Made by a program: the position numbers and the translations under genes. The notes under the pieces were generated by a model. That model was not told the origin of the DNA, did not search any database, and saw nothing but the letters and a program-made list of their open reading frames with translations. Shown one piece after another: positions 1-40,373 of a stretch of 40,373 bases of DNA (position 1 is its first letter; the number at the start of each line of letters is the position of its first letter). This stretch comes from Gemmatimonadota bacterium (lineage in GTDB: Bacteria; Gemmatimonadota; Gemmatimonadetes; Gemmatimonadales; Gemmatimonadaceae). Location of the stretch: contig JARIEX010000015.1 of assembly GCA_031127095.1 (NCBI GenBank), forward strand, positions 1-40,373, in the 5' to 3' direction.

Positions 1-78
1 GGGCGACGCACGGCGCTGGGTGACGCGGTGGTGTTGTCGGCGAGTGATATGAGGGGGTCGGTGGTACGGCGTGCGTGA
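1..78 (+). CDS. Possible 3' end of an upstream gene
   Basis: Frame 1 is open from the window edge to a TGA at 76-78, giving 25 residues that end in an arginine-rich tail (VVRRA). The other two + frames stop earlier. No start or domain is visible and nothing in these residues identifies a family, so this may be chance in GC-rich DNA. If it is real, its transcript could end at the hairpin at 225-258. Confidence 0.25.
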   Translation, partial: GRRTALGDAVVLSASDMRGSVVRRA

Positions 79-96
79 ACGGGTACTGACAACGGC

Positions 97-204
97 AACT
101 CCCTAGGAAGCAGGGGGGAGGGTATCAGGAAAGAGGAGGCAGGAGGTGCGTGGTCCACCTGCTTCCTGCCCCCTGATACCCTCCCCCCCGCTTACTAGGG
201 AGTT
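97..204. repeat. Long imperfect palindrome (~50 bp arms)
   Basis: The left arm (97-148) and right arm (155-204) are near-perfect reverse complements around a short CGTGGT-like centre. The outer 10 bp (AACTCCCTAG and its complement) match exactly. The central run that includes GGGTATCAG also matches. Differences are a few substitutions and one ~3 bp indel near the loop. It lies between the possible upstream gene end and a separate terminator and codes for nothing convincing. It resembles a REP/BIME or MITE-type intergenic repeat. Whether it is repeated elsewhere cannot be seen from one window. Confidence 0.75.
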
Positions 205-224
205 TGCAGTTCCGCAAAATGAAA

Positions 225-258
225 GGGGCGCTCACCATCACGGTGAGCGCCCCATCCT
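225..258. terminator. Bidirectional rho-independent terminator
   Basis: A perfect 12 bp stem (GGGGCGCTCACC, 225-236, pairing with 242-253) closes a 5-base loop. On the + side a short T-rich run (CCTTTT) follows. On the - side the flank reads as TTTCATTTTG. It can therefore end transcripts arriving from the left and also the small - strand gene that stops at 275. Confidence 0.8.
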
Positions 259-274
259 TTTCCCAACACCAGCC

Positions 275-430
275 TTAAGCCTTCTTTCGATCCTGCAGCC
301 ACGTCATCGGGATCATGAACAGCGGTGACAGAAACAGCCCGAGCAGGATGTTGATCCAGATGAGCGCCATGTAGTAGGCGGTCATCCCCAGTGAGGCCCA
401 GATGGTGCCCAGCGTGCCGTGTGATTCCAC
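275..430 (-). CDS. Small single-pass membrane protein, 51 aa
   Basis: This short ORF reads left from a GTG at 430-428 and stops at 277-275. The start was chosen because GGAG sits 7 bases upstream, an ideal ribosome-binding site. The longer frame to 493 has no such site and an arginine-rich extension. The product has a polar N-terminus, one hydrophobic stretch at about residues 15-40 (AYYMALIWINILLG onward) and a charged QDRKKA tail, consistent with an N-out/C-in single helix. It is divergent from tilS and followed directly by a strong terminator, which supports a real transcription unit. No family is recognised and its function is unknown. Confidence 0.6.
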   Translation of the reverse strand: MESHGTLGTIWASLGMTAYYMALIWINILLGLFLSPLFMIPMTWLQDRKKA

Positions 431-525
431 TGTCTGTCTCCGAAGGCGAAAGATGCCAGCCGCACGCCCGGTACGGCTGCCAAGTGCTTCCAAGAGTAGT
501 CAGGTTGGCATCCGGAAGGTAGGGG

Positions 526-1998
526 GTGGTTGACGCGCGTGGGCTGGCGGGGCATCAGTCCCTCATGTCGCTGACCGAAATGTCGCTAACCCACGACGTA
601 CTGCCGGAGACTCCGCCCACCGGGCCGGGGGCCGACCTGCTGGGATCCGGCACGATTCTGCAGGCCACGCTCGACGTGGCGCTGGCGCCGGTGGTGGGCG
701 GTCTCGTGCTGGCGGTGTCGGGCGGGCGCGACTCAATGGCGCTGCTGTTCGCCATGGCGCGCTGGGCACCGGACCGGATCGCGGCGGTGGCCACCTTTGA
801 CCACGGCACCGGCGACCATGCCACGTCGGCGGCGTCCATGGTGGCGGCTGAGGGGCGGCGCCTGGGGCTCACGGTGGTCCGGGAGCGGGCGCGCACCCCC
901 GCGCACGGCGAGGCGGCGTGGCGGGCGGCGCGCTGGGCCTTTCTCGAGCGGGTGGGGCGCGCCTTCCGGGCGCGCGTCGCCACGGCTCACACGCGCGACG
1001 ACCAGCTCGAGACCGTCGTGATGCGGCTGCTCCGCGGCGCCGGTGCCCGCGGACTGGCGGCGTTGGCGGCCCCCTCGCCCGTGGTGCGGCCGTGGCTCGC
1101 CGTGTCCCGCGACGAGTTGGCGCGCTGGGCGCGGCTGGAGCGTGTGCCGTACCTCGACGATCCCATGAACGCGTCGCCGGCGTTTCTGCGCACGCGCGTC
1201 CGCCACGATCTGTTGCCCGCGCTCGAAGTGGCGACCCCGGGCTTCGGCGCCGGGATGCTGGCCGTGGCCGATCGCGCGGCGGCGTGGCGGCGCGAGGTGG
1301 AGGCGCTGATCGATGCCGCGGGGGCGACGGTCTCCTCGCGGGGCGACCGGGCCAGCATGGCGCTGGCAGCGGTGGCCGGGACCTCGCCCGAGGGGCGTGG
1401 CGTCCTGTGGCCGGCGTTTTGCGCCCGCGCGGGCGTGACGCTCGACGCCCGGGGAACTCGCGAGCTCGTGCGGTTTACGACGCAGAGCCGGCGTGGCGCG
1501 CATGTCATGGTGTCCGGCGGCGCGCTGGTGTTGCATCGGGCGGCGCATCCGGATGAACCGCCGGGTGACCGCGTTGAGGTGCGTCGTCGCGACACGGCCG
1601 TCGGCCGCGCCGCGACGACGGCATGGCAGGGGACGGCAGAGGGGATGCCGCCGCGCTTCGGGCGGTTCCGCTTCCGGCGGTGGTCGCCCGCTGCCGCGGA
1701 GGCGTTGCCCGACGGGGCCGAGCCGTGGGTGATGGGGATTCCGCGCGACGGCGTGCTGACGCTCCGGTGCTGGGTGGCCGGCGATCGCATCCGAACCGCG
1801 GGGGCCCCAGCAGGGAGACGTGTGACGCGATACTTTGCAGCAGCGCATGTACCCGCACTGGACCGGTCAGGGTGGCCGGTCGTTCTCGTGAATGACGAGG
1901 TGGTGTGGGTCCCTGGGGTGTGCCGCGGTCTCGCGGCGCCGTCCCGGCCCGGTTGGCCGGAGGTGATCTGGTACCGGTGTGAGCCCGAGCGTGACTGA
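526..1998 (+). CDS. tilS: tRNA(Ile)-lysidine synthetase TilS
   Basis: TilS modifies C34 of the AUA-reading tRNA-Ile to lysidine using ATP and lysine, in the cytoplasm. The PP-loop SGGRDS is at residues 65-70. It is followed by the N-type ATPase features typical of the family: DHGTGD, then [24 protein letters not shown]. At 490 residues it has the usual N-terminal ATPase plus a C-terminal substrate-binding region ending near GDRI and GVCRG. The GTG at 526 follows AAGG/GGGG. An in-frame ATG at 565 is an alternative start, because the first ~40 residues are not conserved-looking. It heads a long + strand gene array. tilS-hpt-ftsH order is shared with Bacillus-type genomes, which supports the call. 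Confidence 0.93.
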
Positions 1999-2554
1999 GC
2001 AGAGTGAACCGATCGCGGCGGATCCGCGCCTCGACGGCCGTGCCGTCCGCCGTATCGTGTACGACGCCGGCACCATCGCGGCGCGCGTGCAGGAGTTGGG
2101 GGCGGACATCACGGCGGCGTACCCCGACGGCGAGCTGCTCGTCCTGGGGCTGCTCAAGGGCAGTTTCATTTTTCTCAGCGACCTCGTGCGCCACATCGCC
2201 CGGCCGTTGCAGGTCGATTTCCTCGTGGCGTCGTCGTACGGCGACGCGATGGAATCGAGCGGCGTGGTGCGGCTTCTCTACGATCCGGAAACGGAATTGG
2301 CAGGGAAACACATTCTGTTGGTTGAAGACATCGTGGATTCCGGCCGCACGCTCAACCGGCTCATCGATCTGCTCGGTGACCGGAAGCCCCGTTCGCTCGA
2401 CATCTGCGCGTTGCTGCATAAGCACATTGCGACAGAGCTTCATCATCCCACGCGGTTCATCGGGTTCGATGCGCCGCACGAATTTCTGGTTGGCTACGGG
2501 CTCGATCATGCCGAGAATTTTCGGCACCTCCCGTATGTCGCCAGCCTGCAGTAA
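1979..2554 (+). CDS. hpt: Hypoxanthine phosphoribosyltransferase
   Basis: This enzyme salvages hypoxanthine (and usually guanine) with PRPP to give IMP/GMP. The PRPP-binding signature [13 protein letters not shown] lies at about residues 114-126. Upstream are the LKGSFIF segment and the flexible-loop region [11 protein letters not shown], and the C-terminal [17 protein letters not shown] matches the family end. Length is 191 aa. The GTG at 1979 overlaps the end of tilS by 20 bases. An in-frame GTG at 1991 would reduce this to an 8-base overlap and is equally plausible. Translational coupling to tilS is likely. Confidence 0.95.
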
Positions 2555-2566
2555 GGCGGTCTCACT

Positions 2567-4549
2567 ATGGCACCGAATATGACGCCCTCACCGAAGAAGC
2601 CGATCAACTGGGGACGATTCTCCAAGACCTTGTCCTTCTGGATCCTGGTGATCCTGATTCCGGTCGCCTTCCTCACGTACGGGAACGGCCGCGAAACGCA
2701 GGCCCCGGAAATCGACTATACCGCGTACCGGCAGCAGCTGGAGGTTGGCAACGTCAAGATGGCGACGTTCCAGACCGACAATGTGCTGGCCGGCCAGTTC
2801 AACCAGCCGGTGCGCGTGAACAACCGCGAAGCGCGGAAGTTCGTCGTGCGGCTGGTGCAGGGATCGGCCGCCGAGGAGCAGAAGCTGCTCTACGCGCGGG
2901 GCGTGCGCACGTCGGCCACCGAACCGCGCGCCAATTTCGGCAGCGTGGTCGTCACGCTGCTGCCGTACATCCTGCTCATCGGCTTCTGGATCTTCCTGTT
3001 CCGCCAGATGCAGTCGGGCGGCAACAAGGCGTTCACGTTCGGGAAGAGCAAGGCCAAGCTGCTCACCGGCGACACGCCCAAGATCACCTTCGCCGATGTG
3101 GCCGGGGCCGACGAGGCCAAGGTCGAGCTGCAGGAAATCATCGAGTTCCTCAAAGACCCGCAGAAGTTCACCAAGCTGGGTGGCCGTCTGCCCAAGGGCG
3201 CGCTGCTGGTCGGTCCGCCGGGTACCGGCAAGACGCTGCTCGCCAAGGCCGTGGCCGGTGAAGCCGGACGCCCGTTCTTCTCGATGTCGGGCTCCGACTT
3301 CGTGGAAATGTTCGTGGGCGTTGGTGCCTCCCGTGTGCGTGACCTGTTCGAGCAGGGCAAGGCGCAGGCGCCCTGTATCATCTTCATCGACGAAATCGAT
3401 GCCGTGGGCCGCCATCGCGGCTCGGGCATGGGCGGTGGGCACGACGAGCGCGAACAGACGCTCAACCAGCTGCTCGTTGAGATGGACGGCTTCGAATCCA
3501 ACGACGGCGTGATCCTGATCGCCGCCACGAACCGCCCCGACGTGCTCGATCCCGCGTTGCTGCGGCCGGGTCGCTTCGATCGCCAGATCGTGGTCGATGC
3601 CCCCGACCTGCGCGGCCGTGAAGGCATTCTCAAGGTCCACCTGCGCAACAAGCCGCAGGCCGACGACGTGAGCGTGCACTCGCTGGCGCGCGGCACCCCG
3701 GGCATGGCGGGCGCCGACCTCGCCAACTTGGTGAACGAAGGGGCGCTGCTCGCGGCCCGGAAGGGGCACGACAAGATCTACATGAGCGATCTCGAGGAAG
3801 CGAAGGATCGCGTCATGCTGGGCGCCGAACGCAAGTCGCTGGTCATGAAGGACGACGAGCGGCGCCTCACGGCCTTCCATGAGGCCGGTCATGCCGTGTG
3901 CGCGATGATGGTCTATGGCAACGACCCGCTGCATAAGGTCACGATCGTGCCGCGTGGACGCGCGCTGGGCATCGCCTTCACCCTCCCCGAGGACGACCGC
4001 GTGTCGGTCACCCGCGAGCAGCTCGAAGCGAAGCTGGTGATGGCGTACGGTGGACGGGCCGCCGAAGAAATCGTGTTCGGGCACAATCGTGTCACCACCG
4101 GCGCGGCCAGCGATATCCAGCAGGCCACCAGCATCGCGCGTCGCTACGTCACGCAGTGGGGACTCTCCGACACCATCGGACCGATCCTCGTGGGCGACGT
4201 GGAGCAGGAGCTGTTCCTGGGGCGCGACATCCAGACGCGTCGGGAAGTGTCCGAGCAGACCGCGCAGCTGGTGGATTCCGAAGTGAAGCGCGTGGCGTTC
4301 GAGGCGCATGCCCGTGCGGTCGCCGTGCTCACCGAGCACCGCGCCCTGCTCGACATCGTGGCCACGCAGCTGCTCGAGCGCGAGACGCTCACGCGTGACG
4401 ACATCCTGCTGCTCAAGGCCGGCAAGGAGTTGCCGCCGCGCATGCCTGACATGCCATCGGCGCCGCCCTCGCTGGCTACGCCGTCGGTGCCCGCGCCGCG
4501 TCCGGTCACGCCGCCCCTGCTGGGCGGTCCCGAGATCGCCCCTGCGTAA
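2567..4549 (+). CDS. ftsH: ATP-dependent membrane zinc metalloprotease FtsH
   Basis: FtsH is a membrane-anchored hexameric AAA+ protease that extracts and degrades membrane and regulatory proteins. Two N-terminal transmembrane helices (about residues 22-40 and 125-146) flank a periplasmic segment. Walker A GPPGTGKT is at 216-223, Walker [12 protein letters not shown] follows, and the second region of homology includes RPGRFDRQI. The zinc site HEAGH is at 438-442. All key residues are present and the 660 aa length is normal. The C-terminus carries a proline/alanine-rich tail (about 625-660). It sits 12 bases after hpt and 18 bases before cdaA, so co-transcription is likely. Confidence 0.97.
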
Positions 4550-4567
4550 GCGCGGGGCCGGTCCGGC

Positions 4568-5341
4568 GTGACGGACCTGATCGACATACAGTCGCTGCAG
4601 GTCACCTGGCGCGACGGCCTCGAAATCGGGGTCGTCGCGCTGGTCTTCTACCGCCTGCTGCGGCTCATTCACGGCACGCGGGCGCTCCAGATTCTGGGGG
4701 GCGTCCTCGTGCTCGTGGCCGTGTACGGCGTCGCCTCGCTGCTGCACCTCACGATGATCACCTACCTGCTCGGGTTGGTGTTCACCTACGGCATTTTCGC
4801 GCTGCTGCTCGTGTTTCAGCCCGAGCTGCGCGCCGCGCTCGCCCATCTGGGCCAGACCCCGGTCACCAAGCTGTTCCGACGGGTGGAGCAGGGGCCGGTG
4901 GAGGATGAAATCGCCGAGGCGGTCGAGCGGCTCTCCCGCTCCGGCGTGGGGGCGATCATCGTCATCGAGCGTGACGTGCCGCTCGGCGACTTCATCGACA
5001 GTGGCTCGGCGCTGCAGGCCAAGGTGTCCGCCGACCTGCTGACCACGATCTTCACGCCCTATTCGCCGTTGCACGACGGCGCCGTGATCATCCGCGGCGA
5101 TACCATCGTCGGCGCCGGGTGCATTCTGCCGCTGTCGCAGGGCATGGTGGGCAACCGGTCGCTGGGCACACGGCACCGCGCGGCGCTGGGACTGGCGGAA
5201 GAATCGGACGCCATCGTGATCGTGGTGTCGGAGGAAACCGCCGTGGTGTCGGTGGCGCGCGACGGTGCGTTGCAGGGGCGTCTCACGCCGGTGCAGGTCC
5301 GCGATCTGCTGGCCGGCCGGCTGCCGCTGCCGCCGCGATGA
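4568..5341 (+). CDS. cdaA: Diadenylate cyclase CdaA (c-di-AMP synthase)
   Basis: CdaA condenses two ATP into the second messenger c-di-AMP at the inner membrane. The N-terminal ~95 residues contain three hydrophobic helices, followed by a linker helix and the DAC catalytic domain. The signature DGA (D170-A172, in LHDGAVII) and RHR (R202-R204, in GTRHRAALG) are both intact. The 257 aa length is typical. The start is GTG at 4568. No cdaR/ybbR-like regulator or glmM follows, unlike the usual Firmicutes arrangement; the next gene is a DUF2723 membrane protein. It probably affects osmotic or cell-wall homeostasis, but the sequence does not show targets. Confidence 0.95.
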   Translation: MTDLIDIQSLQVTWRDGLEIGVVALVFYRLLRLIHGTRALQILGGVLVLVAVYGVASLLHLTMITYLLGLVFTYGIFALLLVFQPELRAALAHLGQTPVTKLFRRVEQGPVEDEIAEAVERLSRSGVGAIIVIERDVPLGDFIDSGSALQAKVSADLLTTIFTPYSPLHDGAVIIRGDTIVGAGCILPLSQGMVGNRSLGTRHRAALGLAEESDAIVIVVSEETAVVSVARDGALQGRLTPVQVRDLLAGRLPLPPR

Positions 5342-5384
5342 CCGCCGACTGCAGCCACTCCGCGCCGACCGACCGGCGGCGCTC

Positions 5385-7241
5385 GTGAGCGAACGTCCGC
5401 CCGGTCCGCGCGCGCGGCGCGCCCGGTGGCAGCTGCCGCCGTGGGTGTTCGCGCCCGTGCTGACGATGGCGGTGTTGTTTCCGGCGTACCTCGCCACGGC
5501 GGCCCCCGATCTCACCTTCTGGGACGCGTCGGAGCTGGTCACGGCCGTGCGGACCCTTGGCATCCCGCATCCGCCGGGAACGCCGCTGTGGGTGCTCGTT
5601 GGGCGCGTGGTGTCGGGGCTGTTCTCCGCCACGGGGCCGGCGCGGGCGGTCACCATGCTGTCGGTGCTGTCGGGTACCGCCGCCGGGGCCGTGGGCGCGT
5701 CGTTGCTGCGCCCGTGGATTGGTACGCGCGGCGCCGTGGTCGCCGCCGTCATGGCGGGCACGATGACCACGGTCTGGAGCAATGCCACCGAGACGGAGGT
5801 GTACGCGCTGGCGCTGCTCGCGTCGGCCCTGCTGCTGCTGATCGGTGACGTGGCCGGGCGGCCGACCACCCGCCCCGCGCAGCGCGACCGGGCCCGTGCC
5901 TTGCTGGTGTTCGTGGCCGCGCTCGCGGTGCCGTTGCATCTCAGCGTGCTGGTGGCGCTGCCGGCGGCGGTGCTGCTGGCGTGGCACGGGCCGCGGGTGC
6001 GCGGGCGCGATCTGCTGGTGTGGGGCGCGCTGGCGCTCCTCGCCCTGTCTGCGGTGGCCGTGTTGCCGCTGCTCTCGGCGCAGGCACCGGCTCTCAACTC
6101 GGGGCGCCCGGATTCGCTGTCGGCGCTGCTCGCCGTCCTGCGCCGCGAGCAGTATGACGTGGCCGGCCTGTGGCCGCGCCGCGCGCCGCTCTGGCTGCAA
6201 CTGGGGAACGTGTTCCAGTGGGCCGACTGGCAGGTGGCGTTCGGCGTGCATCCGTTCCCCACACCGTCGGGGCCGCGTGCGGCGCTCACGGTGGCATGGG
6301 CATGGCTGGCACTGCTCGGGGGGCGAGCGCTGTGGCGTCATGACGCGCGCGTGGGGCGCGCCATGGTCGTGCTGCTGCTCTCGGGCACGATGGGGGTGGC
6401 CTGCTGGCTCAACCTGCGCGCCGGACCCACGTTCGGCGGCCCGTTCATCCCCGTGGGTGCGCTGCACGAGGCGCGGGAACGCGACTACTTCTTCGCCCTC
6501 GGCTTCTGGGCGTGGGGGCTGCTGGCGGGGGCGGGGCTCACGGCGATGGCCACCACGCTGGCCCGCCGGCTCCCGGCGCCGGTGGCCATGTTGCCGCTGC
6601 TCATCGGGGTGCTTCCGCTGGTGGCCAACCGTACGGTGATGGATCGCACGCGGGAGCCGGCGGCGTCGCTGCCGCGCACGTATGCGCGTCTGCTGCTGGA
6701 CGCCGTGCCGCAGTACGGCGTGCTGTTCACGGCCGGCGACAACGACACGTTCCCCCTGTGGTACCTGCAGCAGGTGGAGGACTATCGCAGCGATGTCACC
6801 ATCGTAACGGTGCCCCTGCTGGGGGCCGAGTGGTACCGGCGGACGCTGGCGGACCGCCGCCTGCTCCCCGACGTGGCCGTGCGCCGCTGGCCCGGATTGG
6901 AGACGGCGCTGCGGTCGGTGGTGCTGCAGGCCGCCGCCCGGGGGCGCCCGGTTCGCGTGAGTACGCTGCTGGCGCGCGAGGACCGCGAGCGGATGGACCG
7001 CGCACAGGGGTGGGCGCTGGAGGGGCTCGTGTACGCGCCGGCACCCGGCACGGCGGCCGGCACGCGCCGGCTCGATCGGGTCGCGCTCGCGCGCCAGCGC
7101 GATCAGGTGCCGCCGTCGGCGCTGCGGCCGGTCCCGGCGGGGGCCGATCCGGTCGTGCGCCAGATCCAGGAGTTGCTGCGCTGCACGCAGGTGGTACGGA
7201 TCGACGACCCGTTACTTGTGTCGTCGTGCCATGCACCCTAA
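5385..7241 (+). CDS. DUF2723 (TMEM260-like) polytopic membrane protein
   Basis: This is a large multi-pass membrane protein of about 618 aa, with roughly ten hydrophobic helices in the first ~400 residues and a soluble C-terminal part. The N-terminal signature FWDASELVTAVRTLGIPHPPGTPLW matches DUF2723, a GT-C-like fold related to human TMEM260, an O-mannosyltransferase. The acidic Asp/Glu pair of WDASE sits where GT-C enzymes keep catalytic acids. Membrane glycosyl transfer from a lipid-linked sugar is inferred, not shown. The start is GTG at 5385, the first plausible initiation codon in frame after cdaA ends. The longer frame overlaps cdaA and gives cysteine/arginine-rich sequence. The C-terminal segment contains GDNDTFPLWYLQQ. 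Confidence 0.85.
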   Translation: MSERPPGPRARRARWQLPPWVFAPVLTMAVLFPAYLATAAPDLTFWDASELVTAVRTLGIPHPPGTPLWVLVGRVVSGLFSATGPARAVTMLSVLSGTAAGAVGASLLRPWIGTRGAVVAAVMAGTMTTVWSNATETEVYALALLASALLLLIGDVAGRPTTRPAQRDRARALLVFVAALAVPLHLSVLVALPAAVLLAWHGPRVRGRDLLVWGALALLALSAVAVLPLLSAQAPALNSGRPDSLSALLAVLRREQYDVAGLWPRRAPLWLQLGNVFQWADWQVAFGVHPFPTPSGPRAALTVAWAWLALLGGRALWRHDARVGRAMVVLLLSGTMGVACWLNLRAGPTFGGPFIPVGALHEARERDYFFALGFWAWGLLAGAGLTAMATTLARRLPAPVAMLPLLIGVLPLVANRTVMDRTREPAASLPRTYARLLLDAVPQYGVLFTAGDNDTFPLWYLQQVEDYRSDVTIVTVPLLGAEWYRRTLADRRLLPDVAVRRWPGLETALRSVVLQAAARGRPVRVSTLLAREDRERMDRAQGWALEGLVYAPAPGTAAGTRRLDRVALARQRDQVPPSALRPVPAGADPVVRQIQELLRCTQVVRIDDPLLVSSCHAP

Positions 7242-7244
7242 CCT
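7216..7244 (+). promoter_or_regulatory. Candidate promoter for leaderless yggS
   Basis: TTGTGT (7216-7221) and TAACCT (7239-7244) are separated by 17 bases. The expected start of transcription falls at about 7251-7253, exactly at the yggS ATG. No ribosome-binding site precedes that ATG, which fits a leaderless mRNA. It was found by eye and overlaps the end of the DUF2723 gene. Confidence 0.35.
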
Positions 7245-7252
7245 TATGTGCT

Positions 7253-7945
7253 ATGCCAATTTCGGACCTTGAGGCACACGTCGCGCCGGTGGTGGCGGAG
7301 GTTCGTGAACGCATCGCCGCCGCCCGTGCGCGCGGTGGTCATGGGCAGGATGTCACGCTGATCGCGGTCACCAAGACCCACGGCCCCGAGGCGGTGATGG
7401 CGGCGTGGCAGGCCGGGATCACGGACGTCGGGGAGAACCGGGTGCAGGAGGCCGAGGCCAAGATGGCGCAGATTGCGGTGCCGGTGCGGTGGCACCTCAT
7501 CGGCCATCTGCAGCGCAACAAGGCCCGCAATGCCGCACGGTTCGACCTCGTCCACAGTCTCGACAGCGAACGGCTGGCAGTGGCGCTCGATGACGCGGCC
7601 GGTGAGGCGCAGCGGGTGCTCGAGGTGTTGGTGCAGGTCAACGTGAGCGGGGAGTCCACCAAGAGCGGGTTCGCGCTCCACGACCTGCCCGGCGTGGCCG
7701 AACGGCTGCACGGGTGCCGTCACCTGTGCGTCCGCGGCATCATGACCATGGCACCGTTCGACGCGGAGGAGGCGGTGCTGCGCACCGTGTTCGGCGGCGC
7801 GCGCGATGCCCGCACGCTGCTGCAGGCCGGCGGACACCCGGCCGACTGGCTGAGCATGGGGATGTCGGGCGACTACGAGGTCGCTGTGGAAGAGGGCGCT
7901 ACACACGTACGGCTGGGCACGATGCTGTTCGGCGGTCGGACCTGA
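7253..7945 (+). CDS. yggS: PLP-homeostasis protein YggS/YlmE (COG0325)
   Basis: This is a small fold-type III PLP-binding protein that controls pyridoxal phosphate levels and has no known enzymatic activity of its own. The PLP lysine is K41 in LIAVTKTHG. Later family motifs are GENRVQEAEAK, WHLIGHLQRNKA, VNVSGESTKSGF, LSMGMSGDYEVAVEEG and a phosphate-binding end VRLGTMLFGGR. At 230 aa it is full length. The ATG at 7253 gives the family's normal N-terminus, whereas the longer frame shadows the upstream gene. It lies 17 bases before divIVA, the same neighbourhood as ylmE in Bacillus, although sepF, ylmG and ylmH are absent here. Confidence 0.94.
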   Translation: MPISDLEAHVAPVVAEVRERIAAARARGGHGQDVTLIAVTKTHGPEAVMAAWQAGITDVGENRVQEAEAKMAQIAVPVRWHLIGHLQRNKARNAARFDLVHSLDSERLAVALDDAAGEAQRVLEVLVQVNVSGESTKSGFALHDLPGVAERLHGCRHLCVRGIMTMAPFDAEEAVLRTVFGGARDARTLLQAGGHPADWLSMGMSGDYEVAVEEGATHVRLGTMLFGGRT

Positions 7946-7962
7946 TTCACCCGGGACTTCGC

Positions 7963-8574
7963 ATGGCGGACGACAGCTTTCAAGGATTCCATCTCACCGC
8001 GCTCGATGCGCGGCGGTACGACTTCGGCAGCGCGTTGCGCGGCTACGACCGCGCGCGCGTGGATCAGTTCCGCGACCAGGTGGCCGAGGAGCTGGAGCGC
8101 CTCTCGCGCGCCAATCAGGAACTCGACCAGAAGGCGCGCAATTTCCACGAGCAGCTCAAGTCGTTCCGGGATCGCGACAAGGCGCTGAACGAGGCGCTGG
8201 TCAGTGCCCAGCAGCTACGCGGCGAAATCCGCGAGCAGGCGGAGCGCGAGGCGCAGCTGATCGTGCGCGAGGCGCAGGCCAACGCGGACAAGCTGCTGCA
8301 GGGGGTGCGCGAAGACCTGCGACGTGCCGAAGACGAAGTCCAGACGCTCTGGCGCACGCGGCGCAGCTATCTCGCCCAGCTGCGTCATCACCTCGAGCGC
8401 CAGCTCACCGAGCTGAACGCCGCGGAGTCCGAGCCGGTCCCCGATTTCGCGACGCCGCGCACCACCGAGGCCGTGCGGAACGAACCGTCGGTGCTGCAGG
8501 CCATCCGTGAGCTGCCGTCGCGCCCGTTGGCGCCGACGCCCTCGTGGCTGGATGCGGTCGAGGACGAGACGTGA
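7963..8574 (+). CDS. divIVA: DivIVA-domain cell division/polarity protein
   Basis: DivIVA-family proteins bind negatively curved membrane at poles and septa and recruit division, wall-growth or chromosome-anchoring partners. The N-terminal domain carries the expected LTALDARRYDFGSALRGYDRARVDQF, with membrane-binding basic/aromatic residues. A long coiled coil follows (about residues 45-160). The ~45-residue C-terminal tail is proline/acid-rich and probably disordered. Length is 203 aa. Placement between yggS and ileS agrees with the Gram-positive order. A pole-marking protein two genes from ileS and ~14 kb from mglA is noteworthy, but a physical link is speculation. The GGGA upstream of ATG 7963 is a modest ribosome-binding site. 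Confidence 0.9.
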   Translation: MADDSFQGFHLTALDARRYDFGSALRGYDRARVDQFRDQVAEELERLSRANQELDQKARNFHEQLKSFRDRDKALNEALVSAQQLRGEIREQAEREAQLIVREAQANADKLLQGVREDLRRAEDEVQTLWRTRRSYLAQLRHHLERQLTELNAAESEPVPDFATPRTTEAVRNEPSVLQAIRELPSRPLAPTPSWLDAVEDET

Positions 8575-9407
8575 CCGCAGTGCCGTGGCTGCACACGCCC
8601 GCCCGGATCGATGCGTGTGCGCAGGCCGTGCGGGCGCGGTTTGCCCGTCCGGTCGACGTGGCGATCATCCTCGGCACGGGGCTCGGCGGGCTGGCCGCCG
8701 ACATCGCGGTCGAGACCGTGATCGAGTATCACGAGCTGCCGGACTTCCCGCCCTCCACGGTGGAGTCGCATCGGGGCCGCCTGCTGTGCGGCACGCTCGG
8801 TGGGAAGACGGTCGTGGCCATGCAGGGGCGTTTTCACCGCTACGAAGGCTATTCGCTGCAGCAGGTCACCTTCCCGGTGCGCGTGTTGCGTGCGCTGGGT
8901 GCGGACACGCTGATCGTGAGCAATGCCTGCGGCGGGATGCATCCGCTGTGGGCGCCAGGCGACCTGATGCTGATCTCGGATCACATCAACCTGCTGGGCG
9001 ACAATCCGCTCATCGGCCCCAACGACGACACGCTCGGCCCGCGCTTCCCCGATATGTCGGCGCCGTACGATGCGGCGCTGCGTGCCCTCGCCCGCGAGGT
9101 CGCGTCGCAGCAGGGGCTTACGTTGCGCGAAGGTGTGTACGTGGCGGTGCAGGGGCCCAATCTCGAAACACGCGCCGAGTACCGCATGCTGCGTGGCCTC
9201 GGCGCCGATGTGGTGGGCATGAGCACCGTGCCCGAAGTGATCGTGGCGCTGCACGGCGGGATGCGCGTGCTCGGGCTGTCCATCATCACCGACCAGTGTC
9301 TGCCCGATGCCCTCGAACCGGCCACGCTCGACCGGATCGTGGCCGTGGCGCGGGGCGCCGAACCGACACTCTCTGCTGTGGTGTCGGGCGTCATTGCCCG
9401 GCTCTAA
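8571..9407 (+). CDS. punA: Purine nucleoside phosphorylase (class I, trimeric type)
   Basis: This enzyme phosphorolyses inosine and guanosine to free base plus ribose-1-phosphate and works with hpt in purine salvage. Visible family features are ILGTGLGGLA near the N-terminus, the phosphate/ribose segment around VESHRGRL and QGRFHRYEGY, SNACGGMHP, and the base-binding region GPNLETRAEYRMLRGLGADVVGMSTVPEV. Length is 278 aa. The GTG at 8571 overlaps the divIVA stop in a GTGA arrangement, so it is translationally coupled. It interrupts the otherwise conserved divIVA-ileS adjacency. Confidence 0.93.
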   Translation: MTAVPWLHTPARIDACAQAVRARFARPVDVAIILGTGLGGLAADIAVETVIEYHELPDFPPSTVESHRGRLLCGTLGGKTVVAMQGRFHRYEGYSLQQVTFPVRVLRALGADTLIVSNACGGMHPLWAPGDLMLISDHINLLGDNPLIGPNDDTLGPRFPDMSAPYDAALRALAREVASQQGLTLREGVYVAVQGPNLETRAEYRMLRGLGADVVGMSTVPEVIVALHGGMRVLGLSIITDQCLPDALEPATLDRIVAVARGAEPTLSAVVSGVIARL

Positions 9408-9446
9408 CCTCTCCGTCCGCCTGAACGCCCTGGATCCGCTGCTCAC

Positions 9447-12400
9447 ATGACTGCACCGCAGGACACCGTTTCGTATCCGCTCCTCCCCGACTCGGGCGCC
9501 GACGCCTTCGAGCAGGAACTGCTGGCGCGCTGGGATGCCGAGCAGCTGTTCGAACAGGCGCAGGCGGCGCGCGCCGGTGCCACGCCGTTCGTGTTTTACG
9601 AGGGGCCGCCTACGGCCAACGGTCGCCCCGGCATTCACCACGTGTTCTCGCGCACGATCAAGGACCTCTTCTGCCGCCACCGCGCGATGCAGGGGTACTT
9701 CGTGCCGCGGAAGGCCGGGTGGGATACGCACGGCTTGCCGGTGGAGATCGAGGTCGAGAAGGAGCTGCAGCGTGAAGAGGCGGCGCGGCAGGGCGTCGAT
9801 CCGTCGGAGATCGCGAAGCTGGGCGGCAAGCAGCTGATCGAACAGACCGGCGTGGCGGAGTTCAACCGGCGCTGCCGCGAGAGCGTGTTCAAGTACCGCG
9901 GCGACTGGGAAAAGCTGTCGCAGCGTACGGCCTATTGGCTCGACTACAACGACCCGTACGTCACCTACTCGCACAACTTCGTGGAGTCGGTGTGGTGGGC
10001 GTTGCGCACGCTGCACGAGAAGTCGTTGCTGGTGCGCGGCCACAAGATCCTGCCGTACTGCGCGCGCTGTGGCACCGCGCTGTCCAGCCACGAAGTGGCG
10101 CAGGGCTACGATGACGTCGAGGATCCGAGCGTGTATGTGGCGCTCGATCTGCTCGACGAACAGGGCAACGCCCCGGCGCAGCGTCGTCGCATTCTGGTGT
10201 GGACCACCACACCGTGGACGCTGGTGTCGAACACCGCGCTCGCCGTGAACCCCACGCTCGTGTACGTGGAGCTGCGCAAGAAGACCGGCGCCGAGTGGAC
10301 GATCATCCTGGCGGAAGCGCGCGTGCCGGGGGTGCTTGGCGGTGACTGGGCCGATCGGTGGGAAGTGACCGGGCAGATGACCGGCGCCGAGCTCTCGGGC
10401 AAGCGGTATCGTCGTCCGCTGGACTGGGTGCCGTATCCCGACGAAGGCCGTCATGAAGTGATCGTGACGGAAGACTTCGTGAGCGCGGACGACGGTAGCG
10501 GCGTGGTGCACATGGCGCCTGCGTTCGGCGCCGACGACTACGCCGCCGGACAGCGTCATGGCCTCGCCTTCCTGCAGCCCGTCACGGCGCGCGGCGAGTT
10601 CACCGACGACGTGCCCGAAGTGGGCGGTGTGTTCGTGAAGACCGCCGATGCGCGCATCATCGAAGTGCTGCGCGAGCGCGACGTGCTGTGGAAAGCCACC
10701 ACGTTCACGCACTCGTATCCGCACTGCTGGCGTTGCGGCACGCCGCTGCTGTACTACGCGCGCGGCTCGTGGTTCGTGCGCACCACCGCGGTGCGGGAGA
10801 GCCTGATGGCGCGCAACGCCGCGGTCGATTGGCATCCGGGCGAAGTCGGCACCGGCCGTTTCGGCGAGTGGCTGGCCAACAACGTGGACTGGGCGATCTC
10901 GCGCGACCGCTACTGGGGCACGCCGCTCCCGGTGTGGGTGAACGACGAAGACGCCACCGAAATCGACGTGATCGGCAGCTACGCCGATCTGGCCGCGCGC
11001 ATCGGACGGCCGCTGCCCGAGGATTTCGATCCGCACAAGCCGCACATCGACCAGTACACGTGGCCGGCCCCGTCGGGGACGGGCACCATGCGTCGCGTGC
11101 CGGAAGTGATCGACACCTGGTTCGACTCGGGCTCGATGCCGTTCGCGCAGTGGCACTATCCGTTCGAGAACCACGACACGGTCGCGGCGCAGTTTCCGGC
11201 CGACTTCATCTGCGAAGGCGTCGATCAGACGCGCGGCTGGTTCTACTCGCTGATCGCGATCGCGACCGGGCTGGGCGACGCCTTGCCCAACAACACCGAT
11301 CGCACCGCGGCCCCGTATCGCCACGTGGTGGTGAACGACCTCGTGCTCGATGCGCAGGGTCAGAAAATGTCCAAGAGCAAGGGGAACACCGTCGACCCGT
11401 GGCAGGTGCTGGAACGCCACGGCGCTGACGCGGTGCGCCTGTTCCTCGTGGCCACCAGTCAGGTGTGGGTCCCGCGTCGCTTCGACGAGAATGCGATCCG
11501 CGAGACGGCGGGGCGCTTTCTGCTCACATTCCGCAACGTCTACAACGGCATCTTCGCGCAGTACGCCAACTTCGGCTGGCGTCCGAGTGCGAACGATCCG
11601 GTCGTGGCTGACCGGCCGGCGCTCGACCGCTGGATTCTGTCCCGCCTCACGCGCGTGGAAGCGGAGGTGGACGCGCATCTGAACAGCTACGACGCCACGC
11701 TCGCGGCGCGGCGGGTGATGCAGTTCATGGATGACGACGTGTCCAAGTGGTACGTGCGGCAGTCGCGGGCCCGCTTCTACGACGTGGAGAGCGCTGACAA
11801 CCGGGCGGCGTTTGCCACGCTGCACGAAGTGCTCGCCGTCACCTGCCGTTTGCTCGCCCCCTTCGCGCCGTTCATGACCGATGCCGTGCACCGGGCTCTC
11901 ACCGGTACGTCGGTGCACCTCGCGTCGTACACGCGGGCGCATCCCACGCCGGTGGACGACACGCTCGAAGCGGCCATGGACGACATCCGGACCCTGGCCG
12001 GACTCGCGCGCGCGGCGCGCGACGTGGCCGAGGTAAACGTCCGTCAGCCGCTGCCGTCGGTGCAGTGCGTCGTGCCCGGCAACCCCGGACCGGCATCGGA
12101 GCTGGGCGCCCTGCTGGCGTCCGAGATCAATGTGAAGGTGGTGGAGTTCGTGAGCTCGACCGACGCCCTGGTGTCGCTCGAGGTGAAGGGCAACTTCCGC
12201 ACGCTGGGCAAGAAGTTCGGCAAGGAAACCCCGCTGGTGGCCGCCGCCGTGCCGGACATGCCCGTTGCGCTTATTCGGGCGCTGGCCGGTGGGGAGTCGG
12301 TCACTATCGACGTGGCGGGGATTCCTCGCTTGATTGCCCCCGACGACGTCGCCATCATCCGGCGCGCCTCCGGGGCGGCCGTGGTGCAGGAAGACGGCGG

Positions 12401-12740
12401 GTACGGGGTCGCCCTCGACCCCACGATCACCCCGGCGCTGCGGGCCGAGGGGCTGGCACGCGAAGTGATCAGCCGGGTACAGCGATTGCGGAAGGAAGCA
12501 CAGCTGGACGTGAGTGACCGGATCGCCCTGGCTGTTGCGGGTGATGCGGAGCTGGAGGGCGCCGTGGCCACGCACCGTGACCGTATCGCCGAGGACGTGC
12601 TGGCCGTGCGCCTGCTACTGGGCACGGAAGCGGGCTCACCGTTTCAGGCCGATGGCCACGGTGCCACGTGGACCGCGATGCAGGTGGTGGACGTCGATGG
12701 ACGTTCAATCCGCCTCGCGCTCACCAAGGAAGGGTCGTAA
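9447..12740 (+). CDS. ileS: Isoleucyl-tRNA synthetase, IleRS2 type with GIHH motif
   Basis: IleRS charges tRNA-Ile in the cytoplasm. The 1097 aa protein has the class I catalytic core, a CP1 editing insertion (TTTPWTLVSNTAL through the GSGVVHMAPAFGADDY region), KMSKS at K640-S644, and a long C-terminal anticodon-binding region. The eukaryote/actinobacteria-like segment AGWDTHGLPVEIEVEKEL marks it as the IleRS2 lineage. The usual HIGH motif reads G62-I63-H64-H65, that is, first and third positions swapped. IleRS2 enzymes, especially GxHH forms, are known for strong intrinsic mupirocin resistance. The ATG at 9447 has no clear ribosome-binding site. The stop codon shares one base with the next gene. 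Confidence 0.96.
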   Translation: MTAPQDTVSYPLLPDSGADAFEQELLARWDAEQLFEQAQAARAGATPFVFYEGPPTANGRPGIHHVFSRTIKDLFCRHRAMQGYFVPRKAGWDTHGLPVEIEVEKELQREEAARQGVDPSEIAKLGGKQLIEQTGVAEFNRRCRESVFKYRGDWEKLSQRTAYWLDYNDPYVTYSHNFVESVWWALRTLHEKSLLVRGHKILPYCARCGTALSSHEVAQGYDDVEDPSVYVALDLLDEQGNAPAQRRRILVWTTTPWTLVSNTALAVNPTLVYVELRKKTGAEWTIILAEARVPGVLGGDWADRWEVTGQMTGAELSGKRYRRPLDWVPYPDEGRHEVIVTEDFVSADDGSGVVHMAPAFGADDYAAGQRHGLAFLQPVTARGEFTDDVPEVGGVFVKTADARIIEVLRERDVLWKATTFTHSYPHCWRCGTPLLYYARGSWFVRTTAVRESLMARNAAVDWHPGEVGTGRFGEWLANNVDWAISRDRYWGTPLPVWVNDEDATEIDVIGSYADLAARIGRPLPEDFDPHKPHIDQYTWPAPSGTGTMRRVPEVIDTWFDSGSMPFAQWHYPFENHDTVAAQFPADFICEGVDQTRGWFYSLIAIATGLGDALPNNTDRTAAPYRHVVVNDLVLDAQGQKMSKSKGNTVDPWQVLERHGADAVRLFLVATSQVWVPRRFDENAIRETAGRFLLTFRNVYNGIFAQYANFGWRPSANDPVVADRPALDRWILSRLTRVEAEVDAHLNSYDATLAARRVMQFMDDDVSKWYVRQSRARFYDVESADNRAAFATLHEVLAVTCRLLAPFAPFMTDAVHRALTGTSVHLASYTRAHPTPVDDTLEAAMDDIRTLAGLARAARDVAEVNVRQPLPSVQCVVPGNPGPASELGALLASEINVKVVEFVSSTDALVSLEVKGNFRTLGKKFGKETPLVAAAVPDMPVALIRALAGGESVTIDVAGIPRLIAPDDVAIIRRASGAAVVQEDGGYGVALDPTITPALRAEGLAREVISRVQRLRKEAQLDVSDRIALAVAGDAELEGAVATHRDRIAEDVLAVRLLLGTEAGSPFQADGHGATWTAMQVVDVDGRSIRLALTKEGS

Positions 12741-13168
12741 TGGCCGGATCGAACGCTGCGTCCAAGGACGCGAAGAAGCCGAAACCGATGTCGAAGAAGC
12801 ACCTGCAGCACTTCGAGAAGCGGTTGCTCGAGGAGCGCAAGCGCGTGCTCAAGGAGCTCGGGCACCACGGCGAGGCCTTCGGACCCAACGGCGAAGCCGA
12901 CGGCGACACCAGCGCCTACTCCTTCCACATGGCCGATCAGGGCACCGATGCCATGGAGCGCGAAAAGGCGTTCCTGTTCGCCTCGCAGGAGGGCCGGTTC
13001 CTGTTTCACATCGATCAGGCGCTGCGTCGCCTGTACAAGTCGCCGGAAACCTTCGGGAAGTGCCACCAGTGTGGCGAAGAGATCGCCTTCGAACGCCTCG
13101 ATGCCTTGCCGCATGCCCGCTATTGCTTTGCGTGCAAGCAGCGCGAGGAAGACGCGAAGAAGGGCTGA
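12740..13168 (+). CDS. TraR/DksA-family zinc-finger protein
   Basis: These are small coiled-coil/zinc-finger proteins that enter the RNA polymerase secondary channel and modulate initiation, often with ppGpp. A lysine-rich N-terminus and helical hairpin (about residues 17-95) are followed by a C4 zinc finger with C108, C111, C129 and C132. Acidic residues D66 and D70 lie in the tip region (ADQGTDAMEREK). At 142 aa it is DksA-sized. Its place between ileS and lspA corresponds to ylyA of Bacillus, which argues for an orthologous RNA polymerase regulator, not true DksA. The ATG overlaps the ileS stop by one base (TAATG). Confidence 0.88.
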   Translation: MAGSNAASKDAKKPKPMSKKHLQHFEKRLLEERKRVLKELGHHGEAFGPNGEADGDTSAYSFHMADQGTDAMEREKAFLFASQEGRFLFHIDQALRRLYKSPETFGKCHQCGEEIAFERLDALPHARYCFACKQREEDAKKG

Positions 13169-13169
13169 C

Positions 13170-13697
13170 GTGAAGGCGATCGTCGCACTCCCCGTTCTGT
13201 TCGTCGTCATCTTCCTCGATCTGATCACCAAGGCCGTGGCGGTGGCGACGCTGGCACCCGTCGGCATCGCCAGCCCCGTGTTCGGGAACTGGTTCCGGTT
13301 CGCCCTCGTGTACAATCCGGGGGCGGCCTTCGGGCTGCATCTGGGCGATTTCTCGCGGTGGATCTTCATGGGGCTCACCGTGGTGGCCATCGTGATCCTG
13401 TACCGTCTGTATCAGCAGACGGCGCACGATGACCTGCGCAAGGCGCTCGCGATCGCGCTCGTGGCCGCAGGCGCGATCGGCAACGTCATCGACCGCATCC
13501 GGTCGGAGGCCGGTGTCGTGGACTTCATCGACATCGGCGTGGGGCTGCACCGGTGGCCTACCTTCAACGTGGCGGACATCGCCGTGAGCACCGGTGCCTT
13601 TTTACTGGCGTGGGTGCTCTGGGGCGAAGAGCAGCGTGAGGCGGCCGAGGCGGCCGGCCGCGCCACCCCGCCGGATCCTGTCGACCTGCCGCAATGA
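13170..13697 (+). CDS. lspA: Lipoprotein signal peptidase II, copy 1
   Basis: LspA cleaves signal peptides from lipidated prolipoproteins in the inner membrane. Four hydrophobic helices are visible. Conserved features are DLITK in helix 1, NPGAAFG (49-55), the catalytic aspartate D108 in GNVIDRI, and D136 in FNVAD, so it should be active. Length is 175 aa, with a charged proline-rich C-terminal tail after helix 4. The GTG at 13170 lies one base after the preceding stop. It is the first of two tandem lspA genes. Confidence 0.93.
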   Translation: MKAIVALPVLFVVIFLDLITKAVAVATLAPVGIASPVFGNWFRFALVYNPGAAFGLHLGDFSRWIFMGLTVVAIVILYRLYQQTAHDDLRKALAIALVAAGAIGNVIDRIRSEAGVVDFIDIGVGLHRWPTFNVADIAVSTGAFLLAWVLWGEEQREAAEAAGRATPPDPVDLPQ

Positions 13698-14242
13698 GTC
13701 ACCCGCATCGGAGCGCCACCGCATCGGCCGTCATCAACGATGTGCCCGTCGCGTCGGCCTCTCCCCGTTTCTGGATGATCGTCGCGCTCATCGCCGCTTG
13801 CGATGCAGTGACCAAGGCGCTGGCGGTCGAGTATCTCGCGCCGCGGCACGTGCCGCATCAGATCATCGGTGAGGTGGTGCGCTTTACGCTGGCCTACAAT
13901 CCGGGGGCGGCCTTCGGCATGCACGTTGGCCCGGCCTCGCGCTGGATCTTCGCGGCGCTCAGCGTCGTGATCGTGGTGGTGCTCATCCGCGCCACGGCCG
14001 ACCTCACGCGCATTTCTCGCATCGCCGCCGCCGGCGTGCCGATCGTCGTCGGAGGGGCCATCGGCAACCTGCTCGATCGCATCCGGCTGCGGGATGGCGT
14101 GGTGGATTTTATCGACATCGGGATCGGCGACGTCCGCTTCTGGACGTTCAACGTGGCCGACACCGCCGTGACTATTGGAGCAGCGTGTCTCGTGATCGCA
14201 TTGTGGCAGCAGGACAAGGCCGAACAGGCCGCGCAGACGTGA
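13694..14242 (+). CDS. lspA: Lipoprotein signal peptidase II, copy 2
   Basis: This is a second complete LspA directly after the first, overlapping it by ATGA. It has an extra ~22-residue polar N-terminus, then DAVTK, NPGAAFG (69-75), the catalytic D128 in GNLLDRI and D156 in FNVAD. Both copies keep FIDIG before the last helix. The two proteins are alike in the motifs but clearly diverged elsewhere, so this is an old duplication and not an assembly repeat. Length is 182 aa. Whether the copies divide substrates is unknown. Confidence 0.93.
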   Translation: MSHPHRSATASAVINDVPVASASPRFWMIVALIAACDAVTKALAVEYLAPRHVPHQIIGEVVRFTLAYNPGAAFGMHVGPASRWIFAALSVVIVVVLIRATADLTRISRIAAAGVPIVVGGAIGNLLDRIRLRDGVVDFIDIGIGDVRFWTFNVADTAVTIGAACLVIALWQQDKAEQAAQT

Positions 14243-15300
14243 GTGCACTCGCGTCGCCGGCGGCGCCGGTCGCTCATGACCTGGTCGTCGCCGAGGGTGA
14301 GGATGCTGGGGAACGGCTCGATCTGCTGGTCGCGCGTCGCTGCGACCTGTCCCGGACGCAGGCGGCCACGCTGGTGGCCAACGGGCAGGTTACCGTGAAC
14401 GCCAAGCGGGAGAAGGCCTCGTATCGCAGCGTCACAGGCGACCGGGTGCAGGTGGTGATTCCGCCGCCGCCGGGCCGCGACATCGTGGCCGAGCAGATTC
14501 CGCTCGACATCGTGTACGAGGACGACTATCTGCTCGTGGTCAACAAGGCCGCCGGCATGGTGGTGCACCCGGCCCCGGGCAACTGGACGGGCACACTGGT
14601 GAACGCGCTGATCGGCCGCGGCGAACCGCTGGCCGAAGGTGGCGGTGAGGAGCGCGCGGGACTCGTGCACCGGCTGGATAAGGACACGTCGGGGCTGCTC
14701 ATCGTGGCCAAGACTGACGTGGCGCATCGCTCGCTCAGCGCGGCGCTGGCGGCCCGTCATGTCACGCGCCGGTACGTGGCGCTGTGCTGGGGCCACCTCG
14801 CCAGTGACGCGCTCACGGTGGAGAAGCCGATCGGCCGTGACCCGCGGGACCGCACCCGGATGGCGATTGTGCCCGACGGCAAAATGGCGCGCACCGATTT
14901 CGCGCGGCTGGCGCGTTTCGATTCGGCCGATCTCCTGCGGGCGCACCTGCACAGTGGCCGGACGCACCAGATCCGCGTGCACCTCGCGGCGGTGGGCCAT
15001 CCGGTCGTGGGCGACGACACGTACGGCGGCGGTGGCGGGCGGCGGCTGGTGGCGCTACCCGGGAAGCGGCACTTCCTGCACGCGGCGTGGCTGCGGTTCC
15101 GGCACCCCATCACGGGCGCCGCGGTCGATCTCCGGGCGCCGCTGCCGACCGATCTGCGGGAGTCGCTGGCCGTGGTGAGTTGTATGCCGGAACTGGCCAC
15201 GCATCAGGATCCGCTGGATTTCTTCGGATTTTACCGCACCGACGAGCCGTTCCCCGGGCAGGCGCCGGCGCGGGACGTCGATGACGACGACCGCGACTGA
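14239..15300 (+). CDS. rluD: RluD-family 23S rRNA pseudouridine synthase
   Basis: This enzyme isomerises uridines of 23S rRNA, probably in helix 69, to pseudouridine. An N-terminal S4 domain (about residues 25-75) precedes the catalytic domain. HRLDKDTSG contains the catalytic aspartate D147. Downstream, SGRTHQIRVHLAAVGHPVVGDDTYGG and FLHAAWLRFRHP are typical of RluA/C/D enzymes. Length is 353 aa. The start is GTG at 14239, overlapping the lspA stop (GTGA); the longer frame runs back into lspA. The C-terminal acidic tail (DVDDDDRD) overlaps cheW by 20 bases, which couples the housekeeping block to the chemosensory block. Confidence 0.93.
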   Translation: MSALASPAAPVAHDLVVAEGEDAGERLDLLVARRCDLSRTQAATLVANGQVTVNAKREKASYRSVTGDRVQVVIPPPPGRDIVAEQIPLDIVYEDDYLLVVNKAAGMVVHPAPGNWTGTLVNALIGRGEPLAEGGGEERAGLVHRLDKDTSGLLIVAKTDVAHRSLSAALAARHVTRRYVALCWGHLASDALTVEKPIGRDPRDRTRMAIVPDGKMARTDFARLARFDSADLLRAHLHSGRTHQIRVHLAAVGHPVVGDDTYGGGGGRRLVALPGKRHFLHAAWLRFRHPITGAAVDLRAPLPTDLRESLAVVSCMPELATHQDPLDFFGFYRTDEPFPGQAPARDVDDDDRD

Positions 15301-15712
15301 CGACGACGGCGACGACCAGCGCCCGCGGGTGCTGGTCGTCACCGTGGAGCGGGAATCCTTCGGGATTCCCGTGGGGCAGGTGCGCGGAGTGGTGCGTGCC
15401 ACCGGCGTGCATCGGGTGCCGGGGAGTCCCGTCGTGCTCCTGGGGATCGTCAACGTGCGGGGGGCGATCGTTACAGTGCTGGACCTCCAGGCCATGCTGT
15501 CGGGAGAGCGTGCCGTCACGGCGGGGTCAGTCGTCCTGCTGGAGTACGGGTCGCGCCTGATCGGGCTCGCCGTGCACAGCGTGCGCGATGTCCGCGCACT
15601 GGACCCCTCCGGCGACGCCGCGGAGGAGACCGGTGACGAACCGCTCGTGACGCTGGACGCCGTGGCGCTGTGCGCGCGGCACCTGCATTCAGCCGACGAG
15701 AGGACTCCATGA
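15281..15712 (+). CDS. cheW: CheW-like chemosensory adaptor
   Basis: CheW couples receptors to CheA in signalling arrays. The 143 aa protein is a single CheW domain: RVLVVTVERESFGIPVGQVRGVV at the N-terminus, VLLGIVNVRGAIVTVLDL in the centre (the classic GxxNxRG signature), and GLAVHSVRDV. An acidic lead of about 13 residues precedes it. The ATG at 15281 lies inside the end of rluD. It opens the cheW-Y-A-C series, but no methyl-accepting receptor is in the window, so its input partner must be encoded elsewhere or be atypical. Confidence 0.92.
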   Translation: MTTTATDDDGDDQRPRVLVVTVERESFGIPVGQVRGVVRATGVHRVPGSPVVLLGIVNVRGAIVTVLDLQAMLSGERAVTAGSVVLLEYGSRLIGLAVHSVRDVRALDPSGDAAEETGDEPLVTLDAVALCARHLHSADERTP

Positions 15713-16074
15713 GCCGGACCGTACTCATTTGCGACGACGCGCTGTTCATGCGCACCATGGTGGCCGACATCCTCACGCAGGCCGGCTTCGAGATCATCGG
15801 GGAGGCGGAAACCGGTGTGCAGGCGGTGGCGCAGTACAAGCAGCTGCGCCCCGATCTGGTCACGATGGATATCGTCATGCCCGAGATGGGCGGCATCGAC
15901 GCGGTGCGCGCCATCACGGCGCACGATCCGTCCGCCCGCATTCTCATGTGCAGCGCCATGGGGCAACAGGCGCTGGTGGTGGAAGCGATTCAGGCCGGCG
16001 CGAAGGACTTCGTGGTGAAGCCGTTCCAGCCGAGCCGCGTGCTCGACGCCGTCCAGCGCGTCCTCGCCGCCTAA
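15709..16074 (+). CDS. cheY: CheY response regulator
   Basis: This is a stand-alone receiver domain of 121 aa, phosphorylated by CheA. Acidic pocket D9/D10, phospho-acceptor D54 (LVTMDIVMPEMGG), switch residue S82 and K104 (VVKPF) are all present, so it should be active. The CDALFMR segment and the sequence as a whole resemble CheY of CheC-containing systems. An AGGA lies 6 bases before the ATG, which overlaps the cheW stop (ATGA). There is no output domain, so it must act by protein contact. In this operon the candidates are the DUF4388, MglA or AAA+ proteins, which is inference. Confidence 0.95.
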   Translation: MSRTVLICDDALFMRTMVADILTQAGFEIIGEAETGVQAVAQYKQLRPDLVTMDIVMPEMGGIDAVRAITAHDPSARILMCSAMGQQALVVEAIQAGAKDFVVKPFQPSRVLDAVQRVLAA

Positions 16075-16113
16075 CGCGTCGCCGAACGCGTCGCCCGCGT
16101 CGCGCCGGCTCCG

Positions 16114-17763
16114 ATGGCCGTGCTGCACGAAGCCAAGTACGCCGCGCTCTTTCTGAGTGAAGCGCGCGAGCATCTCGCGGCCATCGACGAGGCGCTGCTG
16201 GCGCTCGAGCAGGCACCACCCGCCGCGCCCCCCCAGGCGCCTGCCGATGCGATCGGCGCGTCGCTCGCCACGGTGTTTCGTGGCGTGCACACCATCAAGG
16301 GCATGGCCGGTGCGATGGGATATCAGGCCGCGGAGCAACTCGCGCACGCCCTCGAGTCGTACGCGGAGCCGATGCGCCGTGCGGGCCACGCGCCGCCTGC
16401 GGATTCGCTGCAGCGGCTCTTCGACGGCACCGAATTGCTGCGCGCGGCGATCGACGCCGTGCCATCGGGGCAGGTGGATCCCACGCAGGCGATGCAGGCG
16501 TTTCTGCGGGGGCTCGCGGCGGCCCCCGAGGCCGGGCCGGCGGCGGTGACCCCGGAGGCGGTCGCGCTGGCGCTGGTCGCACCGGACGCGGTGACGCCCG
16601 ACCCCGGCGCGCCGCGTACGATCCGCCTTGACGCGCGGCGCCTCGATACGCTGCTCGATCTGGTGGGCGAGCTGGTCATCACGCGGGATCGTCTGCTGCG
16701 CGCGCTCGAGGCGTCGGAGCACCCCGATCGAGCCGTCGTGCGCGCGGCACACGATGCGGCGCGGCTCGTGTCCACGCTGCAGGACGAAGTGCTGCAAGCG
16801 CGCATGCTTCCGGCGGCGCAGGTGTTCGACCGCTTCCCGCGTCTCGTGCGCGACCTCGCCCGGGAGCTGGGGAAAGAGGTGCAGTTCACGATGGCCGGTC
16901 GCGATCTCGAGATCGACCGCTCGCTGCTCGACGCCATCGGCGAGCCGATCATGCACTTGCTGCGCAACGCGCTTGATCACGGCCTCGAAGACGCGGCCAC
17001 GCGGCGGGCGGCGGGCAAGCCGGCCGCCGGCCGGCTCACGTTGCGCGCGGCGCGCGAGCGCGCGGCCCTCGTGATTCAGGTGCGCGACGACGGCCGCGGC
17101 ATCGATCGCGACGCCGTGCGACAGCGCGCGCAGGAGCAGGGACTCCATGGCGACTCGGCCGCGGCACTCACCGACGACGCGCTGCTGCAACTCGTGGCGT
17201 ATCCGGGGCTCTCGACAGCACGCGCCGTGACCGCGCTCTCGGGACGCGGCGTCGGTGTGGATGTGGTGAACACCCGCGTCCGGGCGCTGGGGGGACGGCT
17301 CGAACTCGCGACCACCGCGGGGGAGGGCACACTCTTCACGATGCGGCTACCGCTCACGCTCGTGATCATGCGGGCGCTGCTCGTGCAGGTGGGGGGCGCG
17401 ACCTACGCGATCCCGGCCGCTCACGTGCGGGAAGTGCTGGAGTTCACGGGCGCCTCGCGCGGCACGGGGGCGCTCACCATCACGGTCCGTGACGAAACCG
17501 TTCCGCTGGTGGCGCTCCAGCAGCGGTTCGAGGACGATCCCCTCGCGCCGGCCGCGGCGTCCGTGGACGGCGTCCGCCACGTGGCCATCGTGGACGTGGC
17601 CGGACGGCGCACGGCGTTGCTCGTCGATGCCCTGCTGGCGCAGCAGGATATTCTGGTGAAACCGCTCGAGACGGTGCGCGGCGCACGCCCCTGGTTCAGC
17701 GGGGCCACGATTCTCGGTGACGGGAGCCCCGCGCTCATCGTCGATGTGAGCAGTGTGGCGTGA
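16114..17763 (+). CDS. cheA: CheA histidine kinase, apparently lacking P2
   Basis: CheA autophosphorylates and passes phosphate to CheY and CheB. P1 (Hpt) carries the phospho-histidine H59 in VHTIKGMAG. About 45 low-complexity alanine/proline residues (about 125-168) then replace the P2 CheY-docking domain. P3 dimerisation (DTLLDLVGELVITRDRL) follows. P4 has an N box LLRNALDHGLED, a G1 box DDGRGID and GRGVGVDVV. The P5 CheW-like domain runs to the end. At 549 aa it is shorter than P2-bearing CheA (about 650). No ribosome-binding site is obvious before ATG 16114, 39 bases after cheY. Confidence 0.95.
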   Translation: MAVLHEAKYAALFLSEAREHLAAIDEALLALEQAPPAAPPQAPADAIGASLATVFRGVHTIKGMAGAMGYQAAEQLAHALESYAEPMRRAGHAPPADSLQRLFDGTELLRAAIDAVPSGQVDPTQAMQAFLRGLAAAPEAGPAAVTPEAVALALVAPDAVTPDPGAPRTIRLDARRLDTLLDLVGELVITRDRLLRALEASEHPDRAVVRAAHDAARLVSTLQDEVLQARMLPAAQVFDRFPRLVRDLARELGKEVQFTMAGRDLEIDRSLLDAIGEPIMHLLRNALDHGLEDAATRRAAGKPAAGRLTLRAARERAALVIQVRDDGRGIDRDAVRQRAQEQGLHGDSAAALTDDALLQLVAYPGLSTARAVTALSGRGVGVDVVNTRVRALGGRLELATTAGEGTLFTMRLPLTLVIMRALLVQVGGATYAIPAAHVREVLEFTGASRGTGALTITVRDETVPLVALQQRFEDDPLAPAAASVDGVRHVAIVDVAGRRTALLVDALLAQQDILVKPLETVRGARPWFSGATILGDGSPALIVDVSSVA

Positions 17764-17803
17764 CGACACGCCACCCGACCCGTGACACGAAGGTGAGCTG
17801 ATC

Positions 17804-18424
17804 ATGCCCGCGATCCACTCGTTGCAGACCCTCCAGATGGACGCGCTGCGTGAAACGGCCAACATCGGCGCGGGTCACGCCGCCACCGCGCTGTCGCAGC
17901 TCACCGGCAGCACGATCATGATCAAGGTGCCCGCCATCAGCGTGGCCAGCCTCGCGGCGTTGCCGTCGTCGTTCTCCCCCGCGGAGGAGCCGGTGGCTGC
18001 GGTGCACATGCACATGCTCGGTGATCTCACCGGCCAGACGATGCTCGTGTTCCCGAAGTCCACGGTGATGCGTCTCGCCGAGCTGATGCTGCGCCGGCCT
18101 GTCGGCTCCTCGGTCGCGCTGAGTGAACTCGAAGCCTCGGCCATCAAGGAAGCGGGCAACATCCTGAGCGGTGCGTACATGAATGCGCTCAGCGACTTCC
18201 TCGGCATGCTGCTGCTGCCGTCGCCGCCCAGCCTCGTCATCGACATGTCCGCCGCCGTGATGGCGAGCACCATCGGGGCGGGCGGGTCCGATCAGGAGTC
18301 GGCCCTGTGTGTCGAGAATGAATTCCTGCTGACCGAGCTGGATCAGACGCTGCGCGGGTTCTTCCTGCTGCTCCCGGATCCGGCCTCGTTGCAGGTGATG
18401 CTCCGCGCGCTGCGGCTCGCCTGA
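17804..18424 (+). CDS. cheC: CheC-type CheY-P phosphatase
   Basis: CheC/CheX/FliY proteins dephosphorylate CheY-P. The protein has the family's two pseudo-symmetric active helices, each with the E-x2-N pair: E17/N20 in RETANIGAGHAATAL and E116/N119 in KEAGNILSGAYMNAL. Both sites are intact, as in true CheC. Length is 206 aa. The AAGGTGAG ribosome-binding site is well placed before ATG 17804. CheC replaces CheZ as signal terminator here. Its usual partner CheD is not in the window. Confidence 0.93.
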   Translation: MPAIHSLQTLQMDALRETANIGAGHAATALSQLTGSTIMIKVPAISVASLAALPSSFSPAEEPVAAVHMHMLGDLTGQTMLVFPKSTVMRLAELMLRRPVGSSVALSELEASAIKEAGNILSGAYMNALSDFLGMLLLPSPPSLVIDMSAAVMASTIGAGGSDQESALCVENEFLLTELDQTLRGFFLLLPDPASLQVMLRALRLA

Positions 18425-18444
18425 CCACCGCCGTACTCACTGCC

Positions 18445-21117
18445 ATGTCTCCCGTGCGGCCGGCCGGTCGCGATCTGGATTTGCTGCGGGCGCTCATCGG
18501 GCGCGTCGATCAGCAGGACTCCGGTGCGTTCAACAACCTCGGTGTGCTGTACCACGCGCGCGGCTTGCACGCCGAAGCGGTCGATGCGTTTCTGCGCGCA
18601 CTGGCGCTCGACCCGCGCATGCGCACCGCCGCGCGCAATCTCGAAATCGCGGCCACGCAACCCGATGCGTGCAGCGTCCGCATGGCCGATCTCGATGCGC
18701 GCGTGGCGGCCGATCCCGATGATCGCGCCGCGGCGCGCGAGCGGGCACGTCTGGCACGGCTGGTCGGGCACACCACTGCGGCGATCCAGCAGCTGGATAC
18801 CCTCATCGCCGCGGACCCCGACGATGCGGTGGCGCTCTTCGAGCGCGGGTTGATCGAGCAGCGCGCCGGTGACCTCCGCCGCGCGCAGCGTTGGTTCGAA
18901 CGCGCGGTGAACGTGGGCGGCGGGGACACCGACGCGCGCCTCCATCTCGCCGAAGTGTTGTATCAACGCGGACAGAACGAGCAGGCGCTCGATCGCCTCG
19001 ACGCGTTGCTGGCCGCGTTTCCCGGCAACGCCGACGCGCATCTGCTGCGCGGCTTCGTGCTGGGTGACATGGGCCGTCATGACGCGGCACGCGATGCCGC
19101 GCGGCGCGCCGCGCAGCTCAATCCGTCGCTCACCACGGTGCAGGCCGACCTGTCGCTCGAACCGACCACGCTCCCCGACGTGGCGCGCATCGTTGGGGCG
19201 GCTCCCCGCATGATGAGCGTGGAGGCCGAGGGCACGCTGGCCCACTACGGTCTGGGCTTGGCCTTCCGGCAGCGCGGCTACTTCGACGAAGCCCGCCGCG
19301 AGTTCGAACGCTCGCTGGCGAACGGCGAAGATCCCCGGCTCGCCCAGCACGCGCTGGCCGAACTCGATCTCGTGGCTGGTGCGTTCGACGCGGCGCGCGA
19401 GCGATATGACGCGCTGCTGGCGCGGGAGGAACAGCCGCGCCTTTGGAACGAGCACGGCGTGGCGTTGCACCAGAGCGGTCGGGTGGCCGCCGCCGCCGAC
19501 AGCTATCGCGCGGCTCTGCGGTGCGATCCGCGCTCCCCGCTGGCCAATAACAATCTGGGCGTCGCGCTCTACGACCTCGGCGACGTGGGGGCCGCGCGTG
19601 AGTCGTTCCTGCGCGCCGCCGAGTTCGATCCCACGCTGGTCGTGGCCCGGCTCAACCTCGCCCGGTGGTGTTCGGCGCAGCGCGATCCGCTGGCGGCACT
19701 GGCGCTGCTGCGCGAACTCGTGGCGTTCCATCCGCGCGACGCCGATGCGTGGCAGGAAATGGGCACCGTCCTGCAGGCATTGCACCGGCCGGAGGACGCG
19801 CGCGACGCGCTGCTCACCGCCATCGAGTGCCGCCCGGCGTTCGCCGAAGCCCGCTTCGCGCTCGGGCAGGTGCTGGCGCAACTGGGCGACGCCGACGGTG
19901 CGGCGCGCGAGACGGAGGCGGCCCTGCGCTACGCCCCCGTGCGGATGGATGTGCGGATGGCCGTCGGGATCGATCTGCAGCGGGAATGCCCCGACGCCGT
20001 GGGTGGGCTGACGTTGCTCACGGTGCGGGGCGGGGAACCGCTGCGCGGCACGGCGGTCGCCGACAATCTCCTCGAGGCGCTGCTCCCCGAGCAGGCACCG
20101 GCTGCGGTGGTGTCGGTGCACGCGGGCGAGGGCGTCGTGACGCCGGCGGATGAGGGAACGGCGTGGTGCGACGAGGCCGACCGGTTTGCCGCCCGGGCGC
20201 TGCAGGGCGAAGCGCTGGACCGGTATGCGCGGGCGCGTGAGCGGCTCGATGCCACCGGCGTCGCGCTCGCGACCATGGAGCCGGCGACGCAGGCGCTGTG
20301 GCAGCGCGCGGCGCTCGGGGAAGCGCGCTGTCTCTGCCTGCTGGGGCGCGGTGGGGAGGCGCTGCCGGTGCTCAAGCGTGCGGGCGCGATGTGGCCGCAG
20401 CTTCCGGAGCTGTTGGCGCTCTTCGCCGGGGCGGCAGCGGCCGACGCGCGGCGGACGCCGGCCAGCGGTGAAGTGGCACGTACCGCGATGCTGCGGCTGT
20501 TGCGCCTGGACGTGACGAGTGCCGCGCTGCTGCACTTTGCCGGTGACGCGGCCATGACGCTGGGGGACGACGCGCTGGCGCTGGCGTTCTACCGCCGTGC
20601 GCTGGCGCACGACGCCGCGCGTCCGACGGCGCGCGTGGCGATCGCCCGCATGCTGCGGCAGCGCGGTGATCTGCTGGCGGCGCGACTGGAGCTGGTGGCG
20701 GCGCTGACGGCGGTCCCGAACTGGCGTGACGCCGTCATCGAGTTGGCGCGGGTGCATCACGACGCGCAGCGGTACATGGACGCGCGGTGGTTGCTGGTCG
20801 ATCTGCTTCGCCGGGTGCCGACGGACCGCGACGCGCTGCTGCTGCTGGCCGAGGTGCTCATCGGCGAGGCCCGTGCCCCGGACGCGCGCGTCGTCGTGGA
20901 CCGCATGCTGCGGCACGATGCCGACTTCACGGGGGCCCTCTGGTGCGACGGGGTGTTGCTGGCGCAGCAGGCGCGTATGCGTGAAGCGATGGCGCGCTGG
21001 ACGCGGCTGGCGCAGTCGCCTGAGCCGGATCGGTATGTGGAGCAGGCACGCCACGCGGTGTCGACGGCGGTGTCCGCAGCGGTCGCGATGGCGGGTGATC
21101 CCGCACGCGTCGCATGA
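18445..21117 (+). CDS. Large TPR protein (890 aa), unknown role
   Basis: This is a soluble protein with no signal peptide or membrane helix. TPR-like units run from about residue 28 (GAFNNLGVLYHARGLHAEAVDAFLRALALDP) to about 490 and again from about 590 to the end. They are separated by a less repetitive stretch (about 500-590) that contains GGLTLLTVRGGEPLRG. Such alpha-solenoids are protein-interaction scaffolds. It lies between cheC and the DUF4388/mglA genes, 20 bases after cheC, so it probably scaffolds this signalling/polarity module; no partner is proven. ATG 18445 gives the natural N-terminus. Weak similarity to other TPR proteins should not be read as function. Confidence 0.88.
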   Translation: MSPVRPAGRDLDLLRALIGRVDQQDSGAFNNLGVLYHARGLHAEAVDAFLRALALDPRMRTAARNLEIAATQPDACSVRMADLDARVAADPDDRAAARERARLARLVGHTTAAIQQLDTLIAADPDDAVALFERGLIEQRAGDLRRAQRWFERAVNVGGGDTDARLHLAEVLYQRGQNEQALDRLDALLAAFPGNADAHLLRGFVLGDMGRHDAARDAARRAAQLNPSLTTVQADLSLEPTTLPDVARIVGAAPRMMSVEAEGTLAHYGLGLAFRQRGYFDEARREFERSLANGEDPRLAQHALAELDLVAGAFDAARERYDALLAREEQPRLWNEHGVALHQSGRVAAAADSYRAALRCDPRSPLANNNLGVALYDLGDVGAARESFLRAAEFDPTLVVARLNLARWCSAQRDPLAALALLRELVAFHPRDADAWQEMGTVLQALHRPEDARDALLTAIECRPAFAEARFALGQVLAQLGDADGAARETEAALRYAPVRMDVRMAVGIDLQRECPDAVGGLTLLTVRGGEPLRGTAVADNLLEALLPEQAPAAVVSVHAGEGVVTPADEGTAWCDEADRFAARALQGEALDRYARARERLDATGVALATMEPATQALWQRAALGEARCLCLLGRGGEALPVLKRAGAMWPQLPELLALFAGAAAADARRTPASGEVARTAMLRLLRLDVTSAALLHFAGDAAMTLGDDALALAFYRRALAHDAARPTARVAIARMLRQRGDLLAARLELVAALTAVPNWRDAVIELARVHHDAQRYMDARWLLVDLLRRVPTDRDALLLLAEVLIGEARAPDARVVVDRMLRHDADFTGALWCDGVLLAQQARMREAMARWTRLAQSPEPDRYVEQARHAVSTAVSAAVAMAGDPARVA

Positions 21118-21157
21118 GAGGCGCGTGGGCATGGCTGGCATGCCGTGGGAGCGCGGG

Positions 21158-22291
21158 ATGAGCCTCGAAGGACGACTGCGCGATCTCGGGCTGGCCGAGG
21201 TGCTGCAGCTCCTCTCGGGGAGCCGCAAAACCGGCACGCTGTATCTCCATGCCCCGCTGCACGGGCGTCGTGCGACCGTGTCGTTTCAGCACGGCGCGAT
21301 TGTCGACGCGCGCAGTTGGAGCGTGGCGGCGCCGTCGGTCGCGCCGGCGGCACGCACCGCTGCCGAAGCGCGCGAGGTCGAAGCCACCGCGCTGGATCTG
21401 CTGCTCTGGCGCGACGGTACGTTCCGCTTCGCCCCCCCGGCGCAGTCGGGACCGTCCAGCGCTGCGATCCACCTGGCCGTCGAGCCGTTGCTGATCGAGG
21501 CGGCACAGCGGGCCGAGCTCTGGCAGCGTATCGGCGACCGGGTGCCGCATGCGCGCGTCGTCCCCGCGTTCGTGGATGTCGAGCCGCAGCAGTTGCCGCT
21601 GCTCCGGCTCTCCCCCGCGCAGTGGGAACTGCTCACCCGCGTGGATGGCGTGCGCGACCTGCCGGCGCTGGCGGCCGCGCTCGGGAAAGACCTGCTCGAC
21701 GTGGCCGAGCGCGTCCATGGGCTCATCGGGGCCGGGCTGCTGACGCTGCGCGAGGAACCCGTCGCACCGCGTCGCAATCCGACGCCGCCGACCGTCGACG
21801 CCATCCCGGCCCCCGACGCCGGGATCACCGGCGATCTGTGGATCCCCTCGACCGCGCACACCCGACACTCGTCCACGCCCCCCTCGACGCCGGTGGCCAG
21901 GCCGACGGCCGTCCCGTTCGCGGGGCCGGCGACTGAAGCGGACCTTCAGGACGGGGAGGATTCGCTGTTCGATCCCGTCGAGCTGGGGGTCATCACGGAG
22001 AGCGGGCTGGCGGCGCCCAACCCGCCGGTTGGCACGTCCGGCGCCTGGCCGGTTGCGTCCTCAGGGCTTGGGCCGTCCTTGCTGCGAGGGGAGACGGACG
22101 GGCCGGTCACGGGCGACGAGGGTGCGCGCTGGTGCCGGCTTGGTGACGATGCGGCCCGGCGTGGTGACTTCGAGCTGGCGCTGACCCACTGGACCGCCGC
22201 CCTCCGGCAACCGGAGTCGATCGCGGACGCGGCACGCGTGCGTGAAGCCATGGCACTCACGGCCCGTTTGCACGCGCTGCTGCATCCGTAG
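21158..22291 (+). CDS. DUF4388 (PATAN-like) protein with disordered linker
   Basis: The N-terminus MSLEGRLRDLGLAEVLQLL, followed by SGSRKTGTLYL, is a clear DUF4388 domain (about residues 1-140). This family overlaps the PATAN domain, known from cyanobacterial PatA-type phototaxis regulators and often found with Ras-like GTPases. A winged-helix-like segment follows (about 145-205, SPAQWELLTRVDGVRDLPALAAALG). Then come ~110 proline/glycine/serine-rich residues and a short TPR-like C-terminus. Start choice: ATG 21158 fits the family N-terminus and has GGGAG 6 bases upstream. ATG 21131, with GAGAGG upstream, would add nine residues. It precedes mglA. Confidence 0.82.
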   Translation: MSLEGRLRDLGLAEVLQLLSGSRKTGTLYLHAPLHGRRATVSFQHGAIVDARSWSVAAPSVAPAARTAAEAREVEATALDLLLWRDGTFRFAPPAQSGPSSAAIHLAVEPLLIEAAQRAELWQRIGDRVPHARVVPAFVDVEPQQLPLLRLSPAQWELLTRVDGVRDLPALAAALGKDLLDVAERVHGLIGAGLLTLREEPVAPRRNPTPPTVDAIPAPDAGITGDLWIPSTAHTRHSSTPPSTPVARPTAVPFAGPATEADLQDGEDSLFDPVELGVITESGLAAPNPPVGTSGAWPVASSGLGPSLLRGETDGPVTGDEGARWCRLGDDAARRGDFELALTHWTAALRQPESIADAARVREAMALTARLHALLHP

Positions 22292-22360
22292 CGGCGACGG
22301 ACACATCCGGTGAGGTCGCGACGGCGCGGCCTCCTCGGCGGCACGGAGAGGAGCGGGCGC

Positions 22361-23077
22361 ATGCCCATTGTCGATCACGCCACGCGGCTGATCACCTGCA
22401 AGCTGGTCTACTACGGCCCGGGACGTTCCGGCAAGACGACGAATCTGACCTATCTGCATTCGGCCCTGCCGAACGGACAGGTCGGAACGCTCACGTCGCT
22501 GGCGACCCGGCGCGACCGCACGCTCTTTTTCGACTATCTCCCCGTGGAGTTGGGCACGGTGGGGGCGTACAACGTGCGCTTTCAGCTCTACACCGTGCCG
22601 GGGCAGCCGTACTACCGGTCCATCCGCCAGCTCGTGCTGCAGGGCGCCGACGGCATCGTGTTCGTCGCCGACAGCCAGCGGCATCGCTGGAGCGACAATC
22701 TCGAGAGCCTTCAGGATATGCACGCCTGCCTCGCCGAGCATGGCGTGGACGCCCGGGCGCTGCCGCTGGTCATGCAGTACAACAAGCAGGACCTCCCCGC
22801 CTCGCTGGCGGTGAGTGTGGCGGATCTCTCCGTCGCCCTCAACTTCCGCGCCGTGCCCGAATTCGCCGGCGATGCGCTGCACGGCGTGGGCGTGTTCGAC
22901 ACGCTGCGGTCGCTGGGGATGCGCGTGCTCAAACGGCTGGGCGCCGACGAAGGGACGGAGTCTGCGAAGCGCGCGGCGCGGGCGTTGCGCACCCCGGTCT
23001 CCTCGCCGCGCATCACCTCGGGTGACGTCCCCATGGGGCTGTATGCCGACGCCGCGGTCACGGCGGCGGTCGCATGA
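22361..23077 (+). CDS. mglA: MglA-type Ras-like polarity GTPase
   Basis: MglA cycles between GTP and GDP forms to set cell polarity and drive gliding or type IV pilus motility in Myxococcus, and has homologues in many phyla. P-loop GPGRSGKTT is at 19-27, then SLATRRDRTLFFDYLP. TVPGQ (78-82) keeps the MglA-specific threonine in place of the Ras aspartate, and NKQD is at 141-144. The 238 aa include a C-terminal extension of ~40 residues beyond the usual ~195. GGAGAGGAG lies just before the ATG; the longer frame adds an arginine-rich stretch and is unlikely. No roadblock/MglB partner gene is adjacent. The stop overlaps the next ATG. Confidence 0.93.
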   Translation: MPIVDHATRLITCKLVYYGPGRSGKTTNLTYLHSALPNGQVGTLTSLATRRDRTLFFDYLPVELGTVGAYNVRFQLYTVPGQPYYRSIRQLVLQGADGIVFVADSQRHRWSDNLESLQDMHACLAEHGVDARALPLVMQYNKQDLPASLAVSVADLSVALNFRAVPEFAGDALHGVGVFDTLRSLGMRVLKRLGADEGTESAKRAARALRTPVSSPRITSGDVPMGLYADAAVTAAVA

Positions 23078-24828
23078 GCGGCATGCTCGACGGGACGTAC
23101 CGGTTCGACACCTTCGTGGTGGGCTCATCCAACCGGCTCGCGGCATCGGCCGCCCGTGCGGTCGCGGATGCTCCGGGGAACGCCTACAACCCGTTGTTCG
23201 TGTACGGCGGCTCCGGCCTCGGCAAGACGCACCTGGTCGCCGCCATCGCGCATCGCGCGCAGGTCGTGCACCCGGACCTGCGCGTCGAGTTCACCTCCGG
23301 CGAGGAGGTGGCCGAGCATCTCCAGCGCGTGATCGCGAGCGGGCAGCCGCAGCGGTTTGCCGAGCACTATCAGCAGGTGGATCTGCTCATCCTCGACGAC
23401 GTGCAGTTGCTCACGGGGCAGCGGGAAACGCAATCGGAGCTGCTGCGGCTGTTGCACGTCATGCAGGGGACCGGTCGACAGCTCGTGCTTACCAGCGACC
23501 GGCAGCCGGCGGACATCCCCGACGTCGATCAACGGCTGCTGTCGCGTCTGTCGGGCGGGCTGGTCGTCGATGTGGGCGCGCCCGATTACGAAATGCGCCT
23601 CGCCATCCTGCGCAATGTGTGCGGCGAGCGCGCGACCGTGTTCGGGGATGGTGTGCTGGCCGAGGTGGCGCGGCTCCCCTTCGGAAATGTGCGCGAACTC
23701 AAGGGCGCCCTGAACAAGCTCACCGCCTTTCAACAGCTCGAAGGCGCGCCCGTGGCGGCGGCCGACGTCCGCGCGGTGTTGGGGGAGCGCGGGGTGGTCA
23801 CGCCCCCGACGCGTATCGCCGCCATTATTCCCGACGGCAGTGATTACGACGGCTTTCTGGCCGACGTGATGCAGGAAGTGGAGACGCGTGTGGAGCCGTG
23901 GCGGGTCGCGCTCGGCGATGCGGTCGCGCGCTGGAAGGGCGACGGGTACAACACCGCCGTGCTCGAACGCGCGATGACGCTTGCCACGGCCCCCGACGTG
24001 GACGGTTTGTTGACGACTTTCGCGGCGGCCGTCGAGCATGTGCGGCAGCTCGAGGCGCAGGCCGTCAGTCTCGATCCGGCGCTGCGGGCACACGCCGCGT
24101 TCCGCGATGTGGCGCGTGTGGCTGAGGCGACCGCCGTGGTGGCGCGCGCCGTGGCGGCGCTGCCGCCGCTGCCGGCACCGTTCCCGGCGTTCACCCGCGA
24201 CCGCATCGAGGTGGATTCGGCCAATCAGCTCGCCGTGGCGGCCATCGACGCCGTGATCGCGCAGCCCGGCGTGCGCTACAATCCGCTGTTCCTGCACGGG
24301 CCGGCGGGTGGGGGCAAATCGCATCTGGCGCATGCGCTGGGTCACGCGCTGGCTCACGCACGGCAAACGGCCGGCGCGGCAGGATCGCACCGCGGCACCG
24401 TGGCCTGTCTCTCGGCGACCGCCTTTGTGGACGAGCTCATCGCCGCGATGCAGGATGGCACCATCGACCGCTGGCGCGCGCGCTTCCGCACCGCCGACGT
24501 GCTCGTGCTGGATGACGTCGAGGTGCTGGCCGGCAAGGAACGCACGCAGGATGAGCTGTTCCAGTTGTTCAATCAGCTGTACGAGCGCGGCGGGCAGATC
24601 GTGTTCACCAGCCGCGTGGCGCCGCGTGATCTGACGGGCATCGCCGATCGGTTGCGCTCGCGGTTCGAGGGCGGGCTCGTGGTGGAGGTGCCGGCGCGTG
24701 CGTCGGTGGGCGTCTCGCCGCGCAGCGCGCCGACGGCGGGAGTACCCGACCGCTTTTTCGAGGATCGCGAAAAAACGATCTGGGATTGGCCGGAGCTCGG
24801 CGGACGCCTGATGGAGGAGTATCGCTGA
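23074..24828 (+). CDS. Tandem DnaA-type AAA+ ATPase lacking DNA-binding domain IV
   Basis: The 584 aa protein carries two DnaA/Hda-like AAA+ domains. Domain 1 (about 7-240) has FVVGSSNRLAASAA, Walker A GGSGLGKT (45-52), Walker B LLILDDV (D108/D109), a box VII arginine (QRLLSRLSGGL) and a sensor-II lid (GNVRELKGALNKL). A helical linker follows (about 260-370, containing WRVALGDAVARWKGDGY). Domain 2 (about 372-555) has Walker A GPAGGGKS (409-416), Walker B D480/D481, AGKERTQDELF and RLRSRFEGGL, but ends without a lid. The C-terminal tail is EDREKTIWDWPELGGRLMEEYR-like. There is no domain I and no domain IV helix-turn-helix, so it is not the replication initiator. Coupled to mglA (ATGA) and to the next gene (TGATG). 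Confidence 0.9.
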   Translation: MSGMLDGTYRFDTFVVGSSNRLAASAARAVADAPGNAYNPLFVYGGSGLGKTHLVAAIAHRAQVVHPDLRVEFTSGEEVAEHLQRVIASGQPQRFAEHYQQVDLLILDDVQLLTGQRETQSELLRLLHVMQGTGRQLVLTSDRQPADIPDVDQRLLSRLSGGLVVDVGAPDYEMRLAILRNVCGERATVFGDGVLAEVARLPFGNVRELKGALNKLTAFQQLEGAPVAAADVRAVLGERGVVTPPTRIAAIIPDGSDYDGFLADVMQEVETRVEPWRVALGDAVARWKGDGYNTAVLERAMTLATAPDVDGLLTTFAAAVEHVRQLEAQAVSLDPALRAHAAFRDVARVAEATAVVARAVAALPPLPAPFPAFTRDRIEVDSANQLAVAAIDAVIAQPGVRYNPLFLHGPAGGGKSHLAHALGHALAHARQTAGAAGSHRGTVACLSATAFVDELIAAMQDGTIDRWRARFRTADVLVLDDVEVLAGKERTQDELFQLFNQLYERGGQIVFTSRVAPRDLTGIADRLRSRFEGGLVVEVPARASVGVSPRSAPTAGVPDRFFEDREKTIWDWPELGGRLMEEYR

Positions 24829-26501
24829 TGGCCATCCGTGGCAGTCTCAGTGAGGCCTCGCTGGCCGATGTGTTACAGCTGCTCGCGCTGGGCCAGAAAA
24901 CCGGCTGCCTGAGCGTGGCGCGCGAGGGGAGCTTCGGCACGGTGCACTTCGCCGGCGGGCGCATCGTGCACGCCGCCTTGGTGAACCGGCGCGACCGTCT
25001 CGGCGATCGTCTCATTCGACTGGGCGTGCTGGCCCCCGACGATCTGGCGCGGGTGAACGCCGCCGGCGCCATCCATGACGACCGTGACCTCGCGCGCGTG
25101 TTGCTTGCGCAGGCGATGGTGCCGCGTGACGTGCTCGTGCGCGAGTATCGCACGCAAGTCGAGGAGGCCGTCTATCAGCTGTTCGCCTGGTCGCAGGGCA
25201 CGTTCACCTTCGAGCCGGAGGCGGAGGACGCGACCGAGGCGCCGCTGCTCTCCGTGGGGGCCGACTCGCTGCTGCTCGAAGGCGCGCGCCGGGTGGACGA
25301 GTGGACGCAGATCGAGAAGAAAGTGTCGAGTCTCGACCTGATCTTCGAGCTGGACAGCGCGCGGCTCGCCCAGCGGGAGGGCCCGCTCAGCGCGACGCAG
25401 GAGCGCATTCTGTCGCTGCTCGATGGTACGCACGATCTGCTCACCGTGATCGAGCGCTCGGGGCTGGGCGAATTCGACGTGGGCAAGGCGGTGTACGGAC
25501 TGGTCACCGCGGGCTACGTGCACCGGGTGGGGCGCAGTGCGGCGCGTCGGCAGCCGTCGCCCGAGAGCCGCGTCGCGGAGCATCGCAACCTCGGCGTGGC
25601 CTTCTACCGCACGGGCATGCTCGACGAGGCGCAGCGGGAATTCCGGCGCGTGCTCGAACTGCGCGACGCCGACGGCGTGTCGCGCTTTCATCTCGGCCTC
25701 GTGCAGTTGCAGCGCCGCGACTGGGATGGGGCGGTGGAGACGTTCCGGCGGGCCGCACAGGAGCCCGATGCGCCGGCGGCCGTGTTCCACAATCTGGCGT
25801 ACGCGTACGAACAGCTGGGTGACCTCGCCGCCGCCGCCGCGCATCTGGACGATGCGGCGCGTCGGCTGACGCTGCCGGATCCGCGCCTCGCGCTGTCGCG
25901 TGCGACCATCGCGCTGCGCCGCGGTGATCCGGCCGGCGCCGAGGAGGCGCTGGCGGAGGCGCGCCGTGCGTGGGGCCCACGACAGCCCTCGGCGGCGTGG
26001 TTTCACGTGGCCGGACTGGCGGCCGCGTGCCGTGGCGAGCTCGCGCGGGCGGCCGCGGTGCTCGAGGAAGGGCTCTCGTGGCATCCGCATGCGGCGGTGC
26101 TGCTCAATAATCTGGCGGTCGTGCACGAGCGCCGCGGCAGCGCAGAGCTGGCCGCACGCACCCTCGAGCACGCGTTGCTGGAGGACGCCAACGGCGCCCA
26201 CCTGCATAAGAACCTCGGCGACTATCTGTACCGCGCGCAGCGGTACGACGACGCCCTCGAGGCGTTCGAGCGTGTGGTGCGTCTGGCCCCATCGCACGGG
26301 CCCGATGTGTACCTCAAGATCGGCAACATCCACTATCGGCGCGGCGCGCTCGAGGCCGCGCGCGCGGCGTGGGATGCCGCCCTCGTGCTCGATCCCGATC
26401 ATCGCATCGTGCGCGCCAATCTCGCGGTGATCCCGCCGGTGGCCGTGCCATCGGCAGCGCGGTCGGCAGGACACGCGGCGGTCCTCGGAGAGGCCGCATG
26501 A
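24828..26501 (+). CDS. DUF4388-TPR protein
   Basis: The N-terminal DUF4388/PATAN-like domain (about residues 1-165) starts GSLSEASLADVLQLLALGQKTG. It contains the characteristic helical insertion (RDRLGDRLIRLGVLAPDDLARV...ARVLLAQAMV), followed by EEAVYQLFAWSQGTFTFEP. A winged-helix-like part follows (about 185-235, ATQERILSLLDGTHDLLTVIERS). TPR repeats then run from about 250 (EHRNLGVAFYRTGMLDEAQREFRRVLEL) to about 535. The 557 aa protein looks soluble. GGAGGAG lies just before ATG 24828, which overlaps the previous stop by one base. Together with the 21158 gene it brackets mglA and the AAA+ gene, suggesting the four products act together; the mechanism is unknown. Confidence 0.88.
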   Translation: MAIRGSLSEASLADVLQLLALGQKTGCLSVAREGSFGTVHFAGGRIVHAALVNRRDRLGDRLIRLGVLAPDDLARVNAAGAIHDDRDLARVLLAQAMVPRDVLVREYRTQVEEAVYQLFAWSQGTFTFEPEAEDATEAPLLSVGADSLLLEGARRVDEWTQIEKKVSSLDLIFELDSARLAQREGPLSATQERILSLLDGTHDLLTVIERSGLGEFDVGKAVYGLVTAGYVHRVGRSAARRQPSPESRVAEHRNLGVAFYRTGMLDEAQREFRRVLELRDADGVSRFHLGLVQLQRRDWDGAVETFRRAAQEPDAPAAVFHNLAYAYEQLGDLAAAAAHLDDAARRLTLPDPRLALSRATIALRRGDPAGAEEALAEARRAWGPRQPSAAWFHVAGLAAACRGELARAAAVLEEGLSWHPHAAVLLNNLAVVHERRGSAELAARTLEHALLEDANGAHLHKNLGDYLYRAQRYDDALEAFERVVRLAPSHGPDVYLKIGNIHYRRGALEAARAAWDAALVLDPDHRIVRANLAVIPPVAVPSAARSAGHAAVLGEAA

Positions 26502-26510
26502 GAGGATCCC

Positions 26511-27671
26511 GTGGCGGCTGAGGGCGTACGCCGGCGGGTCCTCGTCGTGGACGACAGCGCCTTCATGCGGCGCCTGGTCAGCGATCTCGTCACGTCGAGC
26601 GGTGAGTTCGAGGTGGTCGGGACGGCATGCGACGGCCTGGATGCCTTGCGGCAGCTGCGGACGCTCGACCCGGAGCTGGTCACGCTCGATATCGACATGC
26701 CGCAGCTGGATGGGCTGGCGTGCCTGGACCGGATCATGCGCGACTGGCCGCGGCCGGTCGTGATACTCACCGCCGGCGCCGCAGACGCCGGGGCCGACGT
26801 CACGCAGCGTGCCCTCGCCCGCGGGGCGGCGTGTTGTGTGCGCAAGCCGTCGGGGCCGGTCAGCGTCGACCTGGAACGCGTGCGTGAGCAGTTGCTGGAC
26901 GCGCTCCGCACGGCGGCGGTGTCGCCGACCGGCACGCCGACCGGCACGCCGGTCGCGGTGGCCCACGCCGCCTCCGCCGCGCCGCGGGCACTGGTGTGTA
27001 TCGCGTCGTCCACCGGAGGGCCGGCGGCGCTGGCGCAGGTCATTCCGGCGCTGCCGCGGTTTGACCACGCCGCCGTCCTGGTCGTGCAACACATGCCCGT
27101 CGGGTTCACCGCCAGCTTCGCGCGGCGGTTACACACCCTCTCGCGCGTGCCGGTGCACGAGGCCCGCCATGGCGAACCACTGCGCGCGGGCCATGTGTAC
27201 CTCGCGCCCGGCGGCGTCCATCTGCGGGTGGGCGGACCACGCCATGCGCCGGAGACGTGGCTCGATGAAGAGCCGCCGCTCTGGGGGGTGCGCCCCGCGG
27301 CCGATCCACTGTTCACATCGGCGGTCGATTACGTCGGGGCCGCCTGCGTCGGCGTGGTGCTCACGGGCATGGGCCGCGACGGGGCCGATGGCTTGCACGC
27401 CGTCCGCGCGGCGGGCGGCATCGGGATCGTGCAGGATCGGGCCACCTGTGTCGTGGACAGCATGCCCGAGTCCGCCCTGCGCATCGCCGGCGCCGACGAG
27501 ATCGTTGCCCTCCCCGACGTGGCGTCGGCCATCGTCCGCCACGTCGCCACGCGCGTGGTACGGGACCGCGCCCTGCCACGCCACACGCCGCGGGACCACG
27601 AGGCGGTGGTCCACGATCGGCCGGGCGTTGGTACTGTTCCCCCTCCCGATCCCGTTCCGCCTCCTCGATGA
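26511..27671 (+). CDS. cheB: CheB protein-glutamate methylesterase/response regulator
   Basis: CheB removes receptor methyl groups when phosphorylated by CheA. The receiver domain has D14/D15 and phospho-acceptor D60 (LVTLDIDMPQLDG). The linker includes a short threonine/glycine/proline repeat (about 138-147). The methylesterase domain has catalytic S167 (SSTGGPAAL), H194 (VQHMP) and D290 (LTGMGRDGADG), all intact. A ~45-residue basic/proline-rich tail extends past the usual end. The GTG at 26511 is preceded by GAGAGG. No CheR methyltransferase or receptor is present in the window, so the substrate is encoded elsewhere. Confidence 0.95.
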   Translation: MAAEGVRRRVLVVDDSAFMRRLVSDLVTSSGEFEVVGTACDGLDALRQLRTLDPELVTLDIDMPQLDGLACLDRIMRDWPRPVVILTAGAADAGADVTQRALARGAACCVRKPSGPVSVDLERVREQLLDALRTAAVSPTGTPTGTPVAVAHAASAAPRALVCIASSTGGPAALAQVIPALPRFDHAAVLVVQHMPVGFTASFARRLHTLSRVPVHEARHGEPLRAGHVYLAPGGVHLRVGGPRHAPETWLDEEPPLWGVRPAADPLFTSAVDYVGAACVGVVLTGMGRDGADGLHAVRAAGGIGIVQDRATCVVDSMPESALRIAGADEIVALPDVASAIVRHVATRVVRDRALPRHTPRDHEAVVHDRPGVGTVPPPDPVPPPR

Positions 27672-28549
27672 CCGCTGCCATGTCGCCGTCCGGTTCTGAC
27701 TTGCCGCTCCGCTACGACACGATCCGCCGGGCGCTGGACGCCCGGCCGGCACCAGGCGAGCGCGAACGGCTGAAGCAGGAGATCATCGCGCTGTTCCGTG
27801 AGGCCGACGCAGCGGCGGCGGCCGCCCTCGCCTTCAAGGCGAGTGTGAAGGAGCTCGTCGAGGTCTGGAAACAGCTGGATGGCGGGGCACCGGCAACCGC
27901 ACCGGCGGCAGAATCGACACCGGTTCGCGGGCTCTCCGGGCGCGTCGATCATCTGGGTGCCTCCACCTTCATCGAAAAGGGGTGGTCGAAGCTCTCGCTC
28001 GGCGATCCCGCCGGCGCCGAGGTCGCGCTGCGCCGCGCCCTCGAGCTGGCGCCCATGAGCGACGAGGCGGAAACGTTGCTGGGGTGGGCGCAGATGCTGC
28101 AACAGCAGTACGAGGCCGCCACCCACACGTTCGGGCAGGTGCTGGCACGCGATCCGGAACATGCGCTGGCGTTGACCAACATGGGCTACATCAGTTTGCG
28201 CACCGGGCGCTATGGCGAGGCCATCGAACACCTCTCGCGCGCCATCCGGCTCGACCGCGACCGCAAGGCCACGTTGTACGCGCACCTGTATCTCGGGATG
28301 GTGTACCGGGAGCGGGAGATGTACGACGATGCGGCGACGTTCTTCCGCCGTGCGCTCGCGCTCGGACCCAACTTGCTGGAAAGCTGGTATGAGCTTGGAC
28401 ACACGTACTGGCGCGCCGATCAGCGCGACGAGGCCATCGCCGCGTGGCGCGCCGGTGCGGAGGCGAACAAGTTCAGTCCATGGGGGAAACGCTGCGCGGA
28501 GATGCTGGGGCAGGTGGAGCAGGGCGTCGCGCCGTCGCGCGCCGACTGA
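27668..28549 (+). CDS. TPR protein, 293 aa
   Basis: This is a soluble protein whose N-terminal ~75 residues are helical (YDTIRRALDARPAPGERERLKQEIIALFREAD). A short proline/alanine linker follows, then about five TPR units (about 100-285), such as ALTNMGYISLRTGRYGEAIEHLSRAIRLD. It begins at an ATGA overlap with cheB, so it is translated with the chemosensory genes. A scaffold or adaptor role is likely from the fold alone; no partner or enzymatic motif is visible. Confidence 0.88.
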   Translation: MTAAMSPSGSDLPLRYDTIRRALDARPAPGERERLKQEIIALFREADAAAAAALAFKASVKELVEVWKQLDGGAPATAPAAESTPVRGLSGRVDHLGASTFIEKGWSKLSLGDPAGAEVALRRALELAPMSDEAETLLGWAQMLQQQYEAATHTFGQVLARDPEHALALTNMGYISLRTGRYGEAIEHLSRAIRLDRDRKATLYAHLYLGMVYREREMYDDAATFFRRALALGPNLLESWYELGHTYWRADQRDEAIAAWRAGAEANKFSPWGKRCAEMLGQVEQGVAPSRAD

Positions 28550-29568
28550 TCGCCGCGCTGGTCGCGGCCGCGGTACTGGCCGCGGTGCTGGCGGTGGTGC
28601 CGGCGGTCGTACCGCCGCTGCGGGCGCAGCGACCCGAGGCCCCCGGCGTCCGACTCGATGCCGGCCGCTTCACCGTGGTGGCCGGCGCCCGTGACCTGCG
28701 CCTCGCGCGCACCCTGCTCGCGGCGGCGCAGGCCAACGACAGTTTTCCCGGACTGCCGCGCCCCGCGGCGCGCGTCCTCATCGCCGTCGCACCCGATGCG
28801 GCGCGCTTCCGGCAGTGGGTGGGGCCGCACGCCCCTGAATGGGGGGCGGCCATCGCAATCCCCGACGAGCAGCGGCTGGTCCTGCAAGGCTCCCGTGCCG
28901 GTAGCGAGGCCGGTGATCCGGTCGTGGTCCTGCGGCACGAACTGGCGCACCTCGCGCTGCACGAGCGGCTCGGCCGCTTGCCGCCGCGTTGGTTCGACGA
29001 GGGGTACGCCAGCGTCGCGGCTGGGGAGTGGAACCGGGAGGAGGTCTTCGCGACCTCGCTGGCGATGGTGTGGCGCACGCTCCCCTCACTGGACCGGCTC
29101 GAGAACGGCTTCTTCGCGGGGGCGACCGAAGCCGAGTGGAGCTACGCCATGGCGCATCGCGTGGTGAGCGAACTCGCGGCGCTCGACCCGGTGCACGGGC
29201 TCGGCAATTTCTTCGCGTACTGGAAGGACACCGGGTCGATGGAGCGTGCCATCCGGCAGGCGTTCGGGCTCACCGGGGAGCAGTTCGAGGCACACTGGAA
29301 GGCGCGCACACGGCGGCGTTACGGCGCCCTCGCGCTCGCCACGAACGTGTCCGTCGTATTCGGCCTGTTCGGGGTCGCGCTCCTGCCGCTCTACATCGAC
29401 CGGCGGCGCCGGGACCGCCGGCGGATCGAGGCGATGCGCGCCGCCGATGCGGCGCAGGACGAGGCGGCCCGGCGGTCGGCGCTGCAGGCGCTGTTGGACG
29501 CCGGCGCGTCCGGGTCGGCGTCCTCGTCGGCGTCCTTGTCGGCGTCGGCCGGCGGCGAGGTCGCGTAG
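28480..29568 (+). CDS. Membrane-anchored HExxH metallopeptidase-like protein
   Basis: A basic n-region (RRAVARR), a hydrophobic core and an AxA-like PLRAQ site give a signal peptide or anchor at about residues 17-48. The extracytoplasmic domain contains HELAHL (H153-E154-x2-H157) and a downstream E174 in WFDEGYAS, the pattern of gluzincin peptidase-MA-like proteins, so zinc proteolysis is plausible but unproven. A second hydrophobic helix (about 286-306, ALATNVSVVFGLFGVALLPLYI) is followed by a charged cytoplasmic tail and a serine/alanine repeat. The ATG at 28480 overlaps the preceding TPR gene by 70 bases, unusually long here. No better in-frame start exists before the hydrophobic core. Confidence 0.75.
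   Translation: MGETLRGDAGAGGAGRRAVARRLIAALVAAAVLAAVLAVVPAVVPPLRAQRPEAPGVRLDAGRFTVVAGARDLRLARTLLAAAQANDSFPGLPRPAARVLIAVAPDAARFRQWVGPHAPEWGAAIAIPDEQRLVLQGSRAGSEAGDPVVVLRHELAHLALHERLGRLPPRWFDEGYASVAAGEWNREEVFATSLAMVWRTLPSLDRLENGFFAGATEAEWSYAMAHRVVSELAALDPVHGLGNFFAYWKDTGSMERAIRQAFGLTGEQFEAHWKARTRRRYGALALATNVSVVFGLFGVALLPLYIDRRRRDRRRIEAMRAADAAQDEAARRSALQALLDAGASGSASSSASLSASAGGEVA
29514..29549 (+). repeat. 12-bp tandem repeat inside the peptidase-like gene
   Basis: Three head-to-tail units of GTCGGCGTCCTC-like sequence encode repeated serine/alanine residues at the C-terminus of the HExxH protein. The period is a multiple of three, so copy-number change would keep frame. It is a probable slippage site with no evident function. 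Confidence 0.7.
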
Positions 29569-29590
29569 CCGGGGAGGGCAGGGGATGCCC

Positions 29591-29620
29591 TTGCCTGCGC
29601 CCGCCGTCTGTCGGTATCCT
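29591..29620 (+). promoter_or_regulatory. Promoter for leaderless small membrane protein
   Basis: TTGCCT (29591-29596) and TATCCT (29615-29620) are 18 bases apart. The ATG begins five bases after the -10 box, so transcription would start at or next to the start codon, with no room for a ribosome-binding site. Confidence 0.5.
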
Positions 29621-29625
29621 GCCCC

Positions 29626-29796
29626 ATGACTGCTAACGACACGCCCCGCTCCCGCGCTCTCCTGTACTGGGGGGCCGCCGCCGTTTCGCTGCTGGCTGGC
29701 TACGTGGACCTCGCCCGCGGCGGCGAGACCATCGCACCCGTCCTGCTCGTGCTGGGGTACGTCGTCCTGGTGCCGCTGGCCATCCTGAAGGGCTGA
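29626..29796 (+). CDS. Small two-helix membrane protein, 56 aa
   Basis: The product has a polar N-terminus (MTANDTPRSR) and two hydrophobic helices (about residues 11-30 and 36-54). A short YVDLARGGETIAP turn joins them. It ends LAILKG. The YVDLARGG-x-TIAPVLLVLGY pattern looks conserved in style with short membrane proteins seen in Bacteroidota-like genomes, though no named family is recognised. A promoter at 29591-29620 places the transcript start at the ATG. It is too short for simple ORF cut-offs and is easily missed. Confidence 0.65.
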   Translation: MTANDTPRSRALLYWGAAAVSLLAGYVDLARGGETIAPVLLVLGYVVLVPLAILKG

Positions 29797-29884
29797 TCCC
29801 GGTCGTTGTCGCGGGCGGGGTCGGTACGTCCACCGAACGTGACAATCCGGTTAAGATGTCTGCATTCCGGGAACCGTACCCCCC

Positions 29885-29910
29885 GGCTCCGGTAGTTTCT
29901 CAACGGAGCC
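29885..29910 (+). other. Hairpin upstream of tRNA-Val
   Basis: GGCTCCG (29885-29891) pairs perfectly with CGGAGCC (29904-29910) around a 12-base loop, 20 bases before the tRNA. No T-run follows, so it is not a standard terminator. It could be a processing element in the tRNA precursor or have no role. Confidence 0.35.
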
Positions 29911-29929
29911 ACCGGGCGCGGCGTACATC

Positions 29930-30003
29930 GGGCGAATAGCTCAGTTGGTTAGAGCGCCTGCCTTACACGCAGGATGTCGGGGGTTCGAGTCCCTCTTCGC
30001 CCA
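29930..30003 (+). tRNA. tRNA-Val (anticodon UAC)
   Basis: The 74-base cloverleaf has acceptor stem GGGCGAA/TTCGCCC with discriminator A. The D arm is GCTC...GAGC and the anticodon stem CCTGC/GCAGG holds loop CTTACAC (anticodon TAC). The T arm has a GGTTCGAGTCC-type loop. CCA is not encoded (the sequence continues CTCG) and must be added post-transcriptionally. It reads GUA and, by wobble, other valine codons. Confidence 0.97.
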
Positions 30004-30099
30004 CTCGTCCGACCGCGCTGCCCGTTGCTAGTGGAATCGGTACCATCCGACTGCTTGCGACGTGCGCGCGAACGCTTCAAGTTGCTGAGTTCCCCCAAG

Positions 30100-30130
30100 A
30101 CCCGAGTGGCTCGCGCACGGCGACTCGGGT
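30100..30130 (+). other. Hairpin in the leader of the secreted TPR gene
   Basis: ACCCGAGT (30100-30107) pairs with ACTCGGGT (30123-30130) around a 15-base loop, about 50 bases before the start codon. The rest of the 180-base tRNA-to-gene interval shows no other feature I can support. A role in mRNA processing or stability is possible but unproven. Confidence 0.35.
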
Positions 30131-30170
30131 TCCAGATTTCCGGCTTCTGCCGGCCCACGGCTCTCGGTGC

Positions 30171-30186
30171 GGAGGTTACGACTTTG
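30171..30186 (+). promoter_or_regulatory. Ribosome-binding site fixing a TTG start
   Basis: GGAGG (30171-30175) lies 8 bases before TTG at 30184-30186. This TTG is directly followed by codons for a classical signal peptide. No ATG or GTG lies in frame between the tRNA and the signal peptide at a suitable place. Confidence 0.7.
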
Positions 30187-31890
30187 ACGTCACGGCATTT
30201 CCAGGCGCTCGCGGGACTCGCGCTCGCTCTCGGCGGTACCCTCGCGGTGCCCACGGTCGCGTCCGCGCAGTACAACCGGGTCCCTGACCCGAACGCGACG
30301 CGGGTCCTTGTCGCAGTGTTTCGCTCCGGCGAGAAGGGTATGGGGGTGCAGGCCGCTGATGCCGTGCGCTCGCGGATGAACAGCGATTTCCCGTTCAAGC
30401 AGGTGTACGTCCTGCCGAAAACGGACATCAATGCCACCCTCGAAGCGTCCGGCTTCCCGATCACCGACGCGCTCGAAGCGCATGACCAGCGCGCGCTCGC
30501 GACGCTGCTGCGCGCCGACGAGTACGTCACCGGCACTGCGACCAAGACGGCCACTGGCGTCAAGGTCGAGGCCAACCTCGTGCTGGCCCGTGACAACGCG
30601 CTCGTGCAGCCGGTCGGCTCGTACGATGCCAAGAGCCTCGGGGAAGCCTCGTCGCTGATCTCCAAGGAGCTCAAGGAAGCGCGCAAGCAGCTCGACGCCG
30701 AGAAGAAGTGCATCAACGCGGCCCGCTCGCAGAAGTACGACGAAGCGATCGCCGCGGCCAAGGAAGGCATCGTCGCCTATCCGAAGGCCACCTTGGCCCG
30801 CATCTGCTGGGCCAACGTGATGATCACGCAGAAGGCACCGGCCGAACAGCAGCTCGCGATCGCGAAGGAAATCGTCGCGATCGATCCGCGCAGCCGTCCG
30901 GGCCTCGCCATTCTCGCGTCGTCCTACCGCGCGCTCAAGCAGCAGGACTCGGCCGTCGTCACGCTCACGCGACTGCTCTCCACCGATCCCAAGAACCCGC
31001 GCCTCCAGAAGGAAGTCGTTGAGGAGCTGGCCAGCGTCGCCAATCCGCGCCTCGCCAAGCCCGTCGTCGACACGGCCGTGATGCTCAATCCGGGCGATCC
31101 GGATCTGCTCAAGCTCCGCTGGCGCATCCTGCTCGCCACGCGCGACTACAAGGAAGCGTTCGCGCAGGGCGAGGAGCTCGTGAAGCTCGACACCTCGTTC
31201 GCCGACACCGCCTACTTCTCGCTGTCTGCCTCCGGCCTCGCCGCCGACAGCCAGTACCAGCAGGCCGCGGAAATGGCCGCCAAGGGACTTGCCAAGTTCC
31301 CGAACGAGCCGGGGCTCACGTTCACGCAGATCGTGGCGCTCCAGAAGGCCGGCCAGAACCAGCAGGCGCTCGAGGCGCTCGACAAGGCCATCGCCGCCAA
31401 GACCCCGGTCGAGAACGGCAGCTATCTGCGCGTCTCGCTTCTCAAAGATCTCAACCGCTCGGCCGAGATTCTGCCGGCCGCGCGTGAGATGATCGCGGCG
31501 GGCGACACCACCACCGCGCTGCGGCAGATGGTCGTGGGCATCGCCAACGACCAGCGCGTCGCTGCGTCGAAGTCCAACAGCCCGGACGATTTCGCGATGG
31601 CGGTGGCGACGCTCAAGTACGCCGACAGCGTCACCACCGGCGCGTCGAAGGCCCAGGCGCAGTTCCTGCTCGGGGCCACGTACGTTGCCTTCGGGCAGCT
31701 CAAGCTCTCGCAGGCCCAGACGCAGAAGGTGTGCGCGCCGGCCAAGGAAGCGAAGGACATGTTCGTCGAAGCGCAGATCATGCTTCCCAAGGGTGGTGCC
31801 ACGGCGGTCGACGCCATGCGCCAACTCATGGGCGCCGTCATGCAGCTTGATCCGGCGGCCGACCAGATGATCAAGGCCTTCTGTAAGTAA
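30184..31890 (+). CDS. Secreted TPR protein with TolB-N-like domain
   Basis: Starting at TTG 30184, the first ~28 residues form a signal peptide (FQALAGLALALGGTLAVPTVASA) with cleavage before QYNRVPDP. A mixed alpha/beta domain (about 35-160; TRVLVAVFRSGEKGMGVQAADAVRSRM...VYVLPKTDINATLEASGFP) resembles the N-terminal domain of TolB-like envelope proteins. Most of the remainder (about 175-560) is TPR-like alpha-solenoid. The 568 aa protein ends KAFCK with several cysteines that could form disulphides. It is probably periplasmic, with a scaffold role inferred. It is monocistronic: tRNA before, terminator after. The frame extends upstream through the tRNA but is not coding there. Confidence 0.85.
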   Translation: MTSRHFQALAGLALALGGTLAVPTVASAQYNRVPDPNATRVLVAVFRSGEKGMGVQAADAVRSRMNSDFPFKQVYVLPKTDINATLEASGFPITDALEAHDQRALATLLRADEYVTGTATKTATGVKVEANLVLARDNALVQPVGSYDAKSLGEASSLISKELKEARKQLDAEKKCINAARSQKYDEAIAAAKEGIVAYPKATLARICWANVMITQKAPAEQQLAIAKEIVAIDPRSRPGLAILASSYRALKQQDSAVVTLTRLLSTDPKNPRLQKEVVEELASVANPRLAKPVVDTAVMLNPGDPDLLKLRWRILLATRDYKEAFAQGEELVKLDTSFADTAYFSLSASGLAADSQYQQAAEMAAKGLAKFPNEPGLTFTQIVALQKAGQNQQALEALDKAIAAKTPVENGSYLRVSLLKDLNRSAEILPAAREMIAAGDTTTALRQMVVGIANDQRVAASKSNSPDDFAMAVATLKYADSVTTGASKAQAQFLLGATYVAFGQLKLSQAQTQKVCAPAKEAKDMFVEAQIMLPKGGATAVDAMRQLMGAVMQLDPAADQMIKAFCK

Positions 31891-31911
31891 CCTCGCTGAT
31901 GCAGGACCCCG

Positions 31912-31948
31912 GGCCCGCCGTCGCGCCGACGGTGGGCCTGTTTGTTTT
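31912..31948 (+). terminator. Rho-independent terminator after secreted TPR gene
   Basis: GGCCCGCCGTCG (31912-31923) pairs with CGACGGTGGGCC (31927-31938), with a single G-U pair, around a 3-base loop, followed by TGTTTGTTTT. It separates the TPR gene from the dcw promoter. Confidence 0.88.
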
Positions 31949-32036
31949 CCCGCGGTCGGTGTGGCCCTGCAGGATGGTGGTATCACATCCGTGTGGGAGT
32001 ACGGGTAATGCACATGTATGAACGCGTCATCGTCGC

Positions 32037-32066
32037 TTGACGGTGCACTCAGCACCGCACTAACAT
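32037..32066 (+). promoter_or_regulatory. Promoter of the dcw operon
   Basis: TTGACG (32037-32042) and TAACAT (32061-32066) are 18 bases apart, ~30 bases before rsmH. It is one of the best sigma70-like matches in the window and the only visible entry point between the terminator at 31948 and rsmH. No convincing set of MraZ-type direct repeats was seen in the interval. Confidence 0.6.
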
Positions 32067-32096
32067 GACGCGCCCTAACGAGTCTCCCATCTGCGT

Positions 32097-33047
32097 GTGA
32101 GCCCGGTCCGTACTCTCCCATCGGCGCGCGTTGGCGCCTACCACGTCCCTGTGCTGCTGGGCGAGATCGAAGCGCTGCTCGCCGGCGCCGACACTGTCCT
32201 CGACTGCACGCTGGGCGGCGGCGGGCACACGGCTGCCCTGCTCGAACGCGGGATGCGTGTCACCGGTGTCGACCGCGATCCGCGGGCGCTCGCTGCGGCG
32301 CGTGAGCGGCTCGCGGACGTCGAGCGTACCGGCCAGTTCCGCGCGCTGCTCGGCAACTACGCGGCCCTCGAGGCAGCCGGCCTTGGGCCCGACGATCGGT
32401 TCGACGGCATTCTGCTCGACCTCGGCGTCTCGTCGCACCAGTTTGACGACCTCACCCGCGGCTTCACCTTCCGCGAAGGGGCGCCGCTCGACATGCGGAT
32501 GGGGACCGACGCGGAAACCGACGCCGGCGAGTTGCTGAATACCATCGACGAAGTCGATTTGTCGGCACTGCTGCGTGCCTACGCCGACGAGCCGCGCGCC
32601 GCCCGCATGGCGCGCGAGATTGTGCGCCGCCGCGATCGGCGGCCGTTCGCGACCGCCGATGATCTCGTGGACGCCATCCGTGCCGTGCTCGGACCGCGCA
32701 GTGGCGCACCGGATTTCGCGCGCATTTTTCAGGCCATCCGCATTGCCGTGAACGACGAACTGTCGGGCCTCGAGCACGCGCTGCCGTCGCTGCGCGACCG
32801 CCTGACGCCCGGCGGTGTGCTCGCGATTATCAGCTATCACTCCGGTGAAGATCGACTCGTCAAGAACGCCTTCCGCGATTGGAGCACGGCGTGCATCTGC
32901 CCGCCGCGGCAGATGATCTGCACCTGTCGCGGGATCCCGCTGGGGACGACGCTCACCAAGCGCCCCGTCAGCGCGACGGAGCACGAAATCCAGACCAACA
33001 CGCGCGCCCGGAGTGCACGGTTACGCGCCTGGCGCCGCGCCGCCTGA
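32097..33047 (+). CDS. rsmH: 16S rRNA (cytosine1402-N4)-methyltransferase RsmH
   Basis: RsmH (MraW) methylates C1402 of 16S rRNA using SAM. YHVPVLLGEIEALL at the start, the SAM motif VLDCTLGGGGHTAALLERG, FDGILLDLGVSSHQFDD and the end motif ISYHSGEDRLVKNAFRDW are all family hallmarks. Length is 316 aa. It also carries CPPRQMICTCRG, a cysteine-rich insert commonly present in the family. The GTG at 32097 is preferred; another GTG overlaps two bases earlier in a different frame. It is the first gene of this dcw segment because mraZ is missing. Confidence 0.95.
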   Translation: MSPVRTLPSARVGAYHVPVLLGEIEALLAGADTVLDCTLGGGGHTAALLERGMRVTGVDRDPRALAAARERLADVERTGQFRALLGNYAALEAAGLGPDDRFDGILLDLGVSSHQFDDLTRGFTFREGAPLDMRMGTDAETDAGELLNTIDEVDLSALLRAYADEPRAARMAREIVRRRDRRPFATADDLVDAIRAVLGPRSGAPDFARIFQAIRIAVNDELSGLEHALPSLRDRLTPGGVLAIISYHSGEDRLVKNAFRDWSTACICPPRQMICTCRGIPLGTTLTKRPVSATEHEIQTNTRARSARLRAWRRAA

Positions 33048-33457
33048 TGGTCACGACGTCCACGAAGCGCTCGACGAGCACCACGCGCGCCGCGCGGAAG
33101 TCGCCACGTGGTCCACTCAAGGGGCGCGCGTGGGTGGCGATCGGGCTCACCGCCTTCGTCCTCGTCGCCGCGATCGTCGTGTGGCGGCGCAGTGAAGGGG
33201 TGCGGATTGCGCGCGATATGCGCCGGCTCTCCGATACACAGCGGGCGCTCGTCTCGGAGCGGCTCACGCTCGAGCGGGACATTCGGTCAGCATCGTCGCG
33301 TGGGCGTGTTATCGCCGAGGCCGGGCGGCGGTTGGGGTTGCACGTGGCCAGCGATGCGCAGACGCGGATCTTGTCGGATGCCATGCTTGGTGACGCAGTG
33401 GTCCCCGACTCCGTCCCCGCCGACTCGGTCCCCGCCGACTCGGTGGCCCGTTCGTGA
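33047..33457 (+). CDS. ftsL: FtsL-like division protein
   Basis: This is a bitopic division protein that, with FtsB/FtsQ partners, activates FtsW-FtsI septal synthesis. A basic N-terminus (about 1-27) is followed by one membrane helix (28-46, AWVAIGLTAFVLVAAIVVW). A short periplasmic coiled coil (RRLSDTQRALVSERLTLERDI) and AGRRLGLHVAS come next. Sequence conservation in FtsL is low, so the assignment rests on size (136 aa), topology and position between rsmH and ftsI. The start overlaps the rsmH stop by one base (TGATG). The tail is a DSVPA repeat. Confidence 0.8.
   Translation: MVTTSTKRSTSTTRAARKSPRGPLKGRAWVAIGLTAFVLVAAIVVWRRSEGVRIARDMRRLSDTQRALVSERLTLERDIRSASSRGRVIAEAGRRLGLHVASDAQTRILSDAMLGDAVVPDSVPADSVPADSVARS
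33407..33448 (+). repeat. 15-bp tandem repeat at ftsL 3' end
   Basis: Nearly three units of GACTCSGTCCCCGCC encode DSVPA-DSVPA-DSVA. The unit is in frame, so copy number can vary without disrupting ftsL. It ends just before the ftsI start. Confidence 0.7.
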
Positions 33458-35628
33458 TGTTCGGCCCGCCCCGACCGACTGCCCCCGAGGCGCTGTCACC
33501 GTCCGCGTCTGACGCGCAGGGCCCGGTCGCGATCAGCCGGTCGCGCGCGATGATGGTGCACGGCGGGCTGGTGCTGTTCGCGGTGGCCATCCTGGCGCGT
33601 GCCGTACAACTGCAGGTGGTGGAGCACGACACCTGGCGGCGGGTCGCCGAGCGACAGCACGTGTCGCAGCAAACCGTCCGGCCGTTGCGTGGCGCGATCG
33701 TGGATGCCACGGGTACCGTGCTCGTAGAAACGCGCGATCAGGTCAAGCTGCATATCGCACCGCGGGAGATCCGCGACGTGACGCGTCGCAACGCCAAGCG
33801 CGGCGCGCCGCGTATCGCCACGCGGGCGGCCATCCGCTCGGGGCTGCGTGCGCTGGCGGTGCCGGAGCCGCTCATCCGCAAGGCGCTCGACACCACGCAG
33901 AAGTGGGTGTCGCTGCCCAAGCTGTACATGCCGTCGGATGTGGAGCGCTTTGCCGGTCTTCCCGGCGTGCACCCCGAGCGGGTGCGGCGGCGCATCAATT
34001 CGGCCAGCGCCAATCTGCGCGGCGTGATCGGCGCGGTGAACGCCGACGACGAGCCCAAGGGCGGTATCGAACAGGAGCTCGATCCGCTGCTGCGCGGCCA
34101 GAACGGACAGCGGTCCGTGGTGCGCGATCCGCGCGTGGGGAATGTGGAGTCGCCGGAGCTCGCGAGTGTCGAGGCGCGGCCGGGGCACACCGTCACGCTC
34201 ACGGTCAATCAGTCGCTGCAGGAGATCGCCGAGAACGAGCTCGCGCTGGCGCTCGAGCGCACGAAAGCCACCGGCGGCGATGTCGTGATCCTCGATCCGC
34301 GCGACGGCGCGGTGCTCGCGTTGGCCGGCGTGCGCGACGGCAAGCCCTCGCTCACCAGCACGCCCATGGCCGTGCCCTACGAGCCCGGGTCGGTGATGAA
34401 GCCGTTTCTCGTGTCGCGTCTGTTCGACATGAAAAAGACGACGCCCGACGAGATCATCGACACGGAGAACGGCAGCGCCATGCTGCCCGGTCGTAAGCGT
34501 CCGCTCACCGATGAGCATAAGGCGCCGCAGATGGCGGTGCGCGACGTGATCCGCTTCTCCAGCAATATCGGGACGGCCAAGCTTGCGCTGCGGCTCACGC
34601 CGCGGGAGCAGTTCGAGGCGCTGCGCGATTTCGGTTTCGGCACCTACACCGGCGTCCCGTATCCGGCGGAATCGCGCGGGTCGCTGCCGCTTCCCGCGCG
34701 CTGGAGCGGCACGACGCAGACCGCGGTGTCGATCGGCTACGAACTGCTCGCCACGCCGCTGCAGATCGCAGTGGCGTACGCGGCGATTGCGAACGGCGGC
34801 GAGCTGCTGCAGCCGGCGTTGGTGAAGGAGGTGCGTGACGCGCAGGGTGTCGTGACGTTCCGGCATGAGCGGCGCGTGGTCCGTCGCGTGCTGACCCCCG
34901 AAACCGCGCGCGTGATGCGCGACTTGCTGGCCTCGGTGGTGGACAGCGGCACCGGCACCGCGGCCGAACTGGCCACGTTCGATGTGGCCGGCAAGTCGGG
35001 GACGGCACGACGCGGCGAGAATGGGGTGTACCTGGCAGGGAAGTACAACGCCACGTTCGCGGGCATGTTTCCGGCGCAGGCGCCGCAGTACGTGCTTGTG
35101 GCGCGGATCATCGATCCTGCGGGGACCTACTACGGTGGCATCGTGTCGGGGACGCTCGTGAACGGCATTCTGCAGGCCGCGCTCGCCACGCGGAATTCGG
35201 CGCTCGACCGCAACGCCCTCGCGGCGGTGGCCAAGGCGATGCCCGCGCCGGTCGTGGTGCCGAAATCGGACAAGGCCCTCGCGCAGGCCGCGCGCGACTC
35301 GGCGCACCGCGATTCGCTGTTGGCCCCACCGCCGCCCAAGGCGGAGGCCGCCGCTGCGGCGGCTCGCGTGGTGATCGACTTGCCGGCACCGGGGATGTCT
35401 ACCGCGACACCCGCCACCAGAACGGCCTCGGCATCCGCGCCACTGTCCACCGTCCCGTCGGTGTACGGGCTGGACGTGCGCCAAGCCACCCGCACGCTGT
35501 ATGCGGCCGGCTTTCAGGTCAGTATCGTGCGGGGGGCCGAGGTGCGAACCCGACCGGCGGCCGGCACGATGCTGCGCGCCGGCGGCACGGTGCAACTCGA
35601 AGTGCCCCGCATGGAGCCCGCACGATGA
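33454..35628 (+). CDS. ftsI: FtsI/PBP2B septal transpeptidase with PASTA domain
   Basis: This class B penicillin-binding protein cross-links septal peptidoglycan. A cytoplasmic N-terminus and membrane helix (about 31-50) precede the dimerisation domain. Transpeptidase motifs S313-x-x-K316 (EPGSVMKPF), S369-S370-N371 and K514-S515-G516 are intact. One C-terminal PASTA domain (about 665-720, PSVYGLDVRQATRTLYAAGF) follows an alanine/proline-rich linker. Length is 724 aa. It is translationally coupled to ftsL (GTGATG; either GTG 33454 or ATG 33457 may be used) and to murE (ATGA). Confidence 0.95.
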   Translation: MMFGPPRPTAPEALSPSASDAQGPVAISRSRAMMVHGGLVLFAVAILARAVQLQVVEHDTWRRVAERQHVSQQTVRPLRGAIVDATGTVLVETRDQVKLHIAPREIRDVTRRNAKRGAPRIATRAAIRSGLRALAVPEPLIRKALDTTQKWVSLPKLYMPSDVERFAGLPGVHPERVRRRINSASANLRGVIGAVNADDEPKGGIEQELDPLLRGQNGQRSVVRDPRVGNVESPELASVEARPGHTVTLTVNQSLQEIAENELALALERTKATGGDVVILDPRDGAVLALAGVRDGKPSLTSTPMAVPYEPGSVMKPFLVSRLFDMKKTTPDEIIDTENGSAMLPGRKRPLTDEHKAPQMAVRDVIRFSSNIGTAKLALRLTPREQFEALRDFGFGTYTGVPYPAESRGSLPLPARWSGTTQTAVSIGYELLATPLQIAVAYAAIANGGELLQPALVKEVRDAQGVVTFRHERRVVRRVLTPETARVMRDLLASVVDSGTGTAAELATFDVAGKSGTARRGENGVYLAGKYNATFAGMFPAQAPQYVLVARIIDPAGTYYGGIVSGTLVNGILQAALATRNSALDRNALAAVAKAMPAPVVVPKSDKALAQAARDSAHRDSLLAPPPPKAEAAAAAARVVIDLPAPGMSTATPATRTASASAPLSTVPSVYGLDVRQATRTLYAAGFQVSIVRGAEVRTRPAAGTMLRAGGTVQLEVPRMEPAR

Positions 35629-37226
35629 GTGAGTCAACCCGCACCAACGCCGGCCCCGTGGCTGTGCCCGTGGCCGTCGAGACGCTCCTCGAGGCGTTGC
35701 GCGAGGCCGGGCTGCTGGTATCGGCGGACCCGACGCTGCCGGACACGGTCACCGATCTCGTCGATGACAGCCGGCTCGTCGCGCCGGGGGCGGCGTTTCT
35801 CGCGGTGAAGGGGGCGGTGCAGGACGGCCACGCCTGGCTGCCCACCGCCGCGGCCCGCGGTGCGACGCTCGCGCTGGTGGAGGACGCGGCGGCCGCGCAG
35901 GCGGCGGCGCTCCCAGCCATCGTCGTGCGCGACGGGCGCCGCGCGGCGGCGGTCGTGGCGGCGGCCTTTTACGGCTGGCCGGCGCGTGCGCTCACTATGC
36001 TGGCAGTCACCGGCACGAACGGCAAAACCACCACCGTGGGGCTGTTGCGGCACCTGCTCGACGCCCCCGGCCGCCTCGCCGCCTCGATCGGCACCCTCGG
36101 TGTCCTCCTCGGGAGCGCGGGCGATCCCATGCCCGGCGGCGGTGGACTCACCACGCCCGGCCCCGTCGAACTGCAGCGGGTGCTGCGCGCCCTCGTGGAT
36201 CGTGGCGTACGGACGGTGACCATGGAGGTGTCCTCGCATTCGCTCGATCAGCGCCGCGTGGACGGTCTGTCGTTCGCGGCGGCGGTGTTCACCAACCTCA
36301 CCCGAGATCATCTCGACTATCACGGCACCATGGAGGCGTACCGCACCGCCAAGCTGCGCCTCGTGGGGCTGCTCGCCCGCGACGGCGTGGCGCTCTTCAA
36401 CGGCGATGATCCGGCCTGGCGTGGCGTGAGCGGTGCACCCACGGCGTGGACGTTCGGCATCGACACTTCGGCCGACATCTCGGCGCGCGACGTGCGCTAT
36501 GCCAGCGACGGGAGCCGGTTCCTGCTCGTCTCGCCGCATGGCGCGCACGCGGTGGCGCTGCCGCTCATCGGCGACTTCAACGTGGCGAATGCCCTTGGGG
36601 CCGCCGCCGCCGCGCTCGCGCTGGGCATGCCCATTGCCGATGTCGCCACGCGGTTGTCGGTCGCGCCGCAGGTGCCCGGACGTCTCGAGCGGCTGCACAC
36701 CGCTCCGACGGTGCTGCGCGATTACGCCCACACCCCTGACGCCCTCGACCGCGCCCTGCGCGCGGTGCGGCCGTTCACGCAAACCGGCGCCGGGACCGCC
36801 AGCCGCCTGATCGTGCTCTTCGGATGCGGCGGCGACCGCGATCGCGGCAAGCGCCCGGAGATGGGGCGGATTGCCGAGGCGTTGGCCGATGTGGTCATTG
36901 CGACCAGCGACAACCCGCGCACCGAAGACCCCGATCGTATTCTCGACGACATCGAAGCGGGCATGACGCGCCGGGATCACCGGCGGATCGTCGACCGGCG
37001 CGAGGCCATCGCGCTGGCGCTGCAGATCGCCACGCCGCACGACGTGGTCGTGCTGGCGGGGAAGGGGCACGAGACCTATCAGATTCGGGGGACCACCTCC
37101 TATCCGTTCGACGAACGGGAGATCGTGGCCCAGCTCACCGCTCCGTCCGACCGGGCCTCTGACCCTGCCGCCAGCTCCGCCGCCACGTCCGCTCCGCTCA
37201 CCGTTCCTCCGGCTTCTCACGCGTGA
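35625..37226 (+). CDS. murE: UDP-MurNAc-tripeptide synthetase MurE, DAP type
   Basis: MurE adds the third residue of the peptidoglycan stem. The N-terminal UDP-binding domain has DDSRLVAPGAAFLAVKG. The ATP site is TGTNGKTTT (K134). HLDYHGTMEAYRTAKLRL and VLRDYAHTPDAL follow. The specificity motif D429-N-P-R432 indicates meso-diaminopimelate rather than lysine, so a DAP-type, Gram-negative-like wall is expected. The 533 aa protein is slightly long, owing to a serine/alanine tail after residue ~505. It overlaps ftsI by ATGA and murF by GTGA. Confidence 0.96.
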   Translation: MSESTRTNAGPVAVPVAVETLLEALREAGLLVSADPTLPDTVTDLVDDSRLVAPGAAFLAVKGAVQDGHAWLPTAAARGATLALVEDAAAAQAAALPAIVVRDGRRAAAVVAAAFYGWPARALTMLAVTGTNGKTTTVGLLRHLLDAPGRLAASIGTLGVLLGSAGDPMPGGGGLTTPGPVELQRVLRALVDRGVRTVTMEVSSHSLDQRRVDGLSFAAAVFTNLTRDHLDYHGTMEAYRTAKLRLVGLLARDGVALFNGDDPAWRGVSGAPTAWTFGIDTSADISARDVRYASDGSRFLLVSPHGAHAVALPLIGDFNVANALGAAAAALALGMPIADVATRLSVAPQVPGRLERLHTAPTVLRDYAHTPDALDRALRAVRPFTQTGAGTASRLIVLFGCGGDRDRGKRPEMGRIAEALADVVIATSDNPRTEDPDRILDDIEAGMTRRDHRRIVDRREAIALALQIATPHDVVVLAGKGHETYQIRGTTSYPFDEREIVAQLTAPSDRASDPAASSAATSAPLTVPPASHA

Positions 37227-38632
37227 CTGCTTCCTCTACGGCCGGCACGGCCTTCGATGCCGTTCCCGCGGTGGCGCCCGATGCGGCGCACCCGTACTGG
37301 ACCTTCGAGCGCGTGGCGCTCGCGCTCGGCACCGGCCCGCGGATGCCGCGCCCGCTGTCGGGCGTGTCCACCGATACGCGCTCCCTCACGCGCGGCGATG
37401 TGTTCGTGGCGCTGCGCGGGGCGCAGTTCGACGCGCACGACCTGCTCGCCGCGGCGCGCGACGCCGGCGCCGCCGCACTCGTGGTCAGCGATCCCACCCG
37501 CGCTGTCGGGCTCGGGCTGCCTACCTATGTGGTGCCCGACACACTCGTGGCGCTGGGGCAGCTCGCCACCGCATGGCGGCGCGCGTGGGGACGCACCGTC
37601 ATCGCCGTGGCCGGCTCCAACGGCAAGACCAGCACGAAGGAATTGCTCAAGGCCGCCTTCGCGCGCACGTACACCGTGCACGCCACGGCGGGCAACTTGA
37701 ACAACCTGATCGGCGTGCCGCTCACGTTGCTCGCGCTGCCGTCCGATGCCGAGGTGGCGGTCATTGAGCTGGGAACCAACACGCCGGGCGAGGTGGCCAC
37801 GCTGCGGGCGATTGTCGAGCCCGACATCGCCGTGCTCACGTCCATCGGCGAGGAACATCTCGAGGGGTTGGGCGATCTCGCCGGCGTGCTGCGTGAGGAG
37901 TGCGACGTCTTTCACGGGGCCACACTGGCCATCGTTCCCGCCGCGTACCCCGACGTGCTCCCCTTTGCCACGGCGCGCGCCACGGCGGTGCTCACGGCGG
38001 GGCTGTCCGATGCCGCCGTGATGCCCACGGTGTGGGGGCTCGACGGCGAAGGGCGTCCGTGGCTCGACATCGACGACGTGCGCGTGTCGCTGCCGCTGCG
38101 TGGCAGTCATCAGGCGGCCAACGCCATGCTGGCGATCGCGGCCGCGCGCGCCTGCGGGGTGCCGCTGGCGGATGCGGCGGCCGGGATGGCGTCGATGCCG
38201 GTGCCCAGTATGCGCGGCGTCTGGGAAACCCACGGCGAGCTGGTGCTCATCAACGACGCGTACAATGCCAACCCGGCCTCCATGCGCGCCGCGCTCGACC
38301 TCCTGTCATCCGTCGGGGCCGGCCGTCAGCGCGTGGCCATTCTTGGCAGCATGCGGGAGTTAGGCCCGCAGGCGGCGTCACACCATCGCGACGTGGCGCG
38401 GGCCGCGCTGGCGTCCGGGGCCGACGTCATCGCCGGTGTGGGGGACTTCGCCGAGGCGCTGGCGGAGGTGGCACCCCATGATCAACGGGTCGTGGTCGCG
38501 CCGGAGCTGGACGCGCTGTGGGCGCTGCTCGCGCCGCGACTCCACCGCAATGCTCTCGTGCTGCTCAAGGCCTCCCGCGGGATGCGCCTCGAACGGCTGG
38601 TTCCCACGATTACTACCTGGGCGACTGCCTAA
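37223..38632 (+). CDS. murF: UDP-MurNAc-tripeptide:D-Ala-D-Ala ligase MurF
   Basis: MurF attaches D-Ala-D-Ala to complete the pentapeptide precursor. VSTDTRSLTRGDVFVALRG marks the N-terminal domain. The ATP site is AGSNGKTSTKELL. VIELGTNTPGEV and the ligase C-terminal domain (NDAYNANPASMRAALDLL, LGSMRELG) are clear. Length is 469 aa. An N-terminal extension of about 30 alanine/proline-rich residues precedes the conserved part. The GTG start overlaps the murE stop; the stop directly abuts mraY. Confidence 0.95.
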   Translation: MTASSTAGTAFDAVPAVAPDAAHPYWTFERVALALGTGPRMPRPLSGVSTDTRSLTRGDVFVALRGAQFDAHDLLAAARDAGAAALVVSDPTRAVGLGLPTYVVPDTLVALGQLATAWRRAWGRTVIAVAGSNGKTSTKELLKAAFARTYTVHATAGNLNNLIGVPLTLLALPSDAEVAVIELGTNTPGEVATLRAIVEPDIAVLTSIGEEHLEGLGDLAGVLREECDVFHGATLAIVPAAYPDVLPFATARATAVLTAGLSDAAVMPTVWGLDGEGRPWLDIDDVRVSLPLRGSHQAANAMLAIAAARACGVPLADAAAGMASMPVPSMRGVWETHGELVLINDAYNANPASMRAALDLLSSVGAGRQRVAILGSMRELGPQAASHHRDVARAALASGADVIAGVGDFAEALAEVAPHDQRVVVAPELDALWALLAPRLHRNALVLLKASRGMRLERLVPTITTWATA

Positions 38633-39775
38633 GTGCTCTACACGTTGCTTCAGCCGTTCGCGCGCGACATCCGCGTGCTCAATCTTCTGAATTACATCAC
38701 GTTCCGTTCGGCGGCCGCGTTCGTGTCGGCACTGCTGCTCACGTTCGTGTTCGGGCCGGTCATCATCCGCCGCCTGCGGGCGATGGCGGTGCATCAGGTG
38801 GTGCGCGCCGGCACCCCGGATTCGCATGCCGGCAAAGGCACCACCCCCACGATGGGTGGCCTCATCATTCTGGCGGCGACGTTCGTGCCCGTGCTGCTCT
38901 GGGCGCGCCTGAGTAATCGCTATGTCCTGCTCGCCATGGCCGTCACCGCATGGATGGGGCTCATCGGATTTCTCGATGACTACCTCAAGCTCAAGCAGAA
39001 GCGGGAAGGGAAGAAGAACGAGGGGCTCGTTGAGCGCTACAAGCTCGCCGGCCAGATCACCTGCGGGATTGGTCTCGGCCTCATCCTGCTGCTCTTTCCC
39101 GTGTCCACGCTGCCGGGCGCGAGCACCACGCTGCCGTTCGTGAAGTACGTCCTCGTCGTACCGGCGGTCGCGTGGGCGGCATGGATGTACATCCCGTGGG
39201 TCACCTTCATCCTCACCGGCTTCAGCAACGCCGTCAATCTCACTGACGGCCTCGACGGACTGGCCGCCGGACTCATGGCGATTGCCGTGCTCACGCTGGG
39301 GCTCTTCGCCTACGTGGCGGGGCGCGTGGACACGAGCGCGTATCTGCAGATCTTCTACCTGCGCGGCGCGGGAGAACTCACCGTGTTCTGCGCGGCGGTG
39401 GTGGGGGCGTGCACCGGCTTCCTCTGGTATAATGCGCACCCGGCGCAGGTGTTCATGGGGGACACCGGCTCGTTGGCACTGGGCGGCGCGCTGGGCTCCA
39501 TCGCGATCCTGCTCAAGAGCGAGTTTCTGCTGCTCATCGTCGGGGCCGTGTTCGTGGCCGAAACGGTGTCGGTGATTCTGCAGCGCAGCGTGTTCAAGTA
39601 CCGCCGCAAGCGCTTCGGCTTGGAGTACGCGCAGGCCAACCGGGTGTTCCGGCGGGCCCCGTTGCACCATCACTTCGAACTGTCCGGCTGGCCGGAGACG
39701 CAGGTCGTCATCCGGTTCTGGATCATCGGCATCCTCTGCGCGATTCTCGCGCTCAGTACGCTCAAACTGCGGTGA
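38633..39775 (+). CDS. mraY: Phospho-MurNAc-pentapeptide transferase MraY
   Basis: MraY transfers phospho-MurNAc-pentapeptide to undecaprenyl phosphate, forming lipid I. About ten membrane helices are visible. Signature segments are GKGTTPTMGGLIIL, the metal-binding GFLDDYLKLKQ, NAVNLTDGLDGLAAG, MGDTGSLALGGALG, and RAPLHHHFELSGWPETQVVIRFW at the end. Length is 380 aa. GTG 38633 begins immediately after the murF stop. Confidence 0.97.
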   Translation: MLYTLLQPFARDIRVLNLLNYITFRSAAAFVSALLLTFVFGPVIIRRLRAMAVHQVVRAGTPDSHAGKGTTPTMGGLIILAATFVPVLLWARLSNRYVLLAMAVTAWMGLIGFLDDYLKLKQKREGKKNEGLVERYKLAGQITCGIGLGLILLLFPVSTLPGASTTLPFVKYVLVVPAVAWAAWMYIPWVTFILTGFSNAVNLTDGLDGLAAGLMAIAVLTLGLFAYVAGRVDTSAYLQIFYLRGAGELTVFCAAVVGACTGFLWYNAHPAQVFMGDTGSLALGGALGSIAILLKSEFLLLIVGAVFVAETVSVILQRSVFKYRRKRFGLEYAQANRVFRRAPLHHHFELSGWPETQVVIRFWIIGILCAILALSTLKLR

Positions 39776-39787
39776 CGGAGCGCGACC

Positions 39788-40373
39788 ATGGGTGACGCGG
39801 AGTCGTCGCAGGCGCTGGCGGTCCTCGTGGCCCGTCGGCTCGCGGAACGGCGCGGTGAGTTCGCCGTGATCGGCCTCGCGCGCAGCGGTGAGGCGGCGGC
39901 GCGTCTGCTGCGGGCCGCCGGCCTGTCGGTGTACGCCTCCGACGCGTCGGCCACCGAGCCGGTGCGGGCCGCCGCCGCGCGTCTCGAACGCGAAGGCGCC
40001 AGCGTGGATCTTGGCGCGCACAACCTGCAGCGCATCGCGCACGCGTCCGTGCTGGTGGTGAGTCCCGGCATTCCTCCCACGGCACCCGCGATCCGCGCGG
40101 CCGTGGCCGCGGGCGTGCCGGTGGTCAGTGAAGTCGAGGTCGCCCTCCGTCTCACGCCCGGGCTCCGCTACGTCGCGGTCACCGGCACCAACGGCAAGAC
40201 CACCACCACCGCCCTCATCGGCCACCTGCTGCGTGCCCTGGGGCACGACGCGGCCGACGTGGGAAACATCGGCACGCCGGTGTCCGCGCTGGCGCTGCAG
40301 CCGTCGCCGCCCGCATGGGCCGCCCTCGAAATGTCGTCGTTTCAACTGCATGACACGCCCGGCATCCTCCCCG
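39788..40373 (+). CDS. murD: UDP-MurNAc-L-Ala:D-Glu ligase MurD (5' part)
   Basis: MurD adds D-glutamate to UDP-MurNAc-L-Ala. The window contains the first ~195 residues: FAVIGLARSGEAAARLL at the N-terminal Rossmann-like fold, VVSPGIPPTAPAI, the ATP site VTGTNGKTTT, and ALEMSSFQLH. GGAG lies 7 bases before ATG 39788. The gene is cut off by the window end with no sign of damage. The adjacency to mraY is the normal dcw order. Confidence 0.93.
   Translation, partial: MGDAESSQALAVLVARRLAERRGEFAVIGLARSGEAAARLLRAAGLSVYASDASATEPVRAAAARLEREGASVDLGAHNLQRIAHASVLVVSPGIPPTAPAIRAAVAAGVPVVSEVEVALRLTPGLRYVAVTGTNGKTTTTALIGHLLRALGHDAADVGNIGTPVSALALQPSPPAWAALEMSSFQLHDTPGILP

Follow-up and report, generated by a model that had tools for sequence, protein, structure and literature searches.

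The window, by which we mean the whole stretch of 40,373 nucleotides that was analysed (contig JARIEX010000015.1 of the Gemmatimonadota bacterium assembly GCA_031127095.1), contains a Che-type signalling operon in which a gene for a double DnaA-like AAA+ protein (23074..24828, + strand) is inserted among genes for an MglA-type GTPase and PATAN (DUF4388) proteins. MglA GTPase, Che kinase and PATAN are all encoded in this one locus. The genes around the DnaA-like gene are the following:

16114..17763, + strand: CheA histidine kinase (Hpt, dimerisation, HATPase and CheW domains)
17804..18424, + strand: CheC/CheX-type phosphatase
18445..21117, + strand: TPR protein of the operon
21158..22291, + strand: second PATAN (DUF4388) protein
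22361..23077, + strand: MglA-type GTPase (E=2e-58 to M. xanthus MglA structures)
24828..26501, + strand: PATAN (DUF4388) and TPR protein, constant partner gene of the DnaA-like gene
26511..27671, + strand: CheB (receiver and methylesterase)

At stop and start, mglA and the DnaA-like gene overlap by 4 nt (ATGA), and the DnaA-like and PATAN-TPR genes by 1 nt (TGATG). This position between MglA and DUF4388/PATAN genes makes plausible the link to cell polarity that the original prediction, made from the letters of the window, had drawn. A CheW-like gene (start 15281) and a CheY-like gene (start 15709), both named by eye from the translation, lie upstream of CheA. The gene order RluD-CheW/CheY-CheA-CheC/X-TPR-PATAN-MglA-DnaA-like-PATAN/TPR-CheB-TPR-peptidase-TPR-MraW is largely conserved among relatives. 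The operon of family f2 additionally contains CheR and CheD (both named by eye) and two roadblock (MglB-like) genes, one of which matches under the Pfam cut-off. In most of family f5, the operon has no mglA and a single MglA is encoded elsewhere, with the DnaA-like and PATAN-TPR genes still paired.

Several further features were observed at or near the locus. Two consecutive ORFs at 12948-14242 match signal peptidase II (Peptidase_A8) and form a tandem lspA pair upstream of rluD. MraW (32097-33047) directly follows the operon here and in many relatives, so that the signalling operon adjoins an apparent division/cell-wall (dcw) cluster. A second MglA paralogue is encoded in the genome of the window (G000, contig C137:27204-27656) and also in relatives. 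Two rearranged loci (L160 and L149, genomes G157 and G309) lack both MglA and the DnaA-like gene as well as the first half of the PATAN gene, and Che genes adjoin what remains.

Architecture of the DnaA-like protein

The DnaA-like protein is composed of two DnaA-type modules, a linker and a C-terminal tail:

23074..24828, + strand: double DnaA-like AAA+ protein, open from ATG 23074 to TGA 24828 (584 aa and stop), Pfam Bac_DnaA twice
23086..23793, + strand: module 1, a complete DnaA domain III with base and lid (residues 5-240)
23206-23229, + strand: Walker A of module 1
within 23383-23403, + strand: Walker B of module 1
23533-23550, + strand: box VII of module 1
23686-23706, + strand: sensor II region NVREL of module 1
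23842..24162, + strand: conserved helical linker of about 107 aa (residues 257-363)
24196..24690, + strand: module 2, DnaA domain IIIa only, ending after box VII (residues 375-539)
24298-24321, + strand: Walker A of module 2
24535-24549, + strand: KERTQ of module 2
24649-24666, + strand: box VII of module 2
24748..24825, + strand: C-terminal tail DRFFEDREKTIWDWPELGGRLMEEYR (about residues 562-584)

In a genome-wide search, the two Bac_DnaA matches score 175.4 bits (E=2.0e-51) and 138.8 bits (E=3.5e-40) against a cut-off of 23 bits, with a whole-protein E value of 2.4e-92, and the modules share 36% identity with each other (BLASTP E=3e-26). Both carry Walker A (residues 45-52 and 409-416), Walker B (residues 108-109 and 480-481) and the box VII arginines (154/158 and 526/530), which bears out the double DnaA-type AAA+ protein proposed from the sequence. 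The modules are not equivalent. Module 1 is the complete domain III that had been expected of both halves, whereas module 2 has no lid (domain IIIb with sensor II). Similarly, the ERTQ motif that had been assigned to both halves is present in module 2 (KERTQ, residues 488-492), but module 1 has RETQ, its ISM position reading QRETQ (R to E), unlike DnaA.

The predicted absence of DnaA domain I and of the DNA-binding domain IV was confirmed by profile searches, in which neither these domains nor an HTH gave a match anywhere in the 584-aa protein. The AAA+ domain starts at residue 5, and the four preceding residues leave no room for domain I. The linker is not a cryptic domain IV, since HH-align gave a probability of 0.1-0.4% for linker versus domain IV and 99.8-100% for the positive controls. 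The linker and the tail do not feature in the original prediction. The linker has no relatives in Pfam, NCBIfam or PDB; its first helix (DYDGFLADV...) is retained in the mini-genes described below. The tail core, at the C-terminus of the protein, consists of 20 residues with the pattern 'REKxxWxWP..GRLIEEYR'.

The AF2 model of the 584-aa protein has a mean pLDDT of 80, with low confidence at residues 239-257 and 543-584. Among PDB structures it matches B. subtilis DnaA domain III best (8bv3; target TM 0.92, 1.9 Å), and the model of a homologue that has both lids agrees with it; both models are single chains with a pTM of 0.44-0.47, so the relative domain placement is uncertain. In the tree of AAA+ cores, module 1 and the single forms make up one supported group (98*) and module 2 another (94, not starred). 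Both groups fall on the DnaA side, away from Hda, rather than with another AAA+ family, the grouping that would have spoken against a DnaA origin; the tree does not resolve how module 1, module 2 and DnaA branch from one another, and long branches warn against reading more into it. Membership of the Hda family was rejected, as the two halves reach 77.9 and 66.9 bits with TIGR03420 against a cut-off of 194.8 bits (the whole-protein score of 137.5 bits is a sum over the two modules). A sliding-clamp-binding motif was not found at the N-terminus, where only the four residues precede the AAA+ domain. A separate DnaA is encoded in the same genome (contig C138, 568-aa frame).

Distribution and stepwise reduction

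In a sample of the phylum, the linker profile has hits in 152 of the 256 good genomes and in 86 of the 119 genera, and the Che operon with the DnaA-like gene is kept in most Gemmatimonadota. Homologues from congeners are 63-76% identical, those from the order's other families 42-47%. The presence of the gene across the phylum rules out a window-specific oddity or a frame artefact. Among the 80 loci listed from a scan of public contigs, the double form is seen in Gemmatimonadota only and the other listed loci have DnaA-type ORFs only; it may exist outside the phylum. In the open-access literature, we found no published account of the DnaA-like operon protein, no report of DUF4388 together with MglA, and none of Gemmatimonadetes with MglA, type IV pili and chemotaxis combined; the combination of 'DnaA-like' and Gemmatimonas led to photosynthesis plasmids only.

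Related loci display a series from the double AAA+ protein through a single AAA+ protein and a linker and tail without AAA+ to a peptide of 55-75 aa. Module sequence is present on both sides of the linker in 107 of 135 distinct linker-bearing ORFs, on the N-terminal side only in 15, on the C-terminal side only in 11 (at least some of which lie at contig ends) and on neither side in 2. Walker A is retained in 121/122 copies of module 1 and 99/118 of module 2, and most members of family f5 have a module 2 without it. Fewer than 75 residues, too few for a lid and the tail, follow the module 2 box VII in 25 of 99 sequences. Nineteen of these are Gemmatimonas-type and of identical lid-less length, which excludes an assembly error; the others belong to families f4 and f5. 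Lid 2 is kept in five Gemmatimonas species, and the module 2 lid is lost within Gemmatimonas, in the subclade of the window.

The reduction extends further in individual genomes. In one Gemmatimonas (G012) the linker is lost and the tail degenerate, another genome (G084) encodes a single AAA+ with the tail, and two genomes that are 97-100% complete (G183 and G265) encode the linker and tail with no AAA+; in these two, the true DnaA is the sole other full-scoring DnaA-type match. In 12 genomes of three genera, an ORF of 55-75 aa combines the first linker helix with the tail. We take this mini-gene to be a real gene on account of its dN/dS of 0-0.2 in nine pairs. The tail is thus conserved even in forms stripped of every AAA+ module. 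Separately, two loci (L123 in G133 and L102 in G097) have DnaA-type ORFs of 369-379 aa, and both genomes have further DnaA-type matches.

This series bears on the proposal that the protein is an Hda-like regulator that pairs with DnaA, titrating or inactivating it, and thereby ties replication or the position of the chromosome to polarity. With its box VII arginine fingers and DnaA fold, the protein could form pairs with the DnaA that the genome encodes, and Hda and HdaA (DnaA inactivators) are likewise DnaA-type AAA+ proteins without a DNA-binding domain. However, the DnaA-like protein lies below the Hda cut-off, has no clamp-binding extension, comprises two modules and sits on a separate branch. 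Its operon holds motility-signalling genes and no replication gene, and a mechanism of pairing with DnaA cannot explain the AAA+-free versions at the same locus in relatives. With no replication feature found and the AAA+ modules dispensable at the locus, neither titration nor the coupling of replication to polarity is supported, and we regard this reading as improbable.

The mini-gene loci also differ in the adjacent gene. Counted from the start of the PATAN-TPR protein, the stretch up to RRxDEW measures 106 residues at exactly the 12 mini-gene loci and 159-162 at the 83 remaining ones; a 53-residue helical insertion of the PATAN domain is lost in 12/12 of the former versus 0/83 of the latter. 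A paralogous PATAN protein keeps the insertion in the same mini-gene genomes where it is seen. The coincident loss suggests a mutual dependence between the PATAN insertion and the body of the DnaA-like protein. The correlation may represent one evolutionary event, since the length is the same in all 12 loci and the DnaA tree leaves undecided whether the three genera form one clade.

Type IV pili and the proposed role of the protein

DnaA-type ATPases have roles in replication, in its regulation and in DNA transposition, and the partners of PATAN domains are, to our knowledge, known only in part. PilB, the type IV pilus extension motor, scores above the curated cut-off in 20/20 genomes with the operon and 2/10 without it (Fisher p=8e-6; 30 sampled genomes, kinship ignored), and also in the genome of the window. 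In Synechocystis, PATAN regulators bind or act on PilB (PMC10519157, PMC7690835), and in Myxococcus type IVa pili are stimulated by MglA and the TPR protein SgmX (PMC7519303, PMC11580455). The Che/MglA operon most likely controls type IV pili.

The stepwise reduction of the AAA+ modules to a peptide of 55-75 residues indicates that the protein is probably conserved as a protein adaptor, not as a replication factor. From these sequence comparisons, we lean towards the view that the protein acts as a DnaA-derived scaffold or adaptor in the control of type IV pili by a Che-MglA-PATAN signalling system. The tail and the first linker helix would dock on the neighbouring PATAN-TPR protein, whose gene stays the partner even where the mglA of the operon is gone, and the remaining linker and the ATPase modules would contact the PATAN insertion. 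Where present, the ATPase modules would assemble in an ATP-dependent manner like those of DnaA and bring PATAN-TPR and MglA together in a cluster, probably a polar one. The site where PATAN-TPR engages PilB would then be set by Che phosphorylation and MglA-GTP. Module 1 would be the working ATPase and module 2 an eroding partner subunit, lid-less here and mostly Walker A-less in family f5. We infer most firmly that the conserved function resides in the linker start and the tail, because both outlive the ATPase modules, and least firmly which partner would bind each of these two ends.

Module 2 keeps FV and KERTQ at the positions aligned to the ssDNA contacts of DnaA (presumably V211, K243 and R245 in E. 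coli), and module 1 does not; KERTQ is mostly kept in module 2 and almost never found in module 1. These residues count against a pure adaptor, which would not need them, and could point to a sensor in which module 2 binds ssDNA or RNA and reports to the polarity system. However, module 2 is missing from the single forms and degenerate in family f5, and KERTQ may be mere inheritance, which leaves such a sensor very improbable. It is also unlikely, though less so, that the protein is an ATP-driven remodelling factor which hooks its substrate, MglA or a pilus motor protein, by the tail and then loads or switches it, as other AAA+ clamp or helicase loaders do. Such a factor would account for the near-complete retention of Walker A in module 1 together with Walker B, box VII and sensor II, and for the 4-nt overlap with mglA, which probably reflects translational coupling; its DnaA-clade relatives IstB and DnaC, which give weaker profile matches, act as loaders. 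It would not account for a locus that persists without catalytic modules in two genomes and the 12 mini-gene genomes, or for a DnaA-like gene that stays in most of family f5 without the mglA of the operon.

Within the scaffold or adaptor reading, we tentatively raise the possibility that a nucleotide-switched oligomeric scaffold for polarity arose by capture and doubling of a replication-initiator ATPase, and in several lineages was replaced in place by a peptide of 55-75 residues keeping only the docking ends. A DnaA-type ATPase here belongs to a polarity/pilus signalling operon that is conserved in most of a phylum, and the stages that nature offers between double ATPase and peptide show which residues are indispensable to the system. 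Concrete interface predictions for PATAN come from the tail and first helix of the linker and from the PATAN insertion that is lost in parallel, and the job of a DnaA module outside replication becomes directly testable in cultured Gemmatimonas.

Compared with DnaA domain III, the protein shares the fold (TM 0.92), Walker A and B, box VII, the sensor II of module 1 and 39-41% identity. Unlike DnaA, it lacks domains I and IV, is doubled, has the extra linker and tail and is encoded in a motility-signalling operon. The helper ATPases IstB, DnaC and DnaI are also DnaA-clade AAA+ loaders, but they match less well than DnaA, and the DnaA-like gene has no transposase or helicase partner gene. The MglA-SgmX-FrzS-SopA polarity module of Myxococcus, which governs type IVa pili, likewise combines the MglA GTPase, TPR proteins and a Che-type system; the parts of the literature on this module that we consulted describe no DnaA-like component, whereas here PATAN-TPR and the DnaA-like protein adjoin MglA. 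In the cyanobacterial PATAN-CheY regulators PixG, PixE and LsiR, PATAN is likewise the output of a Che-type or photoreceptor system on the pilus motor; in contrast, the PATAN domain here is fused to TPRs and paired with a putative DnaA-like adaptor.
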